A DNA stretch of 64,000 bases, from NCBI GenBank assembly GCA_015075645.1, contig JABTUF010000002.1, forward strand, positions 62,001-126,000, given 5' to 3'. The translations under genes and the position numbers were made by a program. Positions 1 through 64,000 of the stretch are shown piece by piece. Position 1 is the stretch's first letter. Each line of letters begins with the position of its first letter. The notes under the pieces were generated by a model, which was given only the letters and a program-made list of their open reading frames with translations, had not been told where the DNA came from and searched no databases. Origin of the DNA: Burkholderiales bacterium. Its GTDB lineage: Bacteria > Pseudomonadota > Gammaproteobacteria > Burkholderiales > Casimicrobiaceae.

Positions 1-1031
1 AGCTTCGCGGGAATGCCGATCGAAGCCTTGAGTTCGCGCAGCCACGGCAGGAACGACGCGGCGCGGGCCTCTTCGCTGCCCGACGCGGCGCCCGGCGCGC
101 CGCACACCCGTGCGAGTTCGGCCATCTTCGCGACCGCGGAGGGCAGGTTGAAGCCCATCACGTGGTCGATCATCACGCCGTTCGCGAGCCCGTGGTGCAG
201 GTCGGCGACGGTGGAGAGCGCGTGCGCGCACGAATGGACCGCGCCCAGGTCCTTCTGGAACGCGATCGCGCCCATCATCGAGGCCATCAGCATCTCGCCG
301 CGCGCGTGCAAGTTCGCGCCGTCGCGAACGGCCGTCGGCAGCGCACGCGCCGCGATTCTCGCCCCTTCGAGCGCAATGCCGTCGCACAGCGGATGGTAGG
401 CCGGCGAGAGCCAGGACTCGACGTTGTGGGTGAGCGCGTCCATCCCGGTCGCGGCGGTCACCGCGGGGGGCAGGCCGACGGTGAGTTCGGGATCGGCGAA
501 CACCTGCTTCGCGAGGATCTTCGGCGAGAACACGATCCGCTTGACGTGCGTGTCGTCCTCGGACACGACCGCCGAGCGGCCGACCTCGGAACCGGTGCCC
601 GCGGTCGTCGGCAGCGCGACGAAGTACGGCAGCGCGTCGGGAATCGGGCGGACCTGCGGATGGTCCCAGGCGTATTCGAGCGCGCTGCCGCCGCCTTTCG
701 CCACGGCGCCGACGATCTTCGCGACGTCGAGCGCCGCGCCGCCGCCCAGGCCCACGACGGCGTCCGCGCGGTGGGCGAGGAACGCGGCGGCCCCGGCGTT
801 CGCCTGGGCCACGGTCGGATTGCCCCAGATGCCGTCGAACACGGCGGCCTCGAGTCCCGCGTGCCGGAGCGATTCGACGAGCGACTTCGCAACCGGGAGC
901 GCCGCGAGCGCGCGGTCGGTGACCACGAGCGGGCGCGCGATGCCGTGCTCCCGCAGATGCGGTCCGACGAGCTTCGCTGCGCCGGGGCCGAAGGTGATCG
1001 CGGTGGGGAAGGAGAACTTGTCGAGGGTCAT
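1..1031 (-). CDS. Iron-containing alcohol dehydrogenase, C-terminus beyond window
   Basis: NAD(P)-dependent group III (Fe) alcohol dehydrogenase, expected to interconvert an alcohol and an aldehyde in the cytoplasm. The first 343 residues are present. Visible are the dinucleotide loop GLGGGAALDVAK near residue 95, the PTTAGTGSE motif near 142, and the metal-binding set: GMDALTH near 195, SCAHALS near 265 and HHGLANG near 278. The ATG at 1031 lies 5 bases after the stop of the upstream binding-protein gene, so it is the third gene of a minus-strand operon with a glutamine synthetase-like ligase. That context suggests amine or amino-alcohol catabolism, which is an inference; the substrate cannot be read from the sequence. 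The gene runs off the left edge. Confidence 0.9.
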   Translation of the reverse strand, partial: MTLDKFSFPTAITFGPGAAKLVGPHLREHGIARPLVVTDRALAALPVAKSLVESLRHAGLEAAVFDGIWGNPTVAQANAGAAAFLAHRADAVVGLGGGAALDVAKIVGAVAKGGGSALEYAWDHPQVRPIPDALPYFVALPTTAGTGSEVGRSAVVSEDDTHVKRIVFSPKILAKQVFADPELTVGLPPAVTAATGMDALTHNVESWLSPAYHPLCDGIALEGARIAARALPTAVRDGANLHARGEMLMASMMGAIAFQKDLGAVHSCAHALSTVADLHHGLANGVMIDHVMGFNLPSAVAKMAELARVCGAPGAASGSEEARAASFLPWLRELKASIGIPAK

Positions 1032-1036
1032 GTCGG

Positions 1037-2614
1037 TCAGGTGACGCGCACGAGGCGCAGTTCGAGGATGTCGTTGGGCCACATCGCGGCCTCGATGCCC
1101 GGCCGCATTGCCCAGGCGAGCGTGCGCCGGTAGAGCGGGACGAGCGGCAGGTCGGCGTGGAGGATGGCGAGCGCGTCGCGCACCAGCGCGCGCCGCGCTT
1201 CGATCGAAGGGGCGATGCGGATGGCGTCGATCGTCGCATCGAGCTTCGGGTTCACGTAGCGGCCGGCGTTGAACGTGCCGGTGCCCGCAGCGTCGAACGA
1301 ACGCACGGTCGAGTTGAGCATCGTCCAGGCGTCGGTCGTCGGCGTCCAGCCGAACTCGAACAGCGACGACTGCGCCTGCGTGAGCTTGGGGAAGAACTGC
1401 GCGGCCGGGGCGGTCGCGAGGCTCACCTTGATGCCGACCTGCGCGAGCATGCCGGCGATCGCCTGGCAGGCGGCCGCGCGCCAGGTGATCGACACGCAGT
1501 CCATGCCGACGCTGAAACCCTCGGCCCAGCCCGCGTCCTTCAGCAGCGCGCGCGCCTTCGCCGGATCGTAGGCGAGCCTCCGGTCGAGCGCGGGGTCGTA
1601 GCCGTCGACGAGCCTCGAGACGAACGAGCCGATCGGCGTGCCCTGGCCGCGCAGCACCTTGGCGACGATCGCGTCGGTGTCGATCGCGTGCGCGACCGCC
1701 TGGCGCACGCGCAGGTCCCGGAACGGATTGCGGCCCTTCGCGTCCGAGCCCGGCAACTCCGCGCGCGCCTGGTCGAAGCCCAGGTACTGGGTGCCGATAT
1801 CGGCCGTCTCGGTGATCCGGAAGCGCGGATCCTTCTTCAGTCGCCCGACGTCCTGGAACGGCGGGTCGATCACGAAATCGACCTGGCCCGACGCGAGCGC
1901 CGCGAGCCTCGTCGCGTCCGAACCGATGACGAGGAACACCGCTTCGTCGACGTTGCCGCGCTTGCCCCACCACTCAGGATGCGCGACCAGCACGACGCGG
2001 TGGTCGGACTCGTAGGACTGGAGCTTGTAGGGCCCGGTCCCGTTGGCGTGGCGTACCGCCCAGGTCTCCTGCTTCGCGTTGTAATCCTGCGGCTTGAGGA
2101 CGTCGTGCTTCGCGGCCCAGGCCTTGCTCATCATCCCGATGAAGATGAGCTTCTCCGGCAGCACGACGTCGGGCGCGGCTAGCGCGACATCGATCGTGTG
2201 GTCGTCGACCTTCCGGACCGCGGTCACGCCGCGCAACTGGAACGCCCGCTGCGAGTTTTTCGCGAGCGCGCGCTCGATCGAGAACACGGCGTCGTCGGCG
2301 GTGAACGGAGCGCCGTCGTGGAAGCGCACGCCCGGTCGCAGCCGGAAGCGCCAGGTGCGCGCGTCGACCGCCTGCCAGGAGAGCGCGAGCGAAGGCTCCA
2401 GCCGGAAGTCGCGGTCGCGGTTGACGAGCGATTCGTAGATCTGGGTGACGACGCGCGAATGGTAGAGCAGGGCGAGTGCATGCGGGTCGAGCGACTGCGG
2501 GTCGTTCGCGCTCGCGATGCGCAGCGTCGCCGCCGGGGCGATCGGCGCGGCGGCGAGGGCCGCGGCCGCGAGCAGCGCGCCGGCCAGCCGGACCGTGTGC
2601 CGCACGACGCGCAT
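1037..2614 (-). CDS. ABC transporter substrate-binding protein, family 5 (oligopeptide type)
   Basis: Periplasmic binding protein of the DppA/OppA family (525 residues). Residues 1-29 form a signal peptide: two arginines, a long Ala/Leu core and a cut before TLRIA. The family block containing WRFRLRPGVRFHDG and then FTADDAVFSIERA lies near residues 80-115. The ATG at 2614 overlaps the stop of the upstream glutamine synthetase-like gene (TGATG), so the two are probably translationally coupled. No permease or ATPase lies beside it. The nearest fitting transporter, at 15855-21681, has both permeases and both ATPases but no binding protein, so this gene may serve it; that pairing is inferred. Confidence 0.9.
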   Translation of the reverse strand: MRVVRHTVRLAGALLAAAALAAAPIAPAATLRIASANDPQSLDPHALALLYHSRVVTQIYESLVNRDRDFRLEPSLALSWQAVDARTWRFRLRPGVRFHDGAPFTADDAVFSIERALAKNSQRAFQLRGVTAVRKVDDHTIDVALAAPDVVLPEKLIFIGMMSKAWAAKHDVLKPQDYNAKQETWAVRHANGTGPYKLQSYESDHRVVLVAHPEWWGKRGNVDEAVFLVIGSDATRLAALASGQVDFVIDPPFQDVGRLKKDPRFRITETADIGTQYLGFDQARAELPGSDAKGRNPFRDLRVRQAVAHAIDTDAIVAKVLRGQGTPIGSFVSRLVDGYDPALDRRLAYDPAKARALLKDAGWAEGFSVGMDCVSITWRAAACQAIAGMLAQVGIKVSLATAPAAQFFPKLTQAQSSLFEFGWTPTTDAWTMLNSTVRSFDAAGTGTFNAGRYVNPKLDATIDAIRIAPSIEARRALVRDALAILHADLPLVPLYRRTLAWAMRPGIEAAMWPNDILELRLVRVT

Positions 2615-3987
2615 CAGACGATCTCGAAGTAGCGCTTCAGTTCCCAGTCGGTCACCGCGTCCTGCCACTGCCGGTGCTCCCATTCGCGCGTCGCCGCGAA
2701 GTGGTCGACGAACTCGTCGCCGAACCAGTCGCGCGCGAGTTCGGACGCGCGGAAAACCCTGGTGGTCTCGGCGAGCGAGCGCGGCGCCCGCGGGATGTGT
2801 TCGGCGCCCTTGTTCGTCCCCTCGATCGGCGGGACGGTGAGCTTCAGCTTCTTCTCGATGCCGTGCAGTCCGGCGGCGACGCAGGCGGCGAGCGCGAGGT
2901 ACGGATTGACGTCCGCGCCCGGGCAGCGCGTCTCGAGCCGGGTCGACTTGGCGCTTCCCGGGATCACGCGGAAGCTCACCGTGCGGTTGTCGATGCCCCA
3001 GGTCGGTTTGACCGGCGCCCAGAATCCGTCGACCAGGCGCTTGTAGCTGTTGACCGTCGGCCAGAACATCGGGGCGAACGCGAGCAGCGTGTCGACCTGA
3101 CCGGCGAGATAGCTCTCGAAGAGCTTGCTCATGCCGGCGCGGCCCTTGGGATCGTGGAACACGTTCTTCGAGCCGTCCGAGAGGCTCTGGTGGACGTGGC
3201 CCGAACAGCCCGGGTAGTGCTGGCTCCACTTCGCCATGAAGCTCGGCATGATTCCGAAGCGCGCGCCGATCTCCTTCGCGCCGGTCTTGAAGAGCACCGC
3301 GCGATCGCCTGCCTCCAGCGCGTCCGAATAGGCGATCGCCGCTTCGTACACGCCCGGACCGGTCTCGGTGTGCAGGCCCTCGATCGGCACGCCGAACGCG
3401 GCGAGTTCGGAAAAGAGCGCGTTGAAGTAGTCGCGCGCGTGGCTCGCGCGAAGGAGCGAATAGCCGAACATGCCCGGCGTGATCGGTTCGGGGCCGACGC
3501 CTTTCTTCGCCGCCCAGGTCTGCGGCGTCTCGGCGAAGTTGAAGAACTCGAACTCGAGCGAGCACATCGGCTTCAGCCCGAGCCGCTCGCCGCGCGCGAG
3601 CACGCGCTTCAGCACCTGGCGGCCGTCGAGCGGGTAGGGGACCTCGCGACCGTTCTCGATCCGCACGAAGTTGCCGAGGAAGAAGTCGATCCCGCCGTCC
3701 CAGGGGACGTTGCGGTGGGTCGCGAGGTCGAGCCGCACCATCGCGTCCGGATAGCCCTTGTGCCAGCCGGTCGTCGTCGTGTTGTCGTAGCAGACGTCGT
3801 GCATGTCCCAGCCGTAGACGACGTCGCAGAAGCCGAACCCGCCTTCGAGCGCCGAAGCGAACTTGTCCTTGTGCAACACCTTGCCGCGCAGGATGCCGTC
3901 GATGTCGGACACGGCGACCTTGACGCCGGGCGTGGGGGACTTCATCACGTCGGCGAGCACGGCCTTGGGATTGCGCGCTACGGGCAT
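2614..3987 (-). CDS. Glutamine synthetase family protein (PuuA/GlnT-like ligase)
   Basis: ATP-dependent ligase of the glutamine synthetase fold (457 residues), expected to join glutamate to ammonia or an amine. Visible motifs are the metal-binding SLEFEFF near residue 142, the loop PGCSGHVHQS near 260, and the block RLETRCPGADVNPYLALAA near 350 that includes glutamate/phosphate contacts. It is closer in length and motifs to the gamma-glutamyl-polyamine synthetase (PuuA) group than to the 470-residue GlnA. The start at 3987 has GGAGAAG just upstream. Cotranscription with a peptide-binding protein and an alcohol dehydrogenase fits amine or amino-alcohol use rather than central ammonia assimilation. 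The exact substrate is unknown. Confidence 0.88.
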   Translation of the reverse strand: MPVARNPKAVLADVMKSPTPGVKVAVSDIDGILRGKVLHKDKFASALEGGFGFCDVVYGWDMHDVCYDNTTTTGWHKGYPDAMVRLDLATHRNVPWDGGIDFFLGNFVRIENGREVPYPLDGRQVLKRVLARGERLGLKPMCSLEFEFFNFAETPQTWAAKKGVGPEPITPGMFGYSLLRASHARDYFNALFSELAAFGVPIEGLHTETGPGVYEAAIAYSDALEAGDRAVLFKTGAKEIGARFGIMPSFMAKWSQHYPGCSGHVHQSLSDGSKNVFHDPKGRAGMSKLFESYLAGQVDTLLAFAPMFWPTVNSYKRLVDGFWAPVKPTWGIDNRTVSFRVIPGSAKSTRLETRCPGADVNPYLALAACVAAGLHGIEKKLKLTVPPIEGTNKGAEHIPRAPRSLAETTRVFRASELARDWFGDEFVDHFAATREWEHRQWQDAVTDWELKRYFEIV

Positions 3988-4078
3988 CGGCTTCTCCAGG
4001 GGAACGGGCGGGGCAGGGCGGAAGCGCCGGATTCTAGCGCAGCGGGGCGTTCGAGCCCCAGGGGAGAGCGGCCCGTGC

Positions 4079-4984
4079 ATGGCAGAATCGGCCCGGCGAC
4101 CGGCGATGCCTTCCCTCCGACACCTCGTGGCGTTGCACCTCGCCGTCGCGCTGTTCGGCCTGGCGGGCCTGTTCGGCGCCTGGCTCGCGCTCCCGCCGGT
4201 CGTGATCGTCTTCGGACGAACGACGATCGCCGCCGCGGCACTTACGCTCGTCGCCGTCGCGATGGGCGAACTGCGCCGGCCGGCGCCCGGCCTCGCGGCG
4301 AACGGTCTCGTCCTCGCGCTGCACTGGGTCGCGTTCTTCGCGGCCGTGCAGGACGCCGGCGTGGCGGTCGGCTTGATCGGGTACGCGAGTTTCCCGCTGT
4401 TCACCCTCATCCTGGAGCGCGCGACCGGCGAGCGGCGCGGGCGCGGCCGCGACTGGGCCGTCGCCGTCCTGGTCGTCGCGGGCCTCGTGCTCACCGTGCC
4501 GCGCATCGACGTTCGTGACGCCGCGGTTCGCGGTCTCGCGTGGGGCGTCCTCTCGGGTGCGACCTTCGCCTGGCTCGCGGTCCGCAATCGCCGTTACGCC
4601 CGCACGGTCGCGGCGCGTTCGATCGCGCTGTGGCAGAACGCATTCGCGGCGGCCGTGCTCGTGCCGGTGCTCGCGTGGTGGCCTGCGGGTGTCCGGTGGC
4701 CGACACCCGCGGAACTGGGACTGCTGCTCATCCTCGGGCTCGGCTGCACGGCGCTCGCCCACACGCTCTTCGTCGCGGCATTGGCAGGGGTAACGGCCCA
4801 TGCGGCGAGCGTCGTGGCCGCACTCGAGCCGGTCTACGGCATCGCGCTCGCCGCGGTCCTCGTCGGGGAACGGCCGACCGCGGCGATGCTCGCCGGGTGC
4901 GGCCTGCTCGTGATCGCCGCGCTCGTCGCGTCGCGCGACGCTGCCGCGTCGCGGGGCGGGCCAGCCGGTACAATCGCGCCTTGA
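4079..4984 (+). CDS. EamA/DMT-family transporter
   Basis: Inner-membrane transporter of the drug/metabolite superfamily (301 residues), with about ten hydrophobic segments in two EamA repeats. Members export amino acids, metabolites or drugs; the substrate here is unknown. The second repeat carries the usual C-terminal block ALEPVYGIALAAVLVGERPT near residues 255-275. The ATG at 4079 follows GGGGAGAG at 4060; an in-frame ATG at 4106 is an alternative. It is divergent from the glutamine synthetase-like gene, 91 bases away. Its last codons contain a TACAAT that could serve the next gene. Confidence 0.85.
   Translation: MAESARRPAMPSLRHLVALHLAVALFGLAGLFGAWLALPPVVIVFGRTTIAAAALTLVAVAMGELRRPAPGLAANGLVLALHWVAFFAAVQDAGVAVGLIGYASFPLFTLILERATGERRGRGRDWAVAVLVVAGLVLTVPRIDVRDAAVRGLAWGVLSGATFAWLAVRNRRYARTVAARSIALWQNAFAAAVLVPVLAWWPAGVRWPTPAELGLLLILGLGCTALAHTLFVAALAGVTAHAASVVAALEPVYGIALAAVLVGERPTAAMLAGCGLLVIAALVASRDAAASRGGPAGTIAP
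4969..4974 (+). promoter_or_regulatory. Possible -10 element for gnd
   Basis: TACAAT, standing out in GC-rich DNA, lies 54 bases before the gnd start and inside the last codons of the preceding gene. No convincing -35 is seen. Confidence 0.4.
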
Positions 4985-5027
4985 GCGGCGTCATCCGCCG
5001 TGCCACCGCGCGCTCGCGCGCCTACGC

Positions 5028-5963
5028 ATGACTGCTCCCTCGATCGGACTCGTCGGGCTCGGCCGCATGGGCGGGAACATGGCGCGGCGTCTTTCCCGCG
5101 GCGGCATCCGCGTGGTCGGGCACGACGCGACGCCCGGCGCCGCCGATGCACTCGCTGCTGAAGGCGTGCTGTCCGCGGCATCGTCGCCCGCCGCGCTGGT
5201 CGACGCCCTGCCGGCCCCGCGGGTCGTGTGGACGATGGTGCCCGCGGGCTCGGCGACCGAGACCACGATCGCGACGCTCTCCGCGCATCTCGCCCCGGGC
5301 GACACGATCGTCGACGGCGGCAACGCCAACTACCGGGATTCGCAGCGGCGCGCGCAGGACCTCGCGGCGCGCCGGCTGCTGTTCGTCGATTGCGGCGTTT
5401 CCGGAGGCGTGTGGGGCCTCGCGAACGGCTACACGCTGATGTTCGGCGGCTCGGCCGAGGGCGCGCGCGCGGTCGAGCCGTTCGTCCGCGTGCTCGCGCC
5501 CGCGCCCGATGCGGGCTGGATGCACTGCGGCCCCGCCGGCGCCGGACATTTCGCCAAGATGATCCACAACGGGATCGAGTACGGGATGATGCAGGCGTAT
5601 GCCGAAGGCTTCGCGCTCCTGAAGGGCAAGCGCGAGTTCGGCATCGACGTCGCGCGTCTCGCCGAGACCTGGCGCCGCGGGAGCGTCGTGCGATCCTGGC
5701 TCCTCGACCTGACCGCCGAGTTCCTCGCGAGCGACGCCGACCTCGACGCGATCGCGCCGCACGTCGCCGACTCCGGCGAAGGCCGCTGGACCGTCGCCGA
5801 GGCCATCGAGCAGGGCACGCCCGCGCCGGTGCTCGCCGTCGCGCTGATGAACCGGTTCGCGAGCCAGGGCAAGGGCGATTACGCGAACCGGATGCTGGCG
5901 CGGATGCGGCAGGCGTTCGGCGGTCACGCGGTCCAGGGCGCCGGCGCGGGTCCGAAGCGATGA
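5028..5963 (+). CDS. gnd: 6-phosphogluconate dehydrogenase, short (YqeC/GntZ) type
   Basis: Oxidative decarboxylation of 6-phosphogluconate to ribulose 5-phosphate. At 311 residues it belongs to the short form, not the 470-residue pentose-phosphate enzyme. Visible are the N-terminal Rossmann motif GLVGLGRMGGNMA (residues 6-18), GVSGGVWGLANGY near 125, and the catalytic stretch KMIHNGIEYGMMQAYAEG near 180. Short forms are usually NAD-linked; this is family knowledge and not proven here. The stop overlaps the ATG of gluconokinase by four bases (ATGA), which ties the two consecutive steps of gluconate breakdown together. Confidence 0.92.
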   Translation: MTAPSIGLVGLGRMGGNMARRLSRGGIRVVGHDATPGAADALAAEGVLSAASSPAALVDALPAPRVVWTMVPAGSATETTIATLSAHLAPGDTIVDGGNANYRDSQRRAQDLAARRLLFVDCGVSGGVWGLANGYTLMFGGSAEGARAVEPFVRVLAPAPDAGWMHCGPAGAGHFAKMIHNGIEYGMMQAYAEGFALLKGKREFGIDVARLAETWRRGSVVRSWLLDLTAEFLASDADLDAIAPHVADSGEGRWTVAEAIEQGTPAPVLAVALMNRFASQGKGDYANRMLARMRQAFGGHAVQGAGAGPKR

Positions 5964-6469
5964 TCGTCGTCATGATGGGCGTGACCGGCTGCGGCAAGAG
6001 CACGGTCGGTGCGGCGCTCGCGTCGCGCCTCGGCTGCCCGTTCCTCGACGCCGACGACTTCCATCCTCCGGAGAACGTCGCGAAGATGGCGTCGGGAACG
6101 CCGCTCACCGACGAAGACCGCTGGCCCTGGCTCGACCGCCTCGCGACCGAGCTGCGCGCGATCGACGCGGGCGGAGGCAGCGCGGTGCTCGCCTGCTCGG
6201 CGCTCAAGGCGGCGTATCGGGCGCGCATCGCGGCGGGATCGGCCGTCCGTTTCGTCCACCTGATCGGCGACCAGGCGACGATCGCCGCGCGGCTCGCCGT
6301 CCGCAAGCATCGCTACATGCCGGCATCGCTCCTGGCGAGCCAGTTCGCGACGCTGGAGGCTCCGGACGATGCGCTCGACATCGATGTGACCCTGCCCCTC
6401 GAGGCCCAGGTCGATGCCATTTGCGCCGCCTTGGCTTGCCCACCGGCCACGAAGGCGACCCACGCATGA
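5960..6469 (+). CDS. gntK: Gluconokinase
   Basis: Phosphorylates D-gluconate with ATP to give 6-phosphogluconate, the substrate of the gene just before it. The protein has 169 residues, normal for the GntK/IdnK family. The P-loop GVTGCGKST lies at residues 8-16, followed by FLDADDFHPPENVAKM and the RKHRYMPASLL block near 115. Its ATG overlaps the gnd stop and its own stop overlaps the metC start (ATGA at both junctions), so gnd-gntK-metC should be one transcript with coupled translation. Confidence 0.93.
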   Translation: MIVVMMGVTGCGKSTVGAALASRLGCPFLDADDFHPPENVAKMASGTPLTDEDRWPWLDRLATELRAIDAGGGSAVLACSALKAAYRARIAAGSAVRFVHLIGDQATIAARLAVRKHRYMPASLLASQFATLEAPDDALDIDVTLPLEAQVDAICAALACPPATKATHA

Positions 6470-7656
6470 GCGACGCACCTCGATCGATGAAGCCCGAGAC
6501 CGAAGTCGTCCACCTCGGACGCGAACCGGCGAAGCACCTGGGTGCGGTCAACACGCCGGTCTACCGGGCCTCGACGATCGTCTTCCCGACGCTCGACGTG
6601 CTCGAAGCCTCGGCGGAGGGACGCCATCCGGGCATCGGCTACGGCCTGCACGGCCTGCCGACGGTCACCGACCTGCAGGCGGCGGTGGCCTCGCTCGAGG
6701 GCGGCGCGCGCGGATTCGCGGTGCCGAGCGGGCTCGCGGCGACGACGCTGCCGCTCCTCGCGCTGCTGTCGCAGGGCGACCGCGTGCTCATCACCGATTC
6801 GGTCTACGGGCCGACGCGCCGCTTCGCCGCGAACCACCTGGTGCGCAACGGCATCGAGGTCGCGTTCTACGACCCGCTCGCCGGGGCGGCGATCGAAGCG
6901 CAGATGACTCCGAACACGCGCGTCGTGTTCACCGAGTCGCCGGGGTCGCTGTCGTTCGAAGTGCAGGACATCCCCGCGATCGCCGAGATCGCGCACCGGC
7001 ACGGCGCGTTCGTCGTGCTCGACAACTCGTGGGCGACGCCGCTCGGCTTCCGCGCGTTCGACCACGGCGTCGACGTGTCGGTACACGCGGGCACCAAGTA
7101 CCTCGGGGGACATTCCGACGTGCTGCTGGGCGTGATCGTCTGCAACGAGGCGACCGCGGGACCGATGCACCGGCTGTGGACCGACATGGGCGTCGCGGTC
7201 TCGTCGGACGACGCCTTCCTGGGCTTGCGGGGCCTGCGCACGCTCGCCGCGCGGCTCGACCGCCATCAGGCGAGCGCGACGAAGGTCGCGACGTGGCTCT
7301 CGGGGCGCCCCGAGGTGCGCGAGGTGCTGTATCCGGCGCTGCCCGGCGCGCGCGGTCACGCGCTGTGGCGACGCGACTTCCGCCGCGCGACCGGGCTCTT
7401 CTCGGTCGTCCTCGAGCCCGGCCCGCGGCGCGAGTCCCTCGCCGCGATGCTCGACCACATGCGCCTGTTCCGGATGGGCTGGAGCTGGGGCGGCTTCGAG
7501 AGTCTGGTCATTCCGACCGACCCCGACCGGCTGCGCTCGGTATCTCGGCTCGAGCCCGGCGGCCCCTGCCTGCGCGTGCACGTCGGCCTCGAGGATCCCG
7601 ACGACCTGATCGCCGACTTCGAGGACGGCTTCCGGCGCATGGCCGCCGCGTCCTGA
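6466..7656 (+). CDS. metC: Cystathionine beta-lyase, PLP enzyme
   Basis: PLP-dependent Cys/Met metabolism enzyme of 396 residues, expected to cleave cystathionine to homocysteine, pyruvate and ammonia. The PLP lysine is in HAGTKYLGGHSDVLLG near residue 210; YGLHGLPTVTDL and SGLAATTL are family landmarks further upstream, and ESPGSLSFEVQDIP precedes the LDNSWATPL cofactor loop. The subgroup resembles proteobacterial MetC more than MetB or MetZ. It overlaps gntK by four bases; a metabolic link to gluconate breakdown is not obvious. Confidence 0.9.
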   Translation: MSDAPRSMKPETEVVHLGREPAKHLGAVNTPVYRASTIVFPTLDVLEASAEGRHPGIGYGLHGLPTVTDLQAAVASLEGGARGFAVPSGLAATTLPLLALLSQGDRVLITDSVYGPTRRFAANHLVRNGIEVAFYDPLAGAAIEAQMTPNTRVVFTESPGSLSFEVQDIPAIAEIAHRHGAFVVLDNSWATPLGFRAFDHGVDVSVHAGTKYLGGHSDVLLGVIVCNEATAGPMHRLWTDMGVAVSSDDAFLGLRGLRTLAARLDRHQASATKVATWLSGRPEVREVLYPALPGARGHALWRRDFRRATGLFSVVLEPGPRRESLAAMLDHMRLFRMGWSWGGFESLVIPTDPDRLRSVSRLEPGGPCLRVHVGLEDPDDLIADFEDGFRRMAAAS

Positions 7657-7754
7657 AGGCGTGCGGCCGGTCGCCGCGCGTGCGACGCCCTCGCTCGGGC
7701 CGCCGAAATCGCGCGCATGCCGCGACGACCGGCGAAGCCGGCAGCGTGCCTCGA

Positions 7755-7768
7755 TTGACGCGCATCAA
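7755..7768 (+). promoter_or_regulatory. FNR/ANR-type binding site
   Basis: TTGACGCGCATCAA matches 9 of 10 fixed bases of the FNR/ANR/DNR consensus TTGAT-N4-ATCAA. It lies in the 195-base gap before the large flavoprotein, with its centre about 90 bases before that start codon. For a class II site the transcript would begin near 7803. No clear -10 is visible. Confidence 0.55.
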
Positions 7769-7851
7769 GTCCCGGCGAACGGCTTCCGGACCCGCGGTCG
7801 GACCCGCCGGACGCATGCCATGATCGGCCACCGCTTCCGCCGCAATCGACG

Positions 7852-10800
7852 ATGACCGCCACCACCGTCCGGCCACTGCGTCTCGCCCACGGACTCGCGT
7901 TCGCCGACCTCTATTCGACCGCGGGCGCGCGGCGGATCGACGCCGCCTTCCTCGCGCATCTCGACGCCGCCGACGCGACGCTCGCAGCGCGGCTGCGGGA
8001 TGCCCGTCACGCGCCCGATGCGCTCGGGACGAAGGCGGAAGGCGACCTGATGGTCGACCTCGGCCCACACGTCGAGGACTTCGTCGCCTCGCTCTTCGGG
8101 ATCGAGGACGAGGTGCGCGCGCTCGAAGCCGCGCAGCACGAACTCGCGCCGCTCTACGCGGCGAAGCGGCTGTTCGTGCAGCGCAAGGCGATGAACGCCC
8201 ACAAGGCCGATGCCGCGCAGTCGTTCGACGGTCCGGCCCTGCGCGCCGCGCTCGAGGCCCGCATCGGCGCGCCCATCGTCGGCCGCCGGCACGAACTGGC
8301 GTTCGCCAACGCGGTGGCCGCCTGGCAGCGGGACGAGGCGGCGAACGCGGACGCCCTCGATCTCGCCCTGCGCTATGCCGCGTGGGCCGCCCACACGCCG
8401 GAAGGCAGGGCGGTGCATCGCGATGGTGTGCTGTTCCGCGCGCCGCGCAAGCTCGATCCGATGAAGCTCGTCCCGGTCGTGCCGGCGACCCACGCCGGTG
8501 TCGCGGCCCTGGAACTCGACGCGTCGCATCGGCGCGAGCGAACCGGTTTCGCGCTGACCGACCCGGGCACCGACCTCGTCGGCGGACTCGACCAGGCGAA
8601 TTACTGCATCTGGTGCCACGAGCAGGGCAAGGATTCCTGCTCGCGCGGGTTACCGGAGAAGAAGTCCGCCGACGGTTCGACCCCGGGCATTCCGTTCCGG
8701 AAGAGCCCGTTCGACGTGACGCTCGCGGGATGTCCGCTCGAGGAGCGGATATCCGAGTTCCACAAGCTGCGTGCCGGCGGCTGGGCGATCGGCGCGCTCG
8801 CCACCATCTGCGTCGACAACCCGATGCTGGCCGCGACCGGCCATCGCATCTGCAACGATTGCATGAAGGCCTGCATCTACCAGAAGCAGGACCCGGTCGA
8901 CATACCGCAGAGCGAGACCCGCGTGCTGAAGGACGTGCTCGCGCTGCCCTGGGGGTTCGAGCTCTATTCGCTGCTGACCCGCTGGAATCCGCTCAACCTG
9001 CGCCGGCCGGTGCCGCGCGAAGCCTCCGGCCGGCGGGTGCTGGTGGTCGGCATGGGGCCCGCGGGGTTCACGCTCTCGCACCACCTGATGAACGATGGGC
9101 ACGCGGTCGCGGCGATCGACGGCCTCAAGATCGAGCCGCTGCCGCCGTCGTTGTCCGGCGTCACGCTCGCCGGCGAGCGGGTCGCGTTCGAACCGGTGCG
9201 CGACCTCTCGGCGCTCGTCGAACCGCTGGACGATCGCGTGATGGCGGGCTTCGGCGGTGTCGCCGAATACGGCATCACCGTGCGCTGGGACAAGAACTTC
9301 CTGAAGGTGATCCGCCTGCTGCTCGAACGCCGAGCGTCGTTCGCGCTCTACGGCGGCGTGCGCTTCGGCGGCACGCTGACCGCCGAGGACGCCTTCGCCG
9401 CCGGGTTCGATCACATCGCGCTCGCCGCCGGCGCCGGGCGCCCGACGATCCTCGACCTCCCCAACGGGCTCGCGAACGGCGTGCGCACGGCGTCGGATTT
9501 CCTGATGGCGCTGCAACTCACCGGCGCCGCGAAGGCCGACTCGCTCGCGAACGTCGAAGTGCGCCTGCCGATCGTGGTGATCGGCGGCGGGCTCACGGCG
9601 ATCGACGCGGCGACCGAATCGCTCGCCTACTACCCGGTGCAGGTCGAGAAGTTCCTGTCGCGCTACGAGATCCTGACGGAAACCCACGGGCGCGAAGCGG
9701 TCGAGCGTACGTGGACGCCGGCCGAACGCTCGGTCGCTCAGCGATTCCTCGAACACGGGCGCGCGATTCGCGCGGAGCGGCAGACCGCGGCGCGCGCCGG
9801 ACGGCCCGCGCAGGTGTCGCGGCTCCTCCGCGACTGGGGCGGAGCGACGATCGTCTACCGCCGCCGGCTCGTCGACAGCCCGTCGTACACGCTGAACCAC
9901 GAGGAGGTCGAGAAAGCGCTCGAGGAAGGCATCCGGTTCGCGGAAGGCCTGACGCCGCTCGGGGTCGAGGTGGACGAGCACGGCCGGGCGTGCGGCCTCG
10001 AGGTCTCCGCGCAGCACAACGACGGCGACGGCGTCTGGCACGAGTACGCGCGGACGACGATCCCTGCCGCCACGATCCTCGTCGCCGCCGGAACCCAGCC
10101 CAACACCGTGCTCGCGCGCGAGGACGGCGAACGTTTCCGCCTCGACGGCAAGTACTTCGAACTCGTCGACGAGCAGGGAGCGCCGGTCAAGCCGGTCAAG
10201 GGCCTCCCGAAGCCGGCGGTGCCCGCGGTGCTGACCTCGATCCGCGACGACGGCCGCGCCACGAGCTTCTTCGGCGACCTGCATCCGTCCTATTTCGGCA
10301 ACGTCGTGAAGGCGATGTCGAGCGCGAAGCAGGGCTATCCGATCGTGTCGCGGATGCTCGCGCGCGTCGCGCCGGCGTCGCCGCTCGCCGATGCCGCGTT
10401 CTTCGCCACGCTCGACCGCAGCCTGCGCGCCAGCGTCGAACGAGTCGAGCGGCTCGCGCCCGACATCGTCGAGGTCGTCGTGCATGCGCCTTCGGCCGCA
10501 CGCAACTTCCGGCCCGGCCAGTTCTACCGGCTGCAGAACTACGAGGTCCTCGCGCCGGTGCGCCGCGGCACGCGCATGGCGATGGAGGGGCTCGCGCTCA
10601 CCGGTGCATGGGTCGACCCGGAGCGGGGACTCGTGTCCTTGATCGTGCTCGAGATGGGCGGCTCATCCGACCTCTGCGCGAACCTCGAGCCAGGCGAGCC
10701 GGTCGTGTTGATGGGACCGACCGGAGCGCCCACGGACATCGAACCGGGGGAGACGGTCGTGCTGGCGGGCGGCGGGTTGGGCAACGCGGTGCTGCTCTCG

Positions 10801-11403
10801 ATCGGCAGGGCGTTCCGTGCGGCGGGATCGAAGGTCCTGTACTTCGCCGGCTACCGCCACCGGATCGACCGCTACAAGGTCGCCGAGATCGAAGCCGCGG
10901 CGGATGTCGTCGTCTGGTGCTGCGACGAAGCACCCGGATTCGTCCCGACCCGGCCGCAGGATCGCGCCTGCGTCGGCAACATCGTCGAGGCGATGGTGGC
11001 CTACGCGCGCGGAGACCTCGGGCCGCAGGCGATTGCGTTCAACCGGCCCGACCGCATCGTCGCGATCGGGTCCGACGGCATGATGGCGGCCGTCGCCGCG
11101 GCGCGCCACACCGTGCTCGCCCCGTGGATGAAGCCTGGCCACGCGGCGATCGGATCGATCAACTCGCCGATGCAGTGCATGATGAAGGAGATCTGCGCGC
11201 AATGCCTGCAGGTGCACCGCGACCCGGTCACCGGCCGGACGAGCTACGTGTTCTCCTGCTTCAACCAGGACCAGGACCTCGACCGGGTCGATTTCCCCGC
11301 GCTCGGGGCGCGCCTCGCGCAGAACGCGGTGCAGGAGAAGCTGACCGCGCAGTGGATCGCGCTGTGCATGCGCGACGCCGCGCTGACGAGGGCGGCGGAT
11401 TGA
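7852..11403 (+). CDS. Large flavo-iron-sulphur oxidoreductase, NfnB/GltD-like fused to NfnA/PyrK-like
   Basis: A 1183-residue soluble electron-transfer protein. Residues 1-245 match nothing I recognise. Eight cysteines (252, 255, 263, 294, 320, 334, 337, 341) could hold two [4Fe-4S] clusters, as in the N-terminal part of GltD/NfnB. A FAD Rossmann motif (VVGMGPAG) starts near 398 and a second nucleotide motif (VIGGGLTAIDAA) near 576. From about 860 the protein is ferredoxin-reductase-like (RPGQFYRLQ near 886; NAD loop VVLAGGGLGNAVLLS near 968). It ends with C1109-x5-C1115-x2-C1118-x17-C1136, the PyrK/NfnA [2Fe-2S] pattern. This is the cofactor set of the NADPH/NADH:ferredoxin bifurcating enzyme NfnAB in a single chain; function is inferred. 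An FNR-type box lies upstream. Confidence 0.85.
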   Translation: MTATTVRPLRLAHGLAFADLYSTAGARRIDAAFLAHLDAADATLAARLRDARHAPDALGTKAEGDLMVDLGPHVEDFVASLFGIEDEVRALEAAQHELAPLYAAKRLFVQRKAMNAHKADAAQSFDGPALRAALEARIGAPIVGRRHELAFANAVAAWQRDEAANADALDLALRYAAWAAHTPEGRAVHRDGVLFRAPRKLDPMKLVPVVPATHAGVAALELDASHRRERTGFALTDPGTDLVGGLDQANYCIWCHEQGKDSCSRGLPEKKSADGSTPGIPFRKSPFDVTLAGCPLEERISEFHKLRAGGWAIGALATICVDNPMLAATGHRICNDCMKACIYQKQDPVDIPQSETRVLKDVLALPWGFELYSLLTRWNPLNLRRPVPREASGRRVLVVGMGPAGFTLSHHLMNDGHAVAAIDGLKIEPLPPSLSGVTLAGERVAFEPVRDLSALVEPLDDRVMAGFGGVAEYGITVRWDKNFLKVIRLLLERRASFALYGGVRFGGTLTAEDAFAAGFDHIALAAGAGRPTILDLPNGLANGVRTASDFLMALQLTGAAKADSLANVEVRLPIVVIGGGLTAIDAATESLAYYPVQVEKFLSRYEILTETHGREAVERTWTPAERSVAQRFLEHGRAIRAERQTAARAGRPAQVSRLLRDWGGATIVYRRRLVDSPSYTLNHEEVEKALEEGIRFAEGLTPLGVEVDEHGRACGLEVSAQHNDGDGVWHEYARTTIPAATILVAAGTQPNTVLAREDGERFRLDGKYFELVDEQGAPVKPVKGLPKPAVPAVLTSIRDDGRATSFFGDLHPSYFGNVVKAMSSAKQGYPIVSRMLARVAPASPLADAAFFATLDRSLRASVERVERLAPDIVEVVVHAPSAARNFRPGQFYRLQNYEVLAPVRRGTRMAMEGLALTGAWVDPERGLVSLIVLEMGGSSDLCANLEPGEPVVLMGPTGAPTDIEPGETVVLAGGGLGNAVLLSIGRAFRAAGSKVLYFAGYRHRIDRYKVAEIEAAADVVVWCCDEAPGFVPTRPQDRACVGNIVEAMVAYARGDLGPQAIAFNRPDRIVAIGSDGMMAAVAAARHTVLAPWMKPGHAAIGSINSPMQCMMKEICAQCLQVHRDPVTGRTSYVFSCFNQDQDLDRVDFPALGARLAQNAVQEKLTAQWIALCMRDAALTRAAD

Positions 11404-11535
11404 CGCCCGGTCGGATCTTGCGACCCCGTACGCTCACGCGACGCGGAATATTCGCCCGCCCGTTCGTCGCCTTCGCGCACTGTGCCTGATGCATCTGCGG
11501 TAGTGTGCCGGGGACGCCGAAGGGGAGTCTTCGCG

Positions 11536-14007
11536 ATGGTCCGTTCGCTTCGCTGCACGTCCGTCCTTGTCCGCGCGGCCTTCGCAGGCATGGCCTGCGC
11601 TTTCGGGGCTGCCGCGCTGGCCGCTCCGTGGACGCCCGCAGGACCGGCCGACGGCGGCGGCGCGCCTTCGCTCGGCACCGTCGCCACGCATCCTGCGACC
11701 GGCGGCGTCGCGTTGCTCGTCGCGGGTGCCGTGGAGGGCGTCGCGCCTGCCGCGACCTTCTTCACCTCGGACGGCGGCGCGCATTGGGCCGCGAGCGCGC
11801 GGCAAGGCGTCACCGGCCGCCCGTTCCTCGGGGGCGCGCCGGTGACGATCTATGCCGCGACGCAAGGCGGCGTGCTGCGGAGCCTCGACACCGGCCGCAG
11901 CTTCGCACCGCTCACCTTGCCGTTCGCCGCGGGCGGGGACGCGCCGCCCGTGGTCCGAGCGGTCAACCCGGTCGACGGCCGCGAACTCGTGGTGAGCGCC
12001 GGGCGCGACATCGCGCATTCGAACGACAGCGGCGCGACCTGGACGCTCGACCAGACTCCCTCGGACCTCGACGCGCTGGCCGTCGACTGGTCGACGCGGA
12101 CGGTGTACGCCGCGCTGCGCTCGCCCGCGACGATCGCGCACCGGCTGCTCGACGCTCCGGCGTCATGGGCCACCGCCGCGGCCGATGTGCGCGTGCTCGC
12201 CGCCGGCCAGGGCGTCGCGCTCATCCAGAACGGCGCCGGATCGCTGCTGCGCTCGACCGATGGCGGTGCGACGTTCCTGCCCGTGGCCCAGGTCCCCGGG
12301 CCGCTCGCGCTGTGCGAGCTCGCGTTCGCGAGCGCGCCGTCGTCGCGCGTCTACGGCCTCGAATGCGCGACGCGCCGCGTGCTCGTGAGCCACGACCTCG
12401 GCGCCAGCTTCGCGGTGGCGGGTGTGCTTGCGTCCGGCACCATGAGTTCTGCCGTCGCGGTCGACGCGGCGAACCCGGCGAGCGTCTACGTGGCGACATC
12501 GCGCGGCGTGCTCTTCAGCACGAACGGCGGCGCCTCGTTCACGCCGCTCGACCGCTCGACCGGCGCCCCGGGCCGCGGGCGCGTGCTGATCCTCGACACG
12601 CGCAGCGCGGTCGTGCGCTACCTGACCGATCCGCCGGGTGTCGGCGCCGGCTACGCCCGCTCCGCGAACGCGGGCGCCACCTGGACCGAAGTCGGCGGCG
12701 GGCGGCGGCTCCTCGCCGCCAGCCGGGACCGCGCTGAGGTCGCGTTCGGCGCGCTCGGTGACGGCGAGGGCGGCGACGCCGAACTGAGCCAGAGCGAGGA
12801 CGGCGGGATCACCTGGTACCAGCGGATCGCGGCGTTCGGCCCGATGACGCGCTTCGGGCCGCTCGCGTACGGCGCGCTCTCCGGCGAAGTGTACCTGTAC
12901 GCCTACTCGCCCAACGAAGCGGGACTCGACGCCCGCATCTTCGTGTCCACCGACGACGGCGGGTCGTGGGTGCCGCGCGATCCGCCGCCGGTCCTGGTCC
13001 GGGCGATGGCGACCACGCAGGCCGCGCCGGTCATGATCTACGCGGGCGGCATCGCGATGACCGCCGGGGCGCCGCAGCTCTACAAGTCGTCGGACGGAGA
13101 GACCTGGACCGCGGTCGCGACCTTCCCCGGTGCGACCGAACTCGGCAACGAGATCACGACGATCGTGGTCGACAAGGCCGACCCGAAACGCATCTGGGTG
13201 GGCTTCCGCGATCCGGACTACGTGATGTTCTCCGGCGACGGCGGCGCCACATGGTCGCGCCGCACCAGCGGGCTCGGGACGGGTGCGGTGACGTCGATCG
13301 TGCCCGATCCGTCGACCGCGGGCGCGCTGCACCTGACGCAGGCGGGCGGCGGGATCTTTCGCAGCGGCAACGGCGGCGCGTCCTGGACCGCGCTCGACGA
13401 GGGTCTCGACGACGACGTCGTGCTTTCCGCGGCGTTCGATCCGTTCGTGGCCTACCGGCTCTATGCGTCGACCGGTTCCGGTCTCCACGAGGCCGATGCG
13501 CGTGTCGCCTATCCGACCGGCGATCGGCGCGCCATCGAGTATCACCATGGCGCCATGGATCACTACTTCGTCTCGGCGGACGCCGACGAGATCGCCGGGC
13601 TCGACGCCGGCGCGTTCTCCGGCTGGATGCGCACCGGCGAGGGATTCCGCGTCGCTCAGGCCCCCTCGCCGGGCAACGAGCCGGTGTGCCGGCTCTTCGG
13701 CGTCGGCTTCGCGCCGCTGTCGTCGCACTTCTACTCGCCCTACGCGCACGAGTGCAGCCTGCTCGAAGCCGATCCGGCGTGGACTTTCGAGAAGATCGCC
13801 TTCGCGCTTGCGCTGCCGTCGCCCGATCCCGCGCCCGGGTGTCCGCCGGGGACGCGCGCGCTCTACCGGCTGTTCAACGCGATGGCCGGCGGCGCGCCGA
13901 ACCACCGCTACACGACGTCGATGGCCACCGCCGAGGCGATGGCCTCCGACGGGTGGATCTTCGAAGGGCAGGGCGCGACGCGTGTGTTCGCCTGCGTGCC
14001 GTACTGA
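11536..14007 (+). CDS. Secreted Asp-box (BNR) repeat protein with C-terminal DUF5648-like domain
   Basis: Exported protein of 823 residues. Residues 1-30 form a signal peptide cut near ALA-APW. About a dozen Asp-box motifs follow, such as TSDGGAHW, NDSGATW, STDGGATF, SEDGGITW, STDDGGSW, SGDGGATW and SGNGGASW, which indicate a sortilin/sialidase-type beta-propeller. The last 165 residues resemble the DUF5648 domain (EYHHGAMDHYFVSADADE, later LYRLFN and NHRYTTS), often found at the end of betaproteobacterial surface proteins. The ATG at 11536 has GGGGAG eight bases before it. The sialidase catalytic residues cannot be recognised, so binding or scaffolding is as likely as hydrolysis. Confidence 0.85.
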   Translation: MVRSLRCTSVLVRAAFAGMACAFGAAALAAPWTPAGPADGGGAPSLGTVATHPATGGVALLVAGAVEGVAPAATFFTSDGGAHWAASARQGVTGRPFLGGAPVTIYAATQGGVLRSLDTGRSFAPLTLPFAAGGDAPPVVRAVNPVDGRELVVSAGRDIAHSNDSGATWTLDQTPSDLDALAVDWSTRTVYAALRSPATIAHRLLDAPASWATAAADVRVLAAGQGVALIQNGAGSLLRSTDGGATFLPVAQVPGPLALCELAFASAPSSRVYGLECATRRVLVSHDLGASFAVAGVLASGTMSSAVAVDAANPASVYVATSRGVLFSTNGGASFTPLDRSTGAPGRGRVLILDTRSAVVRYLTDPPGVGAGYARSANAGATWTEVGGGRRLLAASRDRAEVAFGALGDGEGGDAELSQSEDGGITWYQRIAAFGPMTRFGPLAYGALSGEVYLYAYSPNEAGLDARIFVSTDDGGSWVPRDPPPVLVRAMATTQAAPVMIYAGGIAMTAGAPQLYKSSDGETWTAVATFPGATELGNEITTIVVDKADPKRIWVGFRDPDYVMFSGDGGATWSRRTSGLGTGAVTSIVPDPSTAGALHLTQAGGGIFRSGNGGASWTALDEGLDDDVVLSAAFDPFVAYRLYASTGSGLHEADARVAYPTGDRRAIEYHHGAMDHYFVSADADEIAGLDAGAFSGWMRTGEGFRVAQAPSPGNEPVCRLFGVGFAPLSSHFYSPYAHECSLLEADPAWTFEKIAFALALPSPDPAPGCPPGTRALYRLFNAMAGGAPNHRYTTSMATAEAMASDGWIFEGQGATRVFACVPY

Positions 14008-14095
14008 TCCGGGACGCGGGCGATTACCCGCAGGTCGGCATCAACGCGTGGCGGGAACGCGGGTCGGGGCGCTACCCACGGCGGCCCGGGGGAGG

Positions 14096-14171
<76 letters not shown>

Positions 14172-14181
14172 ACAGCCTTCC

Positions 14182-14187
14182 ATTATA
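14182..14187 (-). promoter_or_regulatory. -10 element of the tRNA-Thr gene
   Basis: TATAAT on the minus strand, 10 bases before the tRNA 5' end. The -35 region is not close to consensus. Confidence 0.6.
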
Positions 14188-14237
14188 GCCGACCGAATCG
14201 CGACCCGCCAGCCGCTACTGCCGCAGCCGGACCGCGC

Positions 14238-14912
14238 TCATCGGACGGGAAGCGTGAGCAGGAGCGCCCGCACGCCGTTCCAGACGATCTGGACACCGAC
14301 GCACAAGAGGATGAACGCCGACAGTCGCGTCACGATCACCGCGCCGGTCGTCCCGAGGCGCCGCAGCACGACGTCGGCCTTGGCGTAGGTGAGGTAGATG
14401 GCGAGCGCCACGATCGCGAGTCCCGCGGCGTGCGCGAGGAGCGTGACCGCCAGCATCCGGTAGTTCCCCGGCGGGTTCGCGCCGAGCGTGATCGCCACCG
14501 AGATCGAGCCGGGGCCGACGGTCAACGGCATCGTCAGCGGGAAGAACGCCCGGCTGCGCAGGTCCTCGGGCGTGGGCGTCGCGGCATCGGCGCGCGCCTT
14601 CTCGGCGACGAACGTTCCCTGCGCGAGGAGCGCCCAGCCGAGCGACGACACGACGAGTCCGCCGGCGACCTGCACCACCGGGATCGACAGGCCGAAGAAG
14701 TCGAGCACGTAGGCGCCGACGAACGCGGAGGCGAGGAGCAGCGCGAATCCGTAGCGGGCGACGCGCAGCGCGGTCTTGCGCCGGTCGTCCCGGGAGAGAT
14801 CGGCGGTCTTCTGCAGGAACACCGACGCCCCGGCGATCGGATTGACGATCGGCAGCAGCGCGGCGATCGCCAGCAGCGTCACCTCGAGGAATTGGCGGGC
14901 GTCGGCGAGCAT
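14238..14912 (-). CDS. MarC family integral membrane protein
   Basis: MarC/UPF0056 family membrane protein of 224 residues with about six hydrophobic segments. Recognisable family blocks are ALLPIVNPIAGASVFLQ near residues 18-34 and FFPLTMPLTVGPGSISVAI near 120-138. Despite the name, MarC proteins are not established antibiotic transporters; their role is unknown. It is divergent from rlmB with only 39 bases between starts, so the two share a short control region. Confidence 0.9.
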   Translation of the reverse strand: MLADARQFLEVTLLAIAALLPIVNPIAGASVFLQKTADLSRDDRRKTALRVARYGFALLLASAFVGAYVLDFFGLSIPVVQVAGGLVVSSLGWALLAQGTFVAEKARADAATPTPEDLRSRAFFPLTMPLTVGPGSISVAITLGANPPGNYRMLAVTLLAHAAGLAIVALAIYLTYAKADVVLRRLGTTGAVIVTRLSAFILLCVGVQIVWNGVRALLLTLPVR

Positions 14913-14951
14913 CGGGCCGGTACGTTAGCATGGGGGTGGACGACCCTCCCG

Positions 14952-15707
14952 ATGCCCACGCGCCTCCTCTACGGCTTTCACGCCGTCACCGCCCGCCTGC
15001 GCACGCATCCGTCGAGCGTGCGCGGCATCTACGCCGACGCCCGGCGTCACGATCCGCGGATGCGCGATCTCGCCTCGCGCGCCGCAGCGGCAGGCATTCC
15101 GGTGCATCCGGTCGACGATGCGCGCCTGCGGGAACTCGCCGGCCATGCCGGCCATCAGGGCGTGGTGGCCGAGATCGACGCGGCGCTGCCGCATGTGACG
15201 CTCGACGACGTCCTCGACGCGCTCGTGGAACCTGCGCTCCTCCTGGTGCTCGACGGGGTGACCGATCCGCACAACCTCGGCGCGTGCCTGCGCAATGCGG
15301 ACGTCTTCGGCGCGCAGGCGGTCATCGTCCCCAAGGACCGTTCGGTCGGCTTGAACGCGACGGTCGCGAAGGCCGCGAGCGGGGCGGCGGACACGGTGCC
15401 GGTCGTGACGGTGACCAATCTCGCCCGCGCGCTCGCGGCGATGAAGGCGCGCGGCGTGTGGATCCTCGGCGCCGACACCGGCGGCGAGGACATCGCGGAC
15501 GCCGATCTCTCTGGACCGGTGGCCTGGGTGCTGGGCGCCGAGGGCAGCGGGCTCCGCCGGCTGACGCGCGCGTCATGCGACCGCATCGTCGGCATCCCGC
15601 AGGTCGGCAGCGTCGAGAGCCTCAACGTCTCGGTCGCCGCGGGCATCTGCCTCTTCGCGACGCGCGCGGCGCGGACGAAGGCCGCGCGCGTCGCCGCACC
15701 GCGTTGA
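14952..15707 (+). CDS. rlmB: 23S rRNA (guanosine-2'-O)-methyltransferase RlmB
   Basis: SpoU/TrmH-class knotted methyltransferase of 251 residues, expected to methylate G2251 in the peptidyl-transferase loop of 23S rRNA with SAM. Visible are the N-terminal YGFHAV substrate-binding start, DGVTDPHNLGACLRNADVFG near residue 100 (motif 1), VLGAEGSGLRRLT near 195 (motif 2) and IPQVGSVESLNVSVAAGI near 218 (motif 3). Length and domain order are those of RlmB rather than the longer SpoU protein at 40247. Confidence 0.92.
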   Translation: MPTRLLYGFHAVTARLRTHPSSVRGIYADARRHDPRMRDLASRAAAAGIPVHPVDDARLRELAGHAGHQGVVAEIDAALPHVTLDDVLDALVEPALLLVLDGVTDPHNLGACLRNADVFGAQAVIVPKDRSVGLNATVAKAASGAADTVPVVTVTNLARALAAMKARGVWILGADTGGEDIADADLSGPVAWVLGAEGSGLRRLTRASCDRIVGIPQVGSVESLNVSVAAGICLFATRAARTKAARVAAPR

Positions 15708-15854
15708 GTCGCCCGGGGGATTCGGGCATGATCCGCCGCACCGCAGGACGGAGAGACGACCCGGACCGATGACCGCGCGACACTCGTTGACCCTGACCGC
15801 ATCACGGCCGGGGCCCGGTGGGTCGTCCGGGCGGGCAACCCGGATCGGCTGACG

Positions 15855-16835
15855 ATGCTCGCGTTCGTCCTTCGCCGCATCGCGCAGACCTTCGCCGTCC
15901 TCGGCGTGGTGGCATTGATCGCGTTCGCGTTGTTCAACTACACCGGCGACCCCATCGCATTCATGGTGGGCCAGGACGCGACGACCGAGGATCGCGTCCG
16001 CCTGCGTCACGAACTCGGCCTCGACCGGCCGTTCTACGTGCAGTTCGCGCGGTTCGTGGAGAACGCCGTGCAGGGCGACTTCGGCGTGTCGCTGCGGCAG
16101 GGCCGCAAGGTGTCGGTCCTGCTTGCCGAGCGTCTGCCCGCCACGCTCGAGTTGTCGATGGCTGCCGCGATCCTCGCGCTCGCCATCGGCATCCCGGCCG
16201 GCGTCTATACGGCGCTCCGAAGGCACAGCGTCGGCGCGCACGTGCTGCTGGCGGCCTCGCTCGTCGGCGTGAGCCTGCCGACCTTCCTGATCGGCATCCT
16301 GCTGATCCTGGTGTTCGCGGTGCAACTGGGCTGGCTGCCGAGCTTCGGGCGCGGCGACGTCGTGTCGATCGGCGGGTGGACGACCGGGCTCCTGACCGCG
16401 AGCGGACTCAAGTCGCTGATCCTGCCCTCGATCACGCTCGCGCTGTTCCAGACCACGCTCATCATGCGGCTGGTGCGCGCGGAGATGCTCGAGGTGCTGC
16501 GGACCGACTACATCCGGTTCGCGCGCGCGCGCGGGCTCACCGACCGCGCGATCCACTTCGGCCACGCGCTCCGCAACACGCTGGTCCCGGTGATCACGAT
16601 CACCGGACTCCAGCTCGGGGCGATCATCGCGTTCGCGATCATCACCGAAACCGTGTTCCAATGGCCGGGCATGGGACTCCTGTTCATCCAGGCGGTCAAC
16701 TTCGCCGACATTCCGGTCATGGCCGCCTACCTGTGCTTCATCGCGGTCGTGTTCGTCGTGATCAACCTCGCGGTCGACCTCCTGTACTACGCGGTCGATC
16801 CGCGGCTGCGCATCGAGCGCGGTTCCGCGCATTAG
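15855..16835 (+). CDS. Peptide ABC transporter permease, DppB type
   Basis: Inner-membrane permease of 326 residues with six predicted spans, the DppB/OppB subunit of a dipeptide or oligopeptide importer. The N-terminus (LRRIAQTFAVLGVVALIAF) and the cytoplasmic EAA loop (DYIRFARARGLTDRAIHFGH near residues 217-236) are typical. It opens an operon with an M20 hydrolase, a DppC permease, a small lipoprotein and two ATPases, all on the plus strand. No substrate-binding protein is encoded in the operon. Confidence 0.93.
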   Translation: MLAFVLRRIAQTFAVLGVVALIAFALFNYTGDPIAFMVGQDATTEDRVRLRHELGLDRPFYVQFARFVENAVQGDFGVSLRQGRKVSVLLAERLPATLELSMAAAILALAIGIPAGVYTALRRHSVGAHVLLAASLVGVSLPTFLIGILLILVFAVQLGWLPSFGRGDVVSIGGWTTGLLTASGLKSLILPSITLALFQTTLIMRLVRAEMLEVLRTDYIRFARARGLTDRAIHFGHALRNTLVPVITITGLQLGAIIAFAIITETVFQWPGMGLLFIQAVNFADIPVMAAYLCFIAVVFVVINLAVDLLYYAVDPRLRIERGSAH

Positions 16836-16843
16836 GAGCACGC

Positions 16844-16903
16844 ATGACGGAAGTCGGCCCGCCGCGCCGCGGCATCGCCCTGAACCCGGGATCATTTCCG
16901 TGA
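16844..16903 (+). CDS. Possible 19-residue leader peptide coupled to the M20 hydrolase
   Basis: A short ORF (MTEVGPPRRGIALNPGSFP) begins 8 bases after the dppB-like stop behind a good AGGAG at 16835-16839. Its TGA overlaps the GTG start of the next gene (GTGA). That GTG has no Shine-Dalgarno sequence of its own, so ribosomes could reach it by finishing this leader. No homologue is recognised; it may be a remnant, or simply how the GTG is reached. Confidence 0.4.
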   Translation: MTEVGPPRRGIALNPGSFP

Positions 16904-18096
16904 ACCCCGCGGTCGCGCACATCCGCCGCTGGCACGACGAGTTCACGTCGGTCCGGCGCGACCTCCACGCGCATCCCGAGCTCGGTTTCGAGGAGCACCG
17001 GACCGCGCGGATCGTGGTCGAGCGGCTGGCGTCGCTCGGCATCGAGTACCACACCGGCGTCGGCAAGACCGGCATCGTCGCGGTGGTGCGCGGACGATCG
17101 ACCGCGAGCGGGCGCTCGGTCGGCCTGCGCGCCGACATGGACGCACTGCCGATGCAGGAGGAGAACGAGTTCGCGCACCGTTCGCGCTACGACGGGCGGA
17201 TGCACGGTTGCGGGCACGACGGGCACACGACGATGCTGCTCGCGGCAGCGCGCTACCTGCACGAGACGCGCGCGTTCGACGGCACGGCGACGCTCATCTT
17301 CCAGCCCGGCGAGGAGGGCTACGCGGGCGGACGCGCGATGATCGAGGACGGGCTGTTCGAGCGCTTTGCCGCCGACCAGGTCTACGCGCTCCACAACTGG
17401 CCGGGGCTGCCGGCGGGCACGATCGCGGTCCGTCCGGGCCCGATGATGGCGGCCGCCGACCGGGTCACGATCGCGATCGCCGGCAAGGGCGGCCACGGCG
17501 CGCACCCGCATCGCACGATCGATCCGGTCGTCGTCGCGGCGCACATCATCACCGCGGCGCAGTCGATCGTGTCGCGCACCGTTTCGCCGATCGACACGGC
17601 GGTGGTCAGCCTGTGCTCGGTGCAGGCGGGACACCCCGGCGCCATGAGCGTCGTGCCGAGGACCGCGCAGATCGTGGGCACGGTGCGCACGTTCAAGGCG
17701 ACGGTCCAGGACACGATCGAGATGCGCCTGCGCGAACTCGTCGGCTCGGTCGCCGCGGCGTTCGGCGCGAGCGCGACGCTCGACTACGAGCGCCTGTATC
17801 CGGCGACGATCAACTCGGCCGACGAGGCGGAGTTCGCGGCGCAGGTCGCCGACGAGATCGTCGGCAGCGACCGGGTGATCCGCGACCTCGATCCGTCGAT
17901 GGGCGCCGAGGACTTCTCGTTCATGCTCCAGCGCCGGCCGGGCGCGTACGCGCGGCTGGGGCAGGGCGGTGCGGGCGATGGACACGGTTGCTTCCTGCAC
18001 GACACGCGCTACGATTTCAACGACGAGGTGATCCCGGTCGGCGCGGGATACCTCGCCACGCTCGCCGAGCGGGCGATGCCGCTCGCCCCGGCATGA
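16900..18096 (+). CDS. M20D amidohydrolase (hippurate hydrolase-like)
   Basis: Zinc-dependent amidohydrolase of 398 residues, related to HipO and N-acyl-L-amino-acid hydrolases. Visible are RRDLHAHPELGFEEHRTA near residue 21, the metal/catalytic GLRADMDALP near 75, MHGCGHDGHT near 100, and FQPGEEGYAGG near 130 with its catalytic glutamate; a late H/GAED pair (MGAEDFSFML) lies near 335. Start is GTG, inferred from homologous N-terminal length, and overlaps the stop of a 19-codon leader. Sitting inside a peptide-importer operon, it probably splits an imported N-acylated amino acid or peptide. Confidence 0.9.
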   Translation: MNPAVAHIRRWHDEFTSVRRDLHAHPELGFEEHRTARIVVERLASLGIEYHTGVGKTGIVAVVRGRSTASGRSVGLRADMDALPMQEENEFAHRSRYDGRMHGCGHDGHTTMLLAAARYLHETRAFDGTATLIFQPGEEGYAGGRAMIEDGLFERFAADQVYALHNWPGLPAGTIAVRPGPMMAAADRVTIAIAGKGGHGAHPHRTIDPVVVAAHIITAAQSIVSRTVSPIDTAVVSLCSVQAGHPGAMSVVPRTAQIVGTVRTFKATVQDTIEMRLRELVGSVAAAFGASATLDYERLYPATINSADEAEFAAQVADEIVGSDRVIRDLDPSMGAEDFSFMLQRRPGAYARLGQGGAGDGHGCFLHDTRYDFNDEVIPVGAGYLATLAERAMPLAPA

Positions 18097-18175
18097 GCCC
18101 GGTTGCCGTGCGGACGGGCGCCGGCACGGGCCGATCCGGTCGCGCGCATCTCCACGCCGGAGCGGAGTCCATCCG

Positions 18176-19120
18176 ATGACGGCCACCGCGCCCGCGCGTG
18201 CATCGCTCGCGGCAAAGGCGCGCACCTTCTGGGACGGCGACGTCGCGTGGAGCTTCCGGCGCTCCCCGGTGGCGATGGCGTCGTTCGCCGTGCTCGTGGT
18301 ATGCGTGGTGGCGGCGCTGTTCGCGCCCTGGCTCGCGCCGAAGCATCCCTACGACCTCGCGTCGCTCAACCTGCTGGACGCGCTCGCCCCGCCCGCATGG
18401 CAGGACGGCGCGAAGAGCGGATTCCTGCTCGGCACCGACGACCAGGGACGCGACGTGCTCTCGACCATCATGTTCGGCGCGCGCATCTCGCTCTTCGTCG
18501 GGTTCGCCTCGGTGCTGCTGGCGGTGATCGTCGGCGTGGGGCTGGGGCTCGTCGCGGGCTACGTCGGCGGGCGCACCGACGCGGTGATCATGCGCATCGC
18601 CGACGTGCAACTCTCGTTCCCCGCGATCCTGATCGCGCTCCTGATCGACGGCGTGGCGCGCGCCGTCCTGCCGCACGAATCGCACGGCGAGGTGGCGATC
18701 GCGGTGCTGATCCTCGCGATCGCGGCGTCGAACTGGGTGCAGTACGCGCGCACCGTGCGCGGCTCGACGATGGTCGAGAAGAGCAAGGAGTACGTGCAGG
18801 CCGCGCGCGTCATCGGCGTCGCCCCGCTGGGGATCATGCGCCGCCACCTGCTCCCCAACGTGCTCGGGCCGGTGCTGGTGCTGGCGACGATCAACATCGC
18901 GACCGCGATCGTGATCGAAGCGACGCTGTCGTTCCTCGGCGTGGGCGTGCCGCCGACCCAGCCCTCGCTCGGCACGCTGATCCGCATCGGCAACGATTTC
19001 CTGTTCTCGGGCGAGTGGTGGATCACCGTGTTCCCGGGCGCGGCGCTGGTGATCATCGTCCTGTCGATCAACCTGCTGGGAGACTGGCTGCGCGACGCCC
19101 TCAACCCCCGGCTCCGGTAG
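18176..19120 (+). CDS. Peptide ABC transporter permease, DppC type
   Basis: Second permease of the importer (314 residues). After an N-terminal cytoplasmic stretch come the DppC/OppC landmarks FLLGTDDQGRDVLSTIMFGA near residue 82 and the EAA loop KEYVQAARVIGVAPLGIMRR near 203, then TLSFLGVGVPPTQPSLGTLI near 250. Six hydrophobic spans are visible. It follows the M20 hydrolase by 79 bases and should pair with the DppB-type subunit at 15855. Confidence 0.93.
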   Translation: MTATAPARASLAAKARTFWDGDVAWSFRRSPVAMASFAVLVVCVVAALFAPWLAPKHPYDLASLNLLDALAPPAWQDGAKSGFLLGTDDQGRDVLSTIMFGARISLFVGFASVLLAVIVGVGLGLVAGYVGGRTDAVIMRIADVQLSFPAILIALLIDGVARAVLPHESHGEVAIAVLILAIAASNWVQYARTVRGSTMVEKSKEYVQAARVIGVAPLGIMRRHLLPNVLGPVLVLATINIATAIVIEATLSFLGVGVPPTQPSLGTLIRIGNDFLFSGEWWITVFPGAALVIIVLSINLLGDWLRDALNPRLR

Positions 19121-19194
19121 GCGGAGCGGTGGGCTCGCGCGTTTGGGCACGACGGAGGCCGGATACCCCGGCGCCGACACGAGGAGGCAAACCC

Positions 19195-19587
19195 ATGCGT
19201 ACCCCCATCATCGCCATGGTCGCGTCGGTGCTGACCGCATCGTGCGCCAGCATGTCCACGCCCTACAGCGAAGTCACCGGCGATCGCTTCAACGTGACCA
19301 TCATGGACCGGCGGGCGGTCGACATCGTCTCGGTCGGCAGCGCATCGGGCTGGGCCGGCGGGGCGCCGGTCCAGGTCGAACCGGGCCTGCACCGGATCGT
19401 GATCTCGTCGCCGCGGCACGGCGGGTTCCGGGGCACCACGGTCGACTTCGAACTCGAGGTCGCGCCCTGCACCCGCTACTACGTCAACGCCCAGTTCGCG
19501 AACCCGCTGTCGCCGCAGTTCGTGCCGGTCATCGACCACGAGGAGCCGATCTCCGGCTGCGTGTGGCCGCGACCGTCGCGCACCTGA
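19195..19587 (+). CDS. Small predicted lipoprotein, unknown function
   Basis: A 130-residue protein with a short signal and a lipobox-like LTASC ending at Cys17; the -3 position is Thr, so the match is imperfect. GAGGAGG at 19181-19187 supports the ATG at 19195. The mature part has a beta-rich look with an EVAPCTRYYVNAQF stretch near residue 91. I do not recognise the family. It lies between the DppC permease and the first ATPase, three bases before the latter, so it may be an accessory envelope part of the importer; it does not resemble a family 5 binding protein. Confidence 0.75.
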   Translation: MRTPIIAMVASVLTASCASMSTPYSEVTGDRFNVTIMDRRAVDIVSVGSASGWAGGAPVQVEPGLHRIVISSPRHGGFRGTTVDFELEVAPCTRYYVNAQFANPLSPQFVPVIDHEEPISGCVWPRPSRT

Positions 19588-19589
19588 CG

Positions 19590-20576
19590 ATGACGGCCTC
19601 CGGCCCGCTCCTCGCCGTGCAGGGCCTCCGCGTCGAGTTTCCGACGCGGCGCGCCACGCTCGTGGCGGTCCACGACGTGAGCTTCGAGATCGCTCGCGGC
19701 GAGGTGCTGGGCGTGGTCGGCGAGTCCGGCGCCGGCAAGTCGATCACCGGGTCGGCGATCATCGGGCTCATCGATCCGCCGGGACGGATCGCCGCGGGCG
19801 AGATCCGCCTCGACGGCCGGCGCATCGACGCGTTGCCGGCGTCCGACCTGCGCAGGATCCGCGGCCGCGAGATCGGCGCGGTGTTCCAGGATCCGCTCAC
19901 CTCGCTCAACCCGCTCTACACCGTCGGCCGCCAGCTCGTCGAGACGATCCGGACCCATCTGCCGATGAGCGAGGGCGAGGCGCGCGCACGGGCGGTCGCG
20001 CTGCTCGACCAAGTCGGCATCCCGGCCGCGGATCGGCGCGTCGACCACTATCCGCACCAGTTCTCCGGCGGGATGCGCCAGCGCGTGGTCATCGCGCTCG
20101 CGCTGTGCGCGCAGCCGAAGCTCATCGTCGCCGACGAGCCGACGACCGCGCTGGACGTGTCGATCCAGGCCCAGATCATCCAGGTGCTGAAGCGCCTGTG
20201 CCGCGAGCACGGCACCGCGGTGATGCTCGTCACCCACGACATGGGCGTGATCGCGGAAACCGCCGACCGCGTGGCGGTGATGTACGCCGGACGCATCGTC
20301 GAGATCGGTCCGGTGGCCGAGGTGATCCACCGGCCGCGGCATCCGTACACGGCAGGGCTCATGGGTTCGATCCCGTCGATCGGCGGGGAAGTCGAGCGTC
20401 TCGCGCAGATCGACGGCGCCATGCCCCGACTCGACGCGATCCCGCCGGGGTGCGCGTTCCATCCGCGCTGCCCGGTCGCGGTCGAGCGCTGCCGGGTCGC
20501 GTGCCCGGAACTCGAATCCGCCGGCGGGACGAGGGTGGCGTGCTGGGTCGCGGCGGCCGACGCGGTGGCGGCGTGA
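19590..20576 (+). CDS. Peptide ABC transporter ATPase, DppD type
   Basis: Cytoplasmic ATPase of 328 residues. Walker A is [14 protein letters not shown] near residue 46, the Q-loop [11 protein letters not shown] near 97, the signature [10 protein letters not shown] near 157, Walker [14 protein letters not shown] near 176 and the switch histidine in VTHDMG near 212. The C-terminal oligopeptide-transporter domain is present: [17 protein letters not shown] near residue 290, with cysteines that hold an Fe-S cluster in some members. It starts 3 bases after the lipoprotein stop. Confidence 0.93.
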
Positions 20577-20640
20577 GGCGCGGGGCCGTCGTCCCCGCGG
20601 TTGCGCGAGGCGTTCGCGCCCTGCGCCGCACGGAGCGGCC

Positions 20641-21681
20641 GTGACCGACGCGCTGGTGCGCCTGTCGGGCGTCGCGCGCACGTTCGACGTGTCGCCGCCG
20701 TGGCTCGACCGCGTGCTCGGCGGCAAGCCGCGTGCGTTGTTGCGCGCGGTCGATGGCGTGACGTTCGCGATCCATCGCGGCGAAACGCTCGGTCTCGTCG
20801 GCGAATCGGGCTGCGGCAAGTCGACCGTCGCACGACTCATCGTCGGGCTCCACGCTCCGACGCAGGGCACGATCGCCTACGATGGCATCGCGCTCGCCGG
20901 GCCGGGCGCGGAGGCGATCGACGCTCGCCGGCGCCGGCGCGCGCGGCGGTCGATGCAGATGATCTTCCAGGATCCCTACGCGAGCCTCAACCCGCGCTGG
21001 CGAGTCGCGGACATCGTCGCGGAGCCGCTCGTCACGCAGGAGGATCCGCCCCCGCGGGCCGCGATCGCGGAGCGGGTACGGACGCTCCTCGCGCAGGTGG
21101 GACTCGCGGCGGCCGACGGCGAGAAGTACCCGCACCAGTTCTCCGGCGGACAGCGCCAGCGCATCTCGATCGCGCGTGCGCTCGCCACCGAGCCGGCGTT
21201 CCTCGTGTGCGACGAGCCGACCTCGGCGCTCGACGTGTCGGTGCAGGCGCAGGTGCTGAACCTGATGCGCGACCTGCAGCGCCGCCTGGGCCTCACCTAC
21301 CTCTTCATCTCGCACAACCTCGCGGTGGTCCACCACATCGCGGACCGGGTCGGGGTCATGTACCTCGGGCGCGTGGTCGAGATCGCTTCCACGAAGCGAC
21401 TGTTCGGTGCGCCGCTGCACCCGTACACACGCATGCTGCTCGACGCCGTGCCGGACCTGCGGATGACCGGCGCCTCCCGCATCGCGGTCGCCGGCGAAGT
21501 GCCCAATCCGCTCGACCCCCCCGCGGGCTGCGCGTTCCATCCGCGCTGTCCCCACGCGAACGAGCGCTGTCGGCGCGAGGCGCCGACGCCGGCGTCCGAT
21601 GGCGCGGGCGGAGAAGTCGCCTGTCATGCGGTCGCCGAAGGGCGCCTTCCCGCGCGGGGCGCCGCGAGCGCGGCGGCCTGA
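20641..21681 (+). CDS. Peptide ABC transporter ATPase, DppF type
   Basis: Second ATPase of the importer (346 residues), GTG start. Walker [17 protein letters not shown] lies near residue 56, Q-loop [13 protein letters not shown] near 110, signature [16 protein letters not shown] near 168 and Walker [15 protein letters not shown] near 190. The C-terminal oligo_HPY domain shows [18 protein letters not shown] near 295. DppD and DppF normally work as a heterodimer, and this gene completes the set of two permeases and two ATPases begun at 15855. Confidence 0.93.
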
Positions 21682-21747
21682 CCGGCCAAGGCGCGCGGCG
21701 TGTCGGCGGGGCGGCTGGAGCCGCTCATTCGGGACACCGGGTTCCGC

Positions 21748-21753
21748 TATAAT
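21748..21753 (+). promoter_or_regulatory. -10 element for smc
   Basis: Perfect TATAAT, 78 bases before the chosen smc start. The -35 region is poor. Its position downstream of nucleotide 21700 argues against the long smc reading frame starting there. Confidence 0.55.
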
Positions 21754-21831
21754 CCGCCGATTGTCCTGCCCGGTGCCGCTTCGCGTTGCGCCGGAGCGTT
21801 ACGCGCCCCGCTTCCGACCCGTTTCCCGCCC

Positions 21832-24800
21832 TTGCGCCTCACCCAGATCAAGCTCGCCGGGTTCAAGTCGTTCGTCGATCCCACGACGATCGCGACCCCC
21901 GGACAACTCGTCGGCATCGTCGGCCCGAACGGCTGCGGCAAGTCCAACGTCATCGACGCGGTGCGCTGGGTGCTGGGTGAGTCGAAGGCCTCGGCGCTGC
22001 GCGGCGAGTCGATGCAGGACGTCATCTTCAACGGCGCGGGCGACCGAGCCCCGGTCGGCCGGGCTTCGGTCGAGCTCTCGTTCGACAACAGCGCCGGCCG
22101 GATCGGCGGCCAGTGGGGCCAGTACGCGGAGCTCGCGATCAAGCGGGTGCTGACGCGCGACGGCGACAGCACCTACTACATCAACAACATTCCGGTTCGC
22201 CGCCGCGACATCTTCGATCTCTTCCTCGGCACCGGGCTCGGGCCGCGCGCCTACGCGATCATCGAGCAGGGCATGATCTCGCGGGTGATCGAGGCGAAGC
22301 CGGAGGAACTGCGCGTGTTCCTCGAGGAGGCGGCGGGCGTCTCCAAGTACCGCGAGCGGCGCAAGGAAACCGAAGGGCGGCTCTCCGACACGCGCGAGAA
22401 CCTCGCGCGCGTCGAGGACATCCGCATCGAACTCGCGGGGCAGCTCGAACGTCTCGAGCGGCAGGCGAAGGTCGCCTCCGAATACCGCGAACTGGAGGCG
22501 CGGCTCAGGCAGGCGCAGCACCTCGCCTGGTACGCGAAGCAGCAGGAAGCGATGCGCGCGCGGGACCGGGCGAGCCAGGAACTCGCGGCCGCGACCAACG
22601 CGCTGGAGTCGCTGCAGGCGGAACTTCGCGGCGCGGAGGCCGCGCTCGAGACCCTGCGCGCCGATCACTACGCCGCCGGCGACGCGCTGCACGAGCGGCA
22701 GGGCGGGTTCTTCGAAGCGAACGCGGAGGTGTCGCGTCTCGAGCAGCAACTCGCGTTCGCGCGCGACTCCGAATCGCGCATCCGCGAACAGGTCGCCGAG
22801 CTCACCGCCCAGCTCGCCTCGCTCGCCGTGCAGTCCGAATCCCTGGACGGCGAGCGGGCCTCGCTCGACGCGACGCTCGAGCGGGCGATCGGCGTGCGCG
22901 AACGTCTCGCCGCCGACGAGCATGCGGCGAAGCAGGCGTTGCCCGCGCTCGACGAGGCGCTCGCCGGGGCGGCGCGCGCGCTCGCCGACGCGGAATCGGC
23001 GATCGCGGGTTCCGAGCAGGAAGCGCGCGTGGCCGAGACGCGGCGCGAAAATTCGCTGCGCATGATCGCGCAGCTCGCGGACCGGCGCTCACGTGTCGCG
23101 GCGGAACTGGCAGCGCTGCCTACCGAGGAGAGCGGACCGCTGCGCGAGGTCGCCGAACAGCTCGCCCAGGAGGAGGCCGACCTCGCGGGCAAGCAGAGTT
23201 CGCTCGATGCGCTGCACGCCGCCGTACAGGGGTTGCAGGAGCGCTCGCGCGAGGCGAGCGACGCCTGGCAGGGAACGAGCCGTGCGCTCGCGGAGCTCGA
23301 AGCGCGCGAGCAGGCGCTCGCGACACTGCAGGCGAAGGTCGGCCACGGCGAGGATCGCGACGGCTGGCTCGACCGGGCCGGGCTCGCGCGCGCGGCGCAG
23401 CTCTACACGGCGCTCGACGTCGAGCCGGGCTGGAACGACGCGCTCGAAGCGGTGCTGCGCGAGCGGCTCGAAGCGGTCGAGGTCGAAACGCTCGACCGTG
23501 CGCTCGATTGGGAGCAGAGGGGCGAGGCGCCGCCGGTCCGGATGGCGGTGTTCGCGGCGGCGCCCGCCCAGCCGCTGCCTGCGGCGGGCGGCGACGGCCT
23601 GCTCGCCCGCGTGCGGATGCGACGTCCCGAACTCGCCCGCCTGCTCGCCGACACGCTCCATGGCGTCCGCTGCCGCGACTCGCTCGCGCACGCGCTCGCC
23701 GACCGGGAGTCGCTCGCCGCGGGCGAGACGTTCGTGACGCCGGCCGGGCACCTCGTGACCGCGCAAAGCGTGACGTTGTTTCGCCCCGACGGGGACCTGC
23801 ACGGCGTGCTCGCGCGCCAGTCCGAACTCGAAGCGCTCGCCTCCCGGCTTCCGGGCCTGCGCGAAGCGGCGGCGGCCGCGCGCGCGAGCCTCGATGCGGT
23901 CGAGAGCGAGCAGGCGGACCGCCAGCAGGCCTGGCACCTCGAATCGCAGGCGCTGGCGTCGCAGCAGCGACGCTGCCACGAACTCGAGCTCGAACTCGCG
24001 CAGTTGCGGCAAGCCGCGGAAGCCGCATCGAAGCGGCGGGCGGAACTCGCCCGCGACGATGCCGATCTCGACGCCGCCCTGCAGCAGGAGCAGGCGCAGC
24101 GCGAGGCGATCGTGCGTGCGATCGCGGACCTCCAGTCGGGGCTCCACGACCGGCGGGCGGCGCGCGATGTCGCCCGCGACGAGCGGGCGATGAAGGAATC
24201 CGCGCTCGCCGCGGGGCGGGAGCGCCTGCGTGCCTGCGAGCGTGCGTCGCAGGAGGCCGAGTTCGCCGAGCGCAGCGCGCGCGACCGCCTCGCCGAACTC
24301 GAACGGCGCCGTGCCGGGCTCGTCGCGGAGACCGGCCGCCAGCAGACGATGCTCGCGCGCCTGTCGGGCGAACGGGAGGCGATCGACTGGTCGCCGGTCG
24401 AGGAGGCGCTGCAGCGCCAGCTCGCGCGTCGTGCCGAGGCCGAGCAGGCGTTGGCCGCCGCGCGCGACCGGGTCGAGACGCTCGGCGCCGAGCTTCGCGC
24501 CGGCGACGAATCGCGGCTCGCCCGCGAGCAGGCGCTCGAGCCGGCGCGTACCCGCATCCAGGACCTGCAACTGAAGACGCAGGCGGCGATGCTCGCCGAG
24601 GCGCAGTTCACCGAGCAACTCGCCGAGGCGAACGCCGACCTGGTCGGCCTGCCCGATGCCCTGAAGGCATGGGGACGCGCATCGACCCTGCCCGGTGAGA
24701 TCACGAGACTCACCGCGGCGATCGCCGAACTCGGCGCGGTGAACCTCGCGGCACTCGACGAACTCGCCCAGTCGCGCGAGCGCAAGGACTATCTCGACCG

Positions 24801-25359
24801 GCAGGCCGCCGACCTGACCGAGGCGATGGGCACGCTCGAAGCCGCGATCCGCCAGATCGACCGGGAGTCACGGGCGCTGCTCCAGCAGACCTTCGACGTG
24901 GTCAACGCGAACTTCGGCAAGTTGTTTCCGGCGCTCTTCGGCGGCGGCCAGGCGCGACTCGTCCTCACTGGCGAGGAGATCCTCGACTCCGGGGTCCAGG
25001 TCTTCGCGCAGCCGCCGGGCAAGCGCAACAGTTCGATCCATCTGCTGTCGGGCGGCGAGAAGGCGCTCACCGCGACCTCGCTCGTCTTCGCGCTGTTCCA
25101 GATCAACCCGGCCCCGTTCTGCCTGTTGGACGAGGTCGACGCGCCGCTCGACGATCCGAACACCGAACGTTTCTGCCGGCTGGTGCGCGACATGTCGGGC
25201 GAGACCCAGTTCCTGTTCATCTCGCACAACAAGATCACGATGGAGATCGCGAACCAGCTCGTCGGGATCACGATGCAGGAGCCGGGCGTCTCGCGCGTGG
25301 TCGCCGTCGACATCGCCGACGCGATCGACTTCGCGATGCGGACGCCGCAGGCGGCCTGA
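21832..25359 (+). CDS. smc: Chromosome segregation ATPase SMC
   Basis: Condensin-type SMC of 1175 residues that compacts and helps segregate the chromosome. Walker A GPNGCGKSN lies near residue 31 in the head, two long coiled coils (roughly residues 165-490 and 650-1010) flank the hinge near 500-640, and the C-terminal head carries the signature LLSGGEKALTATSL near 1070 and Walker B FCLLDEVDAPLDDPN near 1098. The reading frame is open back to a GTG at 21700, but the TTG at 21832 gives the standard MRLTQIKLAGFKSFVDPT start and lies after a TATAAT. zipA and ligA follow. No ScpA or ScpB gene is in the window. Confidence 0.93.
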   Translation: MRLTQIKLAGFKSFVDPTTIATPGQLVGIVGPNGCGKSNVIDAVRWVLGESKASALRGESMQDVIFNGAGDRAPVGRASVELSFDNSAGRIGGQWGQYAELAIKRVLTRDGDSTYYINNIPVRRRDIFDLFLGTGLGPRAYAIIEQGMISRVIEAKPEELRVFLEEAAGVSKYRERRKETEGRLSDTRENLARVEDIRIELAGQLERLERQAKVASEYRELEARLRQAQHLAWYAKQQEAMRARDRASQELAAATNALESLQAELRGAEAALETLRADHYAAGDALHERQGGFFEANAEVSRLEQQLAFARDSESRIREQVAELTAQLASLAVQSESLDGERASLDATLERAIGVRERLAADEHAAKQALPALDEALAGAARALADAESAIAGSEQEARVAETRRENSLRMIAQLADRRSRVAAELAALPTEESGPLREVAEQLAQEEADLAGKQSSLDALHAAVQGLQERSREASDAWQGTSRALAELEAREQALATLQAKVGHGEDRDGWLDRAGLARAAQLYTALDVEPGWNDALEAVLRERLEAVEVETLDRALDWEQRGEAPPVRMAVFAAAPAQPLPAAGGDGLLARVRMRRPELARLLADTLHGVRCRDSLAHALADRESLAAGETFVTPAGHLVTAQSVTLFRPDGDLHGVLARQSELEALASRLPGLREAAAAARASLDAVESEQADRQQAWHLESQALASQQRRCHELELELAQLRQAAEAASKRRAELARDDADLDAALQQEQAQREAIVRAIADLQSGLHDRRAARDVARDERAMKESALAAGRERLRACERASQEAEFAERSARDRLAELERRRAGLVAETGRQQTMLARLSGEREAIDWSPVEEALQRQLARRAEAEQALAAARDRVETLGAELRAGDESRLAREQALEPARTRIQDLQLKTQAAMLAEAQFTEQLAEANADLVGLPDALKAWGRASTLPGEITRLTAAIAELGAVNLAALDELAQSRERKDYLDRQAADLTEAMGTLEAAIRQIDRESRALLQQTFDVVNANFGKLFPALFGGGQARLVLTGEEILDSGVQVFAQPPGKRNSSIHLLSGGEKALTATSLVFALFQINPAPFCLLDEVDAPLDDPNTERFCRLVRDMSGETQFLFISHNKITMEIANQLVGITMQEPGVSRVVAVDIADAIDFAMRTPQAA

Positions 25360-25395
25360 TGGCCGCGGCGCGTCGGCTATCGCCCGACGCGGGTC

Positions 25396-25401
25396 TATAA
25401 T
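25396..25401 (+). promoter_or_regulatory. -10 element for zipA
   Basis: TATAAT 27 bases before the zipA ATG; predicted transcript start near 25408. The upstream TCGGCT at 17-base spacing is a weak -35. Confidence 0.55.
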
Positions 25402-25428
25402 CGGACGGCTCCTTTCCGTCCGGTGCCC

Positions 25429-26598
25429 ATGCGGCTCTCCACGCTCCAGATCGGTCTCATCGTCGCGGGCATCGCGCTCGTCCTGGGCGTGGTCGTCTAC
25501 AACGCCTGGCAGCTTCGCCGCGCGCGGCATCGGCCTGAAGCGCCGGCGCGGGCGAACGGCGGTGCGCGACCCGGCGGGCGTGTCGAGCCGACGCTCGCGA
25601 ATGGCCCGGCGAGCGCCGCGTCGCCCGCGTCGACGATACCGGTGAGCGGCGAGCCGTTCGGCATTCCGATGGAGGAGACCGAAACGCTCGCGGACGAGGC
25701 GGCCGACGCCGGCGAGAGCCTGGCGGCACCGATCACCCGCAGCGCGATGGCCGATCCGCCGGCCGCGCAGGGCACCCATCCGCAGCCGGACCCCGAGATC
25801 GAATGCGTCGTGACGCTGCAGCCGGTGAAGCCTGCCGCGGCGGGAACGCTGGCGGCGGGACTGCACGCCCGACTGGGCAAGCCGTTGCGCTGGTTCGGCC
25901 GGCGCGACGCGCAGGCGACCTGGCAGCGGGTGACCGGAGACACGCCCGGCGAGTTCGGCGAGTTCGCGGCCTGCCTGCTGCTCGCCGACCGCAACGGCGC
26001 GGCGACCCGCGCGCAGATCGAGGCGTTCCACCAGGTGGTCGCAGAACTTGCGCCCCGTCTCCCGGCGGCCTGGTCCGCGGCGACTGCGGAGGACGAGGCG
26101 GTGCGGGCCGAGGAACTCGACCGCCTGTGCGCGGAACTCGACATGCAGATCGGGCTCACGATCCAGAAGGCCGACGGTTCACCCATCCCGGGCACCAAGC
26201 TCCGCGGCGTAGCCGAGGCCGCGGGATTCCGCCTCGCCCCGACCGGGCGTTTCGAGTACGTGCAGGAGGAGACCGGCGCGGTGCTCTACACGCTGCAGAA
26301 CGCCAGGGGCGAGCTGTTCACCGCGGACGCGATGCGCGCGTCGTCGTTCCCGGGGGTGGTGCTGGTACTCGACGTGCCGCGCGTGGCCGACCCTCCGCGC
26401 GCCTTCGACCAGCTCCGGCTCGCCGCGAAACGCATGGCCCACACGCTGGGCGGGGAACTCGTCGACGACAACCAGCGCCCGCTCACCGATACCGCGCTGG
26501 CGGCGATCCGTACGCAGGTGGCCCAGGCGAGCGAACTCCTCGCCCGCGCGCAGATCGACCCGGGCAGCCCGCGCGCGCACAAGCTCTTCGCGGCCTGA
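25429..26598 (+). CDS. zipA: Cell division protein ZipA
   Basis: Membrane-anchored division protein (389 residues) that tethers FtsZ to the inner membrane. One N-terminal span (LQIGLIVAGIALVLGVVVY, residues 5-23) is followed by basic residues, a low-complexity Ala/Pro/Arg linker to about residue 120, and the C-terminal FtsZ-binding fold from about 245 (DMQIGLTIQKADG, then AEAAGFRLAPTGRFEYVQ). A GTG six bases upstream (25423) is an equally possible start. The location between smc and ligA is the usual zipA-ligA arrangement. Confidence 0.92.
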   Translation: MRLSTLQIGLIVAGIALVLGVVVYNAWQLRRARHRPEAPARANGGARPGGRVEPTLANGPASAASPASTIPVSGEPFGIPMEETETLADEAADAGESLAAPITRSAMADPPAAQGTHPQPDPEIECVVTLQPVKPAAAGTLAAGLHARLGKPLRWFGRRDAQATWQRVTGDTPGEFGEFAACLLLADRNGAATRAQIEAFHQVVAELAPRLPAAWSAATAEDEAVRAEELDRLCAELDMQIGLTIQKADGSPIPGTKLRGVAEAAGFRLAPTGRFEYVQEETGAVLYTLQNARGELFTADAMRASSFPGVVLVLDVPRVADPPRAFDQLRLAAKRMAHTLGGELVDDNQRPLTDTALAAIRTQVAQASELLARAQIDPGSPRAHKLFAA

Positions 26599-29539
<2,941 letters not shown>

Positions 29540-29543
<4 letters not shown>

Positions 29544-30451
29544 CGTTAAACGAGCTGCGCTACATCGTCGCGGTCGCCCAGGAGCGGAGCTTCGGACGCG
29601 CGGCGGCGAAGTGCTTCGTCAGCCAGCCGGCGCTGTCGGTCGCGATCCAGAAGCTCGAGGATGAACTGGGCGCGCAGCTCTTCGAGCGGGGCAAGTCGGA
29701 GGTGAGCATCACGGCGGTCGGCGAGCGCGTGGTCGAGCAGGCGCAGCGCGTGCTCGAGGAAGCTTCCCGGATCCGCGAACTCGCGCAGGCGGGACGCGAC
29801 CAGCTCGCCGGACCGCTCAAGCTCGGCGTCATCTACACCGTCGCCCCCTACCTGCTGCCGGACCTGGTGCCCGCGCTCCACGAGCTCGCGCCGGGGATGC
29901 CGCTCGAGCTGGAGGAGAACCTGACCGAAGTGCTGGAAATCGAGCTGAAGAGCGGGCGGCTCGACGCGGCGATCATCGCGCTGCCGTTCGCCCCGCCCGG
30001 CGTGCAGAGCGAGTTTCTCTACGAGGAGCCGTTCCAGGTCGTCGTACCGTCGAACCACAAGTGGGCGAAACGCAAGTCGGTCCATCCCGACGAACTCGCC
30101 GGCGAACACGCGATCCTGTTGAACGTCGGGCACTGCTTCCGCGACCAGGTGCTCGACGCCTGTCCGGAACTGAACCGCCAGGACGTGCCGACCGCGCGCA
30201 CCAATTCGCTCGAGACGGTCCGCAACATGGTGGCGTCCGGGCTCGGCGTGTCGGTGCTGCCGCGCGATGCGCTGACGCCGCGTTTCCACAGCCAGCTCGT
30301 GGTGCCGGTGCCGTTCGCGAAGCCGGTTCCGACGCGCCGGATCGCGGTGGCGTGCCGCAAGAGCTTCCCGCGGCCGAAGGCGATCGAGGCGATCAGGCGC
30401 GCCGTCGCCTCGATCCGCCCGCAGGCTCCGCGCGCGGGTTCGCGTTCCTGA
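29540..30451 (+). CDS. oxyR: Peroxide-sensing LysR regulator OxyR
   Basis: LysR-family activator of 303 residues. The N-terminal winged helix-turn-helix (SFGRAAAKCFVSQPALSVAI, residues 15-34) binds DNA. Peroxide forms a disulphide between two cysteines; here they are Cys199 and Cys208 in GHCFRDQVLDAC, the same numbering and spacing as in E. coli OxyR, so the call is firm. The GTG start overlaps the galU stop. No catalase or peroxidase gene lies beside it, and the usual divergent promoter of oxyR genes is absent because it is embedded after galU. Confidence 0.93.
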
Positions 30452-30487
30452 GCGCCGGGCAATCGGGATCGCGTGGGCGCGGCCGGC

Positions 30488-30521
30488 AAAAAAAAAGGGG
30501 TTACGCTTTGCGCATAACCCC
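30488..30521 (-). terminator. Rho-independent terminator after tRNA-Val
   Basis: On the minus strand a GGGGTTA/TAACCCC stem, continued by GCG/CGC around a short loop, is followed by nine T residues. It begins 12 bases after the tRNA 3' end. It is the clearest intrinsic terminator in the window. Confidence 0.9.
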
Positions 30522-30532
30522 TTGGTTCGATG

Positions 30533-30607
30533 TGGTGGGCATTGCTGGGTTCGAACCAGCGACCCCTGCCGTGTGAAGGCAGTGCTCTACCACTGAGCTA
30601 AACGCCC
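30533..30607 (-). tRNA. tRNA-Val (CAC anticodon)
   Basis: A 75-base cloverleaf on the minus strand. Acceptor GGGCGTT pairs with AATGCCC, the anticodon stem CTGCC/GGCAG encloses TTCACAC giving CAC (codon GTG), and the T arm contains GGTTCGAACCC. CCA is encoded at 30535-30533. Confidence 0.95.
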
Positions 30608-30630
30608 CGCGAACCCAGACAGGAGCCTGC

Positions 30631-30636
30631 ATTAGA
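30631..30636 (-). promoter_or_regulatory. -10 element of the tRNA-Val gene
   Basis: TCTAAT on the minus strand, with TTTACT 18 bases further upstream as a possible -35, and 23 bases before the tRNA 5' end. Confidence 0.5.
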
Positions 30637-30696
30637 GCACAAAGGGCGGCGGCGAGTAAACGGCGGAAGCGCGCCGGAGGCTGGTCCAGAGCCAGG

Positions 30697-30736
30697 CGCA
30701 CCAGAATGGTGCGTGAAAGTGCCGCATCCTGGTGCG
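30697..30736 (+). promoter_or_regulatory. Pair of NtrC-like dyads
   Basis: CGCACCAGAATGGTGCG (30697-30713) is a perfect dyad with 7-base arms and matches the GCAC...GTGC core of NtrC enhancer sites. A second, weaker copy (CGCATCCTGGTGCG) lies at 30723-30736. Centres are about 24 bases apart. The pairing with a sigma-54-like element 60-100 bases downstream resembles glnA control regions. Confidence 0.45.
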
Positions 30737-30798
30737 TTAACGACTCCGCAGCGATAGGGCAGTACCCAATTGCTGGATTTTCCAACGATTTTGCCCAA

Positions 30799-30812
30799 GG
30801 CTTCCCGATTGC
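30799..30812 (+). promoter_or_regulatory. Possible sigma-54 promoter
   Basis: GGCTTCCCGATTGC keeps the GG-N10-GC spacing and the TTGC of the -12 element, but the -24 box is only GGC. Transcription would start near 30824, 158 bases before the next gene. Confidence 0.3.
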
Positions 30813-30981
30813 GCCATGAAGGGTCCCGAACCCAGGCGAATGGCCGCCGCCTGCCGCGTCGAGATGCCGGATCCCGATCGGACCGCGCGACCGCATGGTC
30901 GGCACGCCCGTCGGGCCGGAGCGACCGAGCCTCCCGATGCCCGCCATGGTCGTTTCCCGACGGCGGCCATGCTGTGATGCC

Positions 30982-31911
30982 ATGAGCCCTACCCACACGA
31001 GGCTCCTTCGAGGCACCGCGGTGGTGGGCATGCTCATCCTGCTCGCGGCGATCGGAGCATGGATGCTGCAGGCGTCGATCCCGCGCACGATCACGATCGC
31101 GACCGGTCCGGCGGGCAGCCAGTACTCGGCGTTCGCGGCGCGCTATCGTGCGACCCTCGCGCGCGACGGCGTGACGCTGGTCGAGCGCGGGTCCAAGGGT
31201 GTCGCCGAGAACGCGCGGCTCATCGCCGATCCCGGGTCGGGCGTGGACGTGGCGTTCATGCATGGCGGCGTGATGAGGAAACCGGACCGCGTCGTCATGC
31301 TCGCCGCGCTCTACTACGAGCCGCTCTGGGTGTTCACTCGCGGCCCCCGGACGCTCGACCGCCTGGACGAACTGCGTTACCGGAAGATCGCCATCGGCCA
31401 TCCTGAAGAGGGTGTGAAACCGTTCATCGAACCGCTCCTCGCGGCGAACAACCTGACCGGTTTCAACACCACGCTCGATCCGATCGGAGGCGTCGAGGCG
31501 CTGCGCGCCCTCCAGCAGGGGCGCGTCGACGCCGCGATGTTCGTGGGTGGCGTCCATGCGCCGGCGATCTTCCAGGCACTGCACGACCGGGACCTGAAGC
31601 TCATGAACTTCCGGCGCGCGGCGGCCTACCAGCGCAGGTTCGACCACATCACGAGGCTCGTGCTGCCGATGGGGGTCGTCGATTTCGGGCTCGACCTCCC
31701 TCCGGAGGACGTGACGCTCATCTCCACCGAGGCCATGCTCGTCGCGCGCGACGACCTGCCGCCTGCGCTCATCAACCTGCTGCTCGAGGCTGCCGCCGTG
31801 CGGATACGCGTGCCCGCGAGTCACGCCAGCGAGGCCTACACGCTGCGCGAGCACGTCGCGCTGGTGCGGCGGGCGATCGACGTCAGGCAACAGGTAACAG
31901 GTAACAGGTAA
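30982..31911 (+). CDS. TAXI-family (TRAP-type) solute-binding protein
   Basis: A 309-residue periplasmic or membrane-anchored binding protein. An N-terminal hydrophobic segment (residues 12-30) is followed by the TAXI start IATGPAGSQYSAFAARYR near residue 37, and later by IAIGHPEEGVKPFIEPLL near 135. It is shorter than many TAXI receptors. No TRAP permease gene is nearby, so its partner is unknown. The C-terminal residues QQVTGNR and the TAA stop are encoded inside a seven-base repeat array, so the natural end may have been replaced by the repeat. An upstream in-frame ATG at 30895 is possible but has no better ribosome site. Confidence 0.75.
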   Translation: MSPTHTRLLRGTAVVGMLILLAAIGAWMLQASIPRTITIATGPAGSQYSAFAARYRATLARDGVTLVERGSKGVAENARLIADPGSGVDVAFMHGGVMRKPDRVVMLAALYYEPLWVFTRGPRTLDRLDELRYRKIAIGHPEEGVKPFIEPLLAANNLTGFNTTLDPIGGVEALRALQQGRVDAAMFVGGVHAPAIFQALHDRDLKLMNFRRAAAYQRRFDHITRLVLPMGVVDFGLDLPPEDVTLISTEAMLVARDDLPPALINLLLEAAAVRIRVPASHASEAYTLREHVALVRRAIDVRQQVTGNR

Positions 31912-31918
31912 CAGGGAT
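31884..31918 (+). repeat. Heptad array, left arm (CAGGTAA type)
   Basis: Five seven-base units: CAGGCAA, three CAGGTAA, CAGGGAT, followed by a degenerate CAGAGGC. They run through the last codons and stop of the TAXI-type gene. They are the reverse complement of the TTACCTG and ATCCCTG units found before gltX and eno. Confidence 0.9.
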
Positions 31919-32003
31919 CAGAGGCCGCGGCTCGCGCAATGGGCGAGCGTGGGACAGGCACGTAAACTGTGCACATTCTGTGGCGATCCATTGTCGACCC
32001 CCG

Positions 32004-32136
32004 ATTCCTGTTCCCTGTTCCCTGTTCCCTGTTCCCTGTTCCCTGTTACCTGATACCTGTTACCTGATACCTGTTACCTGATACCTGATACCTGATACCT
32101 GATACCTGATACCTGATACCTGATACCTGATACCTG
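32004..32136 (+). repeat. Heptad tandem array directly before gltX
   Basis: One degenerate unit (ATTCCTG) and 18 exact-length units: five TTCCCTG, then TTACCTG alternating with ATACCTG (five units), then eight ATACCTG. The last unit ends at 32136 and the gltX ATG begins at 32137, in register with the repeat. No Shine-Dalgarno sequence is possible in this stretch. Confidence 0.95.
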
Positions 32137-33564
32137 ATGACTGACGTCCGCACCCGCTTCGCCCCCAGCCCCACCGGCTTCCTGCACCTCGGGGGCGCCC
32201 GCACGGCGCTCTTCTCGTGGGCCTACGCCCGCCGGCACGGCGGCGCCTTCGTCTTGCGTGTCGAGGACACCGACCTCGCACGTTCGACGCCGGAGGCGGT
32301 GCAGGCGATCCTCGACGCCATGGCCTGGCTCGGGCTCGACTACGACGAAGGCCCGTACTACCAGATGCAGCGGATGGATCGCTACCGTGCGGTCATCGAC
32401 GACATGCTCGCGCGCGGACTCGCCTACCGCTGCTACATGTCGACCGACGAACTCGATGCGCTGCGGGCGAGGCAGATGGCCGCGGGCGAGAAGCCGCGCT
32501 ACGACGGTCGCTGGCGCCCCGAGCATGCGGCGGCGAACGGGCTCGTGCCGCCGCCGGGCGTCGCGCCGGTCGTGCGCTTCCGCAATCCCGACGGCGGAGG
32601 TGTCGCGTGGGACGATCGGGTCAAGGGCCGCATCGAGTTCGCGAACGCGGAACTCGACGACCTCGTCATCGCGCGCGCCGACGGGACGCCGACCTACAAC
32701 TTCTGCGTGGTCGTCGATGACATCGACATGCGCATCACCCACGTGATCCGCGGCGACGACCACGTGAACAACACGCCGCGCCAGATCAACATCTTCCGGG
32801 CGCTGGGCCGCGAGTCGCCGGTGTTCGCGCACGTGCCCACGGTGCTGGGCGAGGACGGGCAGAAGCTCTCCAAGCGCCATGGCGCCGTGTCGGTGATGGA
32901 GTACGAGGCCGCGGGCTACCTGCCGGAGGCGATGGTGAACTTCCTCGCGCGCCTCGGATGGGCGCACGGCGACGACGAGGTCTTCTCGCCGGCGGAGTTC
33001 GTGTCGTGGTTCGACCTCGACGCGATCAATCCGGCGCCGTCGCGGTTCAACACCGACAAGCTCCACTGGGTCAACCAGGAGCACATGAAGCGGATGGACG
33101 CCGCCGAACTCGGCGCGCGACTACGACCGTACCTCGAGCGCGCCGGCCTCGACCCTGCGACAGGTCCCGATCCCGGCGCGGTCGCGGTGCTGCTCCGCGA
33201 TCGGGTCCGCACGCTCACTGAAATGGCCGACGCCGCGCACTACTTCTACGCGATGCCGCATCCGCCGCGCGACAAGGTCGCCGAACACCTGACCGAGCAG
33301 AACCGGCCTGCGGTTGCGGCGATTGCCGAAGCGTTCGAAGACCTGCCGTGGACGCGCGAGGCGATCGGCGAGCGCCTCAAGTCCGAAGCGAAGAAGCACG
33401 GACTCAAGCCGCCGCAGCTCTTCATGCCGCTGCGGATGCTGGTGGCGGGGACGACGCAGACTCCGTCGCTCGATGCCGTGCTCGAACTCGTCGGGCGCGA
33501 TGCGGTGCGCTCCCGGATTGCGGCGGGTCTCGCGCGTTGGTCGGAGGGTAAGGCGCCGGCTTGA
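32137..33564 (+). CDS. gltX: Glutamyl-tRNA synthetase
   Basis: Charges tRNA-Glu with glutamate; class I synthetase of 475 residues. The HIGH-type motif is HLGG at residues 17-20 within [16 protein letters not shown], and the KMSKS-type motif is KLSKRHG from Lys243. The anticodon-binding domain fills the C-terminal third. Start chosen at 32137 because [14 protein letters not shown] is the standard N-terminus and only repeat lies upstream. The stop codon lies in a degenerate copy of the palindromic repeat that fills the next gap. The gene is thus bounded by repeats on both sides. Confidence 0.96.
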
Positions 33565-33589
33565 AGGCCGATCTACGAAGATGTCGTGG

Positions 33590-33869
33590 GTCGGGCTTCA
33601 GCCCGACATCGCGAACCCGTGGGTCGGGCTTCAGCCCGACGCGATGCGGCGCGCTTCGGAACCCGTCGGCCTGAAGGCCGACCCACAACCGCTCCCGTGG
33701 GTCGGGCTTCAGCCCGACGCGATGCGGCGCGCTCGGAACCTGTCGGCCTGAAGGCCGACGCACAACCGCTCCCGTGGGTCGGGCTTCAGCCCGACGCGAT
33801 GCGGCGCGCTTCGGAACCTGTCGGCCTGAAGGCCGACCTACAGGGGCAGATGTCGGCCTGAAGGCCGAC
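33590..33869 (+). repeat. REP-like palindrome cluster between gltX and hutU
   Basis: Eight 18-base palindromes of two kinds. GTCGGGCTTCAGCCCGAC occurs at 33590, 33623, 33701 and 33778; GTCGGCCTGAAGGCCGAC occurs at 33665, 33742, 33820 and 33852. The middle part is a 77-78-base unit repeated three times (one palindrome of each kind plus spacer). A ninth, degenerate copy overlaps the gltX stop at 33555-33572. Lying between convergent genes, the cluster may end transcription from both sides. Confidence 0.93.
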
Positions 33870-33873
33870 CTGC

Positions 33874-35586
33874 TCAGGCGCCCAGCATCGGAAGGACGAG
33901 TCCGTGGCGACGCGCGGTCTCGATCGCGGAGTCGTAGCCCGCGTCGGCGTGGCGCATCACGCCGGATCCGGGGTCGTTCACCAGCACGCGCGCGAGCCGG
34001 CGGCGCGCCGCCTCGGTGCCGTCGGCGACGATCACCATGCCGGCGTGCTGCGAGTAGCCCATGCCGACGCCGCCGCCGTGGTGCAGCGACACCCAGGTCG
34101 CGCCGCCCGCGGTGTTGAGCAACGCATTCAGGAGCGGCCAGTCGGACACCGCGTCGGTGCCATCGCGCATCGCCTCGGTTTCGCGGTTGGGACTCGCGAC
34201 CGAGCCGGTGTCGAGGTGGTCGCGGCCGATGACGATCGGCGCCTTCAACTCGCCCGAGGCGACCATGTCGTTGAACGCGAGTCCGGCCCGGTCGCGCTCG
34301 CCCAGGCCGAGCCAGCAGATGCGCGCGGGCAGGCCCTGAAACGCGATGCGGCTCCCCGCCATGTCGAGCCAGCGGTGGACGTGCCGGTTTTCCGGGAAGA
34401 GTTCCTTCACCTTCGCGTCGGTCCTGCGGATGTCCTCGGGATCGCCGGACAGTGCCACCCAGCGGAACGGGCCCTTGCCTTCGCAGAAGAGCGGGCGGAT
34501 GTACGCCGGGACGAAACCGGGGAAGGCGAAGGCGTCCAGCACGCCACGGTCGAGCGCGACCTGGCGGATGTTGTTGCCGTAATCGACCGTCGGCACGCCC
34601 ATCGCGTGGAAGTCGAGCATCGCGCGCACGTGGACCGCGCAGGAAGCCGACGCGGCGTCGACGAGCGAAGCGTGCAGCGAGGGATCGCGCTGCGCGTCCT
34701 TCCACCGCTCGACGCTCCAGCCCGCCGGCAGGTAGCCGTGGACGAGATCGTGCGCGGAGGTCTGGTCGGTGACGAGGTCGGGGCGGGGGCCGCCGGCCTT
34801 CGCGCGGCGCACGAGTTCGGGCAGCACGTCGGCGGCGTTGCCGAGGAGCCCGATCGACACCGCCTCGCGGTGGGCGGTGTGGTGGCGCACGAGGTCGAGC
34901 GCGTCGTCGAGGTCGCGGGCCTGCTTGTCGAGGTAGCGGGTGCGCAACCGGAAGTCGAGGCTCGCCTGCTGACACTCGACGACGAGCGAGGTCGCGCCGG
35001 CGAAGCTCGCGGCGAGCGGCTGCGCGCCGCCCATGCCGCCCAGTCCCGCGGTGAGGATCCAGCGGCCGGCGAAGTCGCCGCCGTAGTGCTGGCGCGCGGC
35101 CTCCGCGAAGGTCTCGTAGGTGCCCTGCACGATGCCCTGGCTGCCGATGTAGATCCAGCTGCCCGCGGTCATCTGCCCGTACATGAACAGGCCCTTGCGG
35201 TCGAGCTCGTGGAAGTGCTCCCAGGTGGCCCACTTGGGCACCAGGTTCGAGTTCGCGATCAGCACGCGCGGGGCGTCCGGATGGGTCTTGAACACGCCGA
35301 CCGGCTTGCCCGACTGGATGAGCAGCGACTCGTCGTCGCGAAGCTCCCGTAGCGTCGCCAGGATACGGTCGAACGACGGCCAGTCGCGCGCCGCGCGGCC
35401 GATGCCGCCGTAGACGACGAGGTGCTGCGGGTGCTCGGCGACTTCCGGGTCGAGGTTGTTCTGGATCATCCGGTACGCGGCTTCGGTGAGCCAGCTGCGG
35501 CAGGTGAGCGCCGTGCCGCGCGGCGCGCGAATGACGCGTGACGGGTCGAGCCGGGGGTCTTGGCGGGCGAGCGTGGTGTCGTTCAT
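33874..35586 (-). CDS. hutU: Urocanate hydratase
   Basis: Second step of histidine breakdown: urocanate to imidazolonepropionate, using tightly bound NAD. 570 residues, slightly longer than the usual 555-560. Landmarks include [14 protein letters not shown] near residue 55, the NAD region [15 protein letters not shown] near 165, [10 protein letters not shown] near 320 and [18 protein letters not shown] near 500. GGAGG lies 6 bases before the ATG at 35586. No hutH, hutI or hutC is beside it, so the pathway is split in this genome. It is divergent from pyrG and convergent with gltX. Confidence 0.95.
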
Positions 35587-35653
35587 GCGAACCTCCGGTG
35601 CGCGAAGGAGTGAAACACCCATTCGCTGCTTCGATCGACGAAGACGCGGCGCC

Positions 35654-35659
35654 ATTGTA
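35654..35659 (-). promoter_or_regulatory. Possible -10 element for hutU
   Basis: TACAAT on the minus strand, 67 bases before the hutU start; no good -35 seen. Confidence 0.4.
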
Positions 35660-35689
35660 GTCCCGCGTATCGCTCTCCGGCGAATCGTC

Positions 35690-37425
<1,736 letters not shown>

Positions 37426-37427
37426 AG

Positions 37428-37488
37428 TGCCGGGAAGGGAGAAGGGGACATGCCGGGAAGGGGGACGGGGGAAGAGGGAAGGGTGCGG
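37428..37488 (+). repeat. Purine-rich repeat tract after pyrG (left arm)
   Basis: G/A-rich tract containing TGCCGGGAAGGG twice, 23 bases apart (37428 and 37451), and units such as GGGGGAAG and AGGGAAGGG. It is largely complementary to the CCCTTCC heptads before kdsA, so it can form the left arm of a long hairpin enclosing about 75 bases. Confidence 0.75.
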
Positions 37489-37561
37489 CGGCGTGATGCG
37501 CGCGTCGGGGTCGAACTCGGTTCGTCACCTTTACGGGAGCGTTCGCGTCGGCAACGCGGCA

Positions 37562-37595
37562 CTCTTCCCCCTTCCCCCTTCCCCCTTCGCGCTTC
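37562..37595 (+). repeat. Heptad array directly before kdsA (CCCTTCC type)
   Basis: Seven-base register CTCTTCC, CCCTTCC, CCCTTCC, CCCTTCG, CGCTTC, ending one base before the kdsA ATG, whose A completes the fifth unit. There is no Shine-Dalgarno sequence. A complementary purine tract lies about 75 bases upstream. Confidence 0.85.
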
Positions 37596-38444
<849 letters not shown>

Positions 38445-38573
38445 TCCGTACCGGCCACCATCATGCCCACCCGCGTGGGCGCCCTGGACGGTGCATGATC
38501 CCTCCATTCATCGCACATCGCGGGCTCCCATCGCGGCTCGATGCCGCGCCACCGGCGTTCGATTGCCGCTGCC

Positions 38574-39898
<1,325 letters not shown>

Positions 39899-39930
39899 CG
39901 CCCCCTCCCGAAGCAGGACGTTGACGAGTA

Positions 39931-40233
39931 ATGCGCTGGCTCGCCCTGATCTTCTTGGCCGCGATCGCCGCGCTGCAGATACCGATGTGGCTGGGCAAGG
40001 GCGGCTGGCTCGCGGTGGGCGAGCTCGACCGGCAGGTCGCCCTGCAGCGTGCGGGCAACGAGAAGCTGCGGGCCCGCAACGAGGCGCTCGACGCCGACGT
40101 GCGCGACCTCAAGTCCGGCAGCGAGGCGATCGAGGAGCGCGCCCGCTCGGAACTCGGCATGATCCGGAACGACGAAGTATTCTTCCAGATCCAGCCCGGC
40201 GCCCTGCCCAAGGCCGCGCCGGCCGCGCGCTGA
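39931..40233 (+). CDS. ftsB: Cell division protein FtsB
   Basis: Small bitopic division protein of 100 residues that works with FtsL and FtsQ. One N-terminal membrane span (residues 3-20, [18 protein letters not shown]), then a periplasmic coiled coil (about residues 33-70), then the conserved [19 protein letters not shown] segment near 70-88. Position right after eno supports the call. Confidence 0.92.
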
Positions 40234-40246
40234 CGCACGGCGGCGC

Positions 40247-41047
40247 ATGATCCGGATCGCGTCGCGCCACAACCCGCGGCTGCGCGAGGTGGCGCGCCTC
40301 ATCGCATCGTCGCGCGACCGTCGCCGGGCCCGGCGGGCGATCCTCGAAGGCGAGCACGTCGTCTCCGAGTACCTCGCGCGCTTCGGTGCTCCCGAGGCGC
40401 TGGTCGTGAACGAGGACGCCGCAATCCGGCCGGGCATCGCCGCGCTGGTTGCAAGGGTGCCCGCGGCGAGCGTGCTCCTGCTGCCGCGGGCACTGTTCGA
40501 CGGCCTGGGTGCGCTTCCCCCGGACATCGGCGTACTGGCGGTCGCGGCCGCACCGGCCCCTGCGGCGATCTCCGCGATCGGCGGCGCGCTGGTGCTGTTC
40601 CTGGAGGCGATCCAGGATCCCGGGAACCTGGGCTCGATGCTGCGCTCGGCCGCCGCCTTCGGCGTCGATGCGGTGGTCCTGTCGCCCGACTGCGCATTCC
40701 CATGGGCGCCGAAGGTGCTGCGCGCCGGGCAGGGCGCGCATTTCCGGGTGGCGATTCACGAGGACGGGGATCTGATCGCGACCGCGCGCGCGTTTCGCGC
40801 CGCCGGCGGACGCATGCTCGCGACGGTGGTGGACGGGGGCGTGCCGCTGCCGCGGGTTCGTGCGGACGGCCGCATCGCGCTCGCGATCGGCAACGAGGGA
40901 TCGGGACTTTCGGCGGCGCTTCTGGCTGAAGCCGACGAGGTCGTGACGATCCCGATGCCCGGGGGCACCGAGTCGCTCAACGCCGCAGCTGCGGCGGCGG
41001 TGGCGCTCTACGAGATCGCGCGCGGAAGGGTCGGAACGTCCAGGTGA
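40247..41047 (+). CDS. SpoU/TrmH family RNA methyltransferase
   Basis: SAM-dependent 2'-O-ribose RNA methyltransferase of 266 residues. An N-terminal substrate-binding domain (HNPRLREVARL, RRARRAILEGEHVVSEYL) precedes the knotted SPOUT domain with EAIQDPGNLGSMLRSAAAFG near residue 122, IGNEGSGLSAALL near 213 and IPMPGGTESLNAAAAAAVAL near 233. The target RNA is not clear; it is distinct from RlmB at 14952. It starts 13 bases after ftsB and probably belongs to the same transcript. Confidence 0.88.
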   Translation: MIRIASRHNPRLREVARLIASSRDRRRARRAILEGEHVVSEYLARFGAPEALVVNEDAAIRPGIAALVARVPAASVLLLPRALFDGLGALPPDIGVLAVAAAPAPAAISAIGGALVLFLEAIQDPGNLGSMLRSAAAFGVDAVVLSPDCAFPWAPKVLRAGQGAHFRVAIHEDGDLIATARAFRAAGGRMLATVVDGGVPLPRVRADGRIALAIGNEGSGLSAALLAEADEVVTIPMPGGTESLNAAAAAAVALYEIARGRVGTSR

Positions 41048-41081
41048 ACCCGGCAGGGACGCCGGGGTCGTTCGCGGCGCA

Positions 41082-41870
41082 TCACTGCTGCGGCGTACCG
41101 CTGAAGGTTCCGGCCTCGATGCAGCCGTTGCCGAGCGGCGCGGTCCAGGCGAGTTCAATGCCGCCGTTCGACGTGCGCCGCATGTCGGTGATGTTCACCG
41201 GCGAGGTCGTGCCGCCGCAACTGTAGTTCCCGCTCGGCATCGTCCGCACCCGACCCGTCTGCAAGGTGATGCCTTCCATGATGCAGTCGGTGGCGCCCTC
41301 GAGCGTGATCTGGTCGATTTCGAGCGTCGAGTTGGCTTTCTCGGTGACGATGAGCTGGTAGGCGTACGGCGTCGTGCTGGCGCCCGACGCGCATTGCGCG
41401 GAGTTCTTGATCAGCATCCCGCCGAGGTAGACGCCGCCGAGATCGATGGGCGTGAGACTCTGGCGTTCGATGGTTTTCGCCACCTGCACCGCATCGATGC
41501 GATAGGTGAAGGAGCCGCGGGTCACGCTCTGCGCGACGAACTGGGCGTCGCCGGCCGGCGTGCAGCTCGCGTTGCCCGGCACCCATGGCGCGCCATACCA
41601 GGTCCCCACGCAGCGGTAGACAATGCCGGAGTAGCTGCCGGCACCGGCCTGATACAACGACGCGACGACCCACGTCGGCTTTCCATCCTGGCCGTAGACG
41701 AAAAAGGTGGCGAAGATGAAGCCTGGACTCTGGACCAAGTTGACTCCCCAGCCGGATTCGCTGCCTGCTGTGGCCCACCAGATGTCGGAGTAGTCCGGAT
41801 CGGCGGCACGTGCCGGCGCTGCTGCGAGGAACGCTGCGGCGAACGTGACCAGGGCGAGGCGGCGGAGCAT
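41082..41870 (-). CDS. Secreted protein of unknown function with WW-x-ESGWG motif
   Basis: A 262-residue exported protein: signal peptide residues 1-22 (cut near ARA-ADP). The mature start IWWATAGSESGWGVNLVQ and following FATFFVYGQDGKPTWVVAS form a motif often repeated in secreted betaproteobacterial and xanthomonad proteins of unknown role. Four to six cysteines (for example in YRCVGTWYG and NASCTP) suggest disulphides. Convergent with the SpoU gene, 34 bases apart. No function can be assigned. Confidence 0.75.
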   Translation of the reverse strand: MLRRLALVTFAAAFLAAAPARAADPDYSDIWWATAGSESGWGVNLVQSPGFIFATFFVYGQDGKPTWVVASLYQAGAGSYSGIVYRCVGTWYGAPWVPGNASCTPAGDAQFVAQSVTRGSFTYRIDAVQVAKTIERQSLTPIDLGGVYLGGMLIKNSAQCASGASTTPYAYQLIVTEKANSTLEIDQITLEGATDCIMEGITLQTGRVRTMPSGNYSCGGTTSPVNITDMRRTSNGGIELAWTAPLGNGCIEAGTFSGTPQQ

Positions 41871-41899
41871 GTCGGATTCCCGTGCGGCGATGGCGGATT

Positions 41900-42826
41900 C
41901 TAGCGCGCCCGAACGATCGCCCGCGCGGCGAGTTCGCGCGCGGCATCGATCCACTCGGAACGCGCGCCGATCGACGGCTGCGCGCCCTCGCGCGTGCAGG
42001 CGTGCGAGCCGGCCGCCGATCCCTCGGCCAGGGCCTCGACGAACGGCGAACCCCGATCGAGCGCCGCCGCGAGCGCGCCGACGAATGCGTCGCCCGCCGC
42101 CGTGGAGTCGACGACCGCGACGCTTCTCGCCGGCACGCGATAGCCTGCGTTCGCGTCGGCCGCGACGAGCCCCTGCGCGCCCAGCGTCACGACCGCGGCG
42201 CGGCCGAAGCGTTCCGCGACGGCTGCGCAGAACGCGTCCGGCTCCGCGGGAAGGCCGGCGGCTCGAGCGACGACCGCCGCTTCGTGCTCGTTCGCGACCA
42301 GCACATCGGTCGCCTCGAACAGGGTCGCGGGCAGCGGCATCGGAGGTGCCACGTTGACGATCACCCGCGTGCCGCGCGCTTTCGCACGGCCTGCGAGCGC
42401 ATCGACCTCGCCCTTCGGCACTTCCAGTTGCAGGACGAGCGTCGTCGCAGGCGTCAGGATGGCGTCGGAAATCAGGTTCTCCCGGGCGCGCGCGTTGGCG
42501 CCCGGCACGACGGTGATCGTGTTGCGGCCCTCGGTGTCGACGTGGATCAGTGCGAGGCCGGTCGGGCCGTCGACCGCGGCCACACGCGACAGATCGACGC
42601 CCGCCGCGCGCAGCGACGAAAGTGCGACCTCGGCGAAGCTGTCGTCACCGGCGGCACCCGCGAGCACCACGTCCGCGCCGGCACGGCGGGCGGCGAGCGC
42701 CTGGTTCGCCCCTTTGCCGCCCGCATGGACGGCGTATCCTCGGGCGAGTTGCGTCTCGCCCTCGCGCGGCAGCGCCGCGACACGCGCGACCAGGTCCGCG
42801 TTGATCGAACCGAAGACGACGATCAC
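41900..42826 (-). CDS. rbsK: Ribokinase (PfkB family)
   Basis: Phosphorylates ribose with ATP, or a related sugar. 308 residues. PfkB signature 1 is seen as VHAGGKGANQALAARRAGAD near residue 33 and signature 2 as DSTAAGDAFVGALAAAL near 237, with the catalytic aspartate in AAGDAF. FGSINADLVARV at the N-terminus is typical of RbsK. It overlaps the RbsD/FucU gene upstream by four bases (ATGA), so a pyranose mutarotase and its kinase are made together. No ribose transporter is adjacent. Confidence 0.92.
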   Translation of the reverse strand: MIVVFGSINADLVARVAALPREGETQLARGYAVHAGGKGANQALAARRAGADVVLAGAAGDDSFAEVALSSLRAAGVDLSRVAAVDGPTGLALIHVDTEGRNTITVVPGANARARENLISDAILTPATTLVLQLEVPKGEVDALAGRAKARGTRVIVNVAPPMPLPATLFEATDVLVANEHEAAVVARAAGLPAEPDAFCAAVAERFGRAAVVTLGAQGLVAADANAGYRVPARSVAVVDSTAAGDAFVGALAAALDRGSPFVEALAEGSAAGSHACTREGAQPSIGARSEWIDAARELAARAIVRAR

Positions 42827-43278
42827 GCGGCGGGCGTGAGCGCGCCGAGACGGTTCACCGTGCCCTTGACGAGCAGCACGTTGCCGTAGGGGCGCAGTTC
42901 TCCGGTGCGGACGACCGCGTAGGCCTCGCGCGAGCGCGCGTAGAACGCCATGCGTTCGAGGTGCCCGATTTCGACGTCGCCGAGATCTTGGTCGGCGAGC
43001 ACCGCGGCGAAATCGGCCACCGGCTCGGGGATCGCCTCCGGATCGCCGATCACTTCCATCGTCCAGACCGGGGTGTCTCCGCCGGTGTCGAGCGGCATCA
43101 ACGCCAGTACCGCCGCCAGCACCTCGTGCGATCCGGCGCCGACGGTCTCGATCACGCGGCGGCCGAGCGAGGCCGAGGGAAAGTTGGCGTCGACGATCGC
43201 GATCTCGTCGCCGTGCCCCATCGACGCGAGCGCGTGCAGGAGGTCGGGCGTCAGGAGCGGCGGTATTCCCTTGAGCAT
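42823..43278 (-). CDS. RbsD/FucU family sugar mutarotase
   Basis: A 151-residue mutarotase that speeds change between ring forms of ribose or fucose. The N-terminus MLKGIPPLLTPDLLHALASM followed by GHGDEIAIVDANFPS near residue 22 is diagnostic, with the catalytic histidine in GHGDE; the C-terminal TGELRPYGNVLLVKG lies near 126. Sequence and length are nearer to FucU than to the 139-residue RbsD, while the coupled kinase is RbsK-like, so the natural sugar is uncertain. Confidence 0.88.
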   Translation of the reverse strand: MLKGIPPLLTPDLLHALASMGHGDEIAIVDANFPSASLGRRVIETVGAGSHEVLAAVLALMPLDTGGDTPVWTMEVIGDPEAIPEPVADFAAVLADQDLGDVEIGHLERMAFYARSREAYAVVRTGELRPYGNVLLVKGTVNRLGALTPAA

Positions 43279-43291
43279 CGCGGTCCTCGCT

Positions 43292-44119
43292 TCAGTAGAC
43301 GTGCCGTTCGAGTTTCGCGCGATGGAGGATCGTGGTGGCGATCTCCTCGATCGACTTGGTGGTCGTGTCGACCGATGGAATGCCCTCGCGCTGCATCATC
43401 GCCTCGGCCTCGCGCACTTCGTAGCGGCAGTTGTCGAGCGACGCGTAGCGGCTGCCCGGGCGTCGTTCCTCGCGGATCTCGCGCAGGCGCTCGGGCTGGA
43501 TCGTGAGCCCGAAGAGCTTCGGCCGGTGGCCCAGCACCGAGCCGGGCAGCCGGCGATCGGCGAAGTCGTCCGGCGTGAGCGGGAAGTTCGCCGCCCGGAC
43601 CCCGAACTGCAGCGCGAGATAGAGCGAGGTCGGCGTCTTGCCGCAGCGCGAGACGCCGACGAGGATCACCTGCGCCTTCCCGAGGTCCCGGGTGGCGGCG
43701 CCGTCGTCGTGCGCCTGCGCGAAGTTGATCGCCTCCATCCGCGCGAAGTACTCGTGGCTGTTCGCGAGCCCGTGCGATCGTCCGGCCGCGTGCGAACTCT
43801 TCGCCGTGAGTTCGGCTTCGAGCGGCGCGATGAAGATCTGGAACAGGTCGAGCGTCAATGCTTCCGCGCGCACGCGGATCGCCTCGCTCGCCGCCTCGTC
43901 GACGACCGAGGAGAACACGATCGGGCGCCGACCTTCCTTCGTGCCGGTGTCGTTGACGAGCCGGATCGCCTCGTCGACCTTCTCCGGCGAGTCGACGAAC
44001 GGCACCGTCACCCGGTGAAACGCGACGTCCTCGAACTGCGAGAGCAGGCTGTTGCCGAGCATCTCGGCGGTGATGCCGGTCCGGTCGGACAGGAAGAACA
44101 CGGTGCGCCGCGACGGCAT
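43292..44119 (-). CDS. ppsR: PEP synthase regulatory protein (bifunctional kinase/pyrophosphorylase)
   Basis: DUF299 protein of 275 residues that switches PEP synthase off by ADP-dependent phosphorylation and on again by phosphate-dependent removal. Landmarks: RTVFFLSDRTGITAEMLGNS at residues 5-24, the P-loop ILVGVSRCGKTPTSLYLA near 152 and PERLREIREERRPGSRYAS near 205. Its target ppsA starts 1.5 kb away on the opposite strand, which supports this over the PPDK-regulating subtype. The start at 44119 is 41 bases after the upstream PHP gene stop. Confidence 0.92.
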   Translation of the reverse strand: MPSRRTVFFLSDRTGITAEMLGNSLLSQFEDVAFHRVTVPFVDSPEKVDEAIRLVNDTGTKEGRRPIVFSSVVDEAASEAIRVRAEALTLDLFQIFIAPLEAELTAKSSHAAGRSHGLANSHEYFARMEAINFAQAHDDGAATRDLGKAQVILVGVSRCGKTPTSLYLALQFGVRAANFPLTPDDFADRRLPGSVLGHRPKLFGLTIQPERLREIREERRPGSRYASLDNCRYEVREAEAMMQREGIPSVDTTTKSIEEIATTILHRAKLERHVY

Positions 44120-44160
44120 CGGTGGGGGCCGCGAGCGCGGGCGGGGCGGCCGTTGTCCGG

Positions 44161-44997
44161 TCAGAAGCGCGACCACACCGGCTCGAGGCCGGCGGGCAGG
44201 GGCGGCAGGTCGCCCAGGTCGAGCCAGCTCTCGCCGGGTCCGTGGTAGTCCGACCCGGTCGACGCGGCGAGGCCGCGCAACCGCGCGTGGGTCGCGAACT
44301 GCGCCACCTGCGCCGCGGAATGCGAAGGCGACAGGACCTCGAGCGCGTCGCCACCTGCGGCGGTGAACTCGTCGATGAGCTGCGTCATGCGGCGTTCGCC
44401 GCCGACCTTGTAGCGGCCCGGATGCGCCAGGACCGCGACGCCGCCGGCGCCGTGGATCCAGCCGATGGCCTGCGGCAACGTCGTCCACTCGTGCTCGACG
44501 TAGCCGGGCCTGCCGGGCACGAGGTAGCGCTTGAAGACGTCGCCGATGTCGCGGCAGCGGCCGGTCTCGACGAGCCAGCGCGCGAAATGGGTACGCGAGA
44601 CGAGTTCCTCGCTCGTGACGAAGGCGAGCGCACCCTGGTAGGCGCCCGGGATGCCCGCGGCGGCGAGCGACTCTCCGATCCGTTTCGCGCGCCCGGTCCG
44701 TCCCTCCCGAATCGACCGCAGGCCGGCGGTGAGCGTCCGGTCGCCCGGATCGATGCCGAGCGCCACCACATGGACGGTCAGGTCCTCCCAGTTGACCGAC
44801 AGTTCGCTGCCCGGGACGAACCCGATCCCGGCGTCGACCGCCGCCCGCGAGGCCTCGGCAAGGCCGGAGATGTCGTCGTGGTCGGTCAACGCGAGAACGT
44901 CGACGCCGCGGGAGGCGGCGCGGGCGACCACCGCGGCTGGGGATAGAAGTCCATCGGATGAGGTCGAATGGCAGTGGAGGTCGTACCGCGGCATCAT
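44161..44997 (-). CDS. rnm: PHP-domain phosphoesterase (YciV/RNase AM type)
   Basis: Metal-dependent phosphoesterase of 278 residues. The PHP metal ligands are visible: DLHCHSTSSDG near residue 6, ALTDHDDISG near 36, PGSELSV near 62, the AHPGRY motif near 193 and STGSDYHGPGE near 245. E. coli homologues remove short 5' ends from RNA and hydrolyse 3',5'-nucleotide bisphosphates. It begins at 44997 (MMPRYDLHCHS; the second ATG is three bases on) and is divergent from the HTH gene at 45152. Confidence 0.88.
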   Translation of the reverse strand: MMPRYDLHCHSTSSDGLLSPAAVVARAASRGVDVLALTDHDDISGLAEASRAAVDAGIGFVPGSELSVNWEDLTVHVVALGIDPGDRTLTAGLRSIREGRTGRAKRIGESLAAAGIPGAYQGALAFVTSEELVSRTHFARWLVETGRCRDIGDVFKRYLVPGRPGYVEHEWTTLPQAIGWIHGAGGVAVLAHPGRYKVGGERRMTQLIDEFTAAGGDALEVLSPSHSAAQVAQFATHARLRGLAASTGSDYHGPGESWLDLGDLPPLPAGLEPVWSRF

Positions 44998-45151
44998 CGT
45001 GGCATTCTAACAGCCGCGCTCCGGGAACCCCGGCGGATCGCCGCCTGTCGGCGACCCTTGCGGAAACCGGGTCATCCGGTGAAAAATATGCCATTGGGAT
45101 AGGTGCGGCGACCGTCGCACCGCCCGGCACGCATCACGGAGGGATCGGAAG

Positions 45152-45526
45152 GTGAAGCTGCTCGACCGTGTCCTGAATCCGCGCGAGATCCGGCGCAGGC
45201 TGGGCCTGAACCAGGAACAGTTCTGGACCCAGATCGGCGTCACGCAAAGCGGAGGATCCCGCTACGAGAGCGGCCGGGAGATGCCGCGACCGGTGCGCGA
45301 ACTGCTGCGGCTGGTCCACGTCGAGCAGATCGATCTCACGCAGGTCAAGCGGATCGACTTCGAGATCATCAGCTACCTCAAGGAATCGCATCCGGACCTC
45401 TACCGGAACCTGCGGCGCGCCGCGCGCGGCCGACGGAACGCGCAGGGCGTGGCCACGATGACCGGCGACGATGAGGGCGGGGGCACGGACGAGATTCCGC
45501 TCGCCGGCGACCTGCCTCGCGGCTGA
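45152..45526 (+). CDS. HTH (XRE-like) transcriptional regulator
   Basis: A 124-residue DNA-binding protein. Residues 8-57 form a helix-turn-helix of the XRE kind: REIRRRLGLNQEQFWTQIG then VTQSGGSRYESGREMP. Residues 58-95 (LLRLVHVEQIDLTQVKRIDF and a basic segment) may mediate dimerisation, and the last 25 residues are acidic and probably disordered. It sits between the PHP gene and ppsA; the gap before ppsA contains its own -10-like element. Targets unknown. Confidence 0.8.
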   Translation: MKLLDRVLNPREIRRRLGLNQEQFWTQIGVTQSGGSRYESGREMPRPVRELLRLVHVEQIDLTQVKRIDFEIISYLKESHPDLYRNLRRAARGRRNAQGVATMTGDDEGGGTDEIPLAGDLPRG

Positions 45527-45575
45527 ACGCGCGCCATCGCGGCGCAACAAACCGGCCTCTCCCATCCGCGCGCGG

Positions 45576-45581
45576 TAGAAT
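45576..45581 (+). promoter_or_regulatory. Possible -10 element for ppsA
   Basis: TAGAAT, 76 bases before the ppsA start; the -35 region is not close to consensus. Confidence 0.45.
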
Positions 45582-45656
45582 GAGCGCCGCGCCGGCGACC
45601 CGTTGCTGCAACGCGGCAGGCGGCGCAATCCGATCCATGCGCCGCGGGAGTCGAGG

Positions 45657-48062
45657 ATGAGTGGGGAAGCGCGCGTCGTTCCGTTCGAACGGCTGCGAAT
45701 GAGCGACGTCGACCGCGTCGGCGGCAAGAATGCATCGCTCGGAGAGATGATCGGCCAGCTCGCCGGGGCCGGCGTCCGGGTTCCGGGAGGATTCGCCACC
45801 ACGGCCGACGCCTTCCGCGAATTCCTTGCCCACGAAGGACTGGGTGAGCGCATTGCGGCGAGACTCGCATCGCTCGATGTCGGCAACGTGACTGCGCTGG
45901 CGAAGGCCGGTGCGGAGATCCGTGGCTGGGTGGCGAAGGCGCCACTGCCCGCCGCGCTGGAAACGGAAATCCGCGCGGCCCATGCGCGCCTCGACAACGC
46001 GTCGCCCGGCGGCAGTTACGCCGTCCGGTCGTCCGCGACCGCCGAGGACCTGCCCGACGCATCGTTCGCCGGACAGCAGGAAACGTTCCTCAATATCAGC
46101 GGGTTGGACAATATACTTCACGCGATTCGCGAGGTATTTGCCTCGCTGTGGAACGATCGCGCGATCGCCTATCGGGTGCACCAGGGCTACGCGCACGCGG
46201 ATGTCGCGCTGTCGGCCGGCGTCCAGCGGATGGTCCGCAGCGACCGCGGTGCCTCGGGCGTCCTGTTCACGCTCGACACCGAGTCGGGGTTCGACCAGGT
46301 GGTGTTCATCACCTCGTCCTACGGTTTGGGCGAGACCGTGGTGCAGGGCGCCGTCAATCCGGACGAGTTCACCGTGTCGAAACGCACGCTCGCGCTGGGG
46401 CGAGGTGCCATCCTGCGCAAGAACGTCGGCGGCAAGGCGGTGAAGATGGTGTTCGCGGACGATCGCTCGGCAGGACGTTCGACCGCGACCGTGCCGGTTC
46501 CCGAAGCGGAGCGGGGCCTCTTCTCGATCTCCGACGACGAGGTCGTCGAACTCGCGCGCATCGCGGTGGCGATCGAGAGGCATTACGGGCGGGCGATGGA
46601 CGTCGAATGGGGCCGCGACGGCGTCGATGGCCGGCTCTACGTGCTGCAGGCGCGGCCCGAAACCGTGAAGTCGCGGGAGAGCGGCTCGGAACTGAGGCGC
46701 TACCGATTGAAGGGAACCGGACCGGTGCTCGCGAGCGGACGCGCCATCGGACAGAAGATCGGGCAGGGCGTCGTGCGGCTGGTGAAGTCGGCCGCCGAGA
46801 TGGATCGCGTGCGCGAGGGCGACGTCCTCGTGACCGACATGACCGACCCCGACTGGGAGCCGGTGATGAAGCGGGCCGCGGCGATCGTGACCAACCGCGG
46901 CGGGCGCACCTGCCACGCCGCGATCATCGCGCGCGAACTCGGCATTCCGGCGGTGGTGGGCTGCGTCGATGCCACGCGCACGCTCGCCGAGGGCGCCGAA
47001 GTCACGGTGTCCTGCGCCGAGGGCGACACCGGCCACGTCTATCGGGGCATCATCGGGATCGAGATCGCCGACGTCGCGCTCGATCGCATGCCGCCGTGCC
47101 CGACGAAGATCATGATGAACGTCGGCAACCCGGAACTCGCGTTCTCGTTCCAGCGCCTGCCCAACGAAGGCGTGGGACTCGCGCGCCTCGAGTTCATCAT
47201 CGGTCGGAACGTCGGCATCCATCCGAAGGCGCTCCTCGAGTATGCGACGCTGCCCGCCGATCTCAAGGCTCAGATCGCGCCGCGCATCGCCGCCTACGGC
47301 GACCCGGTCGAGTTCTACGTCGCGAAGATCGCCGAGGGCGTCGCGACGATCGCGGCCGCGTTCTGGCCGAAGAAGGTCATCGTCCGCCTGTCCGATTTCA
47401 AGTCCAACGAGTACCGCAGCCTCGTCGGCGGCGAGCGCTACGAGCCGCACGAGGAGAACCCGATGCTGGGCTTCCGCGGCGCGTCGCGCTACCTCGCCGA
47501 GTCGTTCTACGACTGCTTCGCGCTCGAATGCCGCGCGATGTTGCGCGTGCGCGACGACATGGAGCTCACCAACGTCGAGCTGATGGTGCCGTTCGTCCGC
47601 ACGCTCGCCGAGGCGAGGGACGTCAACGCCCTGCTCGCGAAGAACGGGCTCGAACGCGGGCGGAACGGTCTGCGCGTGGTCATGATGTGCGAGCTGCCGT
47701 CCAACGCCGTGCTGGCCGACCGCTTCCTCGAGCACTTCGACGGCTTCTCGATCGGCAGCAACGACATGACGCAGCTGACGCTCGGCGTCGACCGCGACGC
47801 CGGCGGCCCGATCGCCACGACGTTCGACGAGCGCGACGACGCGGTGAAGGCGATGCTCGCGATGGCGATCGACGCCTGCCAGCGCAAGGGCCGCTACGTC
47901 GGCATTTGCGGCCAGGGTCCTTCCGACCACCCGGACCTCGCGCGTTGGCTCGTCGACCGGAAGATCGAGAGCATGTCGCTCAATCCCGATACCGTCGTCG
48001 ACACCTGGCTCCAACTCGCGAAGCACGCGGCCGCCACGCGCGAGGCTCCCGCGCCCGGCTGA
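45657..48062 (+). CDS. ppsA: Phosphoenolpyruvate synthase
   Basis: Converts pyruvate and ATP to phosphoenolpyruvate, AMP and phosphate for gluconeogenesis. 801 residues, standard length. Landmarks: [17 protein letters not shown] near residue 22, [20 protein letters not shown] near 122 in the ATP-grasp part, the phosphohistidine His420 in [15 protein letters not shown] with the preceding [12 protein letters not shown], and in the C-terminal barrel [11 protein letters not shown], then [18 protein letters not shown] near 697 and the final [16 protein letters not shown] lies 6 bases before the ATG. Its regulator ppsR lies nearby on the other strand. Confidence 0.97.
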
Positions 48063-48145
48063 CGATTCCGGATCCTTCGCGACGGCCGGCGCATCGGCCG
48101 TCCGGCCGATGGCGCGGCAAGGGACCGTTGCGTTCCGATGAGCCG

Positions 48146-48655
48146 ATGCGCCGGGTCGTTTCCTGCCGATTCGATTTCGCCGATTCACGCGCGTTGCGCG
48201 CGTTCGTCACGGGCGCGTGCGCGGTCACGTTGCCGCTGGTGACGCTTCTGCCGCTCTCGTTCCCGCTGCGCACTTCGCTCGCGGCGCTGGTCGTCGCGCT
48301 CGGGGCGCAGGCGCTGGCCCGCGCGAGCGAGTCGATCGTCGGGATGGTGGTGCGCTCCGATGGCTCGGTCGTGGCGTTGAGTGCCGACGGACGGGCGATC
48401 CCCGGGGCGCTGGCCGCGGGCAGCGTCGTGTTTCCTGCGTCCGCCACGATCGTGTGGCGCGCGGAAGGCGAACGGCGGACCCGCTCGCGGGCGGTACCCG
48501 CCGACGCGGTTTCGCGCGAGGCGCACCGGGCGCTGCGGGTGCTGCTCCGCTACGCGACGAGCGGAGTCGAGGCAGGAGCCCCGGCGAGCCAGGCGCGCGC
48601 CTCGATCAGCCGTGCGCTCTCGTTCTTCGGCTGGCCTGCGAGGAGGTGGAGATAG
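48146..48655 (+). CDS. YgfX-like small membrane protein (tentative)
   Basis: A 169-residue ORF with two adjacent hydrophobic segments (residues about 22-58), a DGSVVALSADGRAI stretch and the ending SREAHRALRVLLRYA, resembling the YgfX/CptA pattern of two spans, a small cytoplasmic domain and an R-x-L-R-x-x-L-R motif. The natural end may be near residue 135; the reading frame then runs 106 bases antisense over the end of the next gene. Resemblance is by eye only, and a spurious frame cannot be excluded. Confidence 0.5.
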   Translation: MRRVVSCRFDFADSRALRAFVTGACAVTLPLVTLLPLSFPLRTSLAALVVALGAQALARASESIVGMVVRSDGSVVALSADGRAIPGALAAGSVVFPASATIVWRAEGERRTRSRAVPADAVSREAHRALRVLLRYATSGVEAGAPASQARASISRALSFFGWPARRWR

Positions 48656-49371
48656 AGCGGGACGAGTTCGCCGGGCTCGGGCAGCTTGGTCCGATCCTCG
48701 CCCGGGTGCGTGCGGCCGCGCAGCGGCGAGCGGATGGGGCCGGGAACGACCGCGTTGACGCGCAGGTTGGCGCGCGACTCCCATTCGTCGGCGAGTTCAC
48801 GCGCGAGCGCCGCGACGCCCGCCTTGGTCACGCCGTAGCCGCCCCAGTAGGCGCGCGGCGCGATGCCGCGATCGTCGAGCGTGAACACCACCGAGGCATC
48901 GGCCGCTTTCGCGAGCAGCGGCGCGAGGGCGCGTGTGATGCCCATCGGCGCGGCGAGGTTGACACGCAGAAGCGCGAGCCAGGCGTCGAACGACTGGTGC
49001 TCGATCGGGCCGAGCGAACCGAGCATCGCCGCCGTGTGCACGATTCCGTCGAGGCGCCTGAACTGCGCTTCGAGCGCGGCGGCGACGTTGCCGAAGTCGG
49101 CGGCTTCCGCTTTCGCGAAATCGAGCGGCAGGATCACCGGTTCCGGATGGTTCGCCGCGACGATCGCGTCGTAGAGCGATTCGAGCTTCGGCACGTGGCG
49201 GCCGTGGAGCACGACGGTCGCACCCAGGGCCGCGCAGGCGCGGGCGAGCGGCTCGCCCAAGCCGCCGGTCGCTCCGGTGACGAGGATCACCCGGCCGGCG
49301 AGGTCGGGCGGCTTGGCGTTGCGGGAATCGGGAAGCGGCACGAGGATGATCGGCGGAGGCGCGCGCGGCAT
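48550..49371 (-). CDS. Short-chain dehydrogenase, YciK-like
   Basis: NAD(P)-dependent short-chain dehydrogenase of 273 residues. The cofactor motif ILVTGATGGLG is near residues 26-36, and Tyr179/Lys183 of the YxxxK motif are in YWGGYGVTKAGV. The tail (LRVNAVVPGPIRSPL, then PLYLHLLAG) resembles E. coli YciK. The usual catalytic serine, 12-13 residues before the tyrosine, is replaced by aspartates (FTLDDRG), so classic dehydrogenase activity is doubtful. Start taken at 49371; the frame is open further but would run towards the tRNA promoter. Its end overlaps the YgfX-like ORF. Confidence 0.85.
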   Translation of the reverse strand: MPRAPPPIILVPLPDSRNAKPPDLAGRVILVTGATGGLGEPLARACAALGATVVLHGRHVPKLESLYDAIVAANHPEPVILPLDFAKAEAADFGNVAAALEAQFRRLDGIVHTAAMLGSLGPIEHQSFDAWLALLRVNLAAPMGITRALAPLLAKAADASVVFTLDDRGIAPRAYWGGYGVTKAGVAALARELADEWESRANLRVNAVVPGPIRSPLRGRTHPGEDRTKLPEPGELVPLYLHLLAGQPKNESARLIEARAWLAGAPASTPLVA

Positions 49372-49415
49372 GATAGCGCAGCGCGCCGGGGTGTCGGCGG
49401 GCCGCGCGCGCGCAA

Positions 49416-49444
49416 TTGTGGCGACGGCCGGCCCCGTGTATAAT
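49416..49444 (+). promoter_or_regulatory. Promoter of the tRNA-Ala/tRNA-Glu genes
   Basis: TTGTGG (49416-49421), a 17-base spacer and perfect TATAAT (49439-49444). The tRNA-Ala 5' end lies 15 bases further on. Confidence 0.8.
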
Positions 49445-49458
49445 TTCGGATTCGCCGT

Positions 49459-49534
<76 letters not shown>

Positions 49535-49606
49535 CCGAACGAACGGCCCCGCGCGTGTACGCGTCATCGCACGGGCGGAACAGCCGGCGGCATTCGCAGC
49601 AACCGG

Positions 49607-49682
49607 GTCCCCATCGTCTAGAGGCCTAGGACATCGCCCTTTCACGGCGGTAACCGGGGTTCGAATCCCCGTGGGGACGCCA
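49607..49682 (+). tRNA. tRNA-Glu (TTC anticodon)
   Basis: A 76-base cloverleaf: acceptor GTCCCCA with TGGGGAC, anticodon loop CTTTCAC giving TTC (codons GAA/GAG), T arm GGTTCGAATCC and encoded CCA at 49680-49682. It lies 72 bases after tRNA-Ala and probably shares its transcript. Confidence 0.97.
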
Positions 49683-49788
49683 GATGCCGCCAATGCCGCA
49701 TCCGGGCCGTCAATCGTGCCCGCCCGCACCCGGCTGCATCGCCGGGCGCGCGTCACGCTTCCCGTCTCCCCTCGCGAAGGAATTTCCC

Positions 49789-50019
49789 ATGTCCGACACC
49801 TGGCTCTCCACGCTCATCACCGACACGCCGCAGGCGGGATTCGAACTCGCCATCACGCTCTCGCGGCGCGGCGTCAAGTACACGCAGCCGGACACCTCGG
49901 TGCTGAAGAAGCTGCGCCCGGCGTATGCCGAGGACGCGGACGCGCTCATCGCGTCGTCGCAGGTGGTCGCGCTCAACTTCCAGACGATCGCCGCCGCCAA
50001 CGGCTACTGGCGCAAGTAG
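49789..50019 (+). CDS. 76-residue protein, unknown function
   Basis: A small soluble protein with AAGGAA 7-12 bases before the ATG. Start MSDTWLSTLITDTPQAGF; it ends NFQTIAAANGYWRK. Composition is mixed and codon use fits its neighbours, so it looks like a real gene, but I do not recognise a family. It has no signal peptide, membrane span or cysteine. It follows tRNA-Glu by 106 bases and precedes two methyltransferase genes and a dipeptidase on the same strand. Confidence 0.7.
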   Translation: MSDTWLSTLITDTPQAGFELAITLSRRGVKYTQPDTSVLKKLRPAYAEDADALIASSQVVALNFQTIAAANGYWRK

Positions 50020-50111
50020 CCGGCGCGACTGCGCGGAACCATCGTGGCGTGGTCGGGCGGGCTCGCGCGCGCCTGCATCGTCGCTCCAGCGGTCGCCCGT
50101 CGCAGATCGTG

Positions 50112-51626
50112 ATGCAGGAAGGCGCGCACGACACCGCAGGAGACGCCGCGACGGCGGAGATCCGCGCGTCGTACCGGGCGGTGCCCTACGACAGCCGTCC
50201 CTGCGCGAACAGCACCCCCGCGCGCATCGCGACGATCGCGCGGCTCATGGGCCTCGACGCACCCGAGCCCTCGACCGCGCGTGTCCTCGAGATCGCCTGC
50301 GGCGACGGCGGGAACCTGCTGCCGATGGCGGTGCATGCGCCGCAGGGCTGGTTCGTCGGCATCGACCTCGCGTCCGACGCGATCGCCGTCGCCCGCGCGA
50401 TGGCCCGCGAACTCGGCCTCGCGAACGTCGAACTGATCGACGGCGACCTGCGCGACCTTCCCTCGGAGGTCGGAAGCTTCGACTACATCGTCGCGCACGG
50501 CTTCTACTCGTGGGTACCCGCCGCCGTGCGGGCCGTGCTGTTCGACACGATCCGCGCGCGACTCGCCCCGCAGGGCATCGCGTTCGTCAGCCACAACGTG
50601 CTGCCCGGGTGCGCGCTGCGCGGCGTCGCCTGGAGCCTGCTGCGACCGCACGTGGCGGGGATCGCCGATCCGGTGGCGAAAGTCGCCGAGATCCGCGCGA
50701 TGGCCGGGCGCGTCGCCGATGCGATGGCGAACCAGCCGGGCCTTGCCGCCGGGCTCGCGCAGGAGTTCCGCGACGTGGTCGAGCGCGAGACGTTCGCGCT
50801 GATGCACGACGATTTCGCGCCGGTCAACCACCCGGTGTTCCTGCGCGACATCGCGGCGGAAGCATCGGACCACGGACTCGCGTGGCTCGCCGATGCGGAT
50901 CCCTACCGCCATCCCGCCCCTGCGTACGGCGAGACGATGAACGCGTGGCTCGCGAGCGCGGAACGGATGGAGCGCGAGCACGTGATCGACCATCTGCGGA
51001 TGCGGCGCTTCCGCGAATCGCTGTTCGTGCACGCGGAACGGGACCTCGGCCACCCGCTCGCGCCCGAGGCTCTTGCCCCGATGCACGTCGCGGCGTCGAA
51101 CTCGACGGTCGAGCGGCATGATCCGCGGACGCCGGCGCCTCCAGCGCGCGATCGCTCGCCGTCCTCCATCCAGCGACGGCTGATCGCAAGGCTCGTCGCC
51201 TGCCATCCGTCGAGCGAGCCGGTGGCGGACCTCGCAGCCTGGATCGCGACCGGGAGCGGGCCGGGCTCCGCGCTCGCCGCGCCTGGGCAGGCCGAGCGGC
51301 TGCTGCTGTCCGCGTGCCTGATGCAGGTCCTCGTTCCGTTCGCCTGGCCGGTGGACATTCCGCGCAGCGCGGGTGAGCGACCGCGCGCGTTCGCGCCTGC
51401 CCGCTGGCAGGCGAGCCGGCATCGGTGGGTGGTCAACCTGCGACACGAATCGGTGCGGCTCGACGACCCGGTCCAGCGACGCCTGCTGCCGCTTCTCGAC
51501 GGCACGCGCACGCGAGCGGATCTGGCCGCCGCACTCGAAGGCTTGGCGGCGGGCTCAGGCACGCGCGTGGCTGCCGTGGAAGAGCACCTCGCCCACTTCG
51601 CGCGGATCGGCGTGATCGAGGCCTGA
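50112..51626 (+). CDS. SAM-dependent methyltransferase with regulatory domain, copy 1
   Basis: A 504-residue protein. Residues 55-160 form a class I methyltransferase: motif I VLEIACGDGGNLLP near 57, GIDLASDAIAVARA near 80, and the DYIVAHGFYSWVPAAVR post-motif near 121. The middle section (about 190-300) matches the methyltransferase regulatory domain, and the C-terminal third carries a winged-helix-like RRLLPLLDGTRTRADLAAAL near 458. The same three-part layout is known in rickettsial protein-lysine methyltransferases, so a protein target is plausible but unproven. A second diverged copy follows directly. Confidence 0.85.
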   Translation: MQEGAHDTAGDAATAEIRASYRAVPYDSRPCANSTPARIATIARLMGLDAPEPSTARVLEIACGDGGNLLPMAVHAPQGWFVGIDLASDAIAVARAMARELGLANVELIDGDLRDLPSEVGSFDYIVAHGFYSWVPAAVRAVLFDTIRARLAPQGIAFVSHNVLPGCALRGVAWSLLRPHVAGIADPVAKVAEIRAMAGRVADAMANQPGLAAGLAQEFRDVVERETFALMHDDFAPVNHPVFLRDIAAEASDHGLAWLADADPYRHPAPAYGETMNAWLASAERMEREHVIDHLRMRRFRESLFVHAERDLGHPLAPEALAPMHVAASNSTVERHDPRTPAPPARDRSPSSIQRRLIARLVACHPSSEPVADLAAWIATGSGPGSALAAPGQAERLLLSACLMQVLVPFAWPVDIPRSAGERPRAFAPARWQASRHRWVVNLRHESVRLDDPVQRRLLPLLDGTRTRADLAAALEGLAAGSGTRVAAVEEHLAHFARIGVIEA

Positions 51627-51639
51627 GCGCATCGACCGC

Positions 51640-51645
51640 TACAAT
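51640..51645 (+). promoter_or_regulatory. Possible -10 element for methyltransferase copy 2
   Basis: TACAAT, 65 bases before the next start. A GC-rich inverted repeat (GGGCCGG...CCGGCCC, about 51654-51675) lies between it and the start codon. Confidence 0.4.
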
Positions 51646-51709
51646 GGGGCCGCGGGCCGGTTGCCGGGCCCGGCCCAGGCGATCCACGCCGGCAGCGATT
51701 CCGGACAGC

Positions 51710-53101
51710 ATGCCCATCACCGCCGACGAAGGCGCATACCCTCGCCGCCCGGATGCGCCGAGCGCGCCTGATCGCATGGCCGCGATCGCCACGCTCTTCG
51801 GCCTCACTCCCGCCGATCCCGCGACGGCGCATGTCCTCGACGCTGCTTGCGGCGACGGCGCCAACCTGCTGCCCTGGGCGGTGCGCTATCCGCGTGCGCG
51901 TTTCGTCGGGTGCGAACGCTCGGCGACGCTGCTCGCGCGTGCGCGCGAAGCGGCCGCGGAACTCGGGCTCGCCAACGTCGAACTCATCGAAGGCGACGTG
52001 CGCCACGCCGCACTGCCCGAGGGCGCATTCGACTGTGTCGTCGCACACGGCATCGGCTCGACGATGGCACCCGCCGAGCGCGACGCGTTGTTCGCGCTGG
52101 CACATCAGCGTCTGGCGCCGCAGGGCGTCGTCCTGACGAGCTACCGCGTGCTGCCGGGCGGCTACCTGCACCGCATCGGCGCGGACGCGGTCCGGCTGGA
52201 AACCTCCGGCGTCGCCTCGGAGCGCGAACGGCGCGACGGCGCAGTGAGGGTGCGCGATGACCTCGCAAGCGCCTGGCGGACGGCAGGCGGCATGGCGGCC
52301 GCACTCGCGGTCGGGCTCGCCGAGGACGACGAAGCCGATGCCACCGCGCGCGCCGCCGACCCCGGGGAGCAGGCAGGCGAGGCGGTCTACTTCACGACCT
52401 TCGTGCGGCAGGCGTCACGACACGGACTCGGCTTCCTCGCGGAAGCCGCCCTGGGCACGATGGGCGCAGCGGGCCTGCCGCCGGCGTTCCAGCGGCTCAT
52501 CGCCTCGAGCGACCCGATCGCGCGCGAGCAGTATCTCGATTTCGCGCGCGTGCGCGCGATCCGACGATCGCTGCTGGTGCGTGCCGAAGCGCTGCGGCAC
52601 GCGCGACTCTCGCCGCAGGCGATCGATGCGCTTCATGCCACCGCGCCGGCGGGAATCGAGGATGGCAGCGCGAGGGACGCGCTGGTGGCACGAACCCTGA
52701 CGGAACACCGTCCCGGCAGCGTGCCGGTCCCCGAACTGCGCTCGGTGCTGGAAGCCAACGGTGTTCGCAGCGAAGAGGCGCGCGCCCGGGTCGTGCGTGC
52801 GGCGTTCGGCGGGGAACTCGTCCTGCATGCGACGCCCGTCACGGTGGCAGCGCGCGCCGGCGCGCGTCCGCGCGCGTTCGCTTTCGCGCGCTGGCAGGCG
52901 GCGCGCGGCGGCGCGCTCATCAACCTCCTGCACGAGCCGGTGCGCATCGACGAGCCCGAGGCGCGCGCGCTGCTCGCCCGGCTCGACGGCACACGCGACC
53001 GGAGCGCGCTCGCCGCGTCGCTCGAACCACACCCCGACGCGCGCGCGTTCGTCGAGCGCGCGCTCGATGAATGCGCACGCAAGGGCCTGCTCGAAGCGTG
53101 A
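51710..53101 (+). CDS. SAM-dependent methyltransferase with regulatory domain, copy 2
   Basis: A 463-residue paralogue of the preceding gene. Motif I VLDAACGDGANLLPWAV lies near residue 42 and VVAHGIGSTMAPAERDALFA near 109. The C-terminal ALLARLDGTRDRSALAASL near 422 matches the copy 1 ending. It is about 40 residues shorter at the N-terminus, and the regulatory section is much diverged. The first copy's Y-S-W after VAHGF (here VAHGIGSTM) differs, so the substrates may differ. Followed 19 bases later by an M20 dipeptidase. Confidence 0.83.
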   Translation: MPITADEGAYPRRPDAPSAPDRMAAIATLFGLTPADPATAHVLDAACGDGANLLPWAVRYPRARFVGCERSATLLARAREAAAELGLANVELIEGDVRHAALPEGAFDCVVAHGIGSTMAPAERDALFALAHQRLAPQGVVLTSYRVLPGGYLHRIGADAVRLETSGVASERERRDGAVRVRDDLASAWRTAGGMAAALAVGLAEDDEADATARAADPGEQAGEAVYFTTFVRQASRHGLGFLAEAALGTMGAAGLPPAFQRLIASSDPIAREQYLDFARVRAIRRSLLVRAEALRHARLSPQAIDALHATAPAGIEDGSARDALVARTLTEHRPGSVPVPELRSVLEANGVRSEEARARVVRAAFGGELVLHATPVTVAARAGARPRAFAFARWQAARGGALINLLHEPVRIDEPEARALLARLDGTRDRSALAASLEPHPDARAFVERALDECARKGLLEA

Positions 53102-53120
53102 TGACGGAAGGACCTCCACC

Positions 53121-54548
<1,428 letters not shown>

Positions 54549-54598
54549 GGGCCCGGCGCTCGCGCGCGCTTTCGCGGCGGCCGTCGACGCGGCGACCG

Positions 54599-56053
54599 TC
54601 AGGCGGCGTCGATCGAAGGCGGCGCCATCCGCACCGGCACGAACGCGCCGGGCGATTTCGCGTAGCGGCGAAGCAGCAGTCGGCAGACGTCGAGGTCGAA
54701 CGCCGGTCGAATCGGCGACTCGATGAGCGATGCGAGTTCGGCGTCGTCGCGCGCGGTGCCGATCCAGTGCCAGTCGCGGACGACGTGCACGTCGATGCGC
54801 GCGCCGTCCTCGCTCGCCTCGCGCACGAGCGCAGGCCCGGCCCACGGCCAGGCGGGAATCGCGTCCGGCGCGAGCGCCGCGCGCAGCCTGGCGACGTGCG
54901 TTTCGGCGGTTTGCGCGCCGACGCACGCGCCGTCGCAGCGGCCGAGCTGGCGCGCGAAGCAGGGGCCGTCGCGCCGCTCGAGGCCCAGGCGGATCCAGCA
55001 GAGCCGGTGTTCGGAGGCGAGCGATTGCAGCCGCGCGCGCATCGCGCGCTTCGACGCGTAGGGTCCGTACGCACCGGGAATCGCGGCGGGATCGATCGCA
55101 TCGGCCCGCGCGAACGCCGGGCGGCCGTCGTCGCCCAGCGTCATCACGCCAGCGTCCGCCTTGCGGCGCAGCGCGCGGTTGTGCGAAGGCAGCACCGACT
55201 TGACGAGCGCGGACTCGCGCAACAGGGCGCCCAGTTCGCCCGCGGTCGTCTCGAACTCGATGCGTCGGATCTCGGCGGACAGGCGCAGGTCGGTTTCGCG
55301 CACCCAGTCGCCGCAGAAGTGCGCCGCCACGCGGTCGCGCAGGTGCGTGCTCTTGCCGACGTAGAGGGGGAGCGGATTGTCGCCGTAGAACAGGTACACG
55401 CCGGGCGCGTCGGGAATCGCACCGAGCGCGTCGGGCGGGAGCTGCGGCGGCAGACTGGGAATTCTCAGGAGCCGCTTCACCGCCGCCTCGATCTCCGAGG
55501 CCGGGCGCGTCAGGAGCAGGCGCTGCACGAACTGCCATAGCGCGCGCGCGTCGCCGAGCGCGCGGTGCCGGCTTCCCGGGTCGAGCCCGTAGCGCTCGAT
55601 CAGCGCATCGAGGCCGTGACCGGCGGCGGCGGGATCGACCAGCCGCGACAGTCGAACGGTGCACAGCACGCGCGGCGAGAAGGAGGCGCCCAGGCGCGCG
55701 AACTCGTGCTTGAGGAACCCGAAGTCGAAGCGGGCGTTATGCGCGACGAACAGGCAACCGTCGATCCGACGCGCAACCTCTCCCGCGAGCGTCGAGAAGG
55801 TCGGTGCGCCGCGCACCATCGCGTCGGTGATCCCGGTCATCGCCTGGATCGCGGACGGGATAGGCACGCCGGGATCGACCAGAGTCGACCACTCGTCGAC
55901 GCTGGGTGGGCCGCCGGCCGGATCGGCTTTCACGCGGACGATGCCGACTTCGGTGACCCGATCGGCCGCGGCCCGCGTCCCGGTGGTCTCGAGGTCCACG
56001 AAGGCGAGAGCGGGCGCGAAGAGTCGCATCGGGCGGGGAGGAAACGCGGGCAT
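54599..56053 (-). CDS. DnaQ-type exonuclease fused to Cho/UvrC-like GIY-YIG nuclease
   Basis: A 484-residue repair nuclease. The N-terminal DnaQ/epsilon 3'-5' exonuclease has FVDLETTGT (Asp20, Glu22), VAHNARFDFGFL near 100 and HRALGDARAL near 163. From about residue 212 comes a UvrC/Cho GIY-YIG nuclease: GVYLFYGDNPLPLYVGKS, with an alternative HIP-like segment and RDGPCFARQLGRCDGAC near 365. Cho cuts 3' to bulky DNA lesions and is SOS-controlled in E. coli. This gene is divergent from lexA, 66 bases apart, and the lexA operator lies 40 bases before its start. An alternative start is 56029 (MRLFAPALAFVDLE). Confidence 0.9.
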   Translation of the reverse strand: MPAFPPRPMRLFAPALAFVDLETTGTRAAADRVTEVGIVRVKADPAGGPPSVDEWSTLVDPGVPIPSAIQAMTGITDAMVRGAPTFSTLAGEVARRIDGCLFVAHNARFDFGFLKHEFARLGASFSPRVLCTVRLSRLVDPAAAGHGLDALIERYGLDPGSRHRALGDARALWQFVQRLLLTRPASEIEAAVKRLLRIPSLPPQLPPDALGAIPDAPGVYLFYGDNPLPLYVGKSTHLRDRVAAHFCGDWVRETDLRLSAEIRRIEFETTAGELGALLRESALVKSVLPSHNRALRRKADAGVMTLGDDGRPAFARADAIDPAAIPGAYGPYASKRAMRARLQSLASEHRLCWIRLGLERRDGPCFARQLGRCDGACVGAQTAETHVARLRAALAPDAIPAWPWAGPALVREASEDGARIDVHVVRDWHWIGTARDDAELASLIESPIRPAFDLDVCRLLLRRYAKSPGAFVPVRMAPPSIDAA

Positions 56054-56084
56054 CGTCGCGGAGCGCGGCAGGTCGAAAATTCAC

Positions 56085-56113
56085 TTGACGCGCGAACGAT
56101 CGTTCGCTATGTT
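56085..56113 (+). promoter_or_regulatory. lexA promoter, leaderless geometry
   Basis: TTGACG (56085-56090), a 17-base spacer and TATGTT (56108-56113). The lexA ATG starts seven bases after the -10, where the transcript itself would begin, so the message has little or no leader. No Shine-Dalgarno sequence exists. Confidence 0.75.
56093..56106 (+). promoter_or_regulatory. LexA operator 1 (in promoter spacer)
   Basis: CGAACGATCGTTCG, a perfect 14-base palindrome filling the gap between the -35 and -10 elements. It fits the GAAC-N4-GTTC SOS box known from Gram-positive bacteria, not the CTGT-N8-ACAG box of most beta- and gammaproteobacteria. It also lies upstream of the divergent nuclease gene. 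Confidence 0.75.
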
Positions 56114-56119
56114 AACAGC

Positions 56120-56695
56120 ATGTCGAACGATCGTTCCTATCTTGAGGCGCTGCAGGATTACTACGCGCGCCACCGGGCGCTGCCATCGTACGCGTCGATC
56201 GGGGGGCTGCTCGGACTCAAGTCGAAGTCCTCGGTCGCCGCGCTGGTGGCGCGGCTCAAGCTCGCGGGGCTCCTCGAATCGACGCCCGACCGCCGGCTCG
56301 CGCCGACGCGTCGGTTCTTCGCGCGCCCGCTGGCGGATGCGACGGTGCGCGCGGGCCTGCCGGAGCGCATCGAGGACGCCTCGTCCGACGCCCTGACGAT
56401 CGACGACTACCTGATCGAGCGGCCGTCGCAGACCGTGCTCGTGCGCGTGAAGGGCGACTCGATGGTGGACGCCGGCATCCTCGACGGCGACCTCGTCGTC
56501 GTCGAGAAGCAGGCGTCGGCGAAGAAGGGCGACATCGTCGTCGCGATCGTCGACGGGCAGTTCACGCTGAAGCGCCTCGACGTCGACCGCGGGCAGTTCT
56601 TCCTCAAGGCCGAGAACAAGGCCTACGCGCCGATCCGCCCCGAAGGTGCGCTCGAGATCTTCGGCGTGATGGTGGGACTCGTCCGCAAGATGTAG
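56120..56695 (+). CDS. lexA: LexA-type SOS repressor
   Basis: Self-cleaving repressor of 191 residues, shorter than the usual 200-220. N-terminal winged helix (SYLEALQDYYARHRALPSYA, then LKSKSSVAALVARLKLAGLL). The cleavage site is Ala78-Gly79 in VRAGLPE; the catalytic pair is Ser114 in GDSMVDAG and Lys151 in FTLKRLD, so RecA-stimulated self-cleavage should work. Codons 2-6 contain a second copy of the operator palindrome. It is divergent from a DnaQ-Cho nuclease. Because the operator is unusual for this class of bacteria, it could be a second or acquired LexA. Confidence 0.88.
   Translation: MSNDRSYLEALQDYYARHRALPSYASIGGLLGLKSKSSVAALVARLKLAGLLESTPDRRLAPTRRFFARPLADATVRAGLPERIEDASSDALTIDDYLIERPSQTVLVRVKGDSMVDAGILDGDLVVVEKQASAKKGDIVVAIVDGQFTLKRLDVDRGQFFLKAENKAYAPIRPEGALEIFGVMVGLVRKM
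56124..56137 (+). promoter_or_regulatory. LexA operator 2 (inside lexA codons 2-6)
   Basis: CGAACGATCGTTCC contains the same GAACGATCGTTC palindrome (56125-56136). Its centre is 31 bases, about three helical turns, from operator 1, so two repressor dimers could bind on one face of the DNA. Confidence 0.65.
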
Positions 56696-56785
56696 ACGGC
56701 CTCTCCGGCGGACGCCGGATTGTGCACGGTCCTGGTCGGGCGTCGGAACGTCGCGGCGGCGGGCTCACTGCGCTACGCTGCGGCC

Positions 56786-57628
56786 ATGAGCGGCATTCCC
56801 CAGGTCGTGCTGGCCGACGGCGCCCGTGTCAGCGCGCTCGGACTCGGGACCTGGCGCATGGGCGAACGGGCAGACGCGCGCCGCGACGAGGTCGCGGCGC
56901 TTCGTCGTGGCTTCGATCTCGGAGTCTCGCTCGTCGACACCGCAGAGATGTATGCGGACGGCGGATCCGAGGAGGTGGTGGGCGAGGCGATCGCCGGCCG
57001 TCGCGACGAGGTGTTCGTGGTCTCGAAGGTGTACCCGCACCGCGCGGGCCGACGGGCGGCGATCGCGGCCTGCGAGGCGAGTCTCGCGCGACTCGCGATC
57101 GAGCGGATCGACCTCTATCTCCTGCACTGGCGCGGTGGCGTGCCGCTGGCGGAGACGGTGGAAGCGTTCGAACGCCTGCGCCGCGACGGCAAGATCGCGC
57201 GCTGGGGCGTGTCGAACTTCGACGTCGGCGACCTCGACGAACTCGCGGCCGTGCCCGGAGGCCCGGCGTGCGCGGCCAATCAGGTGCTCTACCACCTGGC
57301 CGAGCGCGGGATCGAGCGCGGCGCGATGCCTCGCTGTCGCGCGTGGCCGATGCCGGTGATGGCGTATTCGCCGTTCGACGAGGGACGGCTGCTCCACCGT
57401 GACGACCTCGGGGCGATCGCGCGCGAAGCCGGAACGTCGGCGGCGACGCTTGCGCTCGCGTGGCTGATTTCCCATGACGACGTCATCGCCGTGCCGAAGG
57501 CGGCGCGTGTCGAACACGTGAACATGATCGCCGCCGCGGCCCGTTTTCGGCTGACGCCGGAGGCCGTTGCGGCGCTCGACCGTGCGTTCCCCGCGCCGCG
57601 AAAGCGCACGCCGCTGGCGATGATCTGA
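56786..57628 (+). CDS. Aldo/keto reductase
   Basis: NADPH-type aldo/keto reductase of 280 residues (TIM barrel). The catalytic four are visible: Asp51 and Tyr56 in VDTAEMY, Lys81 in VVSKVYP and His114 in LLHWRGG. The cofactor end AVPKAARVEHVNMIAAA lies near 238. Substrate unknown; members reduce a range of aldehydes such as methylglyoxal. It begins 90 bases after lexA with no visible terminator, so partial cotranscription is possible. Confidence 0.9.
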   Translation: MSGIPQVVLADGARVSALGLGTWRMGERADARRDEVAALRRGFDLGVSLVDTAEMYADGGSEEVVGEAIAGRRDEVFVVSKVYPHRAGRRAAIAACEASLARLAIERIDLYLLHWRGGVPLAETVEAFERLRRDGKIARWGVSNFDVGDLDELAAVPGGPACAANQVLYHLAERGIERGAMPRCRAWPMPVMAYSPFDEGRLLHRDDLGAIAREAGTSAATLALAWLISHDDVIAVPKAARVEHVNMIAAAARFRLTPEAVAALDRAFPAPRKRTPLAMI

Positions 57629-57751
57629 CCGTCACTTGGCCATGCCCGACCGTTCGTCGCCGGAAGGTGCCGACCGCTCGTCGGGTGATCTGATCGAATC
57701 CGGCGCCGAATCAGTCGCTTGCGTGCGGCATTCGGCGATGGCGGCGGCGCG

Positions 57752-57767
57752 TGGCACGTTTGCTGCT
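57752..57767 (+). promoter_or_regulatory. Sigma-54 promoter upstream of the J-like gene
   Basis: TGGCACGTTTGCTGCT matches the -24/-12 consensus TGGCACG-N4-TTGCW with one mismatch, with GG and GC exactly ten bases apart. Transcript start near 57778, leaving a 38-base leader with ACAGGAG before the GTG. Two direct copies of CCGACCG(T/C)TCGTCG at 57646 and 57670, 24 bases apart, lie about 80-105 bases upstream of the promoter and could bind an enhancer protein. Confidence 0.7.
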
Positions 57768-57815
57768 CACCCTGACGGCAGGAGCGGAACACCGCGAACC
57801 CGACAGGAGAGCGTT

Positions 57816-58151
57816 GTGAACTACACCCACTACGATTATCTCGATCTCGCGCCCGGCGCGTCGGTCGCGCGCATCGAGGCGGCGTACGCGCAGGTCCTCC
57901 AGCGCTTTCACTTCGGCCGCACCGAGGCCGGACAGGACCTGTCCGGGTTGATCCGCACGATCCACGCCGCCTACCGGGTCCTGTCCGACCCGGACGCGCG
58001 TCGCGCGTACGACGACGAACTCGCCCGCGAAGCGGCGCTCGCCGACGCCGAACTCAAGGCCGACCTCGATGCACAGGCGAGCAGGCCGTCGCGCCACGCG
58101 CAGGACGTTCCGGCGCCGCTGCGCCTCGTGGTCAATCAGCTCGCCGCCTGA
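57816..58151 (+). CDS. J-domain-like protein lacking the HPD motif
   Basis: A 111-residue protein with GTG start behind AGGAG. It begins like a J domain: YDYLDLAPGASVARIEAAYA (helices I-II) and IHAAYRVLSDPDARRAYDDE (helices III-IV). Where DnaJ has HPD between helices II and III this protein has HFGRT, so it should not stimulate a Hsp70 ATPase in the usual way. No other chaperone gene is adjacent. It appears to be transcribed from a sigma-54 promoter. Confidence 0.8.
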   Translation: MNYTHYDYLDLAPGASVARIEAAYAQVLQRFHFGRTEAGQDLSGLIRTIHAAYRVLSDPDARRAYDDELAREAALADAELKADLDAQASRPSRHAQDVPAPLRLVVNQLAA

Positions 58152-58589
58152 GCCGGCGGTCCCCCGTTTTCCCGGTCGCCTCTACAGGTTTCTCGACTGC
58201 CAACACAGCGATGCGGTCGGCGGCCGTCTTTTCTACGAAGCAAGCACGGCGCGGTTCGGCATCGGGGCGCCGCCGGGTCAACCGGCCGCGCCGTCGACGG
58301 ACGCGCGACATGTGCGCGATGCGCGGAGGGGGCGGGGACGTGATCCGGATCGCGCCGCGCCCTGGCCGCTCCGAGCGAAACGTGGCACGCGGAGCGCGAC
58401 CGGAGCGCGCCACGCCGTGCGGGTTCCTGCCTTCCGTGCGCCACTGATCGTCCAACCGGACGAAGGCGCGTGCACCCGAATCCCCTGATCCTGACCCACA
58501 ACTGCCGACTTCGCGACCCGGGCGGCGAATCCGACCATCTCCGCCGCGCAGGACGACACGACGAACCCGTTCGACCGAGGACGACCTTC
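58152..58589 (+). other. 438-base gap, nothing recognised
   Basis: Reading frames here are arginine-rich and low in plausible start sites, so no gene is called. No repeat, tRNA, terminator or clear promoter is seen. A small RNA cannot be excluded by eye. Confidence 0.5.
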
Positions 58590-58934
58590 ATGGACCGCTG
58601 CCAGCACTGCCAGTACTACGACCGCAACCCGTCGGGGGGCGCCGGCGGCAAGTCGCCCAGCGCCGGACTGTGCCGGCGGCACTCGCCTTCGCTCTCCCCG
58701 ATCAACCCGAAGACCTACCTGATCGAAGGCGTCTGGCCGACCGTGCGCGACGAGGACTGGTGCGGCGAGTTCAAGCTCGCCGCGCGCCGCGCCGACGCTC
58801 CGCGTGCGGACGCGCTGATCGGGACGCTCGCGAGCCTCCCGACCGGGGCGGCGGCGTCGGCGTCGTCGCTCCCGAGGTTCGGCGCGCTGCCCGCCAATCC
58901 GGCGTCGATCGGCTCGGCGCTCGGCGACGACTGA
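58590..58934 (+). CDS. Small cysteine-rich protein, unknown function
   Basis: A 114-residue protein with a metal-site pattern: CQHC at residues 4-7, LCRRHSP near 27 and EDWCGEF near 58, separated by PKTYLIEGVWPTV. Small proteins with C-x2-C...C-R-R...W-C-G-E-F are common in bacteria and phages; they may bind zinc or iron, role unknown. The last 45 residues are Ala/Ser/Pro-rich and probably disordered. No clear Shine-Dalgarno sequence was found. Confidence 0.7.
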   Translation: MDRCQHCQYYDRNPSGGAGGKSPSAGLCRRHSPSLSPINPKTYLIEGVWPTVRDEDWCGEFKLAARRADAPRADALIGTLASLPTGAAASASSLPRFGALPANPASIGSALGDD

Positions 58935-59069
58935 AGGCGCCCCCGTACGAGGAACGCGCCGGAACGGCGTCGCGGGGTCACGACCTGAGCCACCTCGGCT
59001 GGTAGAGTCGACACGACCCGACGTTGCCAGCCTGCGGCGCCCATCGGGCGCCGCGGCTTCCCGTTGACG

Positions 59070-61775
59070 ATGACCGACGCGCTCCACCGCGCGCTGGCGC
59101 GGGGCGCGACCGTCGTCACGCCCAACCGCCGGCTCGCACGACACCTGATCGGCGCGTTCGATCGCGCGAACCGCGCGGCGGGCGCCCGTGCGTGGAGTTC
59201 CGCACGGGCGCTTCCCTGGCCCGCCTTCGTGCTCGACCTCGAACGCGAGGCGATGGCCTCCGGTGCGCTCGCCCCACGGGTGCGGCTGTCCGGGGTCGCG
59301 GTCGCCGAACTGTGGCGGCAGGTGCTCGAGGCCGACGGGATAGCGGCGCTCGACGTCGGCGGCCTCGCGAGCGCCGCTTCCGAGGCCTGGGAACTCGTCC
59401 ATGCGTACGGCAACGGCGGCGAGAGCTGGCGCGCATGGGCGGGAGGCGCCGACGATCCCGCCGCGTTCGCGCGCTGGGCCGAGCGCTACCGTGAAGCGCT
59501 GGACGCGCGCCATGCCGTTGATGCCGCGACGGCCCCCGACCGCCTCTCCGGCGTGGATCAGGCGTTCCGCGGATGGCATGGGCGTGAGGTCGTGTTCGCG
59601 GGCTTCATCGAGCCCACGCCGCAGCAGCTCCGCCTCGCCGAGCGGCTGCGCGAACGCGGAGCGGTCGTGGCGTTTCGCGCGACCGTCGAGGCGGCCGAGG
59701 CCGGGATCCTGCGCGGCGCGTACGCGTCGACCACCGCCGAGCTGTGTGCGGCGCTCGCCTGGGCGCGGCGCATCGTCGAGGCGAGCCCGGACGCAAGGGT
59801 GGGCATCGTCGTGCCGGAACTCGCGGCGCGGCGCGCCGAAGTGCGGCTGCGTGCGATCGACGTCCTCGGGATGCCTGAAGACGAGACGCTCGCTGCCTGG
59901 AATCTGTCGCTCGGCGCGCCGCTGGCTGACGTGCCGCTGGTGGCCGCCGCGACCGACCTGATCGCGCTCGCGTGGGGAAGGCTTCCCGTGGGACGCGCAG
60001 CGGCGTGGCTCCGTTCCGCCTACCTGCCTGGAGCGTCGTCGCGGACCCTGCGAGGCCTTCGTGCGTCGATCGAGCGTTCGTGGCTCGAACGGGCGGTCGA
60101 GACCGTCGACCTGGACGCGGTCACGGCCGAACTGGCGCGGCGCAACGACCCGCTCGCAACGAGTCTCGTCGAGGTCGGCGAGCGAATGCGTACGACGCCG
60201 CGTGCCACGCGGCGGGGACTCGTCGACGCGTGGCGTGCCGTGCTCGAAGTCGCGGGCTGGCCGGGCGATCGCGCCCTGTCGAGCGCCGCGCATCAGGCGC
60301 GCGCCGCGCTCGATGAAGCGTTCGCGCAGTTCGCCGCGCTCGACGCGTTGTCCGCATCGCAGCGCGACGTCGCGCGGCTCGAGGGCGGCGCGGCGATCGC
60401 GGCGTTTACCGCCCAGGTGGCCGCCTCGCCGTTCCAGCCGGAGTCGGCGGACGCTCCGATCCAGATCCTGGGTCTCTACGAGGCGGTCGGCCTGCCGTTC
60501 GACGCGCTGTGGATCTCGGGCATGGACGACGAGACGCTGCCGCGCGCGATGCGTCCGCATCCGCTCATTCCCATCGCGTGGCAGCGCGATCGCGGCGCGC
60601 CGCGCAGCGACCCGGCCCGAGAACTCGCGTTCGCTCGCGCCCTCGCCGGCACGCTTCGACAGTCGGCGCCGACCGTGGTCGTGAGCCACGCGCGCAGGGT
60701 GGACGATCGCCCCGCGTTGCCGACCGATGTGTTTCCGCGCGGTGTTCCGGTGGATGCGCCGGTGCCACCGTTGCCCGCGCAGACGATGTTCGCGCGCCGG
60801 CCGCTGCTCGAACGCATGGTCGACGCGACCGCGCCGCCGCTCGCCTCCGATGAGCGGCTATCCCGCGGCTCGGGCCTCGTGACCGCGCAGAGCGATTGTC
60901 CGTTCCAGGCGCTCGCGGCCTGCCGCTGGCGTGCCGACCGCTGGCCGCAGGCGCAGGTCGGCCTCTCGCCGATGGAACGCGGCAACCTCATCCACGCCGC
61001 GCTCGCGGCGTTCTGGCGCGAAGTCCGCGATCACGCCGGACTCGTCGCGCTGCGATCGGCCGAGGCGAACTACCGCGACACCTTGCAGCGAGTCGCGAAC
61101 GCAGCGCTGGGCGTGATCGACGCGACTCGATGGCGCAGACTGCCGCCTGCCGTGCGCGCGGGCGAGGCCGCTCGCCTCGAACGCACGATGGACGATTGGC
61201 TCGCGATCGAGACCGAACGCCCGCCGTTCGAGGTGCTCGACGTGGAGCACGAGACGAGCCTTGCGCTCGCGCCGCTGCGCATCGGCCTCCGGCTCGACCG
61301 CATCGACCGGCTCGCCGACGGCGGTGTCGCGATCCTCGACTACAAGTCCGGACGGGTGCCGTCGGCCGGGCGCTGGCAGGACGACCGGCCGAAGGCCGTG
61401 CAGATGGGCCTCTACACGCTCGCCTGGCGCGAGGCGCATCCGGACGATCGGGTGCGGGCCGCGGTGCTCGCCTGCCTGAAGCGCGGCGAGACGAAGGCGG
61501 TCGGACTGTACGCCGACGGCGCGGCACGCGTCGGCGCAGCGCCCAAGGCGAAGGGCAACGACGTGGTCGACTGGCCTCTGCTCGAAGCGCGCTGGGCTGC
61601 CGTGATGGGCGCGCTCGTGCGCTCGTTCGCGGACGGGGAGGCTCTCGTGTCGCCCCGCAAGGCGGCGCTCTGCCAGACCTGCGCGCGGCAGGCGCTGTGT
61701 CGGGTCGATGGGTTCGACGACGATGACGCCGATGACGGCGATGGCGTCGACAGCGGCGAGGAGGGGGCCGGATGA
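59070..61775 (+). CDS. AddB-like DNA repair nuclease
   Basis: A 901-residue protein of the 'probable DNA repair protein' group related to AddB/RexB. The N-terminal half is a degenerate helicase fold without a working P-loop. The C-terminal RecB-type nuclease shows GNLIHAALAAFW near residue 637, RLDRIDRLADGG near 742 and ILDYKSG near 755. Cys610 (DCPFQ) with Cys868, Cys871 and Cys877 (CQTCARQALC) fits the four-cysteine Fe-S staple of AddB nucleases. An in-frame TTG lies at 59064. Its stop overlaps the start of the helicase gene (ATGA), so the two form a double-strand break processing pair. Confidence 0.9.
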   Translation: MTDALHRALARGATVVTPNRRLARHLIGAFDRANRAAGARAWSSARALPWPAFVLDLEREAMASGALAPRVRLSGVAVAELWRQVLEADGIAALDVGGLASAASEAWELVHAYGNGGESWRAWAGGADDPAAFARWAERYREALDARHAVDAATAPDRLSGVDQAFRGWHGREVVFAGFIEPTPQQLRLAERLRERGAVVAFRATVEAAEAGILRGAYASTTAELCAALAWARRIVEASPDARVGIVVPELAARRAEVRLRAIDVLGMPEDETLAAWNLSLGAPLADVPLVAAATDLIALAWGRLPVGRAAAWLRSAYLPGASSRTLRGLRASIERSWLERAVETVDLDAVTAELARRNDPLATSLVEVGERMRTTPRATRRGLVDAWRAVLEVAGWPGDRALSSAAHQARAALDEAFAQFAALDALSASQRDVARLEGGAAIAAFTAQVAASPFQPESADAPIQILGLYEAVGLPFDALWISGMDDETLPRAMRPHPLIPIAWQRDRGAPRSDPARELAFARALAGTLRQSAPTVVVSHARRVDDRPALPTDVFPRGVPVDAPVPPLPAQTMFARRPLLERMVDATAPPLASDERLSRGSGLVTAQSDCPFQALAACRWRADRWPQAQVGLSPMERGNLIHAALAAFWREVRDHAGLVALRSAEANYRDTLQRVANAALGVIDATRWRRLPPAVRAGEAARLERTMDDWLAIETERPPFEVLDVEHETSLALAPLRIGLRLDRIDRLADGGVAILDYKSGRVPSAGRWQDDRPKAVQMGLYTLAWREAHPDDRVRAAVLACLKRGETKAVGLYADGAARVGAAPKAKGNDVVDWPLLEARWAAVMGALVRSFADGEALVSPRKAALCQTCARQALCRVDGFDDDDADDGDGVDSGEEGAG

Positions 61776-64000
61776 GCACGACGCACCCCGCAGCGCTCCT
61801 CGCCGACGACACTGCCGCACGCGCCGAAGCGCTCGACGTCCGGCGCTCGTTCGTCGTGCAGGCGCCGGCAGGCTCGGGCAAGACCGAACTCCTGATCCAG
61901 CGGCTGCTCGCGCTGCTCGCGGTCGCGAGGCGGCCCGAGGCCGTGCTGGCGATCACCTTCACCCGGAAAGCAGCGGGCGAGATGCGCGAGCGCGTCGTCC
62001 GTGCGCTCGTCGCCGCAGGAGACAGCGCGGAGGGTGCGAAGGACGAAACGGCGCTCGCGCCGCACGAGCGGACGACGCGCGCGCTGGCGCGTGCCGTACT
62101 CGCGCGCGACGCCGAACTGGGCTGGAACCTGATCCACCACCCGTCGCGCCTCGCGATCCAGACGATCGACGCGCTCGTGCAGGCGATCGCACGCCAGTCG
62201 CCGCTCGAGAGCGGTCTGCCGCCCGCGCCCCGGTTCACCGAGGAGCCGAAGGAGCGCTATCGCGCCGCGGCGCACGCGGCGATCGCGGCGGCGAGCGCGA
62301 CCGACGAGCGCTGGCGGCTCCTCCTCGACCATCAGGACAACGATGCCGACGCGCTCGCCTCGCGCATCGTCGACTTGCTCGAGCGGCGCGAGGAGTGGCG
62401 CACCCTCGTCGCCGCCGGACCGGGCCGGGTCCGTGACGTCCTGGAAGCCACGCTCGCGCGCGAGGTAGGCGGAGAACTCGACACGCTGCGCGCGATCATC
62501 GGCGCGGCGCCGTTCGCGCGCGTGTCCGACATCGCGGCGGCATGCGAGCCACACCTCGACGCAAACGACGCCGACCTGCGCGACGCGCTGCTCGCGTGTG
62601 TCGAGAGAGGCGTGCCGCCGTTGGACATGGCGAATCTCGCGTGGTGGCAGGAGATCGCCGGATGGCTCTGCACCAAGGACGGCTCTGGGATGCGCAAGTC
62701 GGCATCCAGGATGCGGGGTGTCCCGGTGATCGGCAAGGGCGAGGGTGCCGACACTCGTCGTGCTCGCGCCCGTGCGGTCGAGGCGTGGCTCGAAGCGTTG
62801 CGCGAAACGCCGGGACTCGCCGATGCGATCCCGGCGATCGCGGCATTGCCGCCGGTCCGCTACGGCGACGAAGCGTGGTCCCGCATCGAGGCGATGCTGT
62901 CGCTGTTGCCGGAACTCGCGGCGCACCTCGAAGTCGAGTTCGCCCGTGCGCGCGAAGTCGACTTTCCCAAGGCGACGCTCTCGGCGCTCGCGGCGCTCGG
63001 CGAACGCGATGCGCCGGGAGACGCGCTCTTGCGCCTCGACCTTCGCGTCGATCACCTGCTCGTCGACGAGTTTCAGGACACCTCCTACGCGCACCTCGAC
63101 CTGATCGGCAGGCTCGTCGCCGGGTGGTCGCCCGGCGATGGACGCACGCTCTTCGCGGTCGGCGACCCGATGCAGTCGATCTACCGGTTCCGCGGGGCCG
63201 AGGTCCGCGCGTTCGTCGAAGCGATGGCCGCAGGCACGATCGAAGGCGTGGCGGTCGAACGCCTGACGCTGCGGCGCAATTTCCGCTCGCAGGCCGGCCT
63301 CGTGTCGTGGGTCAACCGGCAATTCCCGTCGGTGCTGGGCGCGATCGACGAGCCCTGGCAGGGCCGCGTCGCCTTCGCGGAGTCGATCGCGACCAAACCG
63401 GCGGAGGAGGGCGCGGCCGTGACGGTCGACATCGCGGCCGACGACGCCGCCGAAGCGGAGGTCGTCCTGGCGCGAGTGCGCGAGGCGCGCGCGCGCGGCG
63501 GGTCCATCGCGATCCTCGCCCGCAACCGCGGCCACCTCGGGGCGCTGCTTCCGGCGCTGCGCGACGCCGGCATCGCGTACTCGGCGGTCGATCTCGACGT
63601 CCTCGCCGATCGTCCCGCGGTGCGCGACGTGGTGGCGCTCGCGCACGCGCTCTTGCAGCCGGACGACCGGCTCGCGTGGCTCGCGGTCCTGCGCGGGCCC
63701 TCGTGCGGCCTCACGCTCGCCGACCTGCACCTGATCGTCCAGGCCGCGGATGCCACGGCCGGGCGCTCGATCGAAGCGGCGCTGGACGTGCCGCCCGAGG
63801 GCCTGTCCACCGATGCACGGGCGCGCATCGCGCATGTCGTGCGCGCGCTCGCTGCCGCGCGGAATCGACATGGGCTCGCGCCGCTGGTCGAGCGGGTGCG
63901 CGAGGCGTGGATCGCGATCGGCGGGCCGGCGACGTTGTCCGAGGCGCTCGACCTCGTCGCGGTCGACGACGTGCTCGCGCTCCTCGCCGCGCACCAGCGC
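61772..64000 (+). CDS. UvrD/Rep-type helicase (AddA/RecB-like), runs off window
   Basis: Superfamily 1 helicase, first 743 residues present with no stop before the window end. Walker A APAGSGKTE is at residues 31-39, motif Ia AITFTRKAAGEMRERV near 61, Walker B LLVDEFQDTS near 430, motif III FAVGDPMQSIYRFRGAEVRAF near 460 (given in two parts in the family as GDPMQSIYRFRGA) and motif IV LRRNFRS near 500. The C-terminal helicase motifs and possible nuclease domain lie outside. It overlaps the AddB-like gene by four bases, so the two products should act as a complex. Confidence 0.92.
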   Translation, partial: MSTTHPAALLADDTAARAEALDVRRSFVVQAPAGSGKTELLIQRLLALLAVARRPEAVLAITFTRKAAGEMRERVVRALVAAGDSAEGAKDETALAPHERTTRALARAVLARDAELGWNLIHHPSRLAIQTIDALVQAIARQSPLESGLPPAPRFTEEPKERYRAAAHAAIAAASATDERWRLLLDHQDNDADALASRIVDLLERREEWRTLVAAGPGRVRDVLEATLAREVGGELDTLRAIIGAAPFARVSDIAAACEPHLDANDADLRDALLACVERGVPPLDMANLAWWQEIAGWLCTKDGSGMRKSASRMRGVPVIGKGEGADTRRARARAVEAWLEALRETPGLADAIPAIAALPPVRYGDEAWSRIEAMLSLLPELAAHLEVEFARAREVDFPKATLSALAALGERDAPGDALLRLDLRVDHLLVDEFQDTSYAHLDLIGRLVAGWSPGDGRTLFAVGDPMQSIYRFRGAEVRAFVEAMAAGTIEGVAVERLTLRRNFRSQAGLVSWVNRQFPSVLGAIDEPWQGRVAFAESIATKPAEEGAAVTVDIAADDAAEAEVVLARVREARARGGSIAILARNRGHLGALLPALRDAGIAYSAVDLDVLADRPAVRDVVALAHALLQPDDRLAWLAVLRGPSCGLTLADLHLIVQAADATAGRSIEAALDVPPEGLSTDARARIAHVVRALAAARNRHGLAPLVERVREAWIAIGGPATLSEALDLVAVDDVLALLAAHQR

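Follow-up and report, generated by a model that had tools for sequence, protein, structure and literature searches.

A heptad array abutting the gltX start codon is probably one arm of an IVS-type hairpin element

Results

The gltX gene in the 64,000-nt stretch of Burkholderiales DNA analysed here (the window) is preceded by an array of heptanucleotide repeats that runs into its start codon. Our overall reading, which we consider probable, is that this array is an arm of an IVS-type hairpin element from a likely mobile family. The array forms the downstream arm of an inverted heptad pair whose transcript is predicted to form a hairpin in the space between two genes, and this pair very probably belongs to a wider family of paired hairpin elements; its kinship with IVS elements is probable on the basis of the sequence comparisons given below. 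To judge from these, the array is likely part of a mobile element that is tolerated at the edges of genes, and not a stand-alone regulator acting through copy number. Against the kinship stand the lack of an IVP gene in the gltX copy, its position outside rRNA, and the existence of some unpaired arrays. The array itself is of a known kind; the tie to IVS and IVP elements is the part that our searches of open-licence papers did not find in print.

The gltX array and its inverted partner

The array occupies 133 nt of the forward strand (32004..32136) and contains 19 heptads, namely one ATTCCTG, five TTCCCTG, three TTACCTG and ten ATACCTG, arranged in homogeneous blocks of unit types that end with three TTACCTG/ATACCTG alternations and then seven further ATACCTG. 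The first-pass annotation of this DNA had described eighteen units in ordered blocks, as expected for growth by slippage, that end exactly at the ATG. Both the blocks and the end point agree with what we see, and eighteen is the correct number for the three unit types that it named; the first, variant unit (ATTCCTG) had gone uncounted. The array is not a chance product, since its lag-7 score is 117, as compared to scores of at most 19 when the window was resampled 100 times under a first-order Markov model, and TRF reports 19.4 copies with a score of 174.

The gltX gene (32137..33564, forward strand; TIGR00464, 536.7 bits against a cut-off of 289.95) is an essential gene. Its ATG at 32137 directly abuts the last heptad, and as the heptad period extends to 32144, the start codon itself lies in register inside a degenerate 20th unit, ATGACTG. 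No Shine-Dalgarno sequence was found before this ATG, in agreement with the earlier view that the array takes the place of a ribosome-binding site. A promoter and terminator scan recognised neither sigma-70-like sites nor terminators between 31800 and 32250, and an Rfam search over the window retrieved four tRNAs and nothing else.

The array had been taken for a lone element peculiar to gltX, and its inverted partner had been missed. This 5' arm (31884..31921, forward strand; lag-7 score 25) reads CAGGCAA, three CAGGTAA, CAGGGAT and a final CAG, and is reverse-complementary to a stretch of the gltX array, with an ungapped inverted match to 32029-32066 that scores 28. It overlaps the end of the upstream gene (30982..31911, forward strand, with an alternative ATG at 30895), which encodes a TAXI-type TRAP solute-binding-like protein (TIGR02122, E 4.8e-15, 55.2 bits, below the cut-off of 84.35); the final codons of this gene and its TAA stop (31909-31911) lie inside the arm. 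Between the two arms is the loop of the predicted hairpin (31922..32003, forward strand), in which neither a sigma-70-like promoter nor an intrinsic terminator was recognised.

Computed folds of the gltX transcript gave z scores of -4.4 (200 shuffles) and -4.9 (60 shuffles). In the minimum-energy fold, the 5' arm has 32 of its 38 bases paired with 32050-32087, and 63 of the 133 bases of the 3' arm are paired, with the last 47 nt before the ATG unpaired. The arms are unequal in length, with 19 units in the 3' arm against about five in the 5' arm. The inverted match and the computed folds provide gltX with the complementary ends and long stem that characterise an IVS, and the presence of an inverted partner sets it apart from a plain SSR, which would be a lone direct array.

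Heptad arrays elsewhere in the genome

The layout seen at gltX recurs at other genes and in rRNA, and two further arrays in the window, before kdsA and eno, had been overlooked in the first pass. On the forward strand, the pyrG-kdsA element has a 5' arm of GGGAAGG-type heptads after the pyrG stop (37455..37481) and a 3' arm of CTTCCCC-type heptads (37564..37595) that abuts the kdsA ATG (37596), the inverted match of the 5' arm with 37564-37588 scoring 20. A CTGATCC-type array (38578..38608, forward strand) stops 3 nt short of the ATG of eno (38612). It is unpaired, the best score with any candidate partner being 6.5, and the kdsA-eno fold has a z score of -1.2.

We surveyed 864 kb, consisting of the window and 800 kb of the 4.39-Mb genome, in which gene names other than gltX were recognised from translations, and the IVP, RNase III and TRAP-like genes were searched for as families. 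At a threshold of 14 this sample contains 35 intergenic lag-7 arrays. The counts for the single lags 4-6 and 8-13 range from 0 to 4, and lag 14, which is twice the period, yields 20. With a looser threshold, and considering only borders with at least 60 free nt, an array was found at 11 of 344 starts (about 3%) and 16 of 292 stops, while any other tested lag reached at most 5 starts or stops. Arrays occupy 14 of 311 co-directional spacers, 3 of 65 convergent ones and 0 of 80 divergent ones, the depletion between divergent genes not being significant (Fisher p 0.08 against co-directional spacers). At seven genes (gltX, kdsA, eno, hisH, hisF, sspB and rapZ) the array lies 0-3 nt from the start codon. 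We rejected a general 7-nt period at all starts, where the mean autocorrelation is 0.306 at lag 7 and 0.290-0.312 at other lags; after stops the lag-7 value is slightly higher (0.338 as compared to 0.299-0.319).

The combination of G-rich heptads at a stop with complementary C-rich heptads at the next start was found in at least three unit types. Partners scoring at least 14 within 900 nt were present for 27 of 42 intergenic arrays, as compared to 41 of 187 random pairings with other loci, a background that is raised because many loci have CAGTTG units in common. In a matrix of the arms of eight elements, the 5' and 3' arms of one element score 20-31 with each other and equally high with arms of the same type from other elements, while scores between types are mostly 3.5-9; the exceptions (11, 11, 12 and 15.5) all involve the long gltX array. 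We did not retain the polarity of the arrays with respect to transcription as evidence, because the sequence of an inverted pair is the same on either strand.

Elements of the CAGTTG type lie at hisB-hisH, hisA-hisF, sspA-sspB, tolQ-tolR and other places, and they have inner sequence in common, for example GGAGTCTCCGGTGGCGGCGCATCGAGCGCC (among the matches listed). Ten regions were folded for z scores, and among them tolQ-tolR reached -12.4, hisA-hisF -11.4, hisB-hisH -9.7, sspA-sspB -8.9, pyrG-kdsA -5.7 and hprK-rapZ -5.5, with two contig 1 spacers at -4.7 and -2.4. The hprK-rapZ spacer contains a bare hairpin, and HprK of this genome ends in QQKLMDDQGSGVS, with its stop codon inside the element. 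The tail GSGVS followed by a stop also ends two unrelated genes whose stops lie inside arrays. From their sequences, these tails look as though an element had inserted at the end of each gene and provided the stop codon.

These patterns bear on the simplest explanation of the array, that it is an ordinary slippage microsatellite, a long heptanucleotide SSR with neither partner nor function in a tolerant spacer. The ordered blocks of unit types in the gltX array would be expected of such a repeat, and heptanucleotides are said to be the commonest long SSRs in many bacteria, with Burkholderia named among them (Mrazek, via PMC4679880). A microsatellite, however, does not account for the partner array in inverted orientation or for the way in which arms match those of their own type, nor for the layout at stops and starts, the empty sites in relatives and the arms around IVP genes in another phylum (both described below), and we therefore regard it as very unlikely for gltX. 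A plain SSR is hard to hold for the paired elements; unpaired arrays such as that of eno could still be one.

Comparison with relatives

Several array positions are empty in related genomes. The pyrG-kdsA array was found in 0 of 22 relatives and the dnaK-dnaJ array (see below) in 0 of 20. At the end of HprK all six readable relatives differ from this genome, with no heptad array there by eye; a seventh (G001) was left out as its sequence ends 12 nt before rapZ. Element-free sites thus exist at several loci, and no target-site duplication could be read there because the ends of the elements are themselves CAG/CTG repeats.

At gltX, a lag-7 segment within 600 nt upstream was found in 7 of 110 loci, a count in which the window is included, one record appears twice and two of the segments are weak, A+T-rich and far from the start; the set of loci contains further duplicates. 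Among relatives with an array at the corresponding site the nearest is G019, whose GltX is 84% identical. Its ATG follows about 3.5 TTCCCTG units, and its 5' side shows a weak match alone (score 7.5); another relative (G004, GltX 88% identical) has no array there. The latter genome carries two gltX copies (C116:3834-5234, 88%, and C8:7767-9155, 84% identical to the query), which points to a mixed bin or a duplication. As the TRAP-like upstream gene adjoins gltX in this genome alone (1 of the 110 loci), the comparison could not establish that an element had inserted at gltX.

It was suggested earlier that gain and loss of heptads could tune gltX expression by copy number; phase variation by the same route is a related reading. 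The homogeneous ATACCTG block would fit this idea, as would the difference between 19 units here and about 3.5 in G019, a difference that also fits every rival explanation. Copies of the heptad in the Coxiella IVS likewise vary between strains, being 2 or 3 (PMC4990558). Against it, similar arrays precede unrelated housekeeping genes, gltX is essential, and phase variation was judged unlikely for the GGGNATC heptads of other bacteria by Rehm et al. (PMC4692102). We consider tuning of this sort quite unlikely, and return to the paired element as the preferred reading.

The eno array has a different distribution. An array ending at or within 3 nt of the eno start is present in 6 of 15 relatives of the same genus, with differing units; three more in the genus look degenerate by eye and fall below threshold, and none was found in the seven relatives outside it. 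This retention fits a translational role as well as it fits a selfish element, and it keeps such a role alive as an explanation: the pyrimidine-rich, unstructured heptads might be kept for Shine-Dalgarno-independent initiation or as the site of an RNA-binding protein. The seven genes with arrays 0-3 nt from their starts fit this too, and MacGregor proposed as much for the TAACTGA repeats (PMC4679880). On the other hand, an array is present at only about 3% of the starts surveyed, and initiation leaves the mirror arrays at stops and the copies in rRNA unexplained. We hold this explanation to be unlikely, though with less conviction than for copy-number tuning.

The hisB-hisH spacer was compared in five relatives (G001, G015, G004, G010 and G008). 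One of these (G001) has the same core with other heptads, a second (G015) has GGGCGAT-type heptads, G004 has a doubtful element, G010 has a 17-nt spacer without an element, and in G008 hisB does not adjoin hisH. The two arms of the element score 20, 30 and 20 with each other in this genome, G001 and G015, respectively, while arms compared across these three genomes score 6-8; in G004 the own-arm score of 10.0 is no better than the cross scores (up to 11.5). Both arms of the hisB-hisH element have therefore changed in concert, as expected if pairing is under selection or if one arm is re-templated from the other.

Such coordinated change at orthologous positions needs local re-matching, and together with the variation of unit types between loci it is a point in favour of arm pairs that formed where they now stand, through template switching or inverted duplication at the replication fork, instead of through mobile insertion. 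Homologous inner cores at dispersed loci speak against an in-place origin, as do IVP genes inside elements and the finding that three unrelated genes end in one and the same tail, with a stop codon provided by the element. An origin in place is in our judgement unlikely, and the mobile family remains the reading that we prefer.

Heptad arms in the rRNA operon and around IVP genes

The rRNA operon of this genome (L147:568-6706) consists of 16S, two tRNAs, 23S and 5S, with heptad arrays at all four of its junctions. Paired arrays also occur at two places inside the 23S rRNA gene. These two places are apparently the helix 25 and helix 45 regions. The junction arrays and the paired arrays inside the gene suggest that the 23S rRNA is probably fragmented in the ribosome.

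The genome has two IVP genes (PF05635), and both lie between heptad arms, one in the 23S rRNA gene and the other between dnaK and dnaJ, where the arms are of the GGGGAAG and CTTCCCC types. We searched 61 relatives and a further 150 genomes from the phylum and obtained 41 IVP loci. Three that fell below the family cut-off and four fragmentary ones were set aside, which gave a set of 34 from Pseudomonadota; these are not independent, as two come from this genome and several from the same genera. In this set a lag-7 segment lies within 180 nt of the IVP gene on at least one side in 30 of 34 loci and on both sides in 21, as compared to 0, 0, 2, 1, 0 and 0 loci on one side, and at most 1 on both, for lags 5, 6, 8, 9, 10 and 11. 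In the four loci that lack lag 7, the flanks nonetheless match each other in inverted orientation (scores 13 to 43). Control genes of relatives (gltX, kdsA and dnaJ) showed lag 7 on one side in 8 of 62 cases and on both sides in none. Beside one IVP gene (G131) there are arrays of 42 and 61 nt, with none elsewhere in 100 kb.

The association extends to plasmids. From 43 IVP-bearing plasmid records we examined 14, chosen for spread (13 cyanobacterial and one from Azospirillum), and found lag 7 on at least one side in 9 and on both sides in 7, with other lags at 0 to 5 on one side and at most 2 on both. Over all the IVP loci, inverted matches of at least 12 between the flanks of the same locus occur in 38 of 48 cases, as compared to 8 of 187 cross-locus draws. 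The arms of the two-sided loci are directed inward, with G exceeding C on the left and C exceeding G on the right, in 25 of 28. In three cyanobacterial plasmids (L303, L307 and L313) the IVP gene sits between cas genes (cas6/cas4 twice and cas10/cmr3-type once); the first of these has further heptad arrays on the far side of the adjoining cas genes, and no other IVP gene accompanies them. The Azospirillum lipoferum plasmid carries its IVP gene with heptad arms at L302:1201-1563, where PLSDB annotates no gene.

The IVP proteins fall in TIGR02436, and one of them shows a weak similarity to Avd that stays below the cut-off (28.6 bits). Structures have been solved for relatives of these proteins (2gsc and 2rld). 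Across genomes we saw no clear tie of heptad density to the presence of IVP: an array was found in about 100 kb of 4 of 12 IVP-bearing genomes and 0 of 4 without IVP, numbers that are too few and for which gene calls were lacking in two of the twelve (G123 and G126). Of the relatives with intergenic arrays, most (G001, G019, G021 and G017) yielded no IVP gene in their draft assemblies, which counts against the kinship with IVS elements.

Discussion

The gltX element shares with IVSs, which may be accompanied by an IVP/S23 four-helix-bundle protein (PF05635, TIGR02436), the complementary ends that form a long stem. Unlike an IVS, which lies inside an rRNA gene, it is placed between protein-coding genes and carries no IVP gene; such an ORF is optional in IVSs, and because of its place outside rRNA we class the gltX copy as IVS-like rather than as an IVS. 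In Coxiella burnetii, two to three heptamers in tandem precede the S23 ORF of the IVS, and RNase III cleaves this IVS in vitro (PMC4990558). These heptads are a partial printed precedent for the link between heptads and IVSs; a general tie of heptad arrays to IVP elements was not found in our searches of open-licence PubMed Central papers.

The first-pass annotation knew of no description of the element, yet heptads near starts and stops are already in print (PMC4692102; PMC4679880). Rehm et al. (2015) described GGGNATC heptads in Xanthomonas and Nostoc, mostly intergenic, for which G-quadruplexes were proposed; they lie within 50 bp of stops (sense) or starts (antisense strand), form inverted pairs, and are mostly found between aligned genes and seldom between divergent ones (PMC4692102). 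The authors saw no general association with mobile elements, and the words rRNA, intervening, four-helix and S23 do not occur in their text (PMC4692102). The gltX element has the same placement, with its 5' arm over a stop, its 3' arm at a start and an inverted pair.

This shared placement and pairing is what might recommend a G-quadruplex or i-motif for gltX as well (PMC4692102). However, the gltX units CAGGTAA/TTACCTG and CAGGTAT/ATACCTG have no GGG, and CAGGGAA/TTCCCTG, the only one of these three unit types that does, is not found in tandem in the 5' arm. The layout is kept in CAGGTAA, CAGGTAT and CAGTTGN units that have no run of three Gs, so that the four G-tracts of a quadruplex are unavailable. 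We accordingly rejected a quadruplex for the gltX array on unit sequence, and see very little chance that such structures explain these elements.

MacGregor (2015) described TAACTGA direct repeats in Beggiatoaceae, cyanobacteria and Bacteroidetes, which lie mostly just 5' of start codons, over the expected ribosome-binding site, at presumably essential genes too; one inverted set occurs in the genome described, and the repeats were read as a translational control site (PMC4679880). In the text searched, neither IVS nor IVP is mentioned (PMC4679880). As with these repeats, the gltX array lies upstream of a start and replaces the Shine-Dalgarno sequence, but the TAACTGA unit is fixed and the gltX units differ. 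Its reverse complement, TCAGTTA, resembles the CAGTTGN unit of our genome. A comparison made in the first pass, with the cyanobacterial STRRs, pointed to the right neighbourhood. STRRs are dispersed heptanucleotide arrays of Nostoc/Calothrix-type genomes. MITE and REP-type palindromic elements likewise have inverted ends and dispersed intergenic copies with a common core; they differ in that the ends of the heptad elements are heptad arrays that change coordinately.

To account for these observations we suggest that the elements insert or spread, and that they persist where a hairpin would be least harmful, namely between a stop and the next start or where rRNA is processed. The stem would hold the stop and the start close together, and might be cut by RNase III as in the 23S IVSs elsewhere; an RNase III gene is present in this genome, and by analogy with those IVSs we give processing of the hairpin an even chance. 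The arms would grow and shrink by 7-nt slippage and then be re-matched to each other. At gltX the 3' arm may have overgrown, with the approximately 47 unpaired nt before the ATG standing in for a Shine-Dalgarno sequence. A real effect of the element on the translation of gltX is conceivable, though we rather doubt it.

To our knowledge, IVSs and IVP proteins have been known for decades with both their origin and their function unsettled. Heptads at start codons have been reported repeatedly and explained as quadruplexes or as translation sites. We tentatively propose, as an idea that we do not yet favour, that the GGGNATC and TAACTGA repeats, and perhaps the STRRs, are arms of one cross-phylum class of IVS-type hairpins found between genes and in rRNA, whose arms would be recognised and moved or maintained by IVP/S23, a relative of the Avd of diversity-generating retroelements; gltX would then be a gene-less member with a runaway 3' arm as its leader. 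If heptad arms are indeed the common part, both puzzles become one question, that of the action of the IVP protein on a heptad hairpin, and it would be explained why essential genes may lack a Shine-Dalgarno sequence and have a repeat in its place.

Other repeats in the same spacers

Repeats of other kinds were seen in the spacers examined. After gltX, at 33616-33842, there are approximately three tandem 77-nt copies of a REP-like palindrome family (GTCGGCCTGAAGGCCGACCCAC and variants), and the spacer that contains them (33565-33873) matches at least 15 other intergenic regions of the genome sample. Palindromes similar to GTCGGCCTGAAGGCCGACCCAC are also nested in the loops of heptad elements. 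In one relative (G006; L370 and L345) a repeat, GGGTCCGACCC, and its mirror fill hprK-rapZ and dnaK-dnaJ, suggesting that several element families use these spacers. Finally, four units of about 180 nt, made of CAGGGAT heptads and REP-like palindromes, lie between convergent genes of our genome at L172:12373-13180 (G000:C3:232373-233180).
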